From Nostoc sp. FACHB-152 (GTDB lineage: Bacteria; Cyanobacteriota; Cyanobacteriia; Cyanobacteriales; Nostocaceae), in the NCBI RefSeq assembly GCF_014697475.1, contig NZ_JACJRV010000011.1, positions 62,001 to 126,000 on the forward strand: a stretch of 64,000 bases of DNA, in the 5' to 3' direction. Positions 1-64,000 of the stretch are shown in pieces; the stretch's first letter is position 1; each line of letters begins with the position of its first letter. The translations under genes and the position numbers were made by a program. A model generated the notes under the pieces. The model saw only the letters and a list, made by a program, of their open reading frames with translations. It searched no databases and was not told the origin of the DNA.

Positions 1-377
1 AATTTTTGCTCCCTATCGCTACAGCTTTGTATGCTTATGGTTTTAATTATCTTCAGTTTCAAGGTGGGATTGACCTTGGGCCTGGACAGGATTTGGTCAG
101 TGTATATCACTTAATTAAGGTTAGTGATAATGCTGATAAGCCGGAAGAAGTGCGAGTTAAGGTATTCTTGCCACGGGAGAATCCCAGAGTGCCTTCAGTG
201 TACTGGATTTGGAAAACTGCCGACTGGCAAGAACGTGAAAGTTACGATATGTTCGGCATTATCTACGAAGGACACCCAAATCTGAAGCGGCTTTTGATGC
301 CGGAAGATTGGGTGGGTTGGCCTTTGCGGAAAGATTACGTCTCGCCTGATTTTTACGAGTTGCAAGACGCTTATTAG
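1..377 (+). CDS. ndhJ: NAD(P)H-quinone oxidoreductase subunit J, 3' fragment
   Basis: C-terminal part of NdhJ, a peripheral-arm subunit of the thylakoid NDH-1 complex (NuoC / 30-kDa subunit family) that takes part in cyclic electron flow and respiration. The frame is open from base 3, with no start inside the window, and ends at TAG 375-377. About 124 residues remain of a protein usually near 175. The family signature ESYDMFGI and the C-terminal segment around [19 protein letters not shown] are intact. In cyanobacteria the gene is normally last in ndhC-ndhK-ndhJ, so the missing part should lie to the left. Identification is firm; the true start cannot be seen. Confidence 0.95.
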
Positions 378-563
378 GTAGTGCTGAATGTTATTTGGTG
401 AGAATTTTGATATCTCATCTCTAACCCCTCTCCGGCGGCGGAGGGGGGTATTGTTTTTTTTAACGCGGAGTTTTTTTTGCGGAGGTTGGCGCGGAGGGGC
501 GCGGAGTTTAATTTGTGCTTTTGCGTGGATGGGTAATGATATGAATAGTTAAGTTGTACAGTA

Positions 564-1862
564 ATGCTTATGTCTAACGAGTTATTAAAGTCTTTTCAGC
601 AAGCATATAGCAATCTCGAATTGTTTCCACTGATGCAAGAGAAAGAAATGGCACAATTTCGAGTTGATTATGGTAGTGAGTTGATAGCAGATTTAATTCA
701 GTTAGTTGAAGATAGCCCGAATGGTGATGGCAAGATTGTATTTACGGGGCATCGGGGATGTGGCAAGTCTTCTTTGTTAGCTGAGTTTAGTAAGCAGGTT
801 AAAGATAATTATTTTGTAGTTTTATTTTCTATTGCTGACAGTATTGAGATGTCGGCTGTTAATCATATCAATATTTTGTTTGCGATCGCTCTTAATTTAA
901 TGTATGAGGCGGAAGCACGCCAAGTGGAAATTCCTAAAACTACTAAAGATACTCTCTATGGTTGGTTTGCAAGCCGAACTCGGACTGAAGAAAGAAGTTT
1001 TCAGGCTGAGGCTGAAGTGGGTTTTGATTTACTAAGTTTGATTAAAACTAAATTAAAAGCTGACGCTACCGTTAGAGATGAAATTAAACATGAATTTGAA
1101 CGCAAAATATCCGATTTAGTTGCCCGAATTAATGAAATTGCGGCGTTGATTCAAGCAGCAACTCAAAAAGAAATTATAGTTATAATTGATGATTTAGATA
1201 AACTAGACTTGGGCAGAGTTAACGATATTTATAGAGATAATATTAAAGCTTTGTTTCAGCCTAATTTTAGAGTTATTTATACTATACCTATTGCAGTTCT
1301 TCGAGAAACTTTTCTCAGTACAATTATTACCACAGAAACCAACGATCAAATTGTGGTGATGCCAGTCTTAAAAGTTTTTGAGAAGGGTAAAAATCGTCTA
1401 CCTGATGCCCATCCTCGTATTGAAGTACAAAAACTGCTTTGTGAAATATTAGAAAAGCGAATCGCCAGTGATTTGTTAGAAAAATCAACCGCAGAGAAGC
1501 TGGTTGTTCAAAGTGGTGGGGTATTGAGAGAGTTAATTAGAATAGCTAATGAATGCTGCCGTATTTGTTTGCGGCTTATTCGGCGCAAGCCAGGAGAGAA
1601 AGTTGTTATTGATGACAGTATTTTAGAGCAAGCAATTAATAAAATCCGTAATGATTTTTCTATTCGTCTAGGAAAACTAGATTTTGAAATTTTGCAAAGC
1701 ACTTATGAGAATTTCATGCCTGATGATCCAAAGCAGCCAGAGTTTTTAGATTTGCTGCATGGGCTGTATGTTCTGGAATATCGTAATGATGAAACTTGGT
1801 ATGATGTTCACCCCATTAGTGTAGAAACTTTGAGACGCAGGGGGTTGATAAATGATGAATGA
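564..1862 (+). CDS. P-loop ATPase (KAP/STAND-like), partner of TPR protein
   Basis: Protein of 432 residues with one P-loop NTPase domain. The Walker A is GHRGCGKSS near residues 62-70 and the Walker B is IIVIIDDLDKL near 204-214. A helical C-terminal half follows, resembling the winged-helix/lid region of AAA+/STAND ATPases. There is no signal peptide or membrane segment. The stop overlaps the start of the TPR gene by 11 bases, so the two are almost certainly translated together. ATG 570 is an alternative start. Together they look like a split NLR/STAND machine with the motor in one gene and the repeat sensor in the next. That role is inference; no specific family name is certain. Confidence 0.8.
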   Translation: MLMSNELLKSFQQAYSNLELFPLMQEKEMAQFRVDYGSELIADLIQLVEDSPNGDGKIVFTGHRGCGKSSLLAEFSKQVKDNYFVVLFSIADSIEMSAVNHINILFAIALNLMYEAEARQVEIPKTTKDTLYGWFASRTRTEERSFQAEAEVGFDLLSLIKTKLKADATVRDEIKHEFERKISDLVARINEIAALIQAATQKEIIVIIDDLDKLDLGRVNDIYRDNIKALFQPNFRVIYTIPIAVLRETFLSTIITTETNDQIVVMPVLKVFEKGKNRLPDAHPRIEVQKLLCEILEKRIASDLLEKSTAEKLVVQSGGVLRELIRIANECCRICLRLIRRKPGEKVVIDDSILEQAINKIRNDFSIRLGKLDFEILQSTYENFMPDDPKQPEFLDLLHGLYVLEYRNDETWYDVHPISVETLRRRGLINDE

Positions 1863-3732
1863 AGATTTGCTTGCGGATGATGATAATCGAGATGCTTATG
1901 ATGATTTAATTGTCAGTATTCAAGCTAAAGAACATGGTTTGAATTTACTTATAGGTGTTTGTAATGATGCTAGTTTTCGTGATGAGATTATTGCTCAGTA
2001 TGAAGCAGAATTACAGCTAGAAATTCGTTGCTATCGGGTGACATTAGCAAAGGGTGAACCAAGTTTGAGGGCTGCAATTGCTCAACTAGTGGAAGGTGAA
2101 GAATATTTGCAGCAACATAACCCAGCCGTAATTACTGTAATTGGTGCGGAACAGCTTTATTTTTTGAAACTGGGCGAAGAACGTTCAGAACAAGAAGTTT
2201 TTTTTGGTTACTTGCAGTGGACTAGGGAAGGGTTAAGGGAATTTCCTTTTGCTATTGTCTTATGGGTGACTAATCAGATTTTAGTTAATTTGATTAAGAA
2301 AGCTCCTGATTTTTGGAGTTGGCGCAATGGTGTATTTCACTTTGTGTCTAGAAAGAAAAATACTGTTTCTGGAAGAGATATAGAACCTATTCGTTTTGCT
2401 TTCAGCGACAATGAGTTTTCAGGTTTGGATGATGACAATCCATATTTATTACCTGTAGAAGATTTACAAAAATTTATTAATGATGCAGAGCAGCGAGGTG
2501 TTAAAGATGCAACTTTAGCGACCTTATACTTCATCTTAGGAGATATTTATATAAAAAGGCTTGAACGGGGTGAGTTTCAGGATTATAAAAAAGAGCAAGA
2601 ATTAGCAATTGAGTATTTCAGCAAAGCTATTGAATTGGAGAAAGAACTAACTTTAGAAAAAGAGTTAGCTCATAGCCTTAGCAACCTAGCGTATATCTAC
2701 GAATCTCAAGGCAGATACAGCGAAGCTGAATCCTTGTACATACAGGCTTTGGCACTCAGACGCAAACTCCTTGGTGAAGAACATCTTAGCGTCGCCGCAA
2801 GCCTCAACCACCTAGCTAATCTCTACGAATCTCAAGGCAGATACAGCGAAGCTGAATCCTTGTACATACAAGCTTTGGCACTCTATCGCAAACTCCTTGG
2901 TGAAGAACATCTTAGTATCGCACTTGGCCTCAACAATCTAGCGTATCTCTACCAATCCCAAGGTAGATACAGTGAAGCTGAACCTTTGTACGTACAAGCT
3001 TTGGCACTCTATCGCAAACTGCTGGGCAAAGAACATCTTAATGTCGCACTTAGCCTCAACAATCTAGCGTATCTCTACCAATCCCAAGGTAGATACAGTG
3101 AAGCTGAACCTTTGTTCATTCAAGCTTTGCTACTCAGGCGCAAACTCTTGGGCGAAGAACATCCTGATGTCGCCACAAGCCTTAACAACCTAGCTAATCT
3201 CTACGAATCTCAAGGCAAATACAGCGAAGCTGAACCTTTATTAATCGAATCTTTGGCACTTAGACGCAAGCTGCTGGGAGACGAACATCCCTCTGTCGCC
3301 ACAAGCCTCAACAACCTCGCAGGACTCTACGAATCTCAAGGTAGATACAGCGAAGCGGAACCTTTGTTCCTAGAAGCTTTGGCCCTGTGGCGCAAACTCT
3401 TGGGCGAAGAACATCCTTATGTCGCCGTAAGCCTCAACAACCTTGCATCACTTTACCAATCACAAGACAGATACAATGAGTCCGAACCTTTGTACATCCA
3501 AGCTTTGGCACTTAGACGCAAGCTGCTGGGAGACGAACATCCCTCTGTCGCTACAAGTCTCAACAACCTTGCAGAACTATACCGTTCCCAAGGTAGATAC
3601 AGTGAAGCTGAACCTTTGTACATCAAAGCTTTAGATATTTTAGAGAGGCAGTTAGGGGCAGAACACCCAAATACTGTAGCTTGTCGTGAAAATTTAGCAG
3701 ATTTGCACGATCGCTTATCTTCAGAACAATAA
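1852..3732 (+). CDS. Tetratricopeptide-repeat protein with N-terminal NTPase-like domain
   Basis: Protein of 626 residues. Residues 1 to about 190 form an alpha/beta domain with strands such as LLIGVCN and ITVIGAEQL, followed by FFGYLQWTREGLREF and APDFWSWR. This resembles a P-loop NTPase fold, but no Walker A is present, so it may be a degenerate ATPase. From about residue 273 there are eight 42-residue TPR units of kinesin-light-chain type (core pattern LxNLAxLYxSQGRYSEAEPLY, ending LLGEEHPxV) plus a partial ninth. The repeats are also close at DNA level (126-bp units). It overlaps the upstream ATPase gene. The likely role is ligand or protein recognition feeding the ATPase; this is inferred. 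Confidence 0.85.
   Translation: MMNEDLLADDDNRDAYDDLIVSIQAKEHGLNLLIGVCNDASFRDEIIAQYEAELQLEIRCYRVTLAKGEPSLRAAIAQLVEGEEYLQQHNPAVITVIGAEQLYFLKLGEERSEQEVFFGYLQWTREGLREFPFAIVLWVTNQILVNLIKKAPDFWSWRNGVFHFVSRKKNTVSGRDIEPIRFAFSDNEFSGLDDDNPYLLPVEDLQKFINDAEQRGVKDATLATLYFILGDIYIKRLERGEFQDYKKEQELAIEYFSKAIELEKELTLEKELAHSLSNLAYIYESQGRYSEAESLYIQALALRRKLLGEEHLSVAASLNHLANLYESQGRYSEAESLYIQALALYRKLLGEEHLSIALGLNNLAYLYQSQGRYSEAEPLYVQALALYRKLLGKEHLNVALSLNNLAYLYQSQGRYSEAEPLFIQALLLRRKLLGEEHPDVATSLNNLANLYESQGKYSEAEPLLIESLALRRKLLGDEHPSVATSLNNLAGLYESQGRYSEAEPLFLEALALWRKLLGEEHPYVAVSLNNLASLYQSQDRYNESEPLYIQALALRRKLLGDEHPSVATSLNNLAELYRSQGRYSEAEPLYIKALDILERQLGAEHPNTVACRENLADLHDRLSSEQ
2668..3700 (+). repeat. 126-bp intragenic tandem repeats encoding TPRs
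   Basis: About eight consecutive 126-bp units inside the TPR gene. Neighbouring copies share long blocks of identical DNA (for example the segment encoding YESQGRYSEAESLY is repeated almost unchanged at 2698-2745 and 2824-2871). This points to recent unit duplication or gene conversion, and copy number may differ between strains. Confidence 0.85.
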
Positions 3733-3814
3733 CAGCAATCGCCTAATCTTGGCTTTTCAAGTTCCAAGCAAGAATATTCTTGTTTCAAATAAGAACGTTC
3801 CTGTTTCGAGCTTG

Positions 3815-4129
3815 AAGTTTCGTGTTCTGAAGTGGAATGATGAAGTTTGGAAGGCGATCGCTGGAGCTTTTTACTCGGAGTTTCGTGTTCTGAAATGGAA
3901 TGGTGGAGTTATCAAGGCGATCGCTCAACCTTTTTACTCGAAGTTTCGTGTTCTGAGGTGGAATGATGGAGTTACGAAGGCGATCGCTTGACCTTTTTAC
4001 TCGGAGTTTCGTGTTCTGAAGTGGAATGATGAGGTTCTGAAAGCGATCGCACCAGTTCTAAGCTTGAATTTTTGTGTTCAGCAGTAAAATAATGATGCTT
4101 TGAAGATAATTGCTGAACTTTTAAACTTT
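3815..4129. repeat. 63-bp tandem repeat with one HIP1 site per unit
   Basis: Units begin at 3815, 3878, 3941, 4004 and, degenerate, 4067: exactly 63 bp apart each time. Each of the first four contains a GTTTCGTGTTCTGA core and one GCGATCGC octamer. Because 63 is 21 codons, one frame reads as a periodic peptide (FRVLKWN.....KAIA) interrupted by a single TGA at 3989-3991. No convincing gene start or known domain is present, so it is recorded as a repeat rather than a gene. Confidence 0.85.
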
Positions 4130-4147
4130 ATAATTCCTAGTATCCAG

Positions 4148-4966
4148 GTGCAAACAGACAAGATATTCTACAGCTTATTTCAAGTTTTCCCAAGCATATT
4201 TTTTGCCATCATTGGCGAAACCAATATTAATCCGAGTACCTATGAGTTTGTCTCAGTTGAACTCAAAGAAACAGCTTTTCGCATTGATGGGGTATTTAAG
4301 CCTGTAAATGAAACTCCAGAAGAACCTCTATATTTTGTGGAAGTTCAGTTTCAGCTAGATTCTAAATTTTATCGTCGCTTTTTTGCCGAAATATTTCTGT
4401 ATCTCCGTCAAAATCCATCTGTGAATTTTTGGCGTGCTGTTGTGATTTATCCCCAACGCACTATAGAACCAGACGATCAACAGGCTTATCGTTTGATTTT
4501 AGACAGTCCGCAAGTACAATGCGTTTATTTAGATGAATTAGGCACGACTAATGAAAACTATCTACAATTAGCGATCGTGCAATTAATTATCACTGGTGAA
4601 GAAGCAGCAATTGACCGAGGTAGACAATTAATTTTACAGGCAAGGCAAGAACTGACAGATGAAGCCAATAAAAAACAAATTGTAGAATTGATAGAAACTA
4701 TCCTGTTGTACAAATTCGCCAACTTAAGCCGAGAGGAGGTAGAAGCCATGTTAGGTATAGATGACGAGTTTAAGAAAACCAGAATGTATCAGTCCATTAA
4801 GCAAGATGGATTGGAAGAAGGGATACAAGAAGGTATGCAGCAAGGTAAGCTACAAGCAAAGCTGGAGGCGATTCCTCGGTTGTTGGCTTTGGGGTTGAGT
4901 ATAGAACAAATAGCTGATGCTTTAGATTTGACTGTGGAACAAGTACAGCAGGTGGTAGAGAGTTAG
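4148..4966 (+). CDS. Rpn/DUF2887-family PD-(D/E)XK nuclease-like protein
   Basis: The start was placed at GTG 4148, which gives MQTDKIFYSLFQVFPSIFF, the usual beginning of DUF2887 / Rpn-family 'recombination-promoting nuclease/putative transposase' proteins (272 residues). The nuclease core is visible as FRIDGVF (catalytic Asp candidate) followed by YFVEVQFQ, where ExQ replaces the common ExK, as is frequent in this family. The C-terminal third is charged and ends in an HTH-like segment (LLALGLSIEQIADALDLTVEQV). These genes are often multicopy in cyanobacteria; the biological role is unclear. It begins just after the 63-bp repeat array, whose last degenerate unit ends at 4129. Confidence 0.85.
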   Translation: MQTDKIFYSLFQVFPSIFFAIIGETNINPSTYEFVSVELKETAFRIDGVFKPVNETPEEPLYFVEVQFQLDSKFYRRFFAEIFLYLRQNPSVNFWRAVVIYPQRTIEPDDQQAYRLILDSPQVQCVYLDELGTTNENYLQLAIVQLIITGEEAAIDRGRQLILQARQELTDEANKKQIVELIETILLYKFANLSREEVEAMLGIDDEFKKTRMYQSIKQDGLEEGIQEGMQQGKLQAKLEAIPRLLALGLSIEQIADALDLTVEQVQQVVES

Positions 4967-5122
4967 TTGATTATCTCAAATTAGAAGTAGCGATCGCCTC
5001 AAAATCTTTTTATCTCACGCAGAGGCAAGGCAGTGCGTTGGGCGGGTTCCCCGACTTGAAGCAACTGCCGCGCAGAGACGCAAAGAAGAGGGCAAGAGAA
5101 GAGTGAGGTTTGAAAAACTCCA

Positions 5123-5150
5123 TAAAAAAGGCGGGCTTTTCGGCCCACCC
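5123..5150 (-). terminator. Rho-independent terminator of tkt
   Basis: Read on the minus strand, GGTGGGC and GCCCGCC pair (one G-T wobble) around a CGAAAA loop and are followed by TTTTTT. It sits about 30 bases past the tkt stop. Confidence 0.7.
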
Positions 5151-5182
5151 TACAAGAAAATTAAAAGAAGATGCTGTTGTAA

Positions 5183-7195
5183 TTAACCTAACAATTGTTT
5201 AGCTTTAGCCAATACGTTATCAACGCTAAAGCCAAATTTCTCTAAACAAACGCCACCAGGAGCAGAAGCACCAAAGCGGTCAATGGTGACAGTATCGCCG
5301 TCAGTACCAATGTACTTATGCCAGCCGAAGCTACTAGCAGCTTCTACCGCCAAACGCTTAGTGACAGCTTTAGGCAGAACTGATTCTTTATAAGCTGCAT
5401 CCTGAGCATCAAATAAATCCCAAGAAGCTAAGGAAACTACACGAACTTTCTTACCTTCAGCTGTGAGTTTCTCGGCAGCGGTGACAGCGAGGCTTAATTC
5501 TGAACCAGTACCAATGATGATTAAATCTGGTGTGCCATCAGAATCGAAAACGGTGTATCCACCCTTCGCCACGTTATCAACGGATGTACCTGCTAAGTTA
5601 GGGACATTTTGACGAGTGAACGCCAACAAAGTAGGAGCATGGTTCTTAGCTCTTTCAATTGCCACTTTGTAAGCACCGGAGGTTTCGTTACCGTCGGCGG
5701 GGCGAATCACTGTCAAGTTAGGAATAGCCCGGAGAGAAGCCAGGGTTTCAATTGGTTGGTGGGTGGGGCCGTCTTCACCTTGGCCAATGGAGTCGTGGGT
5801 CATTACCCAAATCGACCCAGCTTGAGACAGGGCAGATAAGCGGATAGCCGCCCGCATATAGTCGGTGAAGATTAAGAAGGTCGCACCGTAAGGAATTAAG
5901 CCTGAACCATGCAAGGCAATACCATTACAGATTGCGCCCATACCATGTTCCCGTACACCAAAGTGGATGTTGGGGTTTTGGTATTGTCCTTTTTGGAAGT
6001 CACCTTTACCTTTAATTTCGGTGAGGTTGGAGTGGGTTAAGTCAGCAGAACCACCGATGAGTTCAGGAACAACTGCTGCCAATTTGTTGAGGCAGGTTTC
6101 TGAGTGTTTCCGAGTGGGAACACCTTTATCTTCGGGGGTGTAGGTGGGTAGTACCTTATCCCAACCATCAGCTAGTTTGCCACTGAGGTAACGCTCAAAT
6201 TCAGCTGCTTCTTGGGGATATTTAGCTTTATAGTCAGCAAATGCCTTGTTCCATTCAGATTCGTAGTTTGCACCGCGTTCTACTGCTTTGCGAGTATGGT
6301 CAAGTACATCTTGAGGAACTACAAATGGTTCATGTTCCCAATTTAAGTTCTTGCGGGTTAAGGCTACTTCATCTCCACCCAAGGCTGCACCGTGAATACC
6401 AGCAGTGTTGGCTTTATTGGGAGAACCGTAACCAATTGTAGTTGTCACCTTGATCATCGATGGTTTATCGGTGACTGCTTTGGCTTCTTCAATAGCTTTG
6501 TGAATTGCTTCTAAATCGGTGTTGCCATTTTCGACATGAAGAACGTGCCAGCCGTATGCTTCAAATCGCTTAGAAACATCTTCGGTGAATGCCACATCTG
6601 TAGAACCATCGATAGAGATGTGGTTGTCGTCGTAGAGAGCGATGAGTTTACCTAATCCCAAGTGTCCAGCAAAGGAGGCTGCTTCGCCAGAAACGCCTTC
6701 CATGTTGCAACCATCACCGAGAATTACATAGGTATAATGGTCAACAATCTTGGCATCGGGTTTGTTGAACTTAGCCGCCAGATGAGCTTCTGCTATAGCT
6801 AAACCAACGCCATTAGCAATTCCTTGTCCTAACGGCCCAGTGGTGACTTCCACCCCTGCGGTCATAAAGTTTTCCGGGTGTCCAGGGGTTTTAGATTCCC
6901 ACTGACGGAATTGTTTGATATCTTCGATGCTGACGCTGTCGTAGCCTGTCAGGTAAAGCAGGGCATACTGCAACATTGAGCCATGACCAGCAGACAAGAC
7001 AAAGCGATCGCGGTTGAACCACTTAGGATTTTTCGGGTTATACCGCATGAAGCGATCCCATAGCACAAAAGCCATTGGAGCAGCGCCCATCGGCAGCCCT
7101 GGGTGTCCCGATTTTGCCTTTTCTATAGCGTCAACAGCCAAGAAGCGGATTGAGTTAATACAAAGTTCTTCGAGGGATTGGGTTGCAACAGCCAT
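5183..7195 (-). CDS. tkt: Transketolase
   Basis: Full-length transketolase (670 residues; the family is usually 660-680). It transfers two-carbon ketol units between sugar phosphates in the Calvin cycle and pentose phosphate pathway, using thiamine diphosphate and Mg. Visible motifs are [12 protein letters not shown] at the N-terminus, the ThDP motif [17 protein letters not shown]-type C-terminal residues ([10 protein letters not shown]), and [17 protein letters not shown] in the pyrimidine-binding domain. The start [18 protein letters not shown] agrees with cyanobacterial homologues. It is transcribed alone, with its own terminator downstream. A second, more divergent ThDP enzyme lies at 19507. 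Confidence 0.97.
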
Positions 7196-7674
7196 AATAA
7201 GATTGTTTTTAACGACGGGTTAGCACTCTTCGAGCTTCTCATTTACTGGGGTTGTTTTAACAGTTAACAGTTAGCAGCCCACAGTTATCAAGATAGAATT
7301 TACTACTGTTTATAACTGATTACTGATAACTGATTACTGATTGGAATTTCCCTACAGTATTCTCATCATCCCATTGTCGATTGTCGATGGACAAGCGAGT
7401 TCTTCTGAGTTTGTGGTAATTAATCAAGCTGAGATTGTGGTCATGCTGAACCCTAGGTTCAGCTGGGAATGATATCTATGATACTTTTGTGTGGCTGATT
7501 TCAGTAGAGCCAATAAAAATCTGTTCTTATGAACAAAGGACTAGTTGCTTAGTGTTAGAGACTGGAGTTTAGTGTTTTCAAATGAGCAACGCTAGTTTTG
7601 CAAATGTCATCGTTGCTACGGGTAATGAGTTTGTCATGCACTGGCTTCAGCAGCCTCTAAAACACTCAGCAATT
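7196..7674. other. Intergenic spacer tkt-fabF with 14-bp tandem repeat and hairpin
   Basis: No gene is seen in 479 bp. It holds a perfect tandem 14-mer TAACTGATTACTGA (7313-7326 and 7327-7340). It also holds a perfect 8-bp hairpin GCTGAACC-CTA-GGTTCAGC at 7445-7463, without a clear T-tract; this may be the 3' end signal of fabF. The tkt promoter must lie at the low-coordinate side, but no clear box was recognised. Confidence 0.6.
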
Positions 7675-8925
7675 TTACTGGTACTTTTTGAAGACTAAGG
7701 TGACGTTATGCCCACCAAAACCAAAGGAATTAGAAAGTGCCACATCGACTTTCTGTTTGCGGCTTGTGTGAGGAACATAGTCCAAATCACAATCAGCATC
7801 AGGATTTTCGAGATTGATTGTTGGCGGAATGTGATCGTTGGCGATCGCTAGTACTGTTGCTACCGCTTCAATACCGCCAGAACCACCCAACAAATGACCG
7901 GTCATCGATTTAGTGGAGCTAACTGCTATTTTATAAGCATGGTCGCCCAAAGCTGTTTTAATCGCGTTGGTTTCGTTGGAATCGTTAGCTGGGGTACTAG
8001 TACCATGAGCGTTGATGTAGGTTACTTGTTCTGGAGTAAGTTCTGCATCTTTCAACGCTAATTGTATAGCTCTGGCTGCACCTTCGCCGCCAGGAACTGG
8101 CGAGGTGATGTGGTAAGCATCACAGGTCATCCCATAACCGACAATTTCGCCATAAATGCGTGCGCCACGACTGAGGGCGTGTTGTAACTCTTCTAAAATT
8201 AAGATTCCCGCACCTTCACCCATGACAAATCCATCGCGATCGCGGTCAAAGGGGCGGCAAGCATGAGCCGGATCATCATTGCGAAACGAAAGGGCTTTAC
8301 AAGCAGCAAATCCTGCTACAGATAAGGGTGTAACTGCTGCTTCACAACCACCGCAAATCATAGCTTGGGCGTATCCTCCTTGGATGATGCGAAAAGCATC
8401 GCCAATGGCGTGAGAACCTGCGGCGCAAGCGGTAACAGTACAGTTGTTTGGCCCTTTTGCACCAGTCTGGATTGCTGTTAGCCCAGCCGCCATGTTGGCG
8501 ATCATCATGGGAATCATGAAGGGACTACAGCGATCAGGCCCACGGTTCAGGTAGACTGTTTGCTGGTCTTCCAATACTTTAATGCCGCCAATTCCCGAAC
8601 CAATAATAACCCCTACCTGTTCGGCATTTAGCTCATTAATGACCAAGTTTGCATCAGCAATTGCCTGTTTTGCTGCTGCAACCCCAAATTGAGAAAACCG
8701 ATCCATGCGCTTGGCTTCTTTGCGCTCTAGATATTCATGTGGATCGAAGTTTTTCACTTCGCCAGCAATACGGCAATCATGGCTGGAAGCATCAAAATGT
8801 GTGATGTAATCAATGCCATTGCGTCCGCTGATCAATCCTTCCCAATATTCAGCTGGTGTGTTGCCAATAGGTGTAATCGCGCCAACACCAGTGACAACAA
8901 CGCGTTTACGTATATAATCTGTCAT
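7675..8925 (-). CDS. fabF: Beta-ketoacyl-ACP synthase II
   Basis: KAS II (416 residues) condenses malonyl-ACP with acyl-ACP in fatty acid elongation. The Cys-His-His triad is visible: the nucleophile in TVTACAAGSHAIG, the first His in INAHGTSTPANDSNE and the second in SSTKSMTGHLLGGSGG. The N-terminus VVVTGVGAITPIGNT and C-terminus SNSFGFGGHNVTLVF are typical. It lies 175 bp downstream of acpP on the same strand, so the two may be co-transcribed (acpP first). The start ATG at 8925 is well supported by the conserved N-terminus. Confidence 0.97.
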   Translation of the reverse strand: MTDYIRKRVVVTGVGAITPIGNTPAEYWEGLISGRNGIDYITHFDASSHDCRIAGEVKNFDPHEYLERKEAKRMDRFSQFGVAAAKQAIADANLVINELNAEQVGVIIGSGIGGIKVLEDQQTVYLNRGPDRCSPFMIPMMIANMAAGLTAIQTGAKGPNNCTVTACAAGSHAIGDAFRIIQGGYAQAMICGGCEAAVTPLSVAGFAACKALSFRNDDPAHACRPFDRDRDGFVMGEGAGILILEELQHALSRGARIYGEIVGYGMTCDAYHITSPVPGGEGAARAIQLALKDAELTPEQVTYINAHGTSTPANDSNETNAIKTALGDHAYKIAVSSTKSMTGHLLGGSGGIEAVATVLAIANDHIPPTINLENPDADCDLDYVPHTSRKQKVDVALSNSFGFGGHNVTLVFKKYQ

Positions 8926-9100
8926 GACTCAGTTAAAGGTAGCGAGAAAGCTGCTAGAAGAGGTTAGGGATTAGGAACTGGGGACTAGGAAATAAACAGC
9001 CAAGGGGCAAAAGTAATAATAAAACAGTCTTTTAGCTTTTATTTTTGACTTTTGACTTGATTAATTTCCCATCTCCAATCCTCAATCCCTAGTCACTTTA

Positions 9101-9352
9101 TTAGGCGGATGTGGCAACTTGCTTGTTAATGTAATCAACCGCATCCTGAACTGTCAAAATTTTCTCTGCGGCTTCATCAGGAATTTCGATCTCGAATTCT
9201 TCTTCAAAAGCCATGACTAATTCTACGAGATCTAGGGAATCGGCACCCAAGTCATCAATAAAATTAGATTGTGGAGTAATCTTCTCAGGCGCCACAGTTA
9301 GTTGCTCGGCGACGGTTTTCTTGACCTTTTCAAAAGTATCCGTTTGGCTCAT
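9101..9352 (-). CDS. acpP: Acyl carrier protein
   Basis: Acidic 83-residue protein with the phosphopantetheine attachment motif GADSLDLVE (the Ser carries the prosthetic group) and the helical pattern of ACPs ([28 protein letters not shown]). It carries acyl intermediates for fatty acid synthesis and is the direct substrate of FabF, encoded just downstream. AAGGAA precedes the ATG on the minus strand at a suitable distance. Confidence 0.97.
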
Positions 9353-9678
9353 ACGATAAAATTCCTTAACCAGTTGCTATTAGCCGCTCTTCATGAGTGA
9401 CATGGTTTTGAGCATATACATCTTATCGGAAAGCGCGATCGCCCGTATACTACCGAAGTGTTTTCTTCTAGAAAAACCGCCCCCAGCCTTCCAATGGAAA
9501 ATCCAGTAGTCAGGAAAATCAAGCGATCGCTACACTGTATCAATGCTTCTACTTACTAATTGTTACTAATTTTTTTGGTTAATGTCCAAATAAATATACA
9601 CACCTTAGTCAGGGTTGCCGCCCAGGAGTGATACAACAGTATTGTCGGGGGCAACTACCCCAATTCCAATTTAATTTT
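9353..9678. other. Divergent spacer between acpP and the HdrB-like gene
   Basis: Promoter region for two divergent genes (326 bp). It contains two HIP1-type octamer sites (near 9436 and 9523) and an AT-rich stretch at 9545-9600. No defined operator, RNA or small gene was recognised. Confidence 0.5.
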
Positions 9679-10584
9679 ATGGTTTCTCAAACGCTGAAAT
9701 ACGCTTACTTTCCAGGCTGTGTAGCCCAAGGTGCTTGTCGGGAACTTCACCAATCAACTCAAGTTCTCTCCAAAGCCTTGGGTATTGAATTAATTGAATT
9801 GAAAAAGGCTGCTTGCTGTGGTTCTGGAACATTTAAAGAAGATTCTCAGTTACTAGAAGATACAGTTAATGCTAGAAATATTGCTCTCGCAGAAGAATTA
9901 AATCTGCCCCTACTTACCCATTGCAGTACCTGTCAAGGTGTTATCGGTCATGTCGATGAACGCCTCAAAGATTGTCAAAAAAACAATCCTAACTACGTTA
10001 ACCAAGTTAATGGCTTGTTACAAAAGGAGGGTTGTTTACCTTATCGTGGCAACACAGAAGTTATACATATTTTGTATGCTTTGGTAAAAGATTACGGTTT
10101 GGAGGAAATTACCAAGCGCGTTACCCGTAAGTTAAGCGGGTTAAAATGTGCGGCTTTTTACGGCTGTTATCTCCTCCGCGCCCAAAAGTCGATGCCCTAC
10201 GATGACCCTTTCCAGCCGGAAGCAATGGAGAATGTGTTTCGGGCTATAGGCGCAACCCCAGTATATTATCGTGGTCGCACCCAATGTTGCGGTTGGCCTT
10301 TGGCAAGTTACGCCACTACTGAATCTTTTAAGATGGCTGGAATGCACATTCAAGAAGCCTTGGCTAATGGTGCTGATTGTTTGGTTACGCCTTGTCCTCT
10401 GTGCCATTTAAATTTAGATTCTCGTCAGCCAGAGGTAGAAAAAGTCATCGGAAAACCGCTAGGTTTGCCTGTACTGCACTTACCACAGTTAATTGCTTTA
10501 TCTCTAGGAGTTAGCCCTAAAGAATTAGGCTTAGGAAAACATATTGTTTCGACAAAACCAGTGTTAGAAAAATTAGGGCTTTAA
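9679..10584 (+). CDS. HdrB-like CCG-domain iron-sulfur protein
   Basis: Start placed at ATG 9679 (MVSQTLKYAYFPGCVAQGA, 301 residues) because homologues begin near the YFPGC motif; an upstream in-frame GTG at 9628 is less likely. Two CCG domains of heterodisulfide-reductase subunit B type are present: KAACCGSGTFKED with THCSTCQGV, and TQCCGWPLASYA with TPCPLCHLN. Such cysteine clusters bind a noncubane [4Fe-4S] centre. In cyanobacteria members are annotated as HdrB-like or as a succinate dehydrogenase membrane-anchor-type subunit (SdhC/E-like). A redox subunit role is likely; the partner is not visible here. Confidence 0.9.
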   Translation: MVSQTLKYAYFPGCVAQGACRELHQSTQVLSKALGIELIELKKAACCGSGTFKEDSQLLEDTVNARNIALAEELNLPLLTHCSTCQGVIGHVDERLKDCQKNNPNYVNQVNGLLQKEGCLPYRGNTEVIHILYALVKDYGLEEITKRVTRKLSGLKCAAFYGCYLLRAQKSMPYDDPFQPEAMENVFRAIGATPVYYRGRTQCCGWPLASYATTESFKMAGMHIQEALANGADCLVTPCPLCHLNLDSRQPEVEKVIGKPLGLPVLHLPQLIALSLGVSPKELGLGKHIVSTKPVLEKLGL

Positions 10585-10945
10585 TTAATTCCTAATTTGT
10601 AATTAATTGCCCACTTACTCATAAAAAATACGCTCTCGCAGCTTTAGGATAAATCTAAGTTGCGAGAGCTTTGTTTAGATATATTTCAGTTAGGTAAATA
10701 TTATTTACGAGTTAATTAGTTAATGTCTACTTTCGTAGAACTTCAAAGCTTTTGAACTTTGCTTTAACTTCGCTTACCTGCCTGAGTTAATTCTAACTAA
10801 TTTTGTTGAGCTTATAAGGTTAAATTAATATAAAATTAGTTAGGGAAACCCTACATTTATGTAGTGCTTCCCAGAAAAAATCTAGAGTGACAAGAAAGTG
10901 AAATTTGGCTCTGAAATAAGCAAAGTCATCCAGTAGTTTAATAGC
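10585..10945. other. Spacer between convergent genes, with terminator
   Basis: AT-rich 361 bp between the HdrB-like gene and lpxD, which converge. Apart from the hairpin at 10632-10676 no gene or RNA was recognised. Confidence 0.5.
10632..10676 (+). terminator. Terminator-like hairpin after HdrB-like gene
   Basis: GCTCTCGCAGCTT (10632-10644) pairs with AAGTTGCGAGAGC (10657-10669), with one mismatch and a 12-base loop, followed by TTTGTTT. Confidence 0.75.
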
Positions 10946-11992
10946 TTACTTCTGCCCTAATTGGCGTTGCAATTGTTTAAATGCTTGATGCATATCTGGC
11001 AACCGATTATAAATAGCCGAGACTTTTAGATATAACTTGTGAGGAATTGCAGGCGTTCCCGAAACAACCTCTCCTGGTGCAACATCATTATGAACTCCAG
11101 CTTGTGCAGAGGCGATCGCACCATCACCAATTTTGACTTGATTTGCGATTCCCGTTTGTCCAGCTAAAATTACCCGATTTCCAACTTTCACACCACCAGC
11201 CATCCCAGCTTGACCAGCAATCGCACAACCGAAACCAATTTGGCAACCATGACCAATTTGCACCAAGTTATCAATTACTGTATTATGTCCAATTCTGGTT
11301 TCGCCCACGGCGGGACGGTCAACGGCACTATTACAGCCAATTTCTACACCATCTTCTAACACTGTGTAGCCTGATTGTTCCACTTTGAACCAACCAGTGC
11401 GGGTAGGTACAAAACCAAAACCCTCTGCACCAATAACCGCGCCACTATGAACTACGCAATTTGCACCGATTTGGGTACGTTCATGAATTGTACAGTTAGC
11501 GTGTAAGGTAGTGCGATCGCCGATTTTGACATCTGGATAAATAACTACGTTGGGATGAATAACTGCACCGTTACCAATTTCTACTCTTTCTTGAACCACT
11601 GCATGGGGGCCGATATAAACATCACTGCCAATTTTGGCGGTGGAATGAATTACAGCAGTGGGGTGAATTTGTGGACTGGGGCGATAAGGTTGGTAAAAAA
11701 GAGTGATTACTTTAGCAAACAAGAGTTTTGGTTCTTTTGTACTGACCCAAACAATACCGCGTTCTTGCGCTTGAGACTTGAATGTTGTCTCATCCGGCAA
11801 AATTAAAGCACTTGCGCCTGTTGTAGCAATTAAAGATGCAAATTTACTGCCTTCTATATAGCTAATTGTCCCAGGTATAGCTTCATCCACAGCAGCTATT
11901 CCTGTGATTTCTAGGTCTTGGTCTGGGTTGGTTGTCAGGCTATGGTCTGTGGTGATGTCCCCAAATTGGCGGATGATTTCGCTGAATTTCAT
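10946..11992 (-). CDS. lpxD: UDP-3-O-acylglucosamine N-acyltransferase
   Basis: LpxD (348 residues) adds the second acyl chain to UDP-3-O-acylglucosamine in lipid A biosynthesis. It has the N-terminal uridine-binding domain (residues 1 to about 105), then a left-handed beta-helix of hexapeptide repeats (VIHSTAKIGSDVYIGPHAVV and onward). The catalytic-His region is VQIGHGCQIGFG, and a C-terminal helix carries KLYLKVSAIYNRLPDMHQ. The length matches the family. It stands apart from other lpx genes, none of which is in this window. Confidence 0.96.
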   Translation of the reverse strand: MKFSEIIRQFGDITTDHSLTTNPDQDLEITGIAAVDEAIPGTISYIEGSKFASLIATTGASALILPDETTFKSQAQERGIVWVSTKEPKLLFAKVITLFYQPYRPSPQIHPTAVIHSTAKIGSDVYIGPHAVVQERVEIGNGAVIHPNVVIYPDVKIGDRTTLHANCTIHERTQIGANCVVHSGAVIGAEGFGFVPTRTGWFKVEQSGYTVLEDGVEIGCNSAVDRPAVGETRIGHNTVIDNLVQIGHGCQIGFGCAIAGQAGMAGGVKVGNRVILAGQTGIANQVKIGDGAIASAQAGVHNDVAPGEVVSGTPAIPHKLYLKVSAIYNRLPDMHQAFKQLQRQLGQK

Positions 11993-12265
11993 TTTAAGGT
12001 TGATTGAAAACTCATTAAGGCAAGATTATTGTCCCTCTTTATGTTCTTGCTTGGAGATAATTCATAGACGCGTTAGCGGCTATACAATAACGCCTGACGG
12101 CGAACCCGCAGGGTAGGACAAGAAGAAATAAGAGTTTCAGAGAGTTCCTGCGTAAGTCCTACTGGTATTAGGTGCGGGAAAAGACACAGAGGAATAATTA
12201 GCCCTCAGAAATAAGGGTTTACAGCACCATTTAATTTTAATCATCAGGTATTGAACTGTTGGCTA

Positions 12266-13339
12266 TTACTGGCATTCTTCTGGTGATGGTGTTTTGTTGT
12301 GTAGATTCTGCCGCAGTAGCATTTTAAATCTTTGATTATCTTCAGCAGCGATCGTTTCACCGTAGTGATGTAACTGAAATAACTGGCAATAACGATTTTG
12401 TTTAGCACAAATCAAACAACCGTAAGCATGATTACCATTTGTACCGCACAGTCGATGTCCCATGACGGGGCCAAGGGAAATATTTTGCTCATTAGCAACT
12501 GTGCTGAGGATAGAACGTAGGCTAGACTCAAACTCGGCTGAGAGAAATTGCTTGCGACCTGGTTGTGTACGATCCCATTGCGGTACTATTAATCCCTGTT
12601 GCAATAAACTCTCTTCAATTTCTTCGGACATGACAATCCCAGACAAAATTACATGGTGGGCAACATAAGGCAGAAGAGTGCGTGTCAATTGCCACATTAA
12701 AGCCTCATCAAACCACTGTTCGACTAGGGGACGAAGATACCAGCAACAAGGAATGCCAAGGTTAACTAAATCTTGTAGCAGTTGTACTCGTCCTGGAATG
12801 GAGGCTTGCTCATAGCCTGGTTTTAAGGGTGGTAGGCTGACAAATACCGTAACACGTAGTGAGTTTGGTCGCGCTAACGTAGCCTTGAGACGTTCTAAAA
12901 ATGCTTTGCCAGGATGGACTTTGGTGGTGATATAGACCATGTTGGCTGCTTGACGGTCAATCAGTGCATTGAGGATTGACAGTACACGTTCCCGATGCGC
13001 CCCAATGAAGGGGTCGGAATAGTCACATAAAGAAATTGGAAAGCCTTTTTGTCCTTCTGGGGTCGCAAAAATGCGGTCTAATAAACGATCAAGCAGGTCA
13101 GATGGAGCAAAATGATTTTTAAAGTTTTCTGGATGATGATGCCAATCACGGTCTTGATGGCAGACACAATAAGCACATTCAACCGGACAACGGTTTTGGG
13201 CATCTGGTAGAAATGGATTGAGACTGAAGTATTTAACTGCACGTTCTTCATCTGGCATTCCTAGTACAGGAAAGCCATGCAGCATATACTGACTGCCCTG
13301 CAATGTAATTTCAGACAGAGTAGATTGATAGTTTGCCAT
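12266..13339 (-). CDS. Radical SAM protein with C-terminal cysteine cluster
   Basis: Protein of 357 residues with a radical SAM signature CPVECAYC (Cx3Cx2C) near residues 52-59. Its arrangement resembles spore-photoproduct-lyase-like and other uncharacterised radical SAM enzymes. A second cysteine group lies near the C-terminus: Cys-x9-Cys-x2-Cys-x6-Cys in the stretch from LCGTNG to NRYC. It could bind an auxiliary Fe-S cluster. The substrate is unknown. It stands alone between two spacers, so neighbours do not help. The start MANYQSTLSEITLQG is the only good ATG before the conserved region. Confidence 0.85.
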   Translation of the reverse strand: MANYQSTLSEITLQGSQYMLHGFPVLGMPDEERAVKYFSLNPFLPDAQNRCPVECAYCVCHQDRDWHHHPENFKNHFAPSDLLDRLLDRIFATPEGQKGFPISLCDYSDPFIGAHRERVLSILNALIDRQAANMVYITTKVHPGKAFLERLKATLARPNSLRVTVFVSLPPLKPGYEQASIPGRVQLLQDLVNLGIPCCWYLRPLVEQWFDEALMWQLTRTLLPYVAHHVILSGIVMSEEIEESLLQQGLIVPQWDRTQPGRKQFLSAEFESSLRSILSTVANEQNISLGPVMGHRLCGTNGNHAYGCLICAKQNRYCQLFQLHHYGETIAAEDNQRFKMLLRQNLHNKTPSPEECQ

Positions 13340-13548
13340 ACACCCTTGAATAATTATTACAGCAGCGAAAAGTCGCTTACTCTAAAGTGGCTGTTATAAA
13401 TATGGAGTGGCAACCAGAGAAATGCTTGAGTATAAGTGTTAAATGCTACTCATGTTTCAGATATCACTGAAGTAATATTACTCTATCTTGAAAGTAGAAA
13501 AAGAATACAGCCTTTAGCAAACTAAAGTTTTGAATAATTAATTATTTG

Positions 13549-14778
13549 TTAATTTTCTGCCATTGCTAAACCTGCCAAATAAGCTGTTGTCCAAGCACTT
13601 TGGAAGTTAAAACCCCCAGTAATACCATCGATATCTAAAATTTCTCCAGCAAAGTAAAGACCAGGAATTAATTTACTTTCCATTGTCTTAAAGTTGACTT
13701 CTTTGAGACTGACACCCCCACAAGTGACAAATTCTTCTTTAAATGCTCCTTTACCATTAATTAAGTATTTTCCCTGAGAAATTTCTTGCACTAGCTGATT
13801 AAGGGTTTTGTTAGATATTTCTGCCCAACGGAGTTCTGTGTTAATACCGACACGAGTGATGAGATATTGCCAAAGACGATGAGGTAAATCAACTCCCCGA
13901 TGTAAGGCGATCGCTTTTTTGCCCCATTCATTTTTAACTGCTAAAATCTTTTCCCTAACTTGTTCTTGCTGTAAATCGGGTAGCCAGTTAATTAATAAAG
14001 TTGCTTGATAACGGTTGTCATGGAGTATCCTTGCACCCCAAGCGGAAAGTTTCAGCACAGCCGGGCCGCTGACACCCCAGTGAGTAATTAGCAAAGGCCC
14101 AGTTTGTTCTAATACAGGTTTGTCTGGAACTGACAGCCGCAAGCGCACTGGGTTAAGGCTAACGCCGCTTAAAGCCCGCAAATTTGGGTCAGCAATGTTA
14201 AAGGTAAATAGTGAAGGGACTGGCGGTTCAATTTGATGACCGAATTCTTGGGCTATTTTATAGCCTATGGGATTGCTGCCTGTGGCTAATAGCAAGCGAT
14301 CGCAGTTTAAAGTTTCACCCGATTTCAAATTAATTTCAAATTTATTGCTGAGTCGTTTGACTGAAACAACTGGTGTACCAGTTCGCAGTTCTATCCCGGT
14401 GTCTTCGACTGCATTCATTAGACATTTCACGATGGTTTCGGAATTGTCTGTTACAGGAAACATCCGGCCATCTGCTTCTTTTTTTAGCGGGACTCCGTGA
14501 TTTGCAAACCAAGATACAGTGTCTTTAGCTTGAAAGCGACTAAACGCACCCCGCAAAGCTTTTCCACCTCTGGGATAATTGGGTACTAACCCACCTGGGT
14601 CAAAACAAGCATGAGTAACATTGCAGCGTCCACCACCAGAAATCCTGACTTTTGCTAGTGGTTGACGGCCGGCTTCGAGTAAAATAACCTGGGCGTGAGG
14701 GTTGGCATTAGCAGATGCGATCGCACCAAAAAATCCCGCCGCCCCTCCCCCAATAACGATAATTGTTAACGGTTGCAA
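13549..14778 (-). CDS. YhiN/HI0933-family FAD-dependent oxidoreductase
   Basis: Flavoprotein of about 409 residues. The N-terminal FAD motif IIVIGGGAAGFFGAI, the second motif KVRISGGGRCNVTHA and the C-terminal segment YFAGEILDIDGITGGFNFQSAW are diagnostic of the HI0933/YhiN (BaiN-like) family. The reaction is unknown for most members. The start was set at TTG 14778, directly before QPLTIIVIGG. The frame continues to ATG 14835, but that segment encodes an atypical hydrophobic stretch over the short repeats at 14819-14845 and is probably untranslated; TTG 14784 is another option. Confidence 0.88.
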   Translation of the reverse strand: MQPLTIIVIGGGAAGFFGAIASANANPHAQVILLEAGRQPLAKVRISGGGRCNVTHACFDPGGLVPNYPRGGKALRGAFSRFQAKDTVSWFANHGVPLKKEADGRMFPVTDNSETIVKCLMNAVEDTGIELRTGTPVVSVKRLSNKFEINLKSGETLNCDRLLLATGSNPIGYKIAQEFGHQIEPPVPSLFTFNIADPNLRALSGVSLNPVRLRLSVPDKPVLEQTGPLLITHWGVSGPAVLKLSAWGARILHDNRYQATLLINWLPDLQQEQVREKILAVKNEWGKKAIALHRGVDLPHRLWQYLITRVGINTELRWAEISNKTLNQLVQEISQGKYLINGKGAFKEEFVTCGGVSLKEVNFKTMESKLIPGLYFAGEILDIDGITGGFNFQSAWTTAYLAGLAMAEN

Positions 14779-14818
14779 GTTCAAAAAGTCTCTTTTGTTA
14801 ATGGTCAATAATAAAAGG

Positions 14819-14845
14819 CAATAGGGAATAGGCAATAGGCAATAG
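14819..14845. repeat. Short tandem heptamer-type repeat
   Basis: Repeated GCAATAGG / GAATAGG units (three to four). Typical of the short tandem repeats in Nostocales spacers. Confidence 0.6.
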
Positions 14846-14879
14846 TGTAAAGGTTTTCTACTTCATACTTCACACTTTA

Positions 14880-15044
14880 TTAAAGTTCTGCTGGTTCAAA
14901 TTGGTCTTTGGTCGCGCCGCAAACTGGACACACCCAATCTTCGGGAATGTCTTCAAATGGTGTTCCTGGTTCAATCCCCCCATCAGGATCTCCTACGTCT
15001 GGATCGTAGTCGTAACCACAAATAGTACACAAATATTTGTCCAT
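14880..15044 (-). CDS. Rubredoxin
   Basis: A 54-residue rubredoxin with both iron-binding Cys pairs, [11 protein letters not shown] and [13 protein letters not shown], and the acidic linker [12 protein letters not shown]. It is a soluble one-iron electron carrier. It lacks the C-terminal membrane anchor of RubA (the photosystem I assembly rubredoxin), so it is probably a free carrier. ATG 15044 was chosen because AAGGT lies upstream and the rubredoxin fold begins there; the longer frame to 15161 adds 39 unrelated residues. Confidence 0.93.
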
Positions 15045-15265
15045 AATTTTTACCTTGGTGATATTGGTATGGCTTGAACGTCGAATTATATGGTAGCGAG
15101 ATATAACAGGCACTTCGATATTTTGGAAATAATTGACTAGATAAATATTTTCCTTCTCCAATTACTCAATTTTTGCAGCTAATTCAAATGATATTGTTCA
15201 AATTTGAGGTGGCTGTAATTACGTAAAATTACTAATTACATTCAAGCTTTTGCGAATAAAATATA

Positions 15266-15460
15266 TCAGAACCGCCACCAAGTTCTTTGAGCATAACTGA
15301 AAATGCCAATAGCGATCGCACCTAAGAAAAATAGCCAAATAATTCCCCCTGGCAAAAATGTCAGAATGCCAAAACCTCTAAGAACCCAAATGGCGATACC
15401 AATACCGAGGAGAATGCCAAAAAGCTGAGTTAGTCTGCGATTTAAAGAAGATTGGCTCAT
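15266..15460 (-). CDS. Small two-helix membrane protein
   Basis: A 64-residue protein with two predicted membrane helices (about 12-28 and 35-54), a basic N-terminus and the end SYAQRTWWRF. Its family was not recognised; small proteins like this are common and conserved in cyanobacteria. Coding is supported by a clear start, hydrophobic pattern and lack of any overlapping gene. Function unknown. Confidence 0.65.
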   Translation of the reverse strand: MSQSSLNRRLTQLFGILLGIGIAIWVLRGFGILTFLPGGIIWLFFLGAIAIGIFSYAQRTWWRF

Positions 15461-15730
15461 TTAATTTACCTGTAAAATCAAAAGTTATTACACTTTCATA
15501 TTAAAAGTACAGCTATTTTTAAAGTTTAAATTTAGTTAATTGTAATTATCAATACGGCTTTTTCAGTAATTTAACTGAATAATGACCGGGAAATGAATTT
15601 ATATCCGGAAAATTAAGGTTAGGATGTGGAACTAAAATTTTAGTGAGTTGATCTAAATCTTAACTATTCTATAATTTTTAGCTTTAACCCTGACTGGAAG
15701 TGTGGCAATTTGAGGAGTGAGTGAACTAAT

Positions 15731-16285
15731 ATGGCTGCGTCTTACATTTCAGACCCAATTATTGCAGGTTTAAATATGGCTTGGAGCGATGACAAGCGAA
15801 GATTGCTGATGCAGGGCGAAATTTTTGTAGAAGCGCGATCGCATACTGCGTGCGGTGGTGCAGTTACTGCATGGATGTATGTGCCAATGATGCGATCGCA
15901 GGTATGGCAGCAACTTACAGATTATCCTCGTTGGGTACAATATTTTCCTGACATCACCAAAAGCGAAGTTGTGCAGAGAGGTGAAGTTAAACGCCTATAC
16001 CAAGCAGCACAAAAAGCTTTTTTGTTTTTCACCGCCCAAGTAGAAATTTACCTCAACGTTGTCGAAGTGATTGGACAACAAATCCACTTTCGGATGGAAA
16101 GAGGGACTTTTAATGATTTTACCGCCTGTGTAGACTTAAAAGATTTTGGTAACGGCACATTACTAGCTTATAACGTGCAAGCCACACCTAATGTTCCTAT
16201 CCCTTCAATATTTATTCAACAAGCAATGAATCTTGAGCTACCTGCGAATATGCGTAAAATGCGACAAGTTTTATGTAAGCAGTAA
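15731..16285 (+). CDS. SRPBCC (START-like cyclase/dehydrase) family protein
   Basis: Protein of 184 residues with the polyketide cyclase/COQ10-like SRPBCC pattern: QVWQQLTDYPRWVQYFPDI near residues 57-75, then alternating strands including KAFLFFTAQVEIYLNVVEV. Members bind hydrophobic ligands in a deep pocket; the ligand here is unknown. GGAG lies 14 bases before ATG 15731. Two HIP1-type octamers fall within the first 60 codons. Confidence 0.85.
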   Translation: MAASYISDPIIAGLNMAWSDDKRRLLMQGEIFVEARSHTACGGAVTAWMYVPMMRSQVWQQLTDYPRWVQYFPDITKSEVVQRGEVKRLYQAAQKAFLFFTAQVEIYLNVVEVIGQQIHFRMERGTFNDFTACVDLKDFGNGTLLAYNVQATPNVPIPSIFIQQAMNLELPANMRKMRQVLCKQ

Positions 16286-16348
16286 TCAAGAAATTCATAA
16301 TACAGAATTTCAACTCTAAAAGGAAAATTCACTTACTCTTATACATAT

Positions 16349-16379
16349 AGCCCAGACAATTAATTCAATTGTCTGGGCT
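16349..16379. terminator. Strong hairpin between convergent genes
   Basis: AGCCCAGACAATT (16349-16361) pairs perfectly with AATTGTCTGGGCT (16367-16379) around a 5-base loop. It lies downstream of the SRPBCC gene; no long T-tract follows. Confidence 0.65.
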
Positions 16380-16427
16380 AGTTGTATTGATAATCTGTCG
16401 AACTCACGTTATTTGATATCAGAAAAC

Positions 16428-16455
16428 AACCCCACGACTCTGGTGGGGTTTTTCT
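16428..16455. terminator. Terminator between SRPBCC gene and crtO
   Basis: AACCCCAC (16428-16435) pairs with GTGGGGTT (16443-16450), followed by TTTCTTT. It could serve both converging genes. Confidence 0.75.
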
Positions 16456-16509
16456 TTGATAATAGAAATACAATAGCGATCGCTATTACATTTTAGTGTG
16501 AAACTATTT

Positions 16510-18204
16510 CTAAATAATCCCAAACACAGACTCTACAGTCGATTTAATCGAATCTCTCGCATCTTTCAAAGTTTGAGTAATCGGATGCTTAGACTGTAAA
16601 AAGACACGCGCACAATTGCGTCCTGGCATTCCGGAAATCGAACCACCTGGATGAGTCCCTGCACCAGTTAAGAATAGATTGTCAATTGGAGTTTTGTAGT
16701 TTGCGATTTCTGGCAAGGGACGGAAAAATACCATCTGATCTAAAGTCATATCAATGTGGTAATAATTGCCTTTATATGCGCCTAACCTTTCTCCTAATTC
16801 TGCGGGACTTTCTACACGTCGGGCAATAGTCGCAGTTTTGACATTAGGGGCGTAAGTAGCTAACTTATCAACTACCTTGTCAGCAACCTGATTTTTTAAT
16901 TCATCCGTCCAACCAGTACCTTTTAAGCCTGTACCTTCTGCACCAGCGATTTGATAGGGGGCAAAAAATTCAATCCATACAGTATGTTTACCTGGGGGTG
17001 CTAATGAAGGGTCAAGGAAACTCGGCATAACCACATACATCGATGGGTCAGAATCCGGGATTTCTCCTAAGGTACACTTACTGTGAGCTTGTTCCACATG
17101 GGAAACGGAATCTGCAATTAAGATAGAACCAACGAGATACTCATCTTTGTGCGCGTGGTAAGGAAAGCGCAGAGGTTCGTCTAAAGCCAAATCTATTTTG
17201 AGGATAGTTTCGTTATTGTTAACAATGCGGCGTTCTAATCTTTCCCACAAATCAGGATCGGCTGCATCAATATCGCTTTTATCAGTCATTTGTAAAAACA
17301 ACCGCTTGGCATCAATATTAGAAATTACACCGGATTTCGCACGATATTCTGTATTACCAGCAACGCGGACACCAACAGCTTTACCATCATCAATTAACAC
17401 TTTTTCGACGTGCTGGTCAGTGAGAATTACCCCGCCTTGACTAGTAACTAAATTCACCAAAGCTTTTACTAATGCGCCAGTGCCACCCCGTGGTCTAGCC
17501 ATACCAGGATTATGACGCATTGCCATCATAATGGCACCAATACCAAGGGTTTTTTGTGATGGTGGCGCACCTAATTCTGCTGCTAATCTTGCTAGTGGTG
17601 CTTTTAAAAATTCTGAATCAAACCACTCATTAAGTAAATCCTCAGCACTGGTTAACATAGTGCGAATAAAATCTAATGTTTTATTCGGTGAACCAATAAC
17701 TGAGAATAAATCTTTGAGTTTTGTAATGTCGTAATTACCTACAATATCAATGATTGATTTAGGCGGTGCATTAAACATCGGAATCATTGCACCTAATGCC
17801 CGTTGCCAATATTCAGTAAATTCTGCATATTTCTTGGCATCACGTTCACTATAACGGGCAATTTCTGCACAAGTTTTTTCTAAAGATTTATGTGCTAAGA
17901 AATACTTACCATCAGGATGAGGACAGAAAACTACTGGGTCACATTCCAGGTATTCTAAACCGTATTTATTCAGTTCTAATTCTTCAACTACTGGCCCCAA
18001 GTGAATAAATTCATGGTCAATAGCACATAAATTAAATTTAAATCCTGGTGCTTCTTTAGGTAAACATTCTTCAGTTGTTGCTGCACCTCCAGGTACAGAA
18101 CGCTTTTCTAAGAGTAGGACGCTATAACCAGCTTTCAGCAAATATGCTGCACAAACTAGTCCGTTATGTCCTGCACCGATAATTACAACATCATACTCTT
18201 GCAT
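16510..18204 (-). CDS. crtO: Beta-carotene ketolase, CrtO type
   Basis: FAD-dependent carotenoid oxidoreductase (564 residues) of the CrtO ketolase type, which converts beta-carotene to echinenone. The N-terminal dinucleotide motif is VVIIGAGHNGLVCAAYLL, followed by VPGGAATTEE, and the C-terminal FAD motif is LFLTGAGTHPGGSISGMPGR. Length and sequence pattern match CrtO rather than phytoene desaturase CrtI (about 500 residues) or the unrelated CrtW. A monocistronic gene between two spacers. Because this superfamily is large, the substrate assignment rests on overall resemblance. Confidence 0.88.
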   Translation of the reverse strand: MQEYDVVIIGAGHNGLVCAAYLLKAGYSVLLLEKRSVPGGAATTEECLPKEAPGFKFNLCAIDHEFIHLGPVVEELELNKYGLEYLECDPVVFCPHPDGKYFLAHKSLEKTCAEIARYSERDAKKYAEFTEYWQRALGAMIPMFNAPPKSIIDIVGNYDITKLKDLFSVIGSPNKTLDFIRTMLTSAEDLLNEWFDSEFLKAPLARLAAELGAPPSQKTLGIGAIMMAMRHNPGMARPRGGTGALVKALVNLVTSQGGVILTDQHVEKVLIDDGKAVGVRVAGNTEYRAKSGVISNIDAKRLFLQMTDKSDIDAADPDLWERLERRIVNNNETILKIDLALDEPLRFPYHAHKDEYLVGSILIADSVSHVEQAHSKCTLGEIPDSDPSMYVVMPSFLDPSLAPPGKHTVWIEFFAPYQIAGAEGTGLKGTGWTDELKNQVADKVVDKLATYAPNVKTATIARRVESPAELGERLGAYKGNYYHIDMTLDQMVFFRPLPEIANYKTPIDNLFLTGAGTHPGGSISGMPGRNCARVFLQSKHPITQTLKDARDSIKSTVESVFGII

Positions 18205-18309
18205 ATTTGTAGTTTAGATATAGAGTGGCTTGCTAATATTACAAAGGGTGAAAAAAAATTACAACATTGAGTATATTTAATTGCGATTAAGCAATTTAGT
18301 GTAGCTTTT

Positions 18310-19068
18310 CTAATTAGAAAATTCTGATATTGTAGAAGGTATTTGTCGCATTTGTGATTCTATTAAGAGTATCAAATTATGCTGCTTGATCTCCATACTA
18401 ATAATTTTGAATTTTGTGCCATCCCAACTAAGATATGGTAGATTAATTAGTTCTTTGACTTTTTGCATAAGTGCCAGAACTACTTCAAAAGTAACGCCCT
18501 CTCCCTGCTGACAATCAAAACTTTCTAAAATGATATGATTTGTATGAGTTCGGGGACGAAATCTAGCTGTAAAACCTAGTGGACGAGTCTTACCCTTTTC
18601 CTTTATTTGTAACAATCCCTGAAATTGGATTTTGCAATTTCCAGGTAAAGTTAATTGCATACTTTGCATTTGGAAGCTGACAATTTCACCTTCTACTTCT
18701 AAGTCATAATTTTTTGCATAACTCTGAACAAACTCTGAGTTTAATGCTTGATTAATATCTGATTCTGTCATGACAATGCGGGCGATCGCATTTACTGGTT
18801 CATTCAGTTCAATCTGTCCAAAAATCGCACTGAAAGGATTTACCGCAATACTATCTGTTTGTAGTTTGATTTCTTGAACACGGATGTTTTCTTTAAAAAC
18901 TAATCCTTGTCCACTTAGCGAAACTCCATCCGCTTGTCCTTGAACTATCTTGAACAAATTAGTCTGCACATCTACATCAATTTGTTCAGCTTCATCCAGT
19001 TGGTTGGATAGCCGACGTTCGGCTTCCTGCGATATAAACTGTTCTTCCAACCTGCGTTCTTCTGGCAT
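18310..19068 (-). CDS. DUF2993 (LmeA-like) protein
   Basis: Protein of 252 residues matching the cyanobacterial DUF2993 pattern: EERRLEEQFISQEAERRLSNQL at the start, then VDVQTNLFKIVQGQADGVSL and MTESDINQALNSEFV. Mycobacterial LmeA of the same family binds phospholipids at the membrane; a lipid-related role here is inference. There is no clear signal peptide. It lies 105 bp upstream of crtO on the same strand, so co-transcription with crtO is possible. Confidence 0.82.
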   Translation of the reverse strand: MPEERRLEEQFISQEAERRLSNQLDEAEQIDVDVQTNLFKIVQGQADGVSLSGQGLVFKENIRVQEIKLQTDSIAVNPFSAIFGQIELNEPVNAIARIVMTESDINQALNSEFVQSYAKNYDLEVEGEIVSFQMQSMQLTLPGNCKIQFQGLLQIKEKGKTRPLGFTARFRPRTHTNHIILESFDCQQGEGVTFEVVLALMQKVKELINLPYLSWDGTKFKIISMEIKQHNLILLIESQMRQIPSTISEFSN

Positions 19069-19506
19069 GAATTTCTCATCTCATAGCGTCCCATAATGGT
19101 TACTTTAAACTTTACACACCCAAAAATGGATCTATAGGATGGTATATACAGGTGGGATGAGAGGGAACAGGTGATAGGTGACAGGTAACAGTGAAATTCC
19201 AATACTAAATGAAAAAAGTAAATATTAACTGCTCTAAAGTATAAAATATACGGTTTATATTTGATTTTGAATAAGTAAGAGTGAGTTGAAAAATATTATT
19301 AATTGCTAATGATATTTTTTTTGAGCCTTCCTCTCCTCTGGCTTTACTGTTCCCTGTTCCCTATTCCTGATCACCTATAAACCATTTAAACTACTTATCC
19401 TGTGGTCGCAAAAATGCAATAAACTGTTACAACCCCGAAGAGGTAAAATTTCTGTTAAATTCAACGGGCATCTACAGTTTCCCTTCATCCTTATAAGGTA
19501 CTCAGC
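19069..19506. other. Spacer with short repeats, upstream of the ThDP enzyme
   Basis: 438 bp without a credible gene. A run of GGTGATAGGTGACAGGTAACA-type repeats lies at 19165-19192. CTTATAAGGTACTC at 19491-19504 holds the ribosome-binding AAGG before ATG 19507. Confidence 0.5.
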
Positions 19507-21720
19507 ATGACAGCAATTACACCAAAGGCATCTTCCGCGCTTCCTAATTTTTGCGAAGGAATTCAATATTTTGGTGAAGCGTTACCAGATTTTGCCACTT
19601 ATGGTGCTACACCTGCGATAGATTCAGATAAAGTAGCGATCGCATCTCCTACCGATACCGCAGCCGTATATCAAACTTTACTTGCTGCTGATGCCTTGCG
19701 TTACCTGACATTGCAAGTTACTGGTAGTAAAGCATCAGGACATCCAGGCGGGTTTGCCAGCCAAGCGGAAGCGTATGCAGCGTTAGTCATGCTGGGCTAC
19801 AAAAATATTATTACCGAAGTTGGACACCACGCCCCTGGATTTTATAGTGCCATGTTTTTGGATCGTTCCTTAGAAGACATGGGCATTTTTACAGTACAAC
19901 AATTGCGCGATCGCTTCCGCGAAAAGCACGGACTTTTAGGACACCTCTCCGGTTACATTCCTGGCATTCTCGCACCCGCCGGGCCTTTGGGACAAGGGCA
20001 ACACTTCGCAATGTCGGCTGCACTCCTGCATAGAGACAAACTTTTCCCCTTCACCCTTGGTGATGGTGGACTGGGTGAACCATACATCATGAGTTCAATG
20101 GGACACTTCAACACAGCCTATCCCAGCGTCACCAACTTCTTACCCGTGCTTGTATGGAACGGGTACAGCCAAGAACATCACAGTATGGTTTCCCTCAAAA
20201 CCAACGAACAGATGAAAGCATACTGGCAAGGTAACGGTTTTGAAGAAGTCATTCTTGTAGATGCCAAAGAATTTGACGACCAAAATCAACCAGGCGACTA
20301 CGTTGATAGTACCGCCTTTTCTTTCCAGCAACGCCTTGCTTTTACTCAAGCCGTACTCGTAGCTGTTGATAAAGCAGCACGTTCCGCACTTAGCGGTAAA
20401 CTCACAGTATTCATTATCAAACAACTCAAAGGTGCAGGCGTTCACGCCAGAGGTGCAAAATCTCACAACTTATATCCCAAAGACACCCTAGATGCACCTC
20501 ACATTATCAGTGCATTGCAAGGACGCGCCTTATCACAAGAAGCTTGGCAATTAGTCAGAACCAACGCAGAACGCGCTGGTGGTGGCCCAGCTGCGAAAAC
20601 TGTAGTGACAGAATTTGAATTACCATTGCCAGACTTAGGCGAATTGCCATTAGAAGAATATGCAGTTGGTGGCGAACCCAAAGTTTCGACAACCGCAATG
20701 GGAAGATTAGTTGGTATCGTCGGACAAAAGGATAAAAATTTCCTCGTCACCAACGCCGACGGTAACGAAGCATCAGGAATTGGCAACATCAACCAAGCAT
20801 TAAAAATTATTCACCCCACAACCGACGACTTATATAACCAAGCACCAAACGGTCAAGTTTATGAACCATTAAGTGAAGATGCTTGTGCAGGTTTAGCCGT
20901 TGGTTTATCACTAATGGGTGCGAGAAGTTTGTGGTGTTCTTACGAATCTTTTGCCATCAACGGTTTACCAATTTGGCAAACAGTCACCCAAGCAATGGCA
21001 GAATTACGCCGTCAAACTCCCTCAACAATTACATTATTTACTGCTGGTGCATTAGAACAAGGTCGTAACGGTTGGACTCACCAACGTCCAGAAATTGAAG
21101 CTTACTTTGCATCGATGATGCGGAATGGAAATGTATTTCCTGTATTCCCACCCGATGCTAATAGTATTCAAGCTTGTTATGACTGGGCATTGAAAACAAG
21201 AAATAAGGGAATTGTGATTACCGCCAGTAAGTCACCTTTGCCAATTCGCACAACATTAAAACAAACTCAGCAAGGCTTAGAAGAGGGTGCGATATTATTG
21301 CATGAAATCGCTGGTGGCAAGCAAGTTGTCTTTGCTGTTATTGGCGATATGACATTAATTCCTGTATTTGAAGCAGCAGCATTTTTAGAAACTGAAGGTA
21401 TTGGGGTGAAGATAGTTTCTATTATTAACCCCCGCCGTTTATATCGTTCTAGTGATGTTGCTTGGGATACTTGTTCTGAACACGATGGTGGTTTTATTGA
21501 TGATGCAAAATTCGCCCAATTATTTGGTGGTAATGCGTTAATTGGTGTTACTGGTGGTGCTGCGGCAATGCTAGAACCAATTATGTTAAGAAGCAACAGC
21601 AAGCGCGATACTTTTGCATGGAAACGTGGAGAAACTACAGCCAGTGCTGGAGAGTTGATGGCGTTTAATGGTTTGACTGCTGAAGCGTTGACGAAGCGGG
21701 CTATTGAGTTGGTGGGTTAA
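19507..21720 (+). CDS. Transketolase/phosphoketolase-like ThDP enzyme
   Basis: Protein of 737 residues in the thiamine-diphosphate transketolase superfamily. The N-terminal half has SGHPGG and the cofactor-type segment TLGDGGLGEPYIMSS. The C-terminal half resembles phosphoketolase: SLWCSYESFAINGLPIW, GRNGWTHQRPEIEAYF and VFPPDANSIQACYDWALK, followed by ITASKSPLP. It is shorter than Xfp phosphoketolases (about 790-810) and lacks their usual N-terminus, so substrate and reaction are uncertain. It could cleave xylulose-5-phosphate or act as a divergent transketolase. Monocistronic. Confidence 0.8.
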   Translation: MTAITPKASSALPNFCEGIQYFGEALPDFATYGATPAIDSDKVAIASPTDTAAVYQTLLAADALRYLTLQVTGSKASGHPGGFASQAEAYAALVMLGYKNIITEVGHHAPGFYSAMFLDRSLEDMGIFTVQQLRDRFREKHGLLGHLSGYIPGILAPAGPLGQGQHFAMSAALLHRDKLFPFTLGDGGLGEPYIMSSMGHFNTAYPSVTNFLPVLVWNGYSQEHHSMVSLKTNEQMKAYWQGNGFEEVILVDAKEFDDQNQPGDYVDSTAFSFQQRLAFTQAVLVAVDKAARSALSGKLTVFIIKQLKGAGVHARGAKSHNLYPKDTLDAPHIISALQGRALSQEAWQLVRTNAERAGGGPAAKTVVTEFELPLPDLGELPLEEYAVGGEPKVSTTAMGRLVGIVGQKDKNFLVTNADGNEASGIGNINQALKIIHPTTDDLYNQAPNGQVYEPLSEDACAGLAVGLSLMGARSLWCSYESFAINGLPIWQTVTQAMAELRRQTPSTITLFTAGALEQGRNGWTHQRPEIEAYFASMMRNGNVFPVFPPDANSIQACYDWALKTRNKGIVITASKSPLPIRTTLKQTQQGLEEGAILLHEIAGGKQVVFAVIGDMTLIPVFEAAAFLETEGIGVKIVSIINPRRLYRSSDVAWDTCSEHDGGFIDDAKFAQLFGGNALIGVTGGAAAMLEPIMLRSNSKRDTFAWKRGETTASAGELMAFNGLTAEALTKRAIELVG

Positions 21721-21852
21721 GATTTAGGTTAAGAATTTTCGCTGCAAATGTATGTAAACAAACATAATGACGTGTTTTGCCTACATTTGCAGCTTATTGC
21801 AATCAGCTATTACGTATATATACAGATAACAACCAAATGTTTTATAATGCAT

Positions 21853-21872
21853 TAGCGTGTCTAGACACGCTA
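21853..21872. promoter_or_regulatory. Perfect 20-bp palindrome upstream of secreted protein gene
   Basis: TAGCGTGTCTAGACACGCTA is its own reverse complement and lies 36 bp before ATG 21908. It could be an operator or a remnant end of a mobile element (it shares TGCATTA and GCGTGTC with the inverted repeat at 22481-22502). Confidence 0.5.
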
Positions 21873-21907
21873 GTAGTATATTCTATTTGGTTGAATCGGA
21901 GTTAAAT

Positions 21908-22348
21908 ATGCTGCATAAAAAAATTGGTAGTATCTTCTCCTCCTCATTAGCAATAGTAGCTTTAACATCAGGAACTCTTATAGTTCCAATCGAATCATTT
22001 GCATCAGAAGGGCAAAAACTTGCACAAGGTGGAGGTGCAGGCTATGTACTAGGTGTTGCTAGTACAGCTGGTACAGTGATTGATATTGCAATTCATTGTT
22101 ATCAAGGTGGTCAGTATGGTTGGCAATTTAATCATGCTCCAAATACATCTCCTAAAGTTAAAGCTTGGACTGAACAGATAGCTGATCGTGGGTTTTTGAA
22201 CTCCGTAGCTTATCAAACTTGTCTTTATGGAACACAAGGAGTTTACTCAGTGTGTAAACAACTTGGACTCTGCAAAAGTTTGAAATCATATGAGGTAGCT
22301 AGGTGTCGCCCATGTCCTCAAATTGTGTATATACAACGCACATATTAA
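21908..22348 (+). CDS. Secreted orphan protein
   Basis: A 146-residue protein with an N-terminal signal peptide (MLHKKIGSIFSSSLAIVALT, then a hydrophobic run to SFASEG). A glycine-rich segment GGGAGYVLGVASTAGTVID follows, and at least six cysteines after it suggest disulfides in the periplasm or outside. No family recognised. ATG 21908 is preceded by CGGAG; an upstream in-frame start at 21857 would spoil the signal peptide. The gene is flanked by the palindrome at 21853-21872 and by a MITE-like element at 22408, which suggests recent movement. Confidence 0.7.
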   Translation: MLHKKIGSIFSSSLAIVALTSGTLIVPIESFASEGQKLAQGGGAGYVLGVASTAGTVIDIAIHCYQGGQYGWQFNHAPNTSPKVKAWTEQIADRGFLNSVAYQTCLYGTQGVYSVCKQLGLCKSLKSYEVARCRPCPQIVYIQRTY

Positions 22349-22389
22349 TGAACTCCAATAAAAAAATGCCCATATGTCGCTTTCGCCCC

Positions 22390-22519
22390 TAGTAATTTTG
22401 TAGTGGACTGACACAGCTAAAATAGTGCATTATAAACAATGAGAAAGCATTGATTTATATCAACTTCATCAAAAATATATTGCATTATTTTAGGCGTGTC
22501 AGCAATAGTAATTTTGTAG
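22390..22519. mobile_element. MITE-like element with inverted repeats and flanking 14-bp direct repeats
   Basis: Two 22-bp inverted repeats (22408-22429 and 22481-22502) match at 19 of 22 positions; both outer ends read CTGACAC and both contain CTAAAATA. They enclose 51 bp of AT-rich DNA. The 14-mer TAGTAATTTTGTAG occurs in direct orientation on both sides (22390-22403 and 22506-22519). No transposase is encoded, as expected for a non-autonomous element. Confidence 0.65.
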
Positions 22520-22820
22520 GTTGGGTGGAGGCGTAAGCTTGCATTTTTGCAGCCAAATAAATTAATATCTGCGCCGTAACCCAACACCAAATCATCTTAA
22601 TTTCAACGTGATAATTGATTGTATAAAACCTTTGTTGTGAAGAGTTAGAGCATTTGTTGGGTTCCACTTTGTTTCACATAACCTACAAAGAAGTGCTTTG
22701 TTATCTGCTACAACATTGCATACTATACGTACATTTGTGTTTTTTAGTTCTAAGAATAGGATAAATACAGGTAAATTTGCTGAAATTATTTGAGAATAAA
22801 AGGTTTGCAAGTTGCAAAAG

Positions 22821-22903
22821 TTAGTTTACGAGTTAGAAACTTAGTTTGCGAGTTGCAAAACTTAGTTTGCGAGTCGCAAAATTTGATTTATAAGTTGTCA
22901 ACA
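22821..22903. repeat. Tandem 20-21-bp repeats
   Basis: About four units of the form TTAGTTTGCGAGTTGCAAAAC beginning at 22821, 22841, 22862 and (degenerate) 22883. No coding sense. Confidence 0.65.
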
Positions 22904-23241
22904 TCAGAGCATTCGTTGGTTTTTACTTAGTTACACTCAACGAACAAGTTAATGCTAACTCAAGAGTAGGGTGGTAAAGCGATCGCATCCTTCTCTTATA
23001 TCATTTCACCAAATGAAAAATACAAACAATTCTCCTCTGCCCTTCTGCCTGCCTAAATGTACCAATTTTAAAATGAAACTGTATTAGATGAAGGGGCGAT
23101 CGCTCATCACCTTTGCACCACCTATTCACTACTGCGCCTCAAAAAGCTGGAACAGGCTGCTACCCAACTACGATTACCCCTGTAATGTTAGCGGAGTGGG
23201 TAACTGCTCCGCTGATGTTAGGATGAATGTTTATTGCATCC

Positions 23242-23451
23242 TTAATATCCCCCAAGCAAGGCCAAAACACCTGTAATTACAGCCTGAACAACTGCCCCAA
23301 ATACCATCTCTGCTACCTGTTTGATCAGCATCGTCAGGTAATTACTATCCTTACGCTCAACTGCTGCACTTAAATTCTTGGCAAATTGTCGATCTTTTCT
23401 AATTTGTTGACGCACAGCGTTAAGCAAGTCATCTTCAGAATAGCTAGCCAT
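23242..23451 (-). CDS. Small protein with hydrophobic C-terminus, GTPase partner
   Basis: A 69-residue protein, MASYSEDDLLNAVRQQIRKD onward. It has an amphipathic charged first half and a hydrophobic C-terminal helix (LIKQVAEMVFGAVVQAVITG, then VLALLGGY) that could insert in or lie on the membrane. ATG 23451 was chosen because TAAGGAG lies just upstream; the frame continues to 23490 but would overlap the GTPase gene. It is separated from the GTPase stop by 13 bp, so the pair forms an operon. Family not recognised; a role as membrane adaptor or effector of the GTPase is inference. Confidence 0.7.
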   Translation of the reverse strand: MASYSEDDLLNAVRQQIRKDRQFAKNLSAAVERKDSNYLTMLIKQVAEMVFGAVVQAVITGVLALLGGY

Positions 23452-23464
23452 CTGTTTTATCTCC

Positions 23465-24469
23465 TTAAAAATTAACTTGAGCCAGATCAAAAATTACTTT
23501 TCTTCTGTTGGAATCGAAAACTACAATATTAGAATAATTTTTCGCTTCCAACAGAGAAACTTGATTCATTTCCTTTGCTTCAAACAAGTTTTTAAACCGT
23601 TTAATAGCATTTAATCCCAACTTATTGACAATGACTAACATTAATTGAGTCAAATTGAACTTAAAGCGGGATGAACAAGGGATAACTTGATAGTTGTCAT
23701 ACAATCTATCAAATAGGTTTGAATGTTTCGGAAAACGAACTTTGAGATTCTCTAGAGTTTGCTTATCCAAAAATCCGTGATAACGAACAGTGTAATCATC
23801 ATAGTGAAAGGGATACTCATTCACGTCGAAGCCACTGTCATTAAAGGTTTGGGAAACAATTTCTTGACCGTAAGGTTTGAGAAATACTTCTTGATAGTAT
23901 GAAGCTTTTTGTTCTAAAAGCTCTCGCGTTGGTTTAGCAGGCACAAACACACCATAGCCACCCATTTTTGACAAAATCCAGGGAGGAGATGCAAGCAAAT
24001 CAACCTTAGTCAAAACAAAGGTAACTTTGCTCATCAGTTCTACTTGTTGGCTTTTGCTAAAAGAGCTTAAAATTTTACGCAGGGCATGAAGATCAAAAGT
24101 AACAGAGCGACTGTCAGCATGAATTGCCCAAAGTACAATATCAGAGTTTAAAAGCTTTTGCCTATACTGTTCAAGATAGTAAGCATCAGCTTCATCAGAT
24201 TCTCCGATACCAGGGAGGTCGTAAAACCAAAGTTCATGCCCTGAACTATTTCTCGTAGTAACACGCTCAATATTTTTAGTACATGGACGTACAGAACTTG
24301 TAGGCAAATTAGCACTAAACAGAGCGTTAAGAAGTGACGATTTTCCTACACCTGTTTGTCCCATAACTGACACTATAAAAGGTTTAGTTTCTTCTTCTTT
24401 AAGTATTTTTTCAACTTCTTCTTTGACAAGTTTTATTTTTTCATCTGTTCGCAGAGTTCCCGGTTGCAT
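23465..24469 (-). CDS. Dynamin/HSR1-like GTPase
   Basis: A 334-residue P-loop GTPase of the MMR_HSR1 / YfjP-like type. G1 is GQTGVGKSS at 37-45, G3 is DLPGIGES at 84-91 and G4 is TKVD at 154-157. A helical C-terminal region follows, with no transmembrane span of its own. AAGGAAGGA precedes the ATG, and a TTGATT-N17-TATGTT promoter lies 40-70 bp upstream. GTPases of this kind often act at membranes. Its partner here is the hydrophobic 69-residue protein encoded next. Specific function unknown. Confidence 0.88.
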   Translation of the reverse strand: MQPGTLRTDEKIKLVKEEVEKILKEEETKPFIVSVMGQTGVGKSSLLNALFSANLPTSSVRPCTKNIERVTTRNSSGHELWFYDLPGIGESDEADAYYLEQYRQKLLNSDIVLWAIHADSRSVTFDLHALRKILSSFSKSQQVELMSKVTFVLTKVDLLASPPWILSKMGGYGVFVPAKPTRELLEQKASYYQEVFLKPYGQEIVSQTFNDSGFDVNEYPFHYDDYTVRYHGFLDKQTLENLKVRFPKHSNLFDRLYDNYQVIPCSSRFKFNLTQLMLVIVNKLGLNAIKRFKNLFEAKEMNQVSLLEAKNYSNIVVFDSNRRKVIFDLAQVNF

Positions 24470-24510
24470 AACATCCTTCCTTGTAAAGTGGATTAGATAT
24501 TGCTAAATAC

Positions 24511-24539
24511 AACATATAGCTTTATTTTTAAATAATCAA
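24511..24539 (-). promoter_or_regulatory. Sigma70-type promoter of the GTPase operon
   Basis: On the minus strand TTGATT (24534-24539) and TATGTT (24511-24516) are separated by exactly 17 bp and lie 42 bp before the GTPase start codon. An equivalent pair lies upstream of the glycine-rich peptide gene. Confidence 0.6.
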
Positions 24540-24588
24540 ACTAGTAAATGTTATTAAATTAACAATTAATAATCAAGAGATTTCATCT

Positions 24589-24697
24589 GTGAATAATAAA
24601 GTATAAAACTAGTTAATTTTTCATAAAATGTGAATTATACTTTAAAAAAGTGAAGCTCATTAGGCTAAATGTGAAACAAGAACAAGAAATGTGTAAT
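24589..24697. promoter_or_regulatory. Phased GTGAA half-site array A
   Basis: On the plus strand GTGAA-type sites begin at 24589, 24630, 24650, 24671 and 24691 (the last is GTGTAA), giving spacings of 41, 20, 21 and 20 bp, multiples of about two helical turns. On the minus strand they read TTCAC and lie upstream of the GTPase -35 box. The arrangement and surrounding sequence recur at 25938-26046. Confidence 0.7.
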
Positions 24698-24900
24698 TAA
24701 AAATATCTAAAAGAATTAGAAAAATTTTTAAATTAAAATATTGCCTTTCGGATCATAATAGAAAATAAGGTTATACACATACGCTATAAGCGATCGCACC
24801 TGCATCTAAAAGAATGGTGCGATCGCTTGTTAGTGAAAGTTTTGAGATGTAGGGCGATCGCTAGAAATGTTTCCAAAAGCATTGGCACACCACAAGCAGA

Positions 24901-24930
24901 AAGCACCAGCTTTTAAACTGGTGCTTTTCA
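24901..24930. terminator. Rho-independent terminator
   Basis: AAAGCACCAG (24901-24910) pairs perfectly with CTGGTGCTTT (24919-24928). It lies 62 bp past the stop of the secreted basic protein gene; A- and T-rich flanks allow termination in either direction. Confidence 0.8.
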
Positions 24931-24991
24931 TTATTAAAATGTTTTCAGTTTTTCTTTACAACAACTAGTGTTGGATTAACATCGGACTAGA

Positions 24992-25402
24992 CTAATCTTC
25001 TCGATATCTTTGTCTTTGTCTCTCCCTTCCGTACTCACGTACATCATCATAAAGTCGCTGTTCTATCTCATTAAGTTCATCTCTAAATCTATCTAGATAA
25101 CTTTGACTACCTGAAATGTGTCCGTCTAATATGTCTTCTAGATAATTTTGCATTCGTGTCAATTGTGTTAGCACTTGCTGTGGAAAATCTCTAGATTCAT
25201 AACCCTTTCTTAGAATATCTATAGTTCTATTAACCCTATCCAAAATATCTACTACATCTGCTCTATTAAGTGGTATTTCATTTCGAGCAAGATATTGAAC
25301 ATTTGTTCTACTGTTACCATATGAAGGAGAAGCATTAACAGCAATAGTAGTTGTCACAGTGGTTACAGCCAAAAAAGCAGCCAAAAGACGTTGATTGAAC
25401 AT
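24992..25402 (-). CDS. Secreted basic coiled protein
   Basis: A 136-residue protein starting MFNQRLLAAFLAVTTVTTT, a clear signal peptide with probable cleavage after VNASPSYG. The mature part is helical and highly charged (DRVNRTIDILRKGYESRDF, FRDELNEIEQRLYDD) and ends in an Arg-rich tail (REYGRERQRQRYRED). AAAAGGA precedes ATG 25402; the frame extends to 25474 but that would bury the signal sequence. No family recognised. It lies inside the GTPase/AAA_35 island between the two array-controlled genes; involvement is inferred from position only. Confidence 0.7.
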   Translation of the reverse strand: MFNQRLLAAFLAVTTVTTTIAVNASPSYGNSRTNVQYLARNEIPLNRADVVDILDRVNRTIDILRKGYESRDFPQQVLTQLTRMQNYLEDILDGHISGSQSYLDRFRDELNEIEQRLYDDVREYGRERQRQRYRED

Positions 25403-25440
25403 TTCAATTTTTCCTTTTAGAATTCTATGAGATTTTAGAA

Positions 25441-25490
25441 AATAACACCCAATTTCAAGAAAATATAGAATCATTAAATTGGATGTTATT
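25441..25490 (-). terminator. 15-bp inverted repeat after glycine-rich peptide gene
   Basis: The arms 25441-25455 and 25476-25490 pair at 14 of 15 positions around a 20-base loop. On the minus strand the second arm runs into TTATTTTC. It could end the upstream gene or act as an operator for the secreted protein gene that follows. Confidence 0.5.
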
Positions 25491-25529
25491 TTATCTGAGC
25501 AGTGTTTACGATTGGATTGCTAGGAATCT

Positions 25530-25751
25530 TTATTTGTTGCCATTTTTAGCCAGGTGGCGGTAATATTTCCATCCTAGTGAAATTATTACTGTACCCGCAC
25601 CTGCTCCTAATGCTCCTACTGCTATTGCTGGACTTGCAATAGCAGTTAATCCAGTAGCTACAGCACCTACGCCTAAACCAGTGATTGCACTGCCGACTTT
25701 TATTACATTATCAGCAGCTTCATCTAATTTCTTTTTATCTTCTTCACTCAT
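25530..25751 (-). CDS. Glycine-rich hydrophobic small protein
   Basis: A 73-residue protein with a charged start MSEEDKKKLDEAADNVIKVG, then a long Gly/Ala-rich hydrophobic stretch (about residues 22-58, two possible helices) and a basic tail YYRHLAKNGNK. The pattern suits a small membrane or pore-forming peptide. ATG 25751 was chosen over 25793 because the longer form adds a stray hydrophobic leader; neither has a strong ribosome site. Its promoter (25859-25887) and upstream array match those of the GTPase operon, so both are probably switched on together. Function unknown. Confidence 0.65.
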   Translation of the reverse strand: MSEEDKKKLDEAADNVIKVGSAITGLGVGAVATGLTAIASPAIAVGALGAGAGTVIISLGWKYYRHLAKNGNK

Positions 25752-25858
25752 AGGTTTTAGTTGAAACAGAATGATTGTCTGTAAAAAGAACATAAAACAG
25801 ATTTAGAAAAATTATTTAATTCAAATTTTCTGCTGTTGAATGTCATCTCTTGAAAATT

Positions 25859-25887
25859 AAGATAAAGCTTGATTTTATAATAGTCAA
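25859..25887 (-). promoter_or_regulatory. Sigma70-type promoter of glycine-rich peptide gene
   Basis: On the minus strand TTGACT (25882-25887) and TATCTT (25859-25864) are separated by 17 bp, matching the GTPase promoter in sequence and spacing. Confidence 0.6.
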
Positions 25888-25937
25888 TCCAGAATAAACC
25901 TATTGTTATTTTATTGAATAATTAATATTTTTTACCT

Positions 25938-26046
25938 GTGAATGATTAACTATAAAAATAGTGATCTCTACAGCGAATGTGAATTATATTCCAAAAATGT
26001 GAAGCCAATTATGCCAAATGTGAAAAAAGAGAAATAAATGTGTAAT
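25938..26046. promoter_or_regulatory. Phased GTGAA half-site array B
   Basis: Sites begin at 25938, 25979, 25999, 26020 and 26040 (the last is GTGTAA): spacings 41, 20, 21 and 20 bp, identical to array A. The sequence between the sites is also clearly related (both end in TTTTAAATTAAAAT downstream). It could serve the minus-strand peptide gene, the plus-strand HTH-AAA_35 gene, or both. Confidence 0.7.
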
Positions 26047-26219
26047 AAAAAATAGCTAAATTGATTTTTAGAAATTTTAAATTAAAATCTTTACTGCTGT
26101 ATACTCAGTTTAAGTAATTGAGATTCCAGGCAAAATAATAGATATTCATATGAGAGTATTTCATCGAAAAGATAATACCTCAGTCAATTACTTATGATGA
26201 GATTAATACCATAAAAGCC

Positions 26220-27536
26220 ATGAATTACCTAGAATTTGAGCAAAAATGGAAAAAACTAGAGCAGAAGCCTAGCCAAACAGATGTTGTGCTGGATATGTTA
26301 AAAGGGTTGTCTGATATAGAGATTGCTAAAAATAGAGGTATTACCGAAGCAACTGTACGCAAGCATATTTCGACAACCTGCAAAGCCTTCGGTGTCAAAA
26401 ACCGCCGTAAGTTAGTTTCTTTGTATGAGACTTACAAGCCAGAGCTACTCATAGGTAATAGTGCAATCAACCACACTAAACATATGAGGCAGCCACTAAC
26501 GGGGCGTGTGCCACTAGATTCGCCACTGTACCTAGAACGGGCCGCAGATGAAAAGTGCAGACGATATCTGCAAGCAGCCCAAAGTAGGGAAGAGTCTTTA
26601 CCCTTCATTCGGATTAGAGCATCTAAAGGCATGGGCAAGTCTTCACTGCTGGTAAGGCTTTGTCACTTTTTAGAGAAACAGCAAAAGCAGGCAGTTGGCT
26701 TTATTGATTTAGGTAGTATTGATTTATCTGAATTCACAGACCTGAACCAGCTTTTGTATCAGTTCACTTATGTGATATCTCAAAAATTTATTAATAAACT
26801 TAATAACCATACTCCGCCTGATCTCCAAGATTACTGGCGAAAAGATATTGCATCAGGATTGAATTGCACTAATTATCTCAAAGAACATATCTTCTCTAAA
26901 ATAGAACAGCCAAAAACTTTATTTATTGATGGAATTGACACTGTTTTAGGTCAAGAAAAAACTCAGAACCCTTTTTTAAATCTGTTGAGAACTTGGAATG
27001 AAAGTGAAATGAAACTGGTGAGTGAGGTTCCAATTGTCTGGCCAAGTATAGTAATTGCTTACTCAACAGAGCCATACCCAGAGTATGGCATTAAAGGTTC
27101 AATCATGCAAAATGTAGGCATAGAAATAGATTTAAAAGAATTTAGCCTAGATGAAACCCTGGAGTTAGCTAAGAGATACGGCTTAAATTGGAGTTTAAAT
27201 GAAGTCAATTCACTCAGGCAATTAATTGGTGGTCATCCAGCTTTAATTAATCGAGCATTCTTTGAAATTAGCCAAGGTAATATAACTTTGGCAGAACTAG
27301 AGATGGAAGCTACTTCGCTAACTGGCCCTTTTAGATATGATTTACTTAAAAAACTAGACTTACTTGAACCAAATGAAAATTTAAAACAATGCTTTCAGAA
27401 AATTTTGCGTGGAGAGAATTGTAATGATGAATTTGCAAATTTTCAGTTAGAAAAAGCAGGCTTAATTAAAGTAGGACAAAAGGGCGTAACAGTATCATGT
27501 GAGCTATATAAAAAATATTTTGATTTGCACCTATAA
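26220..27536 (+). CDS. HTH-AAA_35 (STAND-like) regulator
   Basis: A 438-residue protein. Residues about 18-68 form a LuxR/FixJ-like helix-turn-helix (LSDIEIAKNRGITEATVRKH, then ISTTCKAFGVKNRRKLVSL). From about 95 an AAA_35-type ATPase domain begins with the family entry PLDSPLYLERAADEK. Walker A is ASKGMGKSS (134-142), lacking the usual leading Gly. Walker B is LFIDGID (234-240), with Gly where the catalytic Glu is expected, so ATP turnover may be weak. This layout recalls MalT-type STAND activators and the HTH-bearing proteins of vWA-MoxR-associated systems. It could bind the phased arrays nearby; that is inference. Confidence 0.85.
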   Translation: MNYLEFEQKWKKLEQKPSQTDVVLDMLKGLSDIEIAKNRGITEATVRKHISTTCKAFGVKNRRKLVSLYETYKPELLIGNSAINHTKHMRQPLTGRVPLDSPLYLERAADEKCRRYLQAAQSREESLPFIRIRASKGMGKSSLLVRLCHFLEKQQKQAVGFIDLGSIDLSEFTDLNQLLYQFTYVISQKFINKLNNHTPPDLQDYWRKDIASGLNCTNYLKEHIFSKIEQPKTLFIDGIDTVLGQEKTQNPFLNLLRTWNESEMKLVSEVPIVWPSIVIAYSTEPYPEYGIKGSIMQNVGIEIDLKEFSLDETLELAKRYGLNWSLNEVNSLRQLIGGHPALINRAFFEISQGNITLAELEMEATSLTGPFRYDLLKKLDLLEPNENLKQCFQKILRGENCNDEFANFQLEKAGLIKVGQKGVTVSCELYKKYFDLHL

Positions 27537-27660
27537 AATTTTACGGCAGTAGTACATTGTATAAGGCTAGCAATTAAGCTAATACTAGTGTAAACTGCAA
27601 CCAAGGGCTATACACTTCTCAAAACGCTTGTTAGACAAACGTTGTAGGAAAAAGTGGCTA

Positions 27661-29466
27661 ATGGACAGGGCTAATCAGGGAAGCTTTTACCAAATCGAAG
27701 CAGGTACATTACCTCTAAATGCACCAACTTATGTAGAGCGAAAAGCAGACGAAAAACTGCGTCAATTTGCTTGTTCTACCCAGACAATTAATCGGGTTTG
27801 TTATATTCTGGCTGCCCGACAAATGGGAAAATCTAGCTTAATGGTGCGGATGACCAAACATTTAGCTAACTGTGGGGCAGTTGGCGTTAAAATTTATTTG
27901 CAGCAACTAGGCAATGTTGAGTCAGAGAAAGCACTATGGTTTAACCTTTTGCGCTTGATATGCCAACAAGTTGTACTTCGGGAAGGAAACTTAGTTAGTA
28001 ACCTGGATGCATTTTGGGATAAAAATCCAGGGATACAGCCAACAGTACAATTTGAAGAATTTTTAATTCAGGAAGTACTGAGCAAAATAGATAAAAAAAA
28101 GCTAATTATTTTTATCGATGAAATTCAAACATTAACTGACTGGAATTTACAAAATAGTTTTATAGGATTTCTCAAAAACCTCTCAGAAAACCGCGACCAA
28201 GTACCGCTTCAAAGACTAAATTTTGTTTTAATTGGAGTCGCTAAACCTTCAGATTTAATTACCAGTAATAGTTACTCCTTCAATTTGGGAGACTATATTG
28301 AACTAGGTGGTTTGTTGAAAAAAGACTGTCAACCATTGCTGCAAGGATTAAACAAGGTCACAAGAGAACCAGATAAAGTCCTAGAGTTACTTTTAGATTG
28401 GACAGGCGGTCAACCATTTCTTACTCAGGTGCTTTGCCACTTAATAGCCACTGAAGCTCAAATTCCTAATAATTATAATTTAAAAGATTACGTCGAGCGA
28501 GTAGTAACCGATAAAATTACCAATGATTGGAAGCTCCAAGATAGACAATCACATCTCCAAGAAATTGAAAATTGGTTTATTCGTGTAACGGACAGCTATA
28601 AACATGAAAAATTAAAAGCGATTAGACTTTATAAAAAAATTCTTAATCAAGATATTGTTCATTTTAATGAGCGCGATACAGTGCAATGGGATTTGCTAAT
28701 TTCAGGTTTGGTTACTAAAAATAATGGTTATTTAAAAGTTACCAACCGCATCTACGAGAGGGTTTTTAATTTAAATTGGATTCATAATCAAGAAAAAAAG
28801 CTACAGGAGCATAATATGGTAGATCCCTTAAGCACTATTTATAACAGAGATGTATTTATACTAATTGACCAAAGTGGTTCAATGACTAAACAAGATGCCG
28901 CAGACAGCAATTTAAAACGCTGGGATAGTCTCAAAGAAATAGTTATGTCTCATGTAGATATGATCCTCTCTGAAAAAAATAGTCAACAGGAAAAAATTTG
29001 TGATTCTATCTATCTAGATTTGTTTAGTAGAAGCAAATTAAGAAGAGAACCCCATCAAATTAAAAAAGCCACTCAAGTTGAGAACATTTTTTTAGAAAAT
29101 CGACCCGATACATCAACTTTTGTCGTTCCAGCACTGAAGAGAGCTATTAATTATTGGTTCGATAGTCGCGTTCAATCAAAAACTCAAGGTGCTTTTTTTA
29201 TCATATATACTGATGGTCAATTTGATGATACAAAAGCTTTTGAAGCATTAATAGAAGACACTTGCAAACAAATATATAATGAGCGAGTTATCAAAATTAT
29301 TGTAGTTGGTATTGGTAAAGATATTGATGTGGAATATTTTCAAAGTTTAAATAATAATCTCCAAGGTAATGTAGATAAAAATGGCAACCCCTGTGATATT
29401 TTTGTTTTTGAGTTAGAGACTGAAATGGAAGATATTATTGAACTTATGGAACGTGAAATAAACTAG
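27661..29466 (+). CDS. AAA_35 ATPase fused to a von Willebrand A domain
   Basis: Start placed at ATG 27661 (GGAAA upstream; an in-frame TTG at 27628 is possible), 601 residues. The N-terminal AAA_35 ATPase begins PLNAPTYVERKADEK, with Walker A AARQMGKSS (51-59) and Walker B IIFIDEIQ (149-156) carrying the Glu that its upstream neighbour lacks. A helical region follows, then a vWA domain from about 395 with the MIDAS motif DQSGS (403-407), the Thr in DTSTFVVPA and the Asp in YTDGQFDD. It is about 125 bp from the HTH-AAA_35 gene and probably in its operon. A signalling or chaperone-like ATPase is likely; function unknown. Confidence 0.85.
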   Translation: MDRANQGSFYQIEAGTLPLNAPTYVERKADEKLRQFACSTQTINRVCYILAARQMGKSSLMVRMTKHLANCGAVGVKIYLQQLGNVESEKALWFNLLRLICQQVVLREGNLVSNLDAFWDKNPGIQPTVQFEEFLIQEVLSKIDKKKLIIFIDEIQTLTDWNLQNSFIGFLKNLSENRDQVPLQRLNFVLIGVAKPSDLITSNSYSFNLGDYIELGGLLKKDCQPLLQGLNKVTREPDKVLELLLDWTGGQPFLTQVLCHLIATEAQIPNNYNLKDYVERVVTDKITNDWKLQDRQSHLQEIENWFIRVTDSYKHEKLKAIRLYKKILNQDIVHFNERDTVQWDLLISGLVTKNNGYLKVTNRIYERVFNLNWIHNQEKKLQEHNMVDPLSTIYNRDVFILIDQSGSMTKQDAADSNLKRWDSLKEIVMSHVDMILSEKNSQQEKICDSIYLDLFSRSKLRREPHQIKKATQVENIFLENRPDTSTFVVPALKRAINYWFDSRVQSKTQGAFFIIYTDGQFDDTKAFEALIEDTCKQIYNERVIKIIVVGIGKDIDVEYFQSLNNNLQGNVDKNGNPCDIFVFELETEMEDIIELMEREIN

Positions 29467-29656
29467 GATTAATATATCCTTGAACTAAAATTTTTTGAGT
29501 AGCTGCCCCTGAATCGTCAAGCTTGAGAATATGCGATCGCTTTATTTAATCCCATCGGTTAGATTATGCTGTCGTTAACCTAGCATCTTCTGTTCAATGA
29601 CATAAAATGGCAATTTTTGCCATAATTTAGAAAAACAGATTCAGGAAATAACCATT

Positions 29657-29905
29657 GTGGAAAGTATCAGTATTTCCTTACCTGACACTATGAGAGCTTA
29701 TGTAGAAGAACAGGTAGCAAAAGGCGGCTACAGTAGTGTCAGCGAATATTTCCGTGAATTAGTACGACAAGACCAAAAGCAGAGAGCAAAAGAACGTCTA
29801 GAAACAATGCTTCTCGAAGGATTAAACTCTGGAAATGCAACAGAAATGACTGCTCAAGAGTGGGAAGATATTCGTCAAGCAGTACGAGAAAGAATTAGCA
29901 TTTAG
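29657..29905 (+). CDS. ParD-family antitoxin, without adjacent toxin
   Basis: An 82-residue ribbon-helix-helix protein of the ParD/CopG type: ISISLPDTMRAYVEEQVAKG, then YSSVSEYFRELVRQDQ. The charged C-terminal half is the part that would bind a ParE/RelE toxin. The start is GTG 29657 with AGGAAA upstream. No ParE-like reading frame follows before the tRNA gene on either strand, so this looks like an orphan or degraded toxin-antitoxin locus. It may act only as a DNA-binding regulator now. Confidence 0.85.
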   Translation: MESISISLPDTMRAYVEEQVAKGGYSSVSEYFRELVRQDQKQRAKERLETMLLEGLNSGNATEMTAQEWEDIRQAVRERISI

Positions 29906-30004
29906 TTGTTGAATGAGTAATTGTAAGCCAGAGGCTTCTTTTGGTTCTAGCTAAAAAACCTGCTAATCTTTATGCAAGATTAACAGGTTTAGAGATTTTA
30001 TCAA

Positions 30005-30078
30005 TCGGAGCGGCGGGATTCGAACCCACGACCTCCACTACCCCAAAGTGGCGCGCTACCAAGCTGCGCTACGCCCCG
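30005..30078 (-). tRNA. tRNA-Pro(UGG)
   Basis: The minus strand folds into a full cloverleaf. The acceptor stem is CGGGGCG/CGCTCCG with discriminator A, the D arm is in GCGCAGCTTGGTAGCGC, the anticodon stem-loop is CCACTTTGGGGTAGTGG with anticodon TGG, and the T arm contains GGTTCGAATCC. No CCA is encoded. It sits at the right edge of the accessory island. Confidence 0.95.
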
Positions 30079-30128
30079 GTCAGAATTATTAATATAGCGC
30101 AAAGCTTTAAGAGAATCAAGGGGTAAGT

Positions 30129-30494
30129 TTAAAAAACTTTGAGTATCTCAGCAGCTTGCAACAGACCAGGTACAGCAGAGGCATTCCATTTACCTTCTAC
30201 ACAGCGTCCTGTATTGAGGATGAAGCGCAGGCTGTATTCATGGGGATAGCCTTCTACCTCCATCCATAATAAATCGCTTTCGGCTTCACAGGCAATTTTT
30301 TCCTCATCCATTAATTCGGCTGTGAGTTGTTTCATTGTGTCTGCTAGCTGGGCTAACAGACGGCAAAATTCATTTAACTCGGCTTCGGTTAACTCAATTG
30401 CCCAATCATCAGTTCCAACTAAGCCTTTATATTGGGGTGCGTTAGGGTTCCAGCCAATACGCCAGCCAGAACCAGTTTTTATCAGACGTTCCAT
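30129..30494 (-). CDS. DUF1818 family protein
   Basis: A 121-residue cyanobacterial conserved protein, recognised by the start MERLIKTGSGWRIGWNPNAP and the core WAIELTEAELNEFCRLLAQL. The predicted fold is a compact alpha/beta domain without signal or membrane segment. ATG 30494 fits homologues better than the ATG six bases upstream. The function of DUF1818 is unknown; a soluble role shared by cyanobacteria is likely. Confidence 0.85.
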   Translation of the reverse strand: MERLIKTGSGWRIGWNPNAPQYKGLVGTDDWAIELTEAELNEFCRLLAQLADTMKQLTAELMDEEKIACEAESDLLWMEVEGYPHEYSLRFILNTGRCVEGKWNASAVPGLLQAAEILKVF

Positions 30495-30542
30495 CTTCAA
30501 ATTGTAGATTTTGGATTTTAGATTTTAGATTTAAATTCAAAA

Positions 30543-31106
30543 TCACTTTAATAGTTCAGCACCGCCTGTTTGGGGTTTCTGGGGAGTATTTGAGCTAGGG
30601 CTAGGAGGTTGGCTGGTATTTTGGACAGAGGGGCTAAAGATGTTGACTAAGGTTTGGACTAAAGCATCTCGTTGCTGACGACTGAGGCGGTTAATGGCGG
30701 CGCGATCGCCATCCAGAGGATTTTGCCGTAATATATCACTACCTGGATAGCTCGTATCATATATAGTTTCATTCGCCCCCAAGTAATCAGCCAAAGTTAG
30801 CTTCCAGTCTAAACGATAAATAGGCGATCGCTCTTTCACATAAATGTGATAACGGATCAGGCGACTAGCTAAAGTGTTAGTTTCCGCTACTTTCCCATTT
30901 TCGTTGCTAATGTACTTGTTTTCTTTGGGCAGGTTGGGCAATTGCTCATAAACTTGCTGCCAAACATCCAATGGACTAATTCTTTGAGCAACAGCAGGCT
31001 GAATACCAAATAAAATAGGGCTGGTGAATTTACTTGTGTTTATACTCACAACCAGCCCAGTCACTATTAAAGCAATGATTAATGCTGAATTAAATTTTGC
31101 AAGCAT
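30543..31106 (-). CDS. Conserved hypothetical exported protein
   Basis: A 187-residue protein with an N-terminal hydrophobic segment (LIIALIVTGLVVSI) and a possible signal cleavage after PAVAQ near residue 41. The mature part contains QQVYEQLPNLPKENKY and RLSRQQRDALVQTLVNIF. The C-terminus is a Pro/Ser/Gln-rich linker, suggesting a flexible tail. No known domain recognised. It lies 48 bp upstream of the DUF1818 gene on the same strand and may be co-transcribed with it. Confidence 0.75.
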   Translation of the reverse strand: MLAKFNSALIIALIVTGLVVSINTSKFTSPILFGIQPAVAQRISPLDVWQQVYEQLPNLPKENKYISNENGKVAETNTLASRLIRYHIYVKERSPIYRLDWKLTLADYLGANETIYDTSYPGSDILRQNPLDGDRAAINRLSRQQRDALVQTLVNIFSPSVQNTSQPPSPSSNTPQKPQTGGAELLK

Positions 31107-31214
31107 CAGCTGAATAATTGATGAAAGCAGACTTGTTTGTTTTTTTGATAGTAATAATTCTGAGAGGATGTTTTAAAAGTATTGGGCGAATATAATTCGC
31201 TACTACACAAACTA

Positions 31215-31299
31215 AGTCCGCCTGCGCGGACTAACAGAAAATTAAGGTTTTTAACCCGCACTGGCGGGTTTTTCCTGTGTAGCCGCGATTTTTAATCGC
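31215..31299. repeat. Dispersed-type element of three consecutive hairpins
   Basis: Three perfect short stems in a row: AGTCCGC/GCGGACT (31215-31232), AACCCGC/GCGGGTT followed by TTTCC (31253-31270), and GCGATT/AATCGC (31285-31299). The layout matches interspersed repeats seen in Nostocales spacers. The middle hairpin could also terminate transcription. Confidence 0.65.
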
Positions 31300-31394
31300 C
31301 GAGGCTAGTATTAATTTAGACTTTCCAAACATCCTCTGAGATGAAGGTGCAATCTGAATACTCCTGTATTCAGCACTTCACCCCAGCACTACTG

Positions 31395-31631
31395 TTAGAT
31401 TTCGCCAATAATTTCTGGCTGAGTCAGTTCATCAGACATTTCGATGATTGCCCGTAAAACAGGCTTCATCATCATATCTTCTGAGCTTTCAAAATCTTCA
31501 TAACGCCGACGCTTGGCACGATTTGCCACCTGAACCGTAATGCGGTAGCGATTCGAGGCTGCACTAATTAAATCCTCGGCACGGTGCATAATTTGAGATT
31601 GGGTTGTCTCGAACTTGGAACGCTTGAGCAT
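31395..31631 (-). CDS. rpoZ: DNA-directed RNA polymerase subunit omega
   Basis: A 78-residue omega subunit, which helps fold and assemble RNA polymerase beta prime. The conserved pattern is [25 protein letters not shown], with the cyanobacterial extension [26 protein letters not shown]. Monocistronic, about 290 bp from the exported protein gene. Identification is firm. Confidence 0.94.
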
Positions 31632-31791
31632 AATTAATGGTTCTTGGGGACATTCCCCAGTTTAGCAGTACTAGACTAGATACGGCTCTGTATATATAAT
31701 TCTCAGCGACCTCTCTGTTGATAGAGGTTGATAGTTTTGTATCAATTTATAACTAGTTTGTAAGACTACCTTAATATCATTATTCAAATTC

Positions 31792-32211
31792 ATGGCTAAT
31801 CTTTTGGAAACTGCTGTTAATGCAGGCAATTTCAAGACTCTAATAGAAGCAGCTAAGGCTGCACAAATCATAGATACTCTTCAAAGCCCTAATATTTTTA
31901 CAGTTTTTGCACCTACGGATGAGGCTTTTGCCCAACTACCAGAGGGAACATTAGATGAACTGCTGCAAGATACTGCCAAATTGAAGAAAATTGTTAGCTA
32001 TCATGTTGCTTTTGGCGATGTCAGATCTGATGACTTAGTGCAAATTACAGAAGCGGAGACTCTGGAGGGATCTGTTTTAGCAATTGAGTCTGCTAACGGG
32101 AATATTAAGGTGAATGATGCCAATGTTCTAAAAACAGATATTTTGGCAGACAATGGTGTAATTCATGTGATTGATGCAGTCCTCATACCTGCAATGGTTG
32201 CTGGACATTAA
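31792..32211 (+). CDS. Fasciclin-domain protein
   Basis: A 139-residue single FAS1 (beta-Ig-h3) domain covering nearly the whole protein: ANLLETAVNAGNFKTLIEAA, the H1 box NIFTVFAPTDEAFAQLP, the YH motif in IVSYHVAFGD, and the H2 box NGVIHVIDAVLIP. There is no signal peptide, unlike secreted versions; many cyanobacteria have this cytoplasmic form. It probably mediates adhesion or protein interaction. Stand-alone gene divergent from rpoZ. Confidence 0.93.
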   Translation: MANLLETAVNAGNFKTLIEAAKAAQIIDTLQSPNIFTVFAPTDEAFAQLPEGTLDELLQDTAKLKKIVSYHVAFGDVRSDDLVQITEAETLEGSVLAIESANGNIKVNDANVLKTDILADNGVIHVIDAVLIPAMVAGH

Positions 32212-32320
32212 CAAAATAGGGGAGTAGGGAGTAGAGAATACACAAAAATAACGTTAAATCCCTCACTCCCTAGCACCCAATCTCAACAACTCTTTGTGCT
32301 TAAGTCCTAGATGGTTTTCC

Positions 32321-33778
32321 TCAACCCAAAATGCACCCAGTCCGTGGAGGAACAGTTAGAGAAAGTTGTTTAGTTTCTCCATCGTGATTCCAGTCCAATT
32401 CTGCGTAGCCAAATAAAAGCTTGCTGGGTTGAGTTTGCAAACGAGTAATGTCTATATTTCCTTTAACTGATGCTGTTCCAGTATTAACAGCAATAATTAA
32501 TTCTTCTGTGCCTAAGGTGCGTGCAAAAACGTAAAGTGTTCCTTGGGCATACAAAACGTGATATTCGCCTGTACGCAAAGCTGGATAGGTATGGCGAATT
32601 TCTATTAGTTGGCGGTGAGTTTTAAGAATTTCTCTGTCCCAATTAGCTTCTAAGGGAAAGCCGCGTCGGGAGTCAGGATCTATTGCACCTGGTAAACCGA
32701 CTTCATCACCATAATAAATACTTGGCGCACCAGGATAGGTAAGTAAAAGTAGAGTTGATAATTCTACGCTGGCTTGATCGCCGCCGGCAATACTCATCAA
32801 ACGTGCGGTATCGTGACTAGCAAGTAAGTTGAGTTGAGTTAGCTGAATGTCCCAAGGGTAAAATTGCAGTAGTTCTTGGATTTTAGCGGCGTACTCGGCA
32901 GCAAATAAAGGTGGATAAGGTTGATAGTCACGGCTTTGGACTTGTTCTAAGACTACGCGATCGCCTGCGGTAAAAGCAATTGTCGGCCCAGCAAATAAAT
33001 AATTCATTACGCCGTCAAATTGTGTCCCATCCAACCACTCGCGCGAATCTCCCCACACTTCGCCCACAATATAAGCTTCGGGGTTAATGGCTTTGACGCG
33101 ATCGCGGAATTCTTGCCAAAAACCAGGAGTTTTAATTTCAAATGGCACATCTAACCGCCAACCATCAATGCCGAGTTTAATCCAATACTCAGCAATTTCC
33201 ATGATGTATTCTCTAACCTCTGGGTTGTCGTGGTTAAAGACTGGTAAAGCCCGATTATCTGCCCAACCCTCGTAATTAGCCGGGTACTCACCGTTATAAG
33301 GAGAAAGCGGCCAAGCGTGAATTTTAAACCAATTTACCCAAGGTGATTGTGGGCCATTTTCCAAAACATCATGGAAAAAGAAAAACCCGCGACTCGAATG
33401 ATTAAATACCCCATCCAAAACTACTTTAATATTCTTTTGGTGGGCAGCTTCTAGCAATTCTTTGAAGGCTTCATTTCCTCCCAGCAAAGGATCGACTTGA
33501 TAGTAATCGTGAGTGTGATAGCGATGATTACTAGCCGATTGAAATATGGGCGTGAAATAAATGGCGTTAATTCCTAAACTCTGGATGTAGTCTAATCCTT
33601 CAATAATGCCCCATAAATCACCGCCTTTGTAACCTTGGAGTGTGGGCATTGCTTCCCAATCTTCCCAACGGGCTTCATGTAGCAACCGTTTGTGGGGCTG
33701 TTTGCTTCTGGCAAAGCGGTCTGGAAAGATTTGGTAGAAAACGGCGTGCTTCACCCAGTCTGGTGTTTGAATTTGCAT
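32321..33778 (-). CDS. GH13 alpha-amylase-family glycoside hydrolase
   Basis: A 485-residue GH13 enzyme of the cyclomaltodextrinase/neopullulanase-like type, acting on alpha-glucans. All core regions are visible: DGVFNHSSRGFFFF, the nucleophile in DGWRLDVPFE, the acid/base Glu in IVGEVWGDS and the transition-state Asp in LASHDTARL. The YHTHDYYQVDPLLGG segment is also typical. No signal peptide, so it probably acts on internal glycogen or maltodextrin. That fits with glgC nearby, although they are not in one operon. Confidence 0.93.
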   Translation of the reverse strand: MQIQTPDWVKHAVFYQIFPDRFARSKQPHKRLLHEARWEDWEAMPTLQGYKGGDLWGIIEGLDYIQSLGINAIYFTPIFQSASNHRYHTHDYYQVDPLLGGNEAFKELLEAAHQKNIKVVLDGVFNHSSRGFFFFHDVLENGPQSPWVNWFKIHAWPLSPYNGEYPANYEGWADNRALPVFNHDNPEVREYIMEIAEYWIKLGIDGWRLDVPFEIKTPGFWQEFRDRVKAINPEAYIVGEVWGDSREWLDGTQFDGVMNYLFAGPTIAFTAGDRVVLEQVQSRDYQPYPPLFAAEYAAKIQELLQFYPWDIQLTQLNLLASHDTARLMSIAGGDQASVELSTLLLLTYPGAPSIYYGDEVGLPGAIDPDSRRGFPLEANWDREILKTHRQLIEIRHTYPALRTGEYHVLYAQGTLYVFARTLGTEELIIAVNTGTASVKGNIDITRLQTQPSKLLFGYAELDWNHDGETKQLSLTVPPRTGCILG

Positions 33779-34560
33779 GGGTAGTTATTTCTGTACCTTC
33801 ACGAGAGATTGTTGCAAATAGTTAACCAATTATGTCTCTCACTTGTGATGGAAAATAGCTAACTGAAGTATGAAGTATCAAGTATGAAGTTTGAAATTAG
33901 GCTAGTTATTCAGGAGCGGGATTGTCATGAAAAATTCTTATATAGGAATCCGGTTTGATATCTGAAATTATTTGTGTAGTTAGGCAATAGGGTTATAGAA
34001 GATTAAAGGGTACGGAGTTTTATTCAAAAATCAAATAGGAGTCCCATACATCTTTTTTGGTTAACGGTCAAGAGTTATATCTTTAACTGAGTTTTTACTA
34101 AAGTATTTAGATATTTTAGTAATATATAAAAATTTTATATATTAACTATTACTAATTTTCTTTATCTTCTATTGCTTTATATCTCTTAATTTTTCTCTGT
34201 TTAACTTTTCCGTAATCTTTTGAAATATGGTTGAATTACTAAAAAACATTTTTTAAAAAGCAGTTAATCTGGATTCTAATTACCGATCGCTGCCGAAAAT
34301 GAGCAGGATGAAATTTCTTGCCAGAAGGTGGTTTTTTTAGCTAAAAAAACTTATTAGAACTAGTCACAGATGAAAAACTGAATATCAAATATTTTAAAAG
34401 ACATAATTATATTTATGGCTATCGATTAAAACTATAGATATCCGGATTTTTCGCAAGTGGCAAACCCATAAAAATCAGCTATAACTTACGAATCTAGCAT
34501 GACTTATCTTGCCAAAAAAATTACTTGTTTTGAACCGAAAAAATAAAGGTAGAAGCCAAA
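33779..34560. other. Long AT-rich spacer upstream of subtilase
   Basis: 782 bp with no credible gene on either strand. It holds GAAGTAT-type short repeats at 33865-33892 and a perfect 20-bp palindrome at 34331-34350. The subtilase promoter must lie near the right end, but no clear box was identified. Confidence 0.5.
34331..34350. repeat. Perfect 20-bp A/T palindrome
   Basis: GTTTTTTTAGCTAAAAAAAC is its own reverse complement. It could form a hairpin in RNA or serve as a protein-binding site; it lies 210 bp before the subtilase start. Confidence 0.5.
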
Positions 34561-36288
34561 ATGAGACACGAAAAATTTTCTCCAGGGTTGCTGTTGGCAG
34601 TTCAAGATTATGTACATGAAGGCTTAGAGGCTTTAATGACACACAAGCGATCGCTTGGTATCATGGCTTCCAAAAGTATTGTCAAACCTACCAAGAGTCT
34701 GGTTTTTATCTACTGTGACGATAACGCAGACTTAAGCCACCTAGCACAATACGGCATAGAAGTTAATCAAAATACAGGTAATGTACGGACAGCTTTCCTT
34801 CCCATTGACAGTTTAGATGCCTTATCAGAAGAACCTGACATCCAGAGGATTAAGCCATCGCGCAAACTAAAACTGCGGATGGATGTTGCCTGCCAAGCAG
34901 TAAAGTTACCAGAATTTAAGAACAAAACTGGACTAACTGGTAAAGGTGTCATCATCGGAATTGTTGATAGTGGTATCGACCCAAAACATCCTGCTTTCGC
35001 TGGGCGGATTTTACGGTTATGGGATCAAACTCTGCCAGGGCCAGGAGTCAAAGAAGGTGCTTATGGGGCGGAATTAACAGATTCTTTATTGAGTGTTTCT
35101 CAAGATACTGACGGACATGGTACTCACGTTGCAGGTATCGCGTCTGGTGCTGATTCTACCTATGGTGGTGTCGCACCAGACGCAGAATTAATCATTATCA
35201 AATCTGACTTACAAGATGCCCACATTGCTGATGCTGTCCGCTACATTTTCAGAATAGCGAGTGAGTTAGGAAGGCCAGCAGTGGTAAATCTCAGCATAGG
35301 TGGACACGCCGATGCCCACGATGGTACAGACTCCCTATCTAAAGTTATTGACTCCGAAACTGGCCCTGGCAAAATTGTGTGCTGTGCAGCAGGTAACGAA
35401 GGTAACGACAATATTCATGGTCAAGCCAAAATAGCCAGTGGGCGGATGAAGGGAATACGCTTTAATGTACCGCTTAGTCAAGTAAACATTGTCTGGATGA
35501 ATGCTTGGTATTCCAAAGACAGCCAATTAGAAGTTTCTTTACGCAGCCCTAACGGGTTTGTAACTCCCTTTCAAAAAATTATTACTGACGGAAACCCAGC
35601 AGTAGATCATCAACTCCCCGATGCACGGGTGCAAATTGTCACACCAAAGCCAGACGCTGCCAACGGTGATCATAATTTCTTTGTGCAGATTCGGGGTAAT
35701 GGCCCATCGCCAGTTATGGGAGGTATTTGGCAGCTACGAGTACGCAATACATCTTCCCAGGATACCCGGTTAGATGTATGGATGCTAGAAGATACTTGCT
35801 CAGTCTTGTTTACAGGTACTAGTGTGAAAGATGCTGTAAAAATTGGTGCGCCCGGATGTGCCAGCAGTGCAGTCACAGTTGCCGCCTACACGACTAAATG
35901 TAAGTACACAGATATTGATAGCCAAGTGCGAGAGATGGGCATGGAAGCCAACTGTATTTCTGAGTTTAGTAGTGAAGGGCCACTGCGAAATGATGTGCAG
36001 AAGCCAGATGTTGCGGCACCAGGCGCGATGGTTGTTTCGGCACTTTCTTCTAATGCCAATTGTGACCGTTCAATGACGGTTAATTCTAAATTTATGGCGA
36101 TGGCTGGCAGTAGTATGGCAACACCTTTTGTTACAGGAATAGTTGCATTATTATTGCAGCGCGATCGCAATTTAGATCCCACAGCAGTTAAAGAGATACT
36201 CCGCAAAAACAGTTCTATTCCAGGCAAACCAGCCGGAACCTTTGATAATAAATGGGGCTATGGATTGATTAATACCGAAAATCTGTAA
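34561..36288 (+). CDS. S8 family serine peptidase (subtilisin-like)
   Basis: A 575-residue subtilase with a complete triad: Asp in GIVDSGIDPKHPAF (about residue 142), His in DGHGTHVAGIASG (about 189) and Ser in AGSSMATPFVTGIVALLL (about 520). Residues about 40-110 form a propeptide-like domain (SLVFIYCDDNADLSHLAQYG and on to LDALSEEPDIQRIKPSRKL). There is no obvious signal peptide, so export by a classical route is doubtful. A long insertion lies between His and Ser. The next gene encodes a free protein resembling the propeptide, suggesting an inhibitor or folding partner. Confidence 0.93.
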   Translation: MRHEKFSPGLLLAVQDYVHEGLEALMTHKRSLGIMASKSIVKPTKSLVFIYCDDNADLSHLAQYGIEVNQNTGNVRTAFLPIDSLDALSEEPDIQRIKPSRKLKLRMDVACQAVKLPEFKNKTGLTGKGVIIGIVDSGIDPKHPAFAGRILRLWDQTLPGPGVKEGAYGAELTDSLLSVSQDTDGHGTHVAGIASGADSTYGGVAPDAELIIIKSDLQDAHIADAVRYIFRIASELGRPAVVNLSIGGHADAHDGTDSLSKVIDSETGPGKIVCCAAGNEGNDNIHGQAKIASGRMKGIRFNVPLSQVNIVWMNAWYSKDSQLEVSLRSPNGFVTPFQKIITDGNPAVDHQLPDARVQIVTPKPDAANGDHNFFVQIRGNGPSPVMGGIWQLRVRNTSSQDTRLDVWMLEDTCSVLFTGTSVKDAVKIGAPGCASSAVTVAAYTTKCKYTDIDSQVREMGMEANCISEFSSEGPLRNDVQKPDVAAPGAMVVSALSSNANCDRSMTVNSKFMAMAGSSMATPFVTGIVALLLQRDRNLDPTAVKEILRKNSSIPGKPAGTFDNKWGYGLINTENL

Positions 36289-36407
36289 TAAGTCAGATAA
36301 ATTCTTGTATCACTTATGTATAAGGGTAGGTAATCAAAATCTAAAAATTTGATAACTTAATGTTAGAGCAGTTAAAACTTGCCTACTCTTTTACTAAGGA
36401 AATAGTT

Positions 36408-36704
36408 ATGAACTATCAGAAGTTAGGTGCAGCCCTGGCGACGGCACTCAATGATGTTCAAGACCCAGCAACACCGAGTTTAACTGTATTTATACATACT
36501 GAACCTATTTCAGATGCGGCGATCGCAGTTTTACAAAGTGTTGGTGTTAGTGATGTGACTAAAGATAAAGATATCTTTACCACCACATTATCAGCAAATG
36601 CAATTTCGCAATTGTCAGAAGAACCTTGGGTAAAATTATTACAACTATCACAACAGTTACGTTTAGTGAATGGCGGAAAAAAAATGCAGAGTTTTACAAT
36701 TTAA
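36408..36704 (+). CDS. Propeptide/inhibitor-like small protein paired with subtilase
   Basis: A 98-residue protein from ATG 36408 (AAGGAAATAG upstream; an in-frame ATG at 36360 lacks a ribosome site). Residues about 25-88 follow the same pattern as the propeptide of the subtilase encoded 119 bp upstream: VFIHTEPISDAAIAVLQSVG against VFIYCDDNADLSHLAQYG, then LSEEPWVKLLQLSQQLRL against LSEEPDIQRIKPSRKLKL. This suggests an I9-like free inhibitor or folding helper. The relationship is read from sequence; inhibition is inferred. Confidence 0.75.
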   Translation: MNYQKLGAALATALNDVQDPATPSLTVFIHTEPISDAAIAVLQSVGVSDVTKDKDIFTTTLSANAISQLSEEPWVKLLQLSQQLRLVNGGKKMQSFTI

Positions 36705-37011
36705 CAGCAAAGTAACGCAGAGTCAGCGCAGAGAAATGCAGATTAGATAACACATTGATGCTATTTTTAAGGTTAACTTTATATTAAAAAATTAGCATCT
36801 GAGAAAGTTAGTATTAATCAGCGCAGTACTAGCGATCGCCTCGTGATTCTGATAATACAAATGTTCTATATTTGCCGCTCAAGGCAAATATTATCTATCA
36901 CCAGTAAGAATTTCAAAAATCATCCTTGAGAATATTCGATCCCCCCTTATCAGAGGCTACATACAGTCCTAAACTTAAGGTGAGAGTTGAAAGGCAGTCG
37001 GGAGAAATTTT
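36705..37011. other. Upstream region of glgC
   Basis: 307 bp without a gene. It contains an AACGCAGAGTCAGCGCAGAG-type repeat near 36713-36733 and a single HIP1-related site near 36832. GGGAG at 37000-37004 is the glgC ribosome site. No recognised regulatory box. Confidence 0.5.
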
Positions 37012-38301
37012 GTGAAAAAAGTTTTAGCAATCATTCTCGGTGGTGGCGCAGGCACCCGCCTTTATCCTTTAACGAAACTCCGGGCAAAACCAGCAGTACC
37101 TGTGGCGGGGAAGTACCGTTTAATCGATATCCCTGTCAGTAACTGTATAAATTCGGAAATTTTTAAAATCTACGTCCTGACACAATTCAACTCAGCTTCT
37201 CTGAACCGTCACATCGCACGTACCTACAACTTTACTGGATTTAGCGAAGGGTTTGTGGAAGTGTTAGCTGCACAACAAACTCCAGAAAACCCCAACTGGT
37301 TCCAAGGTACAGCCGATGCTGTGCGTCAGTACATCTGGCTGTTGGAAGAATGGGATGTAGATGAGTATCTGATTCTCTCAGGGGATCATCTTTACCGGAT
37401 GGATTACCGTCAATTCATCCAACGCCATAGAGAAACCAATGCTGATATTACTCTCTCAGTAATCCCTATTGACGATCGCCGGGCTTCTGACTTTGGCTTG
37501 ATGAAAATTAATGATCAAGGTAGAGTTATTGACTTTAGCGAAAAGCCCAAAGGTGAAGCCCTCAAGAAAATGCAGGTTGATACCACTGTCTTGGGTTTAG
37601 ATAAAGAACAAGCCCAACAACAGCCATACATCGCCTCAATGGGGATTTACGTCTTCAAAAGAGAAGTTTTGATCAAGTTGTTGCGGGAAAAACTAGAAAG
37701 GACTGATTTTGGTAAAGAAATTATTCCTGATGCAGCCGAAGATTACAACATTCAAGCCTACTTATTTGATGACTACTGGGAAGATATCGGGACAATTGAC
37801 GCATTTTACCATGCCAATTTAGCCTTGACCCAGCAGCCGCAGCCACCTTTTAGCTTCTACGATGAAGAAGCACCAATTTACACCCGTCCGCGTTATCTAC
37901 CGCCCACTAAGTTACTAGATTGCCACGTCACCGAATCCATTATTGGTGAAGGCTGTATTTTGAAAAACTGCCGCATTCAACATTCAGTGTTGGGAGTGCG
38001 ATCGCGGATTGAATCGGGCTGTATCATCGAAGAATCGTTGCTCATGGGTGCAGATTTTTATCATGCTTCCGTTGAGAGTCATGGCAAAATTAACGAAGAT
38101 AAAATTGGTATAGGCATTGGTAGAGATAGTGTGATTCGTCGGGCGATCATTGATAAAAATGCTTGCATCGGTAATGATGTGAAAATTATCAATAAAGATA
38201 ACGTCCAAGAAGCTGACCGCGAAAACCAAGGCTTTTACATCCGTAGCGGTATTGTAGTTGTCTTGAAAAATGCCGTCATTCGCGATGGAACGATAATTTA
38301 G
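37012..38301 (+). CDS. glgC: Glucose-1-phosphate adenylyltransferase (ADP-glucose pyrophosphorylase)
   Basis: A 429-residue enzyme making ADP-glucose for glycogen synthesis; cyanobacterial forms are activated by 3-phosphoglycerate. The N-terminal nucleotidyltransferase has [20 protein letters not shown] and [17 protein letters not shown]; the glucose-1-phosphate site is near FSEKPKG. The C-terminal left-handed beta-helix ends in the conserved [18 protein letters not shown]. The start is GTG 37012 with GGGAG eight bases upstream. Length matches the family. Confidence 0.97.
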
Positions 38302-38346
38302 TCATTGGTCATTGGCTAAAGACTATTGACCAATGACAATGGACAA
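38302..38346. repeat. Short repeat in spacer before kinase gene
   Basis: GTCATTGGTCATTGG and its inverted form CCAATGAC occur within 45 bp between glgC and the kinase gene; typical Nostocales short repeats. Confidence 0.55.
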
Positions 38347-38805
38347 ATGACTCAACTACTATTGCTCATTGGTCTTCCCGGTAGCGGTAAGTCAACTTTG
38401 GCAAAACAGTTAATTGCTGAATGCCCCCAGATGCAGCTGATTTCTACAGATGCTATCCGGGGGCAATTGTTTGGCGATGAAATAATTCAAGGGCCGTGGT
38501 TCCTAATTTGGCAAGAACTTGAAAGACAACTTCAGCAAGCAGTGACAGCAAATACATCAGCTATTTTTGATGCTACTAATGCGCGAAGATGCGATCGCCG
38601 CGAACTCATTACCTTAGGGCGTGACTTAGGCTTCACTCAAATTACAGGAATTTGGCTGACTACTCCAGTTTGGCTATGTTTAGCACGAAATAAACGCCGC
38701 ACCCGTAGAGTTCCCGAAGAAGTTATCTTACGGATGCATCGCCACCTGCGGGATGCGCCACCAAGCTTAAATGAAGGATTCGACGGTTTGATTAAGTTAG
38801 GGTAA
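38347..38805 (+). CDS. P-loop kinase-like protein (polynucleotide-kinase/zeta-toxin type)
   Basis: A 152-residue single-domain P-loop protein: Walker A GLPGSGKST at residues 9-17, then LISTDAIRGQLFGDE and IFDATNARRCDRRELI, the pattern of small AAA_33 kinases related to T4 polynucleotide kinase and zeta toxins. ATG 38347 is the start; an in-frame TTG at 38326 lies in a short repeat and is unlikely. It is close behind glgC (45 bp) and may be co-transcribed. The substrate is unknown. Confidence 0.85.
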   Translation: MTQLLLLIGLPGSGKSTLAKQLIAECPQMQLISTDAIRGQLFGDEIIQGPWFLIWQELERQLQQAVTANTSAIFDATNARRCDRRELITLGRDLGFTQITGIWLTTPVWLCLARNKRRTRRVPEEVILRMHRHLRDAPPSLNEGFDGLIKLG

Positions 38806-39235
38806 AAAGTCAAAAAGAAGGGTGTGGGGGGTTGGGTGTAGGGTGTTGGGAAAACTAGTGTGAGCTTCTACTAATTAAAGACTGCCAAATCTTTGATAGT
38901 GACGGGGGCTTCCAGTTGGCTGCGGGGCAGGGTGTACAAAAATACATTTTTCTTTCTACCCACTACACCCCACACCCTGCACCCTACACCCTAGTTTCAG
39001 TCAATGGTCATTTGTTCTTCTCTCCCCCCTGCACCCCTGCCCCCCTCACTGCCCCCCTGCCATTTCCCAAAGTACGGAAATTTCCCTGGTGCATTGAGCA
39101 AGAACCACACTTGATTTTGTGTATTGTTTGTTAATTTAAAATCAGAATCTAATTGCTTGGCATTATACCTAGCAAAATATAAATCTCGCATCTTACAAAA
39201 AAAACTTAAAGTAAATTTCTACAGGAGGCTGGTAG
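38806..39235. other. Spacer with C-rich short repeats
   Basis: 430 bp without a gene. It has imperfect CACCCTACACCCT and CCCCCCTGCACCCCTGCC repeats (38960-39062) and a GGTGTGGGGGGTTGGGTGTAGG stretch (from 38820) partly complementary to them. GGAGG near 39225 is the ribosome site of the J-protein gene. Confidence 0.5.
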
Positions 39236-40249
39236 ATGGCTACAACCGACTTTAAAGACTATTACTCACTTTTGGGAGTTAGTAAAACTGCCAGTCCAGA
39301 GGAAATTAAACAAGCTTTTCGTAAACTAGCCCGGAAGTTTCACCCTGATGTCAATCCCGGCAACAAGCAAGCAGAAGCGCGTTTTAAAGAAGTAAACGAA
39401 GCCTACGAAGTATTATCTGACCCAGATAAGCGCAAAAAATACGACCAATTTGGTCAATATTGGAAACAAGTTGGTCAAGGCTTCCCTGGCGGCGGTGCGG
39501 CTGGCGTTGATATGGGTGGCTTCGACTTCAGCCAATATGGCAGTTTTGATGAATTTATTAATGAGTTGTTAGGCCGCTTTGGTGGTACGGCTGGCCCTCG
39601 CCCGACTGGTAGCCAAAACTACTCTTATCGTACTTCCACAGGTAGACCAGGTGGCGGTTTTGGCGGCTTTAATGATTTTGGCTTCCAAGATATGGGTGCA
39701 GGCGCGGGTGCTGCCCAAGATACAGAAGCGACAATTAGCTTGACTTTCTCGGAAGCGTTTGCTGGTGTGCAGAAGCGTTTCAGCTTAGGCAATGAAACAA
39801 TAGATGTACGCATTCCGGCTGGTGCTAAACCCGGTTCTCGCTTGCGAGTGCGGGGCAAAGGACAAATTAACCCGATGACGCAACAACGGGGAGATTTATA
39901 TTTAAAAGTTGAACTGCAACCCCACCCATTCTTTCAAATAGAAGGGGATAATTTGGTCTGTGAAGTGCCAATTACACCCGATGAAGCCACTTTAGGTGCT
40001 TCTATTGATGTGCCTACACCCGATGGCAATGTGAATGTTAAGCTGCCTGCGGGGGTACGTTCTGGGCAATCATTGCGTTTACGGGGCAAAGGCTGGCCTT
40101 TACCCAAAGGTGGACGTGGTGATCAGATGGTGAAAGTAGCGATCGCACCACCAAAAGAACTCAGCCAACAAGAACGCGAGTATTATGAGAAAATCAGGGC
40201 TATACGTACCTATAACCCCCGCAGTCATTTACAACAAGTGAAGTTATAA
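39236..40249 (+). CDS. J-domain co-chaperone (type II DnaJ / CbpA-like)
   Basis: A 337-residue Hsp40. The J-domain at residues about 6-71 has the HPD motif in [10 protein letters not shown] Gly/Phe-rich linker (about 80-160) follows, then two beta-sandwich substrate-binding domains ([18 protein letters not shown] onward). No zinc-finger CxxCxGxG repeats are present, so this is type II rather than canonical DnaJ. It stimulates Hsp70 (DnaK) ATPase and delivers substrates. AGGAGG precedes the ATG. Monocistronic. Confidence 0.93.
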
Positions 40250-40304
40250 TTCGTAATTCGTAATTCGTAATTTATAGTTCAAGATTTAATTACGAATTAC
40301 GGAA

Positions 40305-40976
40305 TTATGTATTAGATTGACGCTGTTCCATCAAAGTTTGCATTCGAGATTTAAAAGCTTCGATAAGCTCTGGGGTGGGTTGGGTAGTTTGCCAAGAAGA
40401 ACGCTGCATCAACCTTTCAGACCAAGCAGTTAATTTTTGGTAGTTAGTGAAAGGAAAATCTACAATAGGTAACAAAGGTACTGCACATCCAGCCACTATA
40501 TCAGCTAGGGTTAAATTTTCACTACCAAAATATGGGCTATCTCCTAATAACTTTTCTAGAAATTCTAGCCCTATAGCTATTTTTTGTTTTGCTTGTTCTA
40601 GTTTCTGCAAATCTTCGCCACCAGGAAAACCCATCATTTTATAGATTAACGGATTCATCGCAGATACTAATTCATTGACTGTTGCCATTTCTACCATCCG
40701 CACAATGGCTAAATCTTTGGGATTAGTGGGCAGTAAGCTAGGGCTAGGATGTTTTGCCTCTAAATAATCTAAGATAGCTAAGGATTCCACCACATTAAAG
40801 CCATCATCCACTAAAACTGGAACGCGGTGGAAAGGATTCATCGCTAAAAATTCTGGTTGCAGTTGATCACCATCTAGTTTTACGTCTACTAGGTCAAAAT
40901 CTAATTTTTTTTCTAGCAGCGCAATCCACACTCTCCGCGAGTTCATCGAGAGATGGTTGTGATAAAGTTTCAGCAT
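40305..40976 (-). CDS. Glutathione S-transferase family protein
   Basis: A 223-residue GST. The N-terminal thioredoxin-like domain (MLKLYHNHLSMNSRRVWIAL) contains the cis-Pro in NPFHRVPVLVDDG and the glutathione-binding VVESLAILDYLE. An all-helical C-terminal domain follows, with the NLTLADIVAGCAVPLL capping motif. The substrate is unknown; GSTs detoxify electrophiles or peroxides. Monocistronic, convergent with the J-protein gene. Confidence 0.93.
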   Translation of the reverse strand: MLKLYHNHLSMNSRRVWIALLEKKLDFDLVDVKLDGDQLQPEFLAMNPFHRVPVLVDDGFNVVESLAILDYLEAKHPSPSLLPTNPKDLAIVRMVEMATVNELVSAMNPLIYKMMGFPGGEDLQKLEQAKQKIAIGLEFLEKLLGDSPYFGSENLTLADIVAGCAVPLLPIVDFPFTNYQKLTAWSERLMQRSSWQTTQPTPELIEAFKSRMQTLMEQRQSNT

Positions 40977-41047
40977 GAGACAACCTCAAACTTTATCAGT
41001 AGGGTAGCATTGCTGTCAGAAACTTGGGTTTAACTACATAGCCACGT

Positions 41048-42604
41048 CTACTTATAACTGCTGAGTGCTGGCATTAAATATTGTGTCAATGTAAACGCAT
41101 CTACACCTAATTCTGTACGCTCTTGAGCCGCTAAAATCCCGGCTTGGGAATGCCACCAAGAAGCAGTAGCCACAATATCCTCTACAGGAATTTGTTTTGT
41201 AGTCGCTTGTGCTAATAAACCTCCAAGTAATCCAGTTAATACATCACCACTACCACCACGTGCTAAAGCTGGGGTACTTTCAGGCGTAATCCAGACTGTA
41301 CCTTGAGAATTTGCGATCGCCGTTCTAGCTCCTTTTAACAATACCACTGCATCACTTTGGGCTGCGGCTTCTCTGACCGCTTTGATTCTGTCATGTTTAG
41401 CATCAGGTACATCAGGAAATAGTCTTTGAAATTCGCCTGTATGCGGAGTAAGAACGGTTGCGGCTTGCCGTTGTTTTAAGGTAGGGATAGTTCCCATCTG
41501 TGCCAAAATATTTAAACCATCGGCATCGAGAACTAAGGTGCGATCGCTCTTAATTACTTGTTGGACAATAGGTGTAGCTTCGCGGGTTAAACCAGGGCCA
41601 CAAGCGATCGCACTAAAAGAACTTAAATTAGTATTCTCAGGTAATTGTAATTGCGAAATTGCCCCTGTCTCCGTTTCTGGACAACCAATAATTAGTGCTT
41701 CCGGTAAATGGGACACCAAAATTGATTTTAAAGATTCAGGAACCGCAATAGAAAGCATCCCCACACCACTAGCCCGCGCCCCTAAACCTGTTAAAATTGC
41801 ACCGCCAGCATAACGCCGCGAACCGCAAATTAATAATAAATGTCCTTCTTTGTACTTATGTGTGACTGCTGGACGCGGCAAAGGTAGAGTAGAAAGTGCT
41901 GTTGGTTTAGTAATACGTTTAATTTTGGGCGTATTTCCCAATGCAGCCTCTACATCTGCATCAGGAATATCAAAATCAATTAATTCAGCTTTACCAACAT
42001 ACTCTAAAGCATGATCCTGCAATAAACCCAACTTCCACAAGCCCAGGCATAACGTGTGAGTAGCGCGAATCGCTGTCCCTAAAACTTCACCTGTATCGGT
42101 ATGCAAACCTGAAGGTAGATCAATACTAATAATTGGTTGATTCCATTCATTAAACTGATTAATTGCTGAAGCGATGGGATCAGTGAGTAGTCTTTCCAAC
42201 CCAAAACCGAATAACCCATCGATTAAAAAATCACAACTTGGCAGTTGTGCAACATTTTCATAGCAAGGAATACCTAAACTTTGGGCATAGTGCAAATGTT
42301 GTACAGTTAATTCCTTCAGCTTAGAAAAAGGCGAATATAGCCAAACTTCATACCCGTGAAAGTGTAATTCACGGGCTACAACCAAAGCATCGCCCCCATT
42401 GTGGCCAGGGCCGACTAAAATACCCACACGGCACAAGTTGCCAGATGTTGGAAACATAGCTTGGATGCGGAGTGCAATCAGTCCTGCAACCTTTTCCATC
42501 AAAGCTGCTACAGGCATTCCGGCGGCAAAGATACGCCCTTCAATATCCCGCATTTGCCCAGCAGTTACTACAACTTGTGAAATGTGTTCTTGCCTGTTCT
42601 GCAT
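41048..42604 (-). CDS. nnr: Bifunctional NAD(P)H-hydrate epimerase / ADP-dependent dehydratase
   Basis: A 518-residue fused repair enzyme. The N-terminal epimerase (YjeF_N; AGQMRDIEGRIFAAGMPVAA, VGPGHNGGDALVVAREL, ISIDLPSGLHTDTG) interconverts R- and S-NAD(P)HX. The C-terminal dehydratase (carbohydrate-kinase-like; YAGGAILTGLGARASGVGML, VLTPHTGEFQRLFPD, LARGGSGDVLTGLLGG) restores NAD(P)H. The fusion and length are normal for bacteria. Confidence 0.96.
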   Translation of the reverse strand: MQNRQEHISQVVVTAGQMRDIEGRIFAAGMPVAALMEKVAGLIALRIQAMFPTSGNLCRVGILVGPGHNGGDALVVARELHFHGYEVWLYSPFSKLKELTVQHLHYAQSLGIPCYENVAQLPSCDFLIDGLFGFGLERLLTDPIASAINQFNEWNQPIISIDLPSGLHTDTGEVLGTAIRATHTLCLGLWKLGLLQDHALEYVGKAELIDFDIPDADVEAALGNTPKIKRITKPTALSTLPLPRPAVTHKYKEGHLLLICGSRRYAGGAILTGLGARASGVGMLSIAVPESLKSILVSHLPEALIIGCPETETGAISQLQLPENTNLSSFSAIACGPGLTREATPIVQQVIKSDRTLVLDADGLNILAQMGTIPTLKQRQAATVLTPHTGEFQRLFPDVPDAKHDRIKAVREAAAQSDAVVLLKGARTAIANSQGTVWITPESTPALARGGSGDVLTGLLGGLLAQATTKQIPVEDIVATASWWHSQAGILAAQERTELGVDAFTLTQYLMPALSSYK

Positions 42605-42753
42605 TAGTGCTGAGTAATCAATTTTTATTAGTTTTCACTATTTACTTGTATCGTGTTACTCAGCAATCAGTACTAACTTGCGTTCAAAAATAATATTATT
42701 ACTCGCTATCCCTGCCCAAATTAATATCTTTGAAAGCAACTTAGTATTAGCAC

Positions 42754-43611
42754 CTACCTGTTGTAGTAAACCCTAGCATTGCCAAATCCTAACTCGTGCA
42801 TATATTTATTCCATCTTTGTGCTTCTGACCTATCAGCAAACGGCCCCACGGCTACATGAGGGCCAAGCGGTTTTTGTCTTTCCCTCACTAAGCTAGAATA
42901 TCCACTACTTCGGATAATTTTGTCACTAATCTCTGGTAAATCTTGTGTTTTCCCAGGAATAACAACATAGTATCTATTAGTTCTAATTGTTGAATTTTCG
43001 CTAGGTCTAGCATTAAAACTCTGTATTTCTTCCCCACCAGAAAAGCTGACCACTCCTGCGCCACGGATACCGTAGTCTTCTAGTTCTCTCACACGCTGTT
43101 CGGCGTTAGATCTTCTGCTAAACACTCCTGACTGGATAATAGAACGTCCTCTGTATTGTCGAATATAAGCACTGGGTTCAACTTGGCGGATACGTTGTAG
43201 TGTTTGGTAATTACCGCTATTAACATATACAAAATAACGTTCAAAGTTCTGGCTGTATTGATTCGGCTGGGTAGGTTGAAATAAAGGATTTTGCTGATTT
43301 TGATTTTCTGTTGATGGGTAGGGGAAAGAATTTGGTTCATATTGTTCAAGTTGCCCTGGTTGTAACTGAGGTAGAGGTTGTTCGTTATCAGGAATTACTG
43401 AAGTATCTGGCGGCGGTGGTAAAGTTTCGACTGTTTGTTGTGACAACAAAACGCTATTACTGTTGATTTGGGCTTGGGCTGGATGACTATGCAAAATACT
43501 TGCCAAGCAACTTCCCAAAAATAATGGCATTATCGGCAATGCTAGAAACTGACCTGATAACTTCATGGACATATTAGTAACAAGATTTTTCAAACTATAT
43601 AGTCTAAGCAT
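42754..43611 (-). CDS. Exported protein with SPOR-like repeats
   Basis: About 285 residues. A signal peptide (MKLSGQFLALPIMPLFLGSC region, cleavage after HPAQA) is followed by a Gln/Pro/Asn-rich linker. Then come two beta-alpha units resembling SPOR domains: RGRSIIQSGVFSRRSNAEQR with VRELEDYGIRGAGV, and HVAVGPFADRSEAQRWNKYM. SPOR domains bind denuded peptidoglycan at division sites, so a cell-envelope role is likely. The start is uncertain: ATGs at 43644, 43611, 43572 and 43566 are in frame with no clear ribosome site; 43611 is a compromise. Confidence 0.78.
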   Translation of the reverse strand: MLRLYSLKNLVTNMSMKLSGQFLALPIMPLFLGSCLASILHSHPAQAQINSNSVLLSQQTVETLPPPPDTSVIPDNEQPLPQLQPGQLEQYEPNSFPYPSTENQNQQNPLFQPTQPNQYSQNFERYFVYVNSGNYQTLQRIRQVEPSAYIRQYRGRSIIQSGVFSRRSNAEQRVRELEDYGIRGAGVVSFSGGEEIQSFNARPSENSTIRTNRYYVVIPGKTQDLPEISDKIIRSSGYSSLVRERQKPLGPHVAVGPFADRSEAQRWNKYMHELGFGNARVYYNR

Positions 43612-43769
43612 AAAATCAGCAGAGCTAGGTGGCAATGGATACATATAGTAAAGATTATAGATTGAGCTATCTGGAGTATATTTGTAAGTCTCGAAGAGAG
43701 TAAAAGCGATCGCTGTTGGCTTTTTATAATATGAAATAATTCCATCATCATATAAATAAAGTTAATAGC

Positions 43770-44087
43770 ATGACTCAATCAACTCCAAAACAACCCGCAC
43801 GCCGAGGCAGAATATTTCCAGAACGAACTTTATCACCTGAAGAATTAGCCAGACGCAAAGCTGAAAATGAAGCTTTTCATCATCGTTGTCGTGCAATATT
43901 TGAGCGCGTGCGTCCTGAGTTAATTAAGGAACATTATGGTTGGTATATTGCCATTGAGCCAAATAGCGGTGACTACTTCATTGATGCTGAAAATATGCAA
44001 GCTCACAAAAAAGCATTAGAAAAATACCCAAATACTGATCACTGTGTTTTTTGCGTGAATGAAACGGGATCTACTGGCACAATATGA
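43770..44087 (+). CDS. Hypothetical protein paired with retropepsin-like gene
   Basis: A 105-residue protein with a basic N-terminal tail (TQSTPKQPARRGRIFPERTL). A small alpha/beta domain follows (IKEHYGWYIAIEPNSGDYFI, then ENMQAHKKALEKYPNTDHCV), a pattern seen in many small cyanobacterial proteins encoded beside aspartyl-protease-like genes. It overlaps the next gene by four bases (ATGA), so translation is coupled. Function unknown. Confidence 0.75.
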   Translation: MTQSTPKQPARRGRIFPERTLSPEELARRKAENEAFHHRCRAIFERVRPELIKEHYGWYIAIEPNSGDYFIDAENMQAHKKALEKYPNTDHCVFCVNETGSTGTI

Positions 44088-44443
44088 TTCACGGTAGCTT
44101 TGGAGAAAATGGGCAACTATTTTTTGCAATTGAGTTCATTGCTGACGATGGATTAAATTTGCCTGTGGATAGTATGTTTACTGGCTTCACAGGCTTTTTA
44201 GCGATTAATCAACAAGATATAGAGAGTCTAGGCTGGTCTTATATTGGTAGAGACACTTTGCGAACTGCACAAGGTGAAACATTGTTCAAAATATATTTAG
44301 GAAAGTTAATATTAAACGAACAAGAGTATGAAATACCTGTATATGCAGGGGATGAGATTACAGAAGTGTTGTTAGGTTCAGAGTGGTTGAAAATCCTGCC
44401 GTTGGTAGTGAATTATGAGGCTGGTATTTTGACTTTGGGATAA
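44084..44443 (+). CDS. Retropepsin-like (clan AA) aspartic protease-like protein
   Basis: A 119-residue single domain resembling cyanobacterial clan AA aspartyl proteases: LPVDSMFTGFTGFLAINQQD near residues 25-44, then VLLGSEWLKILPLVVNYEAG at the C-terminus. The active-site triplet, normally Asp-Thr/Ser-Gly, reads Asp-Ser-Met, so catalysis is doubtful or altered. It would work as a dimer if active. Coupled by a four-base overlap to the upstream small protein gene, which may be its partner or substrate. Confidence 0.72.
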   Translation: MIHGSFGENGQLFFAIEFIADDGLNLPVDSMFTGFTGFLAINQQDIESLGWSYIGRDTLRTAQGETLFKIYLGKLILNEQEYEIPVYAGDEITEVLLGSEWLKILPLVVNYEAGILTLG

Positions 44444-44541
44444 ATTGGTACTTGAAAAAAAGACACTTAAATTTTACGCCTCTGTGTAATTAGCAATTAA
44501 CAACAGAGGCGTAAATGTTAGAACCAATAATAAAGACTGAG

Positions 44542-45990
44542 CTATCTTGAGTATATTTCTAGATTTCGCAGAAAATAAAAGCGATCGCTCTTCCAGTCAG
44601 TTCCTTTTTCTCTACCTAAATAGCCTGTTAATGGAGAAGAAAGTTCAATCAAAATTTCGTGCATTTCTTCTGTTCTTATTGGGCGTGGTAGATTAGAGCC
44701 AAAATAAGCACCATGTAAGGCTTCTACACCAGCAGATTCTGTACCTGAGTTGTGCAAATAGCTTTTAACTAAGTTAATGAGGTGCGATCGCAATTTTATT
44801 GATTGTTCTACTTTATCTATATAACTATTAACTTTTTCCTCAGCTAAACCAAAGGGAGCTTGTTGTAAACATACTTTTAGCTCTAGTAAATTAATAGAAT
44901 TTTTATAGTATGTTTGCAGTTCAACTAGTTTTTGTAGAGTTTCAGGACTAATAACATTCATATGATTTTCGGTTGCTGTTCTCAATGCGTAACTATTTAG
45001 TTCTCCAGCCGCTACGATTAATTTAATTGAATTGTTATATTGAAATGCCCCTAAATGGTTCATACCTATTTTGAGCAATTGAGCAGGAGTACCATCTGTT
45101 ACTTTCTCAGTTTTAGTTGCTTTGCACTCTCCTACCATTGCGAAAGGTTTTTCAGCGTAAAAATCCATGCCTCCGGCTCCGCCAGTTGCATCTGGATTTA
45201 ACCCTGAACCAGTAAAGCCTAATTTTAGTAATCCTCGGCGCACTAGTTTTTCAAATTGATGACCATCACTAGAATTGCCAACTTCAGCAATTTTTTGAAT
45301 CCATGTTAAGTCTGCATCTAAAGTATTCTGAAATTGATTGCTACTCCAGCCTAAGAAGAATTTGATATCCTCATCTAATTGTTTAGCAGCTTGGCTAGTA
45401 ATTGCCAAAGGAGCTAACAAACTTTGTAACTCTTGCAATTCAATATGTTGTGGTGGTTCTAATTTCTCTAGCTGCTGTTTGCGTTGGGCGAAGGTGCGAT
45501 CGCTTAATACTGGATTAGTATTTGTTACCTTAACAGGAGCAGGTAAACCTATAAATTGACTTTGCTTGTACAAAGATATCTGAATTGGACTAGACAACAA
45601 ATACACCCTTATATAAGCAAGAAATATATATTGTCTTTGCTGAAAGGCTTGCTGTAATGCTTGTTTTGTCCAAATAGTTAATTGTGACAAAGTATTTAAA
45701 GACTCAGCCTTATCGATAATTTGGCATAGTTCACATTTAGCCCAAGCTTTAATTAAGGCTCTTCCAGAACTTATTTTTTGAGTCTTGTGATCAATTTTTG
45801 ATAAATCTGGTTTATAGCTTTGTTCCTCAATAAAAAGGTTGTTTACTGTGGTAGACGTACAGAGAGCAAAGGAACGCCCCGGATTAATAAATGTCCAAGG
45901 GATAAATGCTATCATGCGGCCTTGTATGAGAGCCTCTATATCTGGATAATCTAAAGATAGGGCAGTATTTAAGTAAATTAACTCACTCAT
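44542..45990 (-). CDS. Mrr-like PD-(D/E)XK nuclease protein
   Basis: A 482-residue protein. The N-terminal part (about 1-150; YLNTALSLDYPDIEALIQGR, then FINPGRSFAL) resembles cyanobacterial DUF1802-type proteins, tentatively. From about 243 a restriction-endonuclease-like domain appears, with Glu in HQFEKLVRRGLLKLGF (E247), Asp in GGAGGMDF (D276) and the ExK pair in MVGECKATK (E288, K290). This is the Mrr/PD-(D/E)XK layout. Its start overlaps the ATPase stop by four bases (ATGA). It is last of three genes with a wHTH protein and an ATPase, so probably the effector nuclease. Confidence 0.82.
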   Translation of the reverse strand: MSELIYLNTALSLDYPDIEALIQGRMIAFIPWTFINPGRSFALCTSTTVNNLFIEEQSYKPDLSKIDHKTQKISSGRALIKAWAKCELCQIIDKAESLNTLSQLTIWTKQALQQAFQQRQYIFLAYIRVYLLSSPIQISLYKQSQFIGLPAPVKVTNTNPVLSDRTFAQRKQQLEKLEPPQHIELQELQSLLAPLAITSQAAKQLDEDIKFFLGWSSNQFQNTLDADLTWIQKIAEVGNSSDGHQFEKLVRRGLLKLGFTGSGLNPDATGGAGGMDFYAEKPFAMVGECKATKTEKVTDGTPAQLLKIGMNHLGAFQYNNSIKLIVAAGELNSYALRTATENHMNVISPETLQKLVELQTYYKNSINLLELKVCLQQAPFGLAEEKVNSYIDKVEQSIKLRSHLINLVKSYLHNSGTESAGVEALHGAYFGSNLPRPIRTEEMHEILIELSSPLTGYLGREKGTDWKSDRFYFLRNLEIYSR

Positions 45991-47891
45991 AACCCAAGTT
46001 TAATAAGTAGATTGTTGAGCATTATATCTACCTCTTCTACATTATTTGGAATTTTTATTTGAGGCTCATGAGTACATTCTTCATCAAGTAGCCCATTGGG
46101 TATTTGTCCAGATGGATCACTTAATATTTCTCTAACTATATAATTGTTAATTGCTATTTTATTCTGAGTTATAAATTCATGAATTTCATTGTCTGTAACT
46201 TCATAATCTTTATGAGCTTTTTTAACAAATAAAATAGCTAAAAGAGGTTTAATATCATCAGTATTAAGCTTGATAAATTCTCCTCCTAAGTCTTTTGAAA
46301 GCAGTTTTTCTAAATAATCTTTGCCTTTTGTATTAGCTTTAACTTCTTTAGAGCGAACTAAACAACCACGAGTCATATCAAAGTTTTTGTATTCAATTAA
46401 TCTTTTCAATGCAGCACTTACAAATCTATTGCTAGATTCTTGAACTACAGCTACTACTATTTTGACTATTCTTCTATCCTCTGTGCCAACAATTCTAAAG
46501 TTAAGGTAGCCTTGGTCTGAATTTTTAACTACGACTTCTTCAATATCTTCTATTTTTACTCGTTCTACAGTATTACCTTTGAGTGTAATTAAAGCAAGAC
46601 GTAGAGCATCAGCTATAATCTCACTATCTTCAAAGTAGTTATCAATGGTTTTATCAAGTGCTGCAAACTCTTGCTTAAAAGCTGCTTCTACCTTATTTAA
46701 TGGGTTTAAGTTTTGTTTTTTATCTCCAGGAACATTCCAGTTATTGGCACACCATTGTAAAACGCTTCTAACTATTGGTTTCTCTTTACCTAATTCTCCT
46801 AATTCTTCTTTATTAAAAGGATATACAGAATGAGGTGGAGTAAGATTTTTTGCATTATAATAATCTTCTAACCAGTGAGCAACAAGATTTACTACATCAT
46901 CACTATTAAGGTGCTTAAGATCAATTTTTCTTTCACCTATCCTGTCAATTACTGACTCGGCTTGTGGCACAACTTTAACTTGTTGTGTCCACGTTTCGTC
47001 AAACATAGCTAAAATTAAAACTCCACGTTTGATTTTGCTATACATATCCTTTGCTAAAAGAGCAATAACTTGCGCCCTAGTAAAACCTTGATCATTGCAG
47101 TTCAGACTTTCTAATTCCTCAAAGCAAATAACTACAGTTCTGTAATCGCCTATAATGTCAAGAATTTGACACGCAATTTGAAATGCTTCAGCTTCTTTAT
47201 CTTCTTCCCTAGTATTAGGTAATCCCATTACATCAGCTTGTGACTGTGCTAACTCTCTTCCAGAAAGCCAGTTAATTGCAAATGTAACTTTGTCTAAAGA
47301 GAGAGTCCAGATAATAGCTTGTATTAAGTAAGGATTATCAATGTTGGGCTTGAGTTGAAGTATTTTAGCAGTCAAGCCATCAACTATTTTAGGATTCTGG
47401 GCAATAACTCCAGGAAATCTCTTAATTAAATGTTGAGGTGTGTAGTTTGTTTTATATGCTTCATTTACCAAAATTGTTGCTAATTCTTGCCATTGCATTA
47501 CACCTTGATTTCCTATTTGTTTTAAGCTAGTAACTAAAGTAGTTAAGAATTTAGAATGTATTTTATTTGAATCACCATAGTCTACTTCGCTCATGTAAAC
47601 AAAAAAACTATTACCTTCACATTGAAGATGATGGCGAATTCGACTCATTAAATGGCTTTTTCCTAAACCTCTCTCGGCTTTAATAGTTATACCAATAACT
47701 GAACGGTTGCCTATACGAATTTGCTCTATTGCTTGAAACACCGCTTCTGATGCATGAGAATTTATAGAAGTAACATCAGGAAAATTAGGGTTCCATACAT
47801 CATGGCTCCTAACTACTAATGAACGCTCAAATGGGTTATGGTTGGCAATAGCTTTATTAAGATCTGAATATGAAGATGAAGAAGTATACAT
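45987..47891 (-). CDS. AAA/P-loop ATPase of three-gene nuclease operon
   Basis: A 634-residue ATPase. Walker A is KAERGLGKSH (71-80) and Walker B VVICFEELE (253-261), with Phe in place of the usual Asp before EE. Helical sensor/lid regions follow (VPQAESVIDRIGERKIDLKH). The C-terminal third (about 450-560) has an alternating beta pattern around NFRIVGTEDRRIVKIVVAVV and a helix-rich end. The overall style recalls the large ATPases of BREX/DISARM-type and Orc/Cdc6-like systems, but no family is certain. It lies between the wHTH gene (63-bp gap) and the nuclease gene (4-base overlap). Confidence 0.8.
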   Translation of the reverse strand: MYTSSSSYSDLNKAIANHNPFERSLVVRSHDVWNPNFPDVTSINSHASEAVFQAIEQIRIGNRSVIGITIKAERGLGKSHLMSRIRHHLQCEGNSFFVYMSEVDYGDSNKIHSKFLTTLVTSLKQIGNQGVMQWQELATILVNEAYKTNYTPQHLIKRFPGVIAQNPKIVDGLTAKILQLKPNIDNPYLIQAIIWTLSLDKVTFAINWLSGRELAQSQADVMGLPNTREEDKEAEAFQIACQILDIIGDYRTVVICFEELESLNCNDQGFTRAQVIALLAKDMYSKIKRGVLILAMFDETWTQQVKVVPQAESVIDRIGERKIDLKHLNSDDVVNLVAHWLEDYYNAKNLTPPHSVYPFNKEELGELGKEKPIVRSVLQWCANNWNVPGDKKQNLNPLNKVEAAFKQEFAALDKTIDNYFEDSEIIADALRLALITLKGNTVERVKIEDIEEVVVKNSDQGYLNFRIVGTEDRRIVKIVVAVVQESSNRFVSAALKRLIEYKNFDMTRGCLVRSKEVKANTKGKDYLEKLLSKDLGGEFIKLNTDDIKPLLAILFVKKAHKDYEVTDNEIHEFITQNKIAINNYIVREILSDPSGQIPNGLLDEECTHEPQIKIPNNVEEVDIMLNNLLIKLGL

Positions 47892-47954
47892 AATTATGCG
47901 TTCCCTGAAAACAATGACTAATTAACAAGATGTCAACAATCGAAATAAATAATT

Positions 47955-48614
47955 TTAATAACAGAGGAGTTTAGCGTAGCAGCGTAATCCGCTAATTTTA
48001 GTAGTAATAGAATCCTCTATTTTGTCGGGTGCGCTATCTTCTACACTTCCGCCCTGGAGTTGGAAAATGTCTTTCTCCTGCATTTCTAGCAACCATTCAT
48101 TAAAATTTTGCCGGCTTACTTGTTCGCCTATTACTCTTCTAATACGGTAAATTGGCACTAGATTATCTAAGTTGTATTCGCGGTTTAACTTGTCGTAAAC
48201 TTCTAGCACGGCTGATTTAAATTCTTCGTAAGAAGCGATCGCACTCTTATTACTTTTTACTGATGCAGATGTACTAGTAACTGTGCCACTAATTCCACTA
48301 ATCCATTTCACTAGTGCATTTGCAGCCCAAGTACCAACAATAGTTCCATCAAACCTAAAGTCAGAACTTCTCAAACCCTCACCTAGTACTTCTAAACCCT
48401 TGGGAGATGCAAGAGAGTACCCAGTTTTGGAAATTGCGATCGCTCCCTGGTTCCGTAATTCCTCAAAAACACCCTGGTAATCTGCGGCTTTACTGCCTTT
48501 AGTGACAATACGCTTTGTCATTTGACCTTTCTTTACTTCTTGCTGCGACCCTCCTAAATCCCACAAAGCTAAAAGAACGCGAGTTTTAGTTTGAGCTAAA
48601 TTTTTGGTTGGCAT
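47955..48614 (-). CDS. Winged-helix-like protein, first gene of nuclease operon
   Basis: A 219-residue protein. Residues about 8-78 look like a winged helix (TKTRVLLALWDLGGSQQEVK, then YQGVFEELRNQGAIAISKTG and YSLASPKGLEVL). A Ser/Thr-rich linker follows (about 105-125), then a second helical or winged domain (FKSAVLEVYDKLNREYNLDN, then LVPIYRIRRVIGEQVSRQNF). No membrane or catalytic motif. It probably recognises DNA or controls the operon. Family not recognised. Confidence 0.75.
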   Translation of the reverse strand: MPTKNLAQTKTRVLLALWDLGGSQQEVKKGQMTKRIVTKGSKAADYQGVFEELRNQGAIAISKTGYSLASPKGLEVLGEGLRSSDFRFDGTIVGTWAANALVKWISGISGTVTSTSASVKSNKSAIASYEEFKSAVLEVYDKLNREYNLDNLVPIYRIRRVIGEQVSRQNFNEWLLEMQEKDIFQLQGGSVEDSAPDKIEDSITTKISGLRCYAKLLCY

Positions 48615-48725
48615 ATTGAGTATTCTGTTTGATAAAAAATATCGTTGCGGCTGTTTATTTGTAAGTGATTACAAGAGAAAAAATAACCGAGTAATTGCTG
48701 AAAATTCTAGAAAAACAGCCCATAC

Positions 48726-48758
48726 AAAAAACGCCACTATGAATACAGTGGCGTTTGA
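48726..48758. terminator. Terminator-like hairpin after mdh
   Basis: AAACGCCACT (48729-48738) pairs perfectly with AGTGGCGTTT (48747-48756). It separates mdh from the three-gene nuclease operon, which therefore probably has its own promoter. Confidence 0.7.
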
Positions 48759-48803
48759 ATATATGTCAATTAAATTACATTTATTAATGAATCAGCGAAA
48801 TAA

Positions 48804-49766
48804 TTACTTCACTGCTAAAATCTCTTGCGATCGCTCAATATTTTTCCGCACAGATTGAGCCGAAGTATGCAAAGCTTTGCTTTCACTATCGCTGAGATTT
48901 AATTCCAAAATACTCTCAATTCCACCGCAACCTAAGCGACAAGGAACACCAATTACCACATCTTCTAAACCATATTCACCTTGTAAATAAGTCGCAATTG
49001 GTAACAGCCGCGATTGATTTAATAATATTGATTCCACCATCACACTTGTTGCAGATGCCGGAGCAAAAAATGCGCCACCTGTCTGCATTAATTCCACAAT
49101 TTCTGCGCCACCGTTTCGGGTTCTTTCTACTAAGCGATCAATTGTAGCCTCATCTAATAATTCAGTAATCGGAACACCATTAACAGTCGCATAACGAGAT
49201 AACGGAACCATTAAATCGCCATGACTACCTAACACCATCGCCTTCACATCAGCAGGTAAAACTCCCAATTCTAAAGCGATGAAAGTTTCAAAGCGGGCTG
49301 AGTCTAAAACACCAGCCATACCCATAATGCGATTACGAGGTAAACCTGTGGCTTGCCAAGCCAAATAAGTCATCACATCTAAAGGGTTGGTGACGACAAT
49401 AAAAATCGCATTGGGAGAATGTGCGATCGCATTTTTTGCTGCTTCAACTACTATCTGGGCGTTGGTTCTCAGCAAATCATCCCGACTCATCCCCGGCTTA
49501 CGAGGAAGTCCGGCGGTAATCACCACAATTTCCGAACCAGCAGTATCAGCATAATTATTTGTGCCGACAATCTGACGATTGTGCAGCTCTATCGCTCTCG
49601 CCTCTAATAAATCCAGTGCCAATCCTTGAGGCATACCCTCAACGATATCAAGTAATACCACATCTGCTAAATTTTTCTCGGCAACACGTTGGGCGAGAGT
49701 GCTACCAACTCTACCAGCACCAACGATAGTGACACGCGGTAAATGGCAAGCAATAGGAGAAGACAT
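48804..49766 (-). CDS. mdh: Malate dehydrogenase
   Basis: A 320-residue NAD-dependent malate dehydrogenase of the LDH-like class: nucleotide motif VTIVGAGRVGSTLAQRV, VVTNPLDVMTYLAWQATGLP, active-site His in VLGSHGDLMVPLSRY. It interconverts malate and oxaloacetate in the branched cyanobacterial TCA cycle. The substrate-loop segment GLPRKPGMSRDDLLRTNA is typical of MDH. Separated from the operon downstream by a terminator. Confidence 0.95.
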   Translation of the reverse strand: MSSPIACHLPRVTIVGAGRVGSTLAQRVAEKNLADVVLLDIVEGMPQGLALDLLEARAIELHNRQIVGTNNYADTAGSEIVVITAGLPRKPGMSRDDLLRTNAQIVVEAAKNAIAHSPNAIFIVVTNPLDVMTYLAWQATGLPRNRIMGMAGVLDSARFETFIALELGVLPADVKAMVLGSHGDLMVPLSRYATVNGVPITELLDEATIDRLVERTRNGGAEIVELMQTGGAFFAPASATSVMVESILLNQSRLLPIATYLQGEYGLEDVVIGVPCRLGCGGIESILELNLSDSESKALHTSAQSVRKNIERSQEILAVK

Positions 49767-49986
49767 AATTAGTTAGTAATTTAATAAATAAATCTCAGCG
49801 TACCCTCGCGTTACCTCAGCGTTTCTCGGCGTTGAAAAACTTTACGTACAACTATATATAGTAGAAATATAGTAGAAAACTGCGATCGCCACTTTAGAAG
49901 CTGGGTAAACGGTGGGCATAGCCCACCTATAATTGTGATTTCTCAGAAGCTCGTCAACCACATCCTTTAGTCAGAGGATGCGATGT

Positions 49987-50202
49987 TTACTTAAATCCTT
50001 CTAGTTGATCTAAGCGTAACCAAATATTGGGTGTTGGTACTTGTCCAAACTTTATCAAAGCATAATCACCCTTGATATCCACAACTTCCCCCGCCGTTTC
50101 AAACATATAACTAGGAAAGCGAGTATCACTAGCCTTAGCTTCTAAACTATTTTCCAGCTTTTCACGCACAGCACGAACTAAATCGCCTCTTTTGACTGGC
50201 AT
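49987..50202 (-). CDS. ndhO: NAD(P)H-quinone oxidoreductase subunit O
   Basis: A 71-residue NdhO, a small subunit particular to cyanobacterial and plastid NDH-1. It is recognised by [40 protein letters not shown] and [23 protein letters not shown] 50202 follows GAGGGGAA and matches homologues; the frame runs on to 50265 without support. It joins the same complex as NdhJ at the left edge of the window. Confidence 0.94.
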
Positions 50203-50329
50203 AAATTCCCCTCTTATATTTGCAGATTGTCTCATAGAGGATTTTAGCTTGCACCAATATGCCAAATCTCACAGCGATCGCTTTGACACATTGAATTTAT
50301 TCATTGCAATCTATATGAAATAGCAATTA

Positions 50330-50490
50330 CTCCCATGTAACAGTAGGGTGTGTTGTCGCGTAGCGCAACGCACCATTCAAGATTTTCGGTACGTTAGGAC
50401 GTTCCGCCCATAAACCCTCTACCTACATAATTACGAATTACGTTAGCGAAGCGGTAGCGAGCCTGCGAGCGTCATTACGAACTACGAATT
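50330..50490. repeat. Repeat-rich spacer between ndhO and mutM
   Basis: Contains GTAGGGTGTGTTGTCGCG/TAGCGCAACGCACC, an inverted pair, and a GCGAAGCGGTAGCGAGCCTGC-type repeat near 50446-50472, both of a kind common in Nostocales intergenic DNA. No gene. Confidence 0.55.
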
Positions 50491-50493
50491 ATT

Positions 50494-51327
50494 TCAACGC
50501 TGACATTGGGGACAGAAGTGACTAGAACGCCCAGCTAATCTAGTTCGCTGAATAACATTACTACAAACTCGGCAAGGTTCCCCAGTGCGGTTGTACACCC
50601 AAGCAACACCGCCATAGTTACCGTTGATCCCCTGAACATTCAGGAAGTTACTAAACGTCGTACCGCCAGCCGCAATACTGGTTTCTAACACTTCAATGAT
50701 GACTTTGCGTAACTGTTCAATTTGTTCTAATTTCAAATCTGTACACAGGGTTTCTGGCAAAACTCCACATTTAAATAATGCTTCATCGGCGTATATATTA
50801 CCTAATCCCGCCACTACAGATTGATCTAACAATGCTGTTTTAATGGGACGACGGCGTTTTTGCAGTTTAGCCGCCAGATATTCGACAGTGAAATCTGGTG
50901 AGAATGGGTCAGCAGCTAGTTTGGCTAAACCAGTAATTACACTTTCTACCGCAACTTTAGGCGGAACCCACCACATTTGGCCGAAGGTGCGTTGGTCAAC
51001 AAAGCGCAATTCTTGTTGATCCCCAAAAAATACTCTGACTCTTGTGTGCTTGTGCAATGGTTCATCAGGATGCAGCCATAATAATTGACCAGTCATCCGC
51101 AGATGTACGCCAAGGTAGCCAGCAGAAGAAAGTTCCGCAAGCAAATATTTACCACGACGATGCCAACTGGTAATGGCACTGTCTTTAATTCCATGAATAA
51201 ACTCTTCAACAGAAAACGGGTAGGCGATGGTGCGGTTTAGCAACACATCTCCACCCGTAATGTTTTGATTCAGGGTCAATTGATTAAGACCCCTGCGGAC
51301 TGTTTCAACTTCAGGCAGTTCAGGCAT
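50494..51327 (-). CDS. mutM: Formamidopyrimidine-DNA glycosylase
   Basis: A 277-residue Fpg/MutM, which removes 8-oxoguanine and nicks the abasic site. The N-terminal catalytic Pro and Glu are in MPELPEVETVRRGL, the conserved Lys is in WHRRGKYLLAEL, the H2TH region is DQSVVAGLGNIYADEALF, and the C-terminal zinc finger has CRVCSNVIQRT and HFCPQCQR. The length is normal. It lies about 240 bp downstream of psaE on the same strand. Confidence 0.96.
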   Translation of the reverse strand: MPELPEVETVRRGLNQLTLNQNITGGDVLLNRTIAYPFSVEEFIHGIKDSAITSWHRRGKYLLAELSSAGYLGVHLRMTGQLLWLHPDEPLHKHTRVRVFFGDQQELRFVDQRTFGQMWWVPPKVAVESVITGLAKLAADPFSPDFTVEYLAAKLQKRRRPIKTALLDQSVVAGLGNIYADEALFKCGVLPETLCTDLKLEQIEQLRKVIIEVLETSIAAGGTTFSNFLNVQGINGNYGGVAWVYNRTGEPCRVCSNVIQRTRLAGRSSHFCPQCQR

Positions 51328-51568
51328 TGGAACTGATCAAGCAAGCAATTTATCTAGGGGGCAGGGAAGATGAGGGAGTAAGTATGTATATACCTTTCGG
51401 TGGATATCTATTCTATCTCAAAGAAACCGTAAATACCCGCAGGGCAGTTTCTTGGCGGTAGAGTAGGCTGATATGAAGCATGGCAGGATTGAAAGTTCAC
51501 GCTTCGTTCTACATACTTAAAGCTTCCCTTCATCATCCCATTAAAAAACCCCTATTTGGCTTTGCTGC

Positions 51569-51781
51569 TTATTTTTTGGGTTTAGCCTTGGGTGCTTCTG
51601 TTTCGACTAATTCATCTAACGCAAAGTTATTTGTATTAATACCAGCGTAATTTACCCGCTCAAAACGGACGATTACAGGGTATTTGATGCCGCTTTGGTC
51701 GATAGAAGCTACGGTGCCTACATCTTGGAACCAGTAGGATTCTGGGCGGAGAACACGGACTTTAGAACCACGTTGAACCAT
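51569..51781 (-). CDS. psaE: Photosystem I reaction center subunit IV
   Basis: A 70-residue PsaE, a stromal-side PSI subunit with an SH3-like fold that helps dock ferredoxin and supports cyclic flow. Sequence features: [40 protein letters not shown] and the Lys-rich C-terminus. Identification is firm. Confidence 0.97.
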
Positions 51782-52084
51782 GATTATCTTCCCTTTTAGT
51801 TATCAATGGCCGATGTATATGGCTAATTGATTTCACTCTACAACCTGAAGGTCGCTGCTAGAGGGTTTGTTAAGTTATTTGTCATTAGTCATTAGTCATT
51901 GGTCAAAGGTCAATAGTCAGGATTTACTCTCCCCTGCTCCCCTGCCCCTCTGCTCCCCTGCCCATATCTACCTCTCGTTAGGTTCCACGAGAAAGTCTCA
52001 TACCTAGAATAGGGTTAGACCCTTCTTGACAAAGTACCAACGATGGAATAAGGTCGTTCGCAAATAGACATTTTAAGGAAAACC
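51782..52084. other. psaE upstream region with heptamer repeats
   Basis: 303 bp without a gene. GTCATTA/GTCATTG heptamers are repeated at 51880-51905 and CTCCCCTG units at 51929-51962. The psaE promoter should lie near 51800-51860; no box is certain. Confidence 0.5.
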
Positions 52085-52666
52085 TTATGTTCGTTTCAAA
52101 ACAAACACACTACCCTCGTTACCCCTGCCGATTCGGAGATCATCATCTATATAAGTGATGTCTAACCAGCCTTGTTGGTTTTCGCTTTTGATAGGCACAT
52201 CAATTCCCGTAAACTTTTTACCTGATTCAATTTGGTGGATAAAATTTTCTGGAGAATTGTAGTCAATTAGACGTTGCAAACCTACAATGGATCGATTAAA
52301 TTTTACTTGGACTCGACGACCCGAAACTGGCTCAAATTTAGCTGCTACACTGACTAATCCTTCGAGATAAGGTAAGCCATAAATTTCAGCAATATTGTAA
52401 ACGCTGGTAGTTTCTACCCGAATACATTGATAAATTTGACCGAGTTTACAAAAAGGTAAACGATCTAAGTTTAAAAGAGCTTTGCTAGTGGTATAAAGTA
52501 AGAGCCAATTCCCATCTAGCAAGTTACCAGCTTCCACTGGACGCGGTGTTGGATTAAGGTCTTCTAAATTAGCGATCGCCGCTAAAATTGCTTGTTTCTG
52601 TGGCTCACTAGCCAGCAAACCGCGATTTGTCGGAGCGATCGCATCGATTAAAGCCGCCTTTCCCAT
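52085..52666 (-). CDS. PAP/fibrillin (plastid-lipid-associated) family protein
   Basis: A 193-residue protein from ATG 52666 (a second ATG lies three bases upstream). It shows the PAP/fibrillin pattern: KAALIDAIAPTNRGLLASEP, the lipocalin-like GNWLLLYTTSKALLNLDRLP, and the closing DDDLRIGRGNEGSVFVLKR. Fibrillins associate with thylakoid lipids and help photoprotection. There is no membrane segment. Monocistronic. Confidence 0.9.
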   Translation of the reverse strand: MGKAALIDAIAPTNRGLLASEPQKQAILAAIANLEDLNPTPRPVEAGNLLDGNWLLLYTTSKALLNLDRLPFCKLGQIYQCIRVETTSVYNIAEIYGLPYLEGLVSVAAKFEPVSGRRVQVKFNRSIVGLQRLIDYNSPENFIHQIESGKKFTGIDVPIKSENQQGWLDITYIDDDLRIGRGNEGSVFVLKRT

Positions 52667-52919
52667 CATTGTTAATTACCCCAAATCAAGAATGTGTAAA
52701 CTTCATCCACCTTAAGTTCGATATTGATGACCTATGTATAAAGCTGAAAAAATACTCAGAATTTATATCTACCTGTAGTACCAATATTAAATAAAATATT
52801 TTTGCTAACTTACGGATTTAAGCTGACAACACTTGAATTGATTAATAACTAAATTATTACGTTTCAAGTGATAGACTGCTTAATGTCTAGTTACATTAAC
52901 AATTTGTTTCTTCGTCGAT

Positions 52920-53162
52920 ATGTTGAATTCTCCCTTACGTGAAGAACCCCGCAACCAACGTGCTGCCGTAATTCCATTAAAACAAGAGTCCTCCCTTTTA
53001 GATTGGTTGCAATCCCACGGTCGTTTGATAGCGCGTGATGTTCATGAACCTGATTTTTCTGAAGAAGAAAACGAAGAAATATCAGATTTTCTCGGTGGAG
53101 AAGACGGCATTGCTGACTACCTTGATGATGATGACGACGAAATAGCTATTGAAGAAGATTAG
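52920..53162 (+). CDS. DUF3134 family acidic protein
   Basis: An 80-residue conserved cyanobacterial protein with NSPLREEPRNQRAAVIPLKQ and SSLLDWLQSHGRLIARDVHE, and a very acidic C-terminus (about half Asp/Glu). Matches the DUF3134 pattern. Located 78 bp upstream of mraY on the same strand, so co-transcription is possible. Function unknown. Confidence 0.82.
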   Translation: MLNSPLREEPRNQRAAVIPLKQESSLLDWLQSHGRLIARDVHEPDFSEEENEEISDFLGGEDGIADYLDDDDDEIAIEED

Positions 53163-53240
53163 TCTGCTGAGGCTAGGGACTTGGTGATAGCTGTCGTCCC
53201 TGTAATTAAATTTTGTAGTGTGGAGTGAAGGGAAGAATCT

Positions 53241-54344
53241 GTGGACGCTAAATTATCTCCTAACCAAGGATTGAACATTTCTGGTATCGGTCTTGCTTCT
53301 ATCTTAGCCACCGGGCTAGGTTTAGCAGCAGTAATTTGTGATTGGCTGGGCAATAGAATGCCTTGGCAAGGTATGTCACTCACCATGCCTTTGCTGTTGT
53401 GTGCGGTGATTTCGGCGGCTGTGGGCTATGTAGTAGTACCTCTATTACAAGCACTCAAAACTGGACAAATTATCCGCGAAGATGGCCCCCAAGCTCATTT
53501 GAAAAAAGCAGGCACACCAACAATGGGTGGGATATTCTTCATCCCTGTTGCTGCGATCGTTGCCTGTATAATGTCTAATTTCGCCACAGAGGTTGTTGCA
53601 GTCTCCGCATTAACCCTCAGCTATGGCTTTATCGGTTGGATTGATGACTGGCAAATTCTGCGCCGGAAATCAAATAAAGGTATTTCTCCCAAGATGAAAC
53701 TAGCTTTGCAAATCGGTTTTGCAGCCCTGTTTTGTCTATGGTTAATGTTTAATCAACCTTCTAATATTACTAGTATAGCTTTGCCTTGGGTGAGCTTTGC
53801 ACTGCCTTTAGGTTTCCTATTCTGGCCTCTGGCAGGGTTTGTTCTGGTGGCAGAGAGTAATGCAACTAATTTAACTGACGGTATTGATGGACTAGCTGGC
53901 GGAACTGTAGCGATCGCACTTTTAGCGTTAGGTGCTGTAGTTGCCCCAACTTCCCTACCATTGATGGTATTCTGTGCAGCGTTAAGCGGCAGTTGCTTAG
54001 GTTTCTTGGCACACAACCGCAACCCAGCCCGTGTATTCATGGGTGACACTGGTTCCTTGGCGTTGGGTGGTGCTTTAGCTGCTGTGGCACTATTAACTAA
54101 CAGTTTGGTAGCATTATTTATTCTCAGTGGTATCTTCTTTGTCGAAACACTGTCTGTAATGGCGCAAGTTGCTTATTATAAAGCTACTAAAGGCCCAGAT
54201 GGTAAAGGCAAACGTTTATTTAGAATGGCACCTTTACATCATCATTTAGAGTTGGGTGGCTGGTCAGAATTACAAGTTGTGGCTGTATTTTATATCATCG
54301 CTGCGATTTTAGCTGTACTTTGTTTAGCGATCGCACCTTTCTAA
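53241..54344 (+). CDS. mraY: Phospho-N-acetylmuramoyl-pentapeptide-transferase
   Basis: A 367-residue polytopic membrane enzyme that makes lipid I for peptidoglycan synthesis. Catalytic aspartates lie in SNATNLTDGIDGLAGG and FMGDTGSLALGG; the His cluster is APLHHHLELGGW; and KKAGTPTMGGIFFI is the conserved early loop. About ten membrane helices are evident. The start is GTG 53241 with GGGAAGA upstream. It stands apart from any mur/fts cluster, as is common in cyanobacteria. Confidence 0.96.
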   Translation: MDAKLSPNQGLNISGIGLASILATGLGLAAVICDWLGNRMPWQGMSLTMPLLLCAVISAAVGYVVVPLLQALKTGQIIREDGPQAHLKKAGTPTMGGIFFIPVAAIVACIMSNFATEVVAVSALTLSYGFIGWIDDWQILRRKSNKGISPKMKLALQIGFAALFCLWLMFNQPSNITSIALPWVSFALPLGFLFWPLAGFVLVAESNATNLTDGIDGLAGGTVAIALLALGAVVAPTSLPLMVFCAALSGSCLGFLAHNRNPARVFMGDTGSLALGGALAAVALLTNSLVALFILSGIFFVETLSVMAQVAYYKATKGPDGKGKRLFRMAPLHHHLELGGWSELQVVAVFYIIAAILAVLCLAIAPF

Positions 54345-54370
54345 AAATCTTTAAAAACCTGATTTAACAA

Positions 54371-54402
54371 AAAGAACCCTGAAGATTTCAGGGTTCTTTT
54401 TT
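54371..54402 (+). terminator. Rho-independent terminator of mraY
   Basis: AAAGAACCCTGAA (54371-54383) pairs perfectly with TTCAGGGTTCTTT (54387-54399) around a 3-base loop, followed by further Ts; 27 bp past the mraY stop. Confidence 0.9.
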
Positions 54403-54616
54403 ATTTGAATGAAGTGAATAATTTCAATTGAATTTGAATAGAATTCACACAAAGCAATTCTAAACTTTTTCTTTTTCTTCGATGTTCTAAAATAGCTGAA
54501 TTTCAGAGGCTATATTTTGAGTTAGTTCTTTATTCATCGGTAAGTTTTTATTGGTATTTTGCCTAAGCTATCAACACAATCTACAACCATTTTTCAGTCA
54601 AATCTGCTATCAGTTC

Positions 54617-55120
54617 CTATTTTTGCATCTGACTTACTAAATGAGTCAGTTCAGGTAAAATTAGCTTTTCCATACCTAACCGCACAGCATTACTAGAACC
54701 AGGAAGAGAGAAGATTAATTTATTTTGATAAATACCTGCGACAGCACGTGAAGCGATCGCACGGGAACCAATTTCTTGATAACTTAAAAATCTAAATAAC
54801 TCTCCAAATCCTGGTAGAGTTTTTTCTAATAATTTTTCAATAGCATCGTAAGTGGTATCTCTGGGTGCAATACCTGTGCCACCATTAAAAATTACTGCAT
54901 CCACATTGCCACTTTTACCCAGCAATTGGATTTGTTCTTGTATCTGCGCTGGTTCATCTTTGATAATTGCGTAGGCTGCGATCGCATGGTTAGCATCTAA
55001 CAATAATTGTTTGATCAGCTGACCACTTTTGTCTGTTTCTTGGTTGCGTGTATCGCTAACGGTAACAACAGCACAATTCACTGTCATTTCTACCGCATCT
55101 GGATGGGGTTTTTGCGTCAT
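54617..55120 (-). CDS. moaB: Molybdenum cofactor biosynthesis protein B
   Basis: A 168-residue MoaB/Mog-family protein that adenylates molybdopterin or acts in that step. Visible motifs are VVTVSDTRNQETDKSGQLI, the MPT-binding FNGGTGIAPRDTTYDAIE and the C-terminal SLPGSSNAVRLGMEKLILPE. ATG 55120 matches homologues; the frame extends to 55285 over GAAGTATGAAG-type repeats and is not trusted there. Confidence 0.92.
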   Translation of the reverse strand: MTQKPHPDAVEMTVNCAVVTVSDTRNQETDKSGQLIKQLLLDANHAIAAYAIIKDEPAQIQEQIQLLGKSGNVDAVIFNGGTGIAPRDTTYDAIEKLLEKTLPGFGELFRFLSYQEIGSRAIASRAVAGIYQNKLIFSLPGSSNAVRLGMEKLILPELTHLVSQMQK

Positions 55121-55272
55121 CTGAGGGAAGGATGAAGTATGAAGGCTCAAGGATGAATAAATATATCTTTTATTGTTCACCCTAAAATTAATCCGAGCAA
55201 GCAGATTTATCTTTGACAGAAAATCAACGTGGAGTCTCCTTGTTGCAATCCGCATAATAAGTATGGAGTTGA

Positions 55273-55316
55273 TTTCATACTTCACACTTCACACTTCATA
55301 CTTCATACTTCATTTG
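55273..55316. repeat. Short tandem repeat between moaB and psb28
   Basis: Five to six copies of CTTCATA / CTTCACA, a heptamer tandem repeat. Confidence 0.65.
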
Positions 55317-55321
55317 ATTGC

Positions 55322-55657
55322 TTAAGATTTACTGAAACCTAAATCGTTTTGTTCAGCATATCTTTCCATGAAGCGCATAAAGCGATCCCACTCGTCAGGA
55401 GATTTCATAATATGAACAGCTTCTAAGGCTTCTGGTCTACCGTTGATAAATCTAGCCTTGACTTCGCGGGTAATTATTTCGCCTTCCTCGTCAATCATAT
55501 ACATCCCAGTGACATCTTCGGTGCTACCTTGATCTAAGGCTTTAGGATTTGTAAAAATAAAGGTTGCTGTACCAGTATCACCACTGCGCGATCGCGTTAA
55601 ACGTACATCTGGTACTACATCTTCGTCAATACCTCTAGAAAACTGGATTTTTGCCAT
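55322..55657 (-). CDS. psb28: Photosystem II reaction center protein Psb28
   Basis: A 111-residue Psb28, a cytoplasmic-side factor that binds PSII assembly intermediates (CP47 module). Features: [40 protein letters not shown] and [18 protein letters not shown]. The length and sequence are canonical; no signal peptide. Confidence 0.95.
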
Positions 55658-55785
55658 GATGAAAGAATTTAAAGTTTTGTGATCGTTGATTTAATATTCT
55701 CTCATCATTTAGAACTCAGTAGTCTATGAAGTCTGAAGTCTGAAATTTTGTTCTTCTGGCTTCTGCCTTTTGACCATTGACCAAG

Positions 55786-56229
55786 TTACCTTTCCAAAAA
55801 TAAAGTTACAGGGCCGTCATTTTCAATAGAGACTTGCATCATTGCACCGAATTTACCTGTTTCTACACGCAAACCACTGGCGCGTAAATTGGTCACAAAG
55901 CTGTTATACAAATCTTCTGCGGTTTGAGGCGGTGCAGAACGGTCAAAAGAAGGACGGCGACCTTTGCGACAGTCACCGTAAAGAGTGAATTGACTCACTA
56001 CTAACAACTCACCGTTAATTTCTTGTACAGATTTTTGCCATCTGTCTCCACCTTCCTCATCAGGAAACAGTCGCAATTCTAAGCATTTACGCGCCATCCA
56101 GTCGAGTTCTGCATCTGTGTCAGTATCGGCAATACCTACGAGTAAATTTAATCCTCGTCCAATTTTGCCAATGATTTCACCATTAACAGTAACTTGAGAT
56201 GATTTTACTCGCTGGATGAGAACGCGCAT
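55786..56229 (-). CDS. dtd: D-aminoacyl-tRNA deacylase
   Basis: A 147-residue DTD that removes D-amino acids from tRNA. The conserved SQFTLYGD and the C-terminal DGPVTLFLE (the GP motif that shapes the chiral pocket) are present, with the N-terminal [23 protein letters not shown] 56229 fits homologues; the upstream in-frame ATG at 56259 lies in heptamer repeats. Identification is firm. Confidence 0.95.
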
Positions 56230-56237
56230 AATGGTCA

Positions 56238-56310
56238 TCAGCCCTTTGTCATTAGTCATTTGTCCTTTGTTATTTTAATAACTAATGACCAATAACTAAT
56301 GACTAATGAC
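56238..56310. repeat. GTCATTA-type heptamer repeats
   Basis: Direct GTCATTAGTCATTTGTC and inverted AATGACTAATGAC copies between dtd and the CobW gene. Confidence 0.6.
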
Positions 56311-57476
56311 TATTTGCCGAAGCCTTTACCACGACTGACGGAAGGTAAACAAACACAGTTTTCTAATTGTGTCATTAATGTTTCACGGTCTAAATTTTGA
56401 CCAATTAGCACAAGTTGGTTTTTGGGTTCACCTTTCCATTCGTCATCATCTAAGGTGAAGCGTTTCCCACATAGGTGAAAAATGTGTCGTTTGGGACTTT
56501 CATCAAACCACATTACACCTTTGGCGCGGAAAATGTTTGTGGGTAGCTGGTTATCAAGGAAATATTGAAACTTCCTGATAGAAAATGGCTTGTCGCTTTG
56601 GAAAGATATGGAAGTGAAACCATCATTTTCTAAATGGTCTGAATGATGGTGGTGATGGTCGTGGTCGTGATGGTCATGACCGCAGGCTGAATGGTCATGG
56701 TCGTGGTGGTCGTGACCGCAGGCTGAATGGTCATGGTCATGGTCGTGATGGTCATGATCATGATGTTCATGGTCATGCTCATCAACGGTGTCAAAATATT
56801 TATCAGACTCAAATAATCCTACACTGAGAATTAAAGCGAGTGGTATTTGCGATCGCTGGGTACGCAAAATTCTCGCGCCTTCTTTAACTTCGTTGATTTT
56901 TTTCTCTAACTGAGTCAACGTGGCTTCATCAACCAAATCTGTTTTATTCAACAGAATGATATCACCGTAAGCAATCTGACTATAAGCTGCTTGCGAGTTG
57001 AATAAATCTAAGCTGTAGTTAGCTGCATCTACGACAGTGATAATCGAATCTAAACGGGTCAAATCCCGCAATTCTGTACCTAAAAATGTTAAGGCTACTG
57101 GTAGCGGATCTGCTAATCCAGTAGTTTCTACTACTAAGTAATCTAGCTTCTCTTCGCGTTCTAATACTTTGTAAACGGCATCAACTAAATCATTATTGAT
57201 TGTGCAGCAGATACAACCGTTACTTAGCTCCACCATATTATTATTATTTTCATCGGTGGAGATAATTAACTCGTTGTCAATGCCAATTTCACCAAACTCA
57301 TTTACCAAAACTGCGGTTTTTAAACCCTGTTGGTTCGTGAGAATATGATTTAGTAGAGTCGTTTTGCCGCTACCAAGAAATCCAGTAATAATTGTTACTG
57401 GTAATCCTTGTTTCGGCGCATTCATGGGTTGAGATTCAGAATTCACTGCTGTTTGCATAGCGCGGTTATCAAACAA
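56310..57476 (-). CDS. CobW/COG0523-family GTPase with His-rich metal loop
   Basis: A 388-residue G3E GTPase: Walker A TGFLGSGKTTLLNH, the metal-binding GCICCTI (CxCC), ETTGLADPLPVAL and the NKTD base motif. Between the GTPase and the C-terminal CobW domain there is a His/Asp-rich loop of about 50 residues (HDHHDHDHDHSACGHDHH is part), with tandem HDHHDHDHSACG units. COG0523 proteins deliver zinc or cobalt to enzymes; the His loop suggests metal storage or sensing. No Zur-type box was recognised upstream. Confidence 0.9.
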   Translation of the reverse strand: MFDNRAMQTAVNSESQPMNAPKQGLPVTIITGFLGSGKTTLLNHILTNQQGLKTAVLVNEFGEIGIDNELIISTDENNNNMVELSNGCICCTINNDLVDAVYKVLEREEKLDYLVVETTGLADPLPVALTFLGTELRDLTRLDSIITVVDAANYSLDLFNSQAAYSQIAYGDIILLNKTDLVDEATLTQLEKKINEVKEGARILRTQRSQIPLALILSVGLFESDKYFDTVDEHDHEHHDHDHHDHDHDHSACGHDHHDHDHSACGHDHHDHDHHHHHSDHLENDGFTSISFQSDKPFSIRKFQYFLDNQLPTNIFRAKGVMWFDESPKRHIFHLCGKRFTLDDDEWKGEPKNQLVLIGQNLDRETLMTQLENCVCLPSVSRGKGFGK

Positions 57477-57645
57477 ATCAAAAAATAAAAAACTTCTCTA
57501 AGTTGCGGCTGCCACCACTGCTAAATTCAGATTTACAAAAGGTAGCGCAGATAGTCCAGAAAACACTAGCATAGGGATGCTGGATAAACTTCCCAGCTGT
57601 TTAACCCTATTATTGCGTATCCTTCTATTGCCGCATTACTCTGTT

Positions 57646-59091
57646 ATGACCCTAACTGTTTACAATACCCTCACCCGTCGTCAAGAACCGTTTGAAACAG
57701 TCGAACCAGGCAAGGTTAAGATGTATTATTGCGGCGTGACGGTCTATGACTACTGCCATTTGGGTCATGCTAGAGCTTGCATCGTTTGGGATGTTGTGCG
57801 CCGCTATCTCCAGTTTATCGGTTATGAAGTGCGCTATGTGCAGAATTTTACTGATGTTGATGACAAAATTCTCAACCGCGCACGAGAAGAACACTCATCA
57901 ATGGAGGCTGTAGCTGAACGCTTCATCAAGGCCTATTTTGATGATATGGCACGGTTAGGAATTAAAGAAGCTGATGAATATCCCCGCGCGACACATACGA
58001 TGAATGGGATTCAGCGATTAATTCATGAATTAGAAAATAAAGGCTTTGCCTATCCTTCCGATGGTGATGTTTACTATGCAGTGCGGCAGTTTGCTGAGTA
58101 TGGCAAGCTTTCTGGTCGCAAGTTAGAAGATATGCAAGCTGGTGCGAGTGATCGCGTTAATGTAGAAGACCCAGAATATCAAAAGAAAAAAGACCCCTTT
58201 GACTTTGCTTTGTGGAAAGCCGCTAAACCCGGTGAACCTGCTTGGGAATCACCTTGGGGTGCTGGTCGTCCGGGTTGGCATATTGAATGCTCGGCGATGG
58301 TGCGCGATCGCTTGGGTGAAACAATAGATATTCATGCTGGTGGTGCTGACTTAATTTTCCCCCACCACGAAAACGAAATTGCTCAATCAGAAGCTGTCAC
58401 AGGTAAACCTTTAGCTAATTACTGGATGCACAACGGGATGGTAAAAGTGGACGGTGAGAAAATGTCCAAGTCTTTGGGCAACTTTACCACCATCCGCGAC
58501 TTACTTGATCGTGATGTTGATCCAATGGCAGTAAGATTATTTGTGTTGATGGCGCAATATCGTAAGCCTATTGATTTTACCGACGAAGCAATTACCGCAG
58601 CCACTAACGGCTGGCACACCCTTAAAGAAGGTTTGCTGTTTGGTTATCAATACGGTAAGCAACTCGGTTGGGGAGTGGATGATATCTCACTACTACCTGA
58701 AACTGTTGAACGCTTTAAAGAAACTGTCAACGATGACTTTAATTTCCCTGGTGGGTTAGCTGTGATATTTGAATTAGCCAAAGAATTACGGCGAGAGGGA
58801 AACATCATCGTTCATGAAGGTAAAACTGCAACCCCAGCCGATGAACTCCAAAAACAATGGCAAACTCTTGTTACTTTGGCAGAGGTTTTAGGTTTAACAG
58901 CCGAAATTGAAAATGCCAGTCCGGCAAATGATGGTCTTAGCGATGCTGAAATTGAAGATTTGATTCAACAACGGCAAGCGGCTAGAAAATCCAGGAATTT
59001 TGCAGAAGCAGACCGTATTCGGAATGAACTACAAGCCAAAAACATTACTTTAATTGATAGCTCTGAAGGTACGCGCTGGCACAGAAATTAA
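57646..59091 (+). CDS. cysS: Cysteinyl-tRNA synthetase
   Basis: A 481-residue class I synthetase from ATG 57646 ([16 protein letters not shown]). The HIGH-equivalent HLGH follows zinc-ligand Cys in [17 protein letters not shown]. The second zinc site region is WHIECSAM, and [10 protein letters not shown] is the KMSKS loop. The frame continues to 57577 upstream, but this adds a hydrophobic leader not seen in the family. Confidence 0.96.
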
Positions 59092-59101
59092 TTTCACACA
59101 T

Positions 59102-59166
59102 AGGCTTTTGTAAATCTCAGATAGGAGTTTTTATTGAAAAACCTCTATTACAAAAGCCTTTTTTTC
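59102..59166 (+). terminator. Rho-independent terminator of cysS
   Basis: AGGCTTTTGTAA (59102-59113) pairs perfectly with TTACAAAAGCCT (59148-59159), followed by TTTTTT; the loop between can form a smaller hairpin. Confidence 0.85.
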
Positions 59167-59574
59167 ACTAAATTTTCGTTAAAAAAACTCTTTGTTAGCA
59201 GTAATGTCATGAAAATATTACATTACAGTTTAGACAAGGATTCCTTAAACTTCTAAATTGCTTTATTAATTCATGGTTTCTGCATTAATACATTAAATGC
59301 AACTTTTAGGCTGGGTGGTGAGAACAGTCTTGAAAAAGCATCTCAGGTTTGATAATTTACATCGATTAGGGTAAAAGTGCAAAAATAGCAATTAGTATCA
59401 AATACAACAAATTTTACTAGAAAAAATAAAATTTTATAGGTCTTACAGCAAAGCACCAGACATTAAATAAAGCCTCTAATAGCTGTTTATTTGATAGCTA
59501 ATATAGAGATAGATGAACAAATCAATAAACCTAGTTGCCAATAATAAACTTACTAAATTTGAATCTAAATTATT
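59167..59574. other. AT-rich spacer upstream of tldD
   Basis: About 400 bp with no gene or recognised RNA. The tldD promoter must lie here; no specific box is certain. Confidence 0.45.
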
Positions 59575-61014
59575 ATGTGGTCTGAACTAACAAAAGCGAT
59601 CGCTAACTTTAACATACCTGCTGATTGGATTGGTATCAGAGCCGTCAAAGAAACAGCATCGAACCGTTATGTCCGCGATGGCATACCTCAAGCTAACGGT
59701 AAATCTATCACCGAGGGAGCCATGATCGAAGTTTTAGTTAATGGCTGTTTAGGTTATGCCGCTACCAATTCTTTAGAAATAGCTTCCCTAGAATCTGCTG
59801 CCCAAATAGCTTATAAACAAGCACTCTTCTCTAGTCAATGGTGGATATATCCGTTTAAAGAAACTGAACGTCCCAAAGTAGTAGGTGAATACAACTCGCC
59901 ATTTTTGGAACCCTTAGACGCGCTGAGTCCAGGAGAAATTAATGATTTGTTGGTGCGGATGTGCCACACGCTAAAAGTTAGTGACAAAATCGTGCAAACC
60001 ACAGCCAGCATCAGCACTAGTGAACGAGAAAGTTGGTTTGTCAGCAGCAACGGTTCAGAAGTCTATCAAAAGTTTATCTCTTTAGGGACTAGTTATGGAG
60101 CGATCGCTCAAGACGGCGCAATTGTTCAGCAACGCACTAACAACGGTTGGAAAGCGCATTGTTATCAAGGTGGATGGGAACTTTTAAGACAAGAAAATTT
60201 ATGGCAACGAGTGCGACAAGTAGGAGAACAAGCTGTAGAACTGTTGACAGCAGATGAATGTCCAAACATCCGCACTAATTTAGTCTTAGCCCCAGACCAA
60301 ATGATGCTGCAAATTCATGAAAGCGTCGGGCATCCATTAGAAATTGACCGGATTTTAGGTGATGAGCGCAACTATGCTGGCGGTAGCTTTATCACAACCG
60401 AAGATTTTGGTCAGCGAGTTTACGGTTCACCATTAATGAACATTACTTTTGACCCCACAGTACCGGGTGAGTATGCCAGCTATGCTTTTGATGATACTGG
60501 TGCAGTAGCCACAAGGGAATATGTGATTCAAGAAGGCGTACTACAACGAGGTTTAGGCAGTTTAGAAAGTCAAGCTAGAGCCGGAGTACCTGGAGTCGCT
60601 TGCGCCCGTGCTTGTTCGTGGAATCGCCCAGCAATTGATCGCATGGCTAACTTAAACTTAGAACCAGGAAACGCCACCTTTGACGAAATCATCAGCAGTA
60701 TAGAACATGGCGTTTACATGGAATCAAATCGGTCTTGGTCAATTGATGACCGCCGTTATAAATTCCAGTTTGGTTGCGAATATGCCAAATTAATTGAAAA
60801 TGGAAAACTCACCAAAACCCTCCGCAACCCCAACTATCGCGCCACAACCCCAGAATTTTGGCACAGCCTCATCAAAGTTGGAAATGCTGACAGCTGGCAA
60901 ATGTACGGTACTCCCTACTGCGGTAAAGGAGAACCCAATCAAGCTATTTGGGTAGGACACGGTTCACCTGTTTGTGTATTTGCTAACGTTGAAGTCTTCG
61001 GCGGAGGTAGTTGA
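59575..61014 (+). CDS. tldD: TldD-type metalloprotease subunit
   Basis: A 479-residue TldD/PmbA-family protein. The metal-binding HExxxH motif is HESVGHPLEIDR near residue 246, and the family segment EYASYAFDDTGAVATREYVI follows. With TldE, encoded 79 bp downstream, it forms a heterodimeric protease that trims unfolded or leader peptides. The start ATG 59575 gives a normal-length N-terminus. Confidence 0.92.
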   Translation: MWSELTKAIANFNIPADWIGIRAVKETASNRYVRDGIPQANGKSITEGAMIEVLVNGCLGYAATNSLEIASLESAAQIAYKQALFSSQWWIYPFKETERPKVVGEYNSPFLEPLDALSPGEINDLLVRMCHTLKVSDKIVQTTASISTSERESWFVSSNGSEVYQKFISLGTSYGAIAQDGAIVQQRTNNGWKAHCYQGGWELLRQENLWQRVRQVGEQAVELLTADECPNIRTNLVLAPDQMMLQIHESVGHPLEIDRILGDERNYAGGSFITTEDFGQRVYGSPLMNITFDPTVPGEYASYAFDDTGAVATREYVIQEGVLQRGLGSLESQARAGVPGVACARACSWNRPAIDRMANLNLEPGNATFDEIISSIEHGVYMESNRSWSIDDRRYKFQFGCEYAKLIENGKLTKTLRNPNYRATTPEFWHSLIKVGNADSWQMYGTPYCGKGEPNQAIWVGHGSPVCVFANVEVFGGGS

Positions 61015-61093
61015 AGAAGCTAAAAATCAAAAGTCAAAAACATGACTTTTTTATATCTAATTTAATTACTAATTACGAATTAATAATTTACCA

Positions 61094-62437
61094 ATGAAAG
61101 AAGAATTAACATCGTTAGAATATAGCTTTAATCATCTCTTAGAAACTCTGCTAATTAAAAAATTTGAAGATGAAGAATTTACCCTCAAACTGAGCAGTGA
61201 GCGTAGTCAATTTACACGATTTAATCATGCGAAAGTTAGGCAAACTGGCTGTGTAGCAGATGGTTGGATTGAACTAACTTTAATGGCAGATCAACGCAGT
61301 AGTGCTAGACAATTTCCTTTTACGGGAAACTGGGAAAAAGATTGGTACAGGGTATATCAAGCATTACAAGAATTACGAGATGAACTACCTATATTACCCA
61401 TTGATACTTATTTAGTTTTGCCTTCAGGTAACAATAATAGTCGAGAAGTTCATCATAGTAATTTATTAGCACCAGAAGCAGTAGTTTCTAGTATCTTAGC
61501 AGAAGTAGCAGAGTTAGATTTTACTGGGATTTATGCTGGGGGCGTGGTAATTAAAGCCTATGGTGATTCTAGTGGTCAAAAACATTGGTTTGCCACCGAC
61601 ACTTTTACATTAGATTATTCTTTGTTTATTAATTCTGGACAAGCTGTTAAAGGTATATTTGCCGGAAGCAGTTGGGATGTTGCAAGTTACGCTGCAAAAA
61701 TTAGCGAAGCAAAAAAGCAACTCAAATTGCTTTCACTTCCAGCAAAACAATTGCCTAGAGGACAGTATAAAACTTATTTTGCACCTGCGGCTGTTGCTGA
61801 TTTATTAAATATGCTTTCTTGGAGTGCTGTAAGTGAAGCAGATATTCAACAAGGAAATAGTGCTTTAGCCGCCTTATCAAGAAAAGAAAAACAGTTATCT
61901 TCTAAATTTAGTTTGAAAGAAAACTTTCAATTAGGTTTAGTGCCGCGCTTTAATGAATTAGGCGAAATGGCAGCACCAGAATTACCAATTATAGAACAAG
62001 GAATTTTAGTAAATAGCTTAGTTAATTCTCGTACTGCTAAAGAATATCAAAAAATTGCTAACGGTGCTAATAGTTCAGAAAGTTTACGCACGCCAGAAAT
62101 AAGTCCGGGAAATTTAAAATTTGAGCAGATTTTATCTAGTTTAGATACAGGGTTATATGTCTCAAATTTACATTATCTAAATTGGAGCGATCGCCCCACA
62201 GGTAGAATTACAGGTATGACTCGTTATGCCTGTTTTTGGGTAGAAAACGGCGAAATTATTGCACCTATCGAAAACTTGCGCTTTGATGAAAGCCTCTATC
62301 GGTTTTGGGGAGAAAATTTAGTTGATTTCACTAATTTTCAAGAATTTATCCCCGAAGTAGGCACATATGAAAGTCGCCAATTAGGTGGAAATTTAGTTCC
62401 TGGTATGTTAGTGAATGATTTTACTTACACCTTGTAG
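61094..62437 (+). CDS. tldE: TldE/PmbA-type protease subunit
   Basis: A 447-residue PmbA/TldE homologue without the HExxxH motif, as expected for the non-catalytic partner. Features: LSSERSQFTRFNHAKVRQTG at the N-terminus and GRITGMTRYACFWVENGEII near the C-terminus. The length matches the family. Co-directional with tldD and probably in its operon, giving the complete TldD/E protease. Confidence 0.9.
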   Translation: MKEELTSLEYSFNHLLETLLIKKFEDEEFTLKLSSERSQFTRFNHAKVRQTGCVADGWIELTLMADQRSSARQFPFTGNWEKDWYRVYQALQELRDELPILPIDTYLVLPSGNNNSREVHHSNLLAPEAVVSSILAEVAELDFTGIYAGGVVIKAYGDSSGQKHWFATDTFTLDYSLFINSGQAVKGIFAGSSWDVASYAAKISEAKKQLKLLSLPAKQLPRGQYKTYFAPAAVADLLNMLSWSAVSEADIQQGNSALAALSRKEKQLSSKFSLKENFQLGLVPRFNELGEMAAPELPIIEQGILVNSLVNSRTAKEYQKIANGANSSESLRTPEISPGNLKFEQILSSLDTGLYVSNLHYLNWSDRPTGRITGMTRYACFWVENGEIIAPIENLRFDESLYRFWGENLVDFTNFQEFIPEVGTYESRQLGGNLVPGMLVNDFTYTL

Positions 62438-62969
62438 GTATAGCGAGTGACAGGTGACAGGTAATAGATGACAGAATAACAGCTTATTTAATGGCTAAAA
62501 TTTTATAGCAGTTAAAGCATAGATTATGACATATAGCAACCGAATCGAAACATAGTTTAAAACTTCAACAGATGAGATAAATTAGAAACTGCAAGGCTTT
62601 TATATCTGTCACCTATAACCTGTTCCCTATTCCCTGCTATAACGGAGTTAAAAATTTTTTACTTGCAAATTTGTTTATGTATAGAAATATTGAGAATACT
62701 TTCTCAAAGTATATGAACAATTATTAAGTAGCTGCTCTATCTGGATAACAAGATTTGCATAAGACTAAGAATTATTTCGTTTAACAATATATATTGTTGT
62801 TGTTTTAAAACGCTGAATTACAACAATAGGAAAGGTTTCAGCGATCGCAACACTAACTAACTAGTAAATAGTCCTATTTATTCAACGCTACAAGTTTTGG
62901 GACAATCAAAGACTAATAATTTCGCAATCATAGTCCACCTCTGATTCACCTCATAAGGGAGAACGCCTG
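62438..62969. other. chlB upstream region
   Basis: 532 bp without a gene. GTGACAGGTGACAGGTAATAG repeats lie at 62447-62476 and one GCGATCGC near 62841. AAGGGAG at 62956-62962 is the chlB ribosome site. No recognised promoter box. Confidence 0.5.
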
Positions 62970-64000
62970 ATGAAATTGGCTTACTGGATGTATGCAGGCC
63001 CAGCCCATATTGGCACTTTGCGAATCGCTAGTTCGTTTAAAAACGTTCATGCGATTATGCACGCCCCACTCGGAGATGATTATTTTAACGTCATGCGTTC
63101 CATGCTCTCACGAGAGCGAGATTTTACACCAGTGACAACCAGTGTTGTAGATCGCAACGTCTTGGCGCGTGGTTCTCAAGAAAAGGTGGTCGATAATATT
63201 ACCCGCAAAGATGCTGAAGAACACCCGGATTTGATTGTGTTAACTCCCACCTGTACCTCTAGCATTCTGCAAGAAGATTTACACAACTTTGTAGAACGCG
63301 CCCGGATTGAGGCTAAAGGCGATGTCCTTCTAGCAGATGTTAATCACTATCGCGCTAACGAACTGCAAGCAGCCGATCGTACTCTACATCAAATCGTCCA
63401 ATACTATATCGAGAAAGCCCGGAAAAAAGGCGAACTACCTACAACCAAAACCGAAAAGCCATCAGTTAACATCATCGGTATTTCTACCCTTGGTTTTCAC
63501 AACAACCACGACTGCACCGAACTGAAAAGACTCATGGGTGATTTGGGAATTGAGGTGAACGCAGTCATTCCCGAAGGTGCTTCAGTTCATGAGTTGAAGA
63601 ATCTACCCAAAGCTTGGTTTAACTTGGTTCCTTACCGGGAACTCGGTTTGATGACAGCTAATTACCTGCAAGCAGAATTCGGCACACCTTGTATAGACAT
63701 TACACCAATGGGTGTGGTAGAAACTGCGCGTTGCATCCGTAAGATTCAACAGATAATTAACGAACAAGGCGCAAATGTTGACTATGAAGAATATATCAAC
63801 GAGCAAACCTTGTATGTCTCCCAAGCAGCTTGGTTCTCCCGTTCAATTGACTGTCAGAATTTGACTGGTAAAAAAGCTGTGGTATTTGGCGACAACACCC
63901 ACGCCGCCGCTCTCACCAAAATTCTCTCGCGGGAAATGGGGATTCATGTAGTTTGGGCTGGAACTTATTGTAAATATGATGCAGACTGGTTCCGCGAACA
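62970..64000 (+). CDS. chlB: Light-independent protochlorophyllide reductase subunit B, 5' part
   Basis: ChlB, part of the nitrogenase-like enzyme that reduces protochlorophyllide in the dark. The frame opens at ATG 62970 ([20 protein letters not shown]) after AAGGGAG and stays open to the window end, about 343 residues of a protein usually near 508. Conserved stretches include [20 protein letters not shown], with a cluster-coordinating Cys region, and [20 protein letters not shown]. The C-terminal part lies beyond the window. Confidence 0.97.

Follow-up and report, generated by a model that had tools for sequence, protein, structure and literature searches.

The window analysed here is a stretch of 64,000 nucleotides from Nostoc sp. 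FACHB-152. A gene for a GTPase of 334 aa is located on the minus strand at 23465–24469. Its product matched the MMR_HSR1 and dynamin-like families, with a weak PADLOC match to LeoA/LeoBC and no match to DO-GTPase. A further minus-strand frame at 23242–23490 encodes a small protein (82 aa when the whole ORF is read) whose C-terminus is hydrophobic, and a possible start at MASYS (~23451) would place this gene after the GTPase stop. A sequence-only reading had described a GTPase pair here. One GTPase was found, and the second member was the small hydrophobic protein, whose homologues adjoin the GTPase in genome G028 and the GTPase remnant in G046. Two other ORFs lie on the same strand. One, of 160 aa at 24992–25474 (probable start MFNQ, ~25402), has an N-terminal signal-like segment. 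The other, a hydrophobic protein of 87 aa at 25530–25793 (probable start MSEEDK, ~25751), is weakly SLATT-like, its match to NCBIfam SLATT_fungal (E 0.0032) being below the cut-off. It is uncertain whether the 160-aa gene belongs to the operon of the 87-aa gene because a 22-nt inverted repeat lies between them at 25439–25492. On the plus strand, an HTH-AAA_35 protein of 438 aa is encoded at 26220–27536, and its partner gene directly downstream, at 27628–29466, encodes an AAA_35-vWA protein of 612 aa (VWA domain, E 4.7e-6).

Two arrays of short sites were located among these genes, both read on the plus strand. Array A spans 24588–24695, with TGTGAA at 24588, 24629 and 24670, AGTGAA at 24649 and TGTGTA at 24690. 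Array B spans 25937–26044, with TGTGAA at 25937, 25978, 25998 and 26019 and TGTGTA at 26039. The hexamer TGTGWA was thus counted four times in A, where the third site is AGTGAA, and five times in B. As 5-mers, the sites of array A are GTGAA at 24589, 24630, 24650 and 24671 and GTGTA(A) at 24691. Each copy contains five GTGAA/GTGTAA sites, all on the same strand, at the spacings 41, 20, 21 and 20 that had been reported, and every site of B equals a site of A plus 1349. The 41-bp gap corresponds to an empty slot, in which array B carries an off-phase GTGAT at 25961. A single inverted half-site, TACACA, was found past array A at 24774–24779, outside the homologous block. The geometry of the sites was observed directly.

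The arrays lie in a duplicated operator-promoter block, with copy A at 24511–24742 and copy B at 25857–26091. An ungapped core of 175 bp (24568–24742 and 25917–26091) was 77% identical, and identity over the longer block was 73%. Beyond the core, a weaker and gapped homology continued to 24511 and 25857, where the candidate promoters lie. Relatedness of the DNA between the sites had also been proposed; 50/75 of the remaining array positions were identical. The sites themselves were better conserved, with 39/40 identical positions from −2 to +5 (hypergeometric p 5e-5, a value that is somewhat flattering because the sites were chosen for their presence in both copies). Like the duplication, this better conservation is a direct observation. 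A and B represent a single element that was duplicated. Their identical spacing is explained by common descent of the block, and the shared spacings count as one observation, not two.

Both copies end in a putative promoter on the minus strand. TTGATT-N17-TATGTT (24511–24539) points towards the GTPase gene and agrees with the consensus at 8/12 positions, which was below the scan listing. TTGACT-N17-TATCTT (25859–25887) points towards the 87-aa gene and was listed with 9/12. These are the TTGAYT-N17-TATSTT strings noted earlier. They are present and align with each other across the two copies, but at 8/12 and 9/12 they are candidates only; the scan, with a cut-off of 9/12, listed 18 sites over 1.9 kb, where 9.9 were expected. 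In the window, about 50 bp separate the candidate −35 from the nearest array site upstream of it. The GTPase operon is the only unit that array A can serve, since the 160-aa gene has its 3′ end on the other side of the array. Array B sits between two divergent genes, that of the 87-aa protein and that of HTH-AAA_35. It had been assigned to the minus-strand peptide unit, and it does lie upstream of that unit; in the other direction it is likewise upstream of the HTH-AAA_35 gene, with its sites at −282 to −180. The sequence-only reading further took the shared design to mean one regulon. A control element common to both units was retained from this, but the spacing, being shared by descent, adds a single observation.

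The second array could be a passive duplication, with one copy out of use. The two copies are paralogous, and none of the inspected upstream regions of GTPase orthologues had a TGTGWA array. In the closest orthologue (G028, 72–78% identity), no array was found in the 520 bp upstream. However, the copies have diverged by 23% with nearly unchanged sites, which points to selection on both, and we regard a passive copy as distinctly improbable. From the absence of an array at the nearest GTPase orthologue, we think that B is the ancestral copy and that A was captured by duplication. In the stretches examined from other genomes, some of which were short contigs, this GTPase gene was not found in the vicinity of HTH-AAA_35. 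A plasmid search with the GTPase returned distant GTPases only, and one with the 87-aa protein returned no matches. Upstream of the GTPase gene of G041, an unrelated 11-bp repeat was observed.

The arrays were compared with chance. The TGTGWA counts of A and B were reached in 0/20,000 dinucleotide shuffles of either block. For the 5-mers GTGAA/GTGTA, the observed counts were reached in no shuffle for A and in 1 in 20,000 for B. The two arrays were the densest TGTGWA clusters of the 64-kb window. A test that allowed an in-phase chain from any 7-mer seed was weak because the DNA is AT-rich, and the observed chain of five was reached by 4/60 shuffles for A and 5/60 for B. Across the whole genome (8.6 Mb), the duplicated block occurred twice, and five-site TGTGWA arrays were found nowhere besides A and B. 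The pattern GTGAA-N14..17-GTGAA-N14..17-GTG gave 10 matches, of which four were in the arrays and six at five other places, and its reversed control gave one. Three of the six were evident simple repeats on contigs C112 and C169. None of the five places had a TGTGWA array, with at most one TGTGWA per strand around each. TGTGWA-N14..15-TGTGWA gave 15 matches, four in the arrays and 11 elsewhere, against seven for the reversed control, and lone pairs elsewhere in the genome were near chance. The concern that the motif might be scattered at random over the genome thus did not apply to full arrays. DNA similar to block B was also searched for in 149 further genomes, ten of which had matches, all of only 27–63 bp; the own genome had one short match of this kind outside the locus. 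In the titles and abstract openings of the literature searched, no description of these arrays was found.

The protein encoded next to array B combines an N-terminal GerE/LuxR-type HTH (Pfam GerE, E 2.9e-6; recognition helix ITEATVRKHI) with an AAA_35 domain (E 1.4e-73) that runs to residue 435/438. The HTH profile matched the solved structures of GerE, NarL and related HTH proteins, with E 1.8e-5 for the alignment to the GerE chain 1fse. Matches to NPHP3_N, nSTAND_NTPase5 and NACHT were weak. Its alignment contains an invariant GG.P.L, which we take to resemble the STAND GxP motif. In a search for a superhelical-repeat sensor (SUPR/TPR), no repeat family matched this protein. In the seven best relatives outside the own genome (39–57% identity), the AAA_35-vWA gene was adjoining in 7/7. 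Among 20 further stretches upstream of vWA matches, an HTH-AAA_35 gene was found in 14 and none in six; in one of these six (G161), the gene was present further upstream. There, HTH-AAA_35 leads a row of genes whose products are AAA_35-HEPN_Swt1 (in which Dynamin_N was matched weakly), DO-GTPase2, a protein of unknown type and AAA_35-vWA.

The vWA protein was matched in 33/388 genomes of the order but in 2/217 genomes of the own family, the own genome being included in both and the second family member being a fragment. This distribution suggested that the locus was probably acquired. A class-wide search with the vWA protein gave matches in 5/388 genomes, namely the own and four of the same order that had already been seen, and a scan of genome contigs confirmed no relative. 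Plasmid searches with the HTH-AAA_35 protein gave no close relative; all 37 records were below 60% identity, and seven covered at least 80%. The plasmid records were mostly from Nostoc, Leptolyngbya, Calothrix and the like.

The HTH module of this protein was then used on its own. Residues 1–84 gave 55 matches in 47/376 genomes, own included. In the own genome, the adjacent gene was the sole match at E up to 1e-7 (14/33 first-look candidates were scored), and both of the TGTGWA arrays that were found are at most 2 kb away from this gene. Ten module proteins were scanned, some of them cut by the end of a stretch. TIR and AAA_35 occurred together in three, AAA_35 alone in one, NACHT in one, NB-ARC in two and TPR in one; the remaining two had weak AAA matches only and an HTH only, respectively. 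Hexamers were ranked in 24 upstream regions of module genes (29 less five near-duplicates removed by eye) against 195 controls that were not base-matched and excluded any window gene starting or stopping at 24400–26300. TGTGAA was first (15/24 against 12/195) and TGTGTA second (13/24 against 11/195) of 1702 hexamer pairs. The GTGAA/GTGTAA motif had come from the original array finding; the ranking was given no motif, but the motif had been seen by eye in some of these sequences. In 14 held-out genes (23 loci less nine that shared a 20-mer with another upstream region), at least one TGTGWA was present in 10/14 against 23/195 controls (Fisher p 1.7e-6), and TGTGAA ranked second and TGTGTA sixth of 1491. 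Three of the 55 matches (own, G165 and G238) were in neither set, and related module genes are non-independent samples. The statistical link between the half-site and the HTH module is an observed one.

The arrangement of the half-sites was also compared. Most other module genes have inverted pairs, with TWCACA-N2-TGTGWA (offset 8) in seven pairs and TGTGWA-N6-TWCACA (offset 12) in five. Direct pairs were seen in some genes only, four at 20 bp and one at 21 bp. The 195 controls had two pairs in all (250 bp each, against 300 for module genes). In nine module genomes, TACACANNTGTGAA gave 11 matches, of which eight were at module promoters, all eight with YC in the middle; these genomes had been picked since such sites were already seen there. 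No match was found in G245. In ten congeners, among which only G008 was shown to be free of the HTH module, there were 12 matches and none with YC.

Since TGTGA is the CRP half-site, the protein bound by the arrays might be a regulator of another kind, for instance one of the CRP family. CRP requires an inverted partner, TGTGA-N6-TCACA, which was absent: the array sites are on the same strand only, and the one inverted TACACA is outside block A. At module genes, plus-minus pairs had the offset 12 in five cases and 10, the CRP value, in two, and the motif follows one HTH subtype. A regulator of this kind is very unlikely. Direct repeats of 20–22 bp in AT-rich DNA also resemble iterons, and the arrays could be the iterons of a plasmid-like replication origin, or another structural repeat, instead of promoter elements. 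However, no replication initiator was found among the ten neighbouring proteins scanned, either copy terminates in a candidate promoter preceding a gene, and the half-site is common to upstream regions of genes with the same HTH. Such a role is barely conceivable.

Phased direct repeats were also found at HTH-AAA_35 orthologues. Direct repeats of TACGCA at 20–21 bp lie upstream of five orthologues (G165, G214a, G238a, G225 and G214b), ACGCA repeats at 20–21 bp are present in G123 and G198, and G252 and G182 have TTTGCGT repeats spaced by 19 or 21 bp. Repeats similar to GAAGCATTA at 10–12 bp were found in G100, G167, G200, G109, G173, G156 and G145, the spacing of the last four being judged by eye. 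GTGTA repeats without clear phase were seen in G387 and G238b, and none of these motifs occurred as a pair in G137, G098 and G126. In nine relatives, the genome-wide pattern TACGCA-N13..15-TACGCA gave 12 matches, of which nine were just upstream of HTH-AAA_35 genes and three were not; eight of the nine were already known when the pattern was chosen, and that in G195 was new. This strict pattern had no match in G198. In the own genome, it had two matches, neither at an HTH-AAA_35-type gene. A 6-mer lag test at lag 20/21 was positive in 11/17 orthologue upstream regions (without own) against 59/197 others (p 0.005), but it was given less weight because the control counts are raised by tandem repeats of 7 bp and all 17 regions had already been inspected.

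The AAA part of the orthologues is 41–58% identical to the own protein, while the HTH part is of several different types. TACGCA accompanies the LuxR-type HTH that has glycine before TVRK, and GAAGCATTA accompanies a winged-like HTH that is not of LuxR type; the own HTH has alanine at the position before TVRK, and its arrays are of TGTGAA. We tabulated 60 genes including own, a pair being two sites within 60 bp. The split follows clades and near-identical orthologues (G109/G173/G156 and G100/G167) were counted separately, so the genes are not independent. Non-glycine LuxR-type genes (own included) had a TGTGWA pair in 21/29 and a TACGCA pair in 0/29; the eight without a TGTGWA pair within 60 bp were G238b, L162, L164, L167, L171, L205, L213 and L216. 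In the case of the glycine type, a TGTGWA pair was present in 1/16 and a TACGCA pair in 8/16. Genes with other LuxR-like helices had a TGTGWA pair in 2/8, and the non-LuxR genes had a pair similar to AAGCATTA in 6/7. The 195 control regions had one TGTGWA pair, one TACGCA pair and no AAGCATTA-like pair. None of the other tabulated upstream regions had five same-strand TGTGWA sites. On this comparison, the HTH module and the operator motif appear to change together among orthologues. The HTH-AAA_35 protein had earlier been guessed as the binder, and the motif ranking at related genes and the phased direct repeats at orthologues argue for this assignment.

The arrays might instead be repressor operators of the same protein, which would keep both operons silent and be released by a signal. 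Some TACGCA repeats lie only a short way from the start codon (at −72, −51 and −30 in G123, at −52 and −31 in G225), a placement compatible with either repression or activation. The site nearest to the candidate −35 in the window is upstream of it by a distance more typical of activators. In addition, MalT, the nearest working model, is described as recruiting RNA polymerase (PMC4381067). We consider repression unlikely, and our choice of activation is a guess.

We return to the adjacent HTH-AAA_35 protein as a MalT-like regulator. The arrays are likely its operators, through which it would regulate the membrane-peptide and GTPase operons and probably its own. We infer that the half-site TGTG(A/T)A is recognised by the LuxR-type HTH at the N-terminus of this protein. 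The spacing of about two helical turns keeps the five same-orientation half-sites on one face, for which reason the protein may bind cooperatively as a probable NTPase oligomer. Array B would be the operator shared by the HTH-AAA_35 and AAA_35-vWA operon and the membrane-peptide gene that diverges from it. Array A would be a copy of this operator and its promoter, placed before the operon of the GTPase and membrane peptide, which might thereby join the local regulon. A signal sensed by the AAA_35/vWA pair could cause oligomerisation and turn on the GTPase and small membrane proteins, presumably in a stress or conflict response. Several of the observations above speak against this reading: five same-strand sites are unique to this locus among the tabulated genes, inverted pairs prevail at other module genes, 8/29 non-glycine LuxR-type genes lack a TGTGWA pair, and at other loci the GTPase gene was seen neither beside HTH-AAA_35 nor, in G028, behind an array.

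This reading gives a concrete predicted binding site to an NLR-like family with a DNA-binding end. It also suggests a first recognition rule based on the residue before TVRK, where non-glycine would mean TGTGWA and glycine TACGCA (AAA_35-vWA partners). With such a rule, target genes might be listed from sequence, and TACACAYCTGTGAA and TGTGWA-N6-TWCACA are patterns for listing regulons in genomes with the HTH module. Copying of an operator-promoter block suggests a route by which an accessory operon may enter a regulon. As a wider speculation, which we think has little chance of holding as a whole, a cyanobacterial immune-receptor-like family (HTH with AAA_35, TIR-AAA_35, NACHT or NB-ARC) might assemble on its own phased arrays. 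The operator would then act as a scaffold, with the threshold for oligomerisation fixed by how many sites it has and by their helical spacing, and joint swaps of HTH and operator would yield insulated copies of the circuit.

Three known systems were compared with this locus. The Streptomyces SARP-LAL regulators, as described in PMC5930380, are similar in that a large ATP-binding LuxR-family regulator is combined with direct-repeat operators, which are heptameric there. They differ in belonging to actinobacterial secondary metabolism, and the likeness is one of description. Kaur et al. 2020 (PMC7159879) described conflict systems of two kinds, MoxR-vWA ternary and GTPase-centric, which have in common with this locus an NTPase with vWA, a GTPase and SLATT-like or TM parts, and the relative G161 has an operon with AAA_35-HEPN_Swt1 (weak Dynamin_N) and DO-GTPase2. 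In contrast to those systems, no MoxR, VMAP or GAP1 match was found among the ten window proteins scanned, and the constant proteins here are HTH-AAA_35 and AAA_35-vWA. The DO-GTPase with GAP1 of the GTPase-centric systems is not represented by the window GTPase, and DO-GTPase2 was seen in G161 only. HTH domains in the parts of that paper used here are effectors or members of toxin-antitoxin pairs, and the terms "promoter" and "operator" are absent from its main text. The locus appears to fit the conflict systems described there but was not classed with them, because MoxR, VMAP and GAP1 had no match here.

The third comparison was with MalT of the E. coli maltose system and other LuxR-type STAND activators, in which a GerE-type HTH is likewise combined with a P-loop NTPase. 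MalT multimers are described as binding cooperatively to the MalT boxes of promoters (PMC4381067). Several boxes per target promoter would correspond to the five sites per array, which we infer to be the boxes of the HTH-AAA_35 protein. Unlike MalT, the HTH of this protein is N-terminal, no sensor domain was recognised in its 438 aa, and a separate AAA_35-vWA partner is present. The half-site is TGTGWA, and the HTH is exchanged between types among orthologues.

Repeats were found upstream of the genes in related genomes. The GTPase orthologue of genome G041 was preceded, about 100 bp upstream, by 11-bp direct repeats (TATCAAACCTC, L067:5502-5560). This is a phased array unlike that of the window, located at the same gene. 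Upstream of an HTH-AAA_35 orthologue in G214 (locus L116, C108:10057-10161), the TACGCA operator and its promoter were tandemly duplicated, and the copies were 78 bp apart. Direct repeats of approximately 11 bp were recognized by eye upstream of the HTH-AAA_35 genes of L135 and L136 (GAGGTATTAATGAGGTACAAAG and CATAAATGATGTATAAATGATG), and these were once more paired with a non-LuxR HTH.

In the window, GCGATCGC palindromes (HIP1) were located at 24788-24866, a short distance past array A. A tandem repeat (unit GTTTGCGAGTTGCAAAACTTA, 21 bp, 3.8 copies) was located at 22803-22881, flanked by two convergent genes. Its period again corresponded to two helical turns. An inverted repeat with 22-nt arms and a 10-nt loop was located at 25439-25492, where the 160-aa ORF begins. 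It is possibly a terminator of the 87-aa gene; the output of the terminator scan did not contain it. A ParD-family antitoxin gene (29657-29905) was located after the AAA_35-vWA gene.

In G161, a genome of the same order, L136:7303-15134 carried, downstream of an HTH-AAA_35 gene, the genes for AAA_35-HEPN_Swt1, DO-GTPase2, a 308-aa protein of unknown type, and AAA_35-vWA. The AAA_35-HEPN_Swt1 protein gave a weak Dynamin_N match. DO-GTPase2 was present here, although PMC7159879 describes DO-GTPase systems as nearly absent from cyanobacteria.

In the proteins of L163, L166, L184, L182, L175, and L171, an N-terminal LuxR-type HTH was followed by TIR-AAA_35, NACHT, or NB-ARC. Judged by these domains, they are predicted NLR-like proteins with a DNA-binding end.
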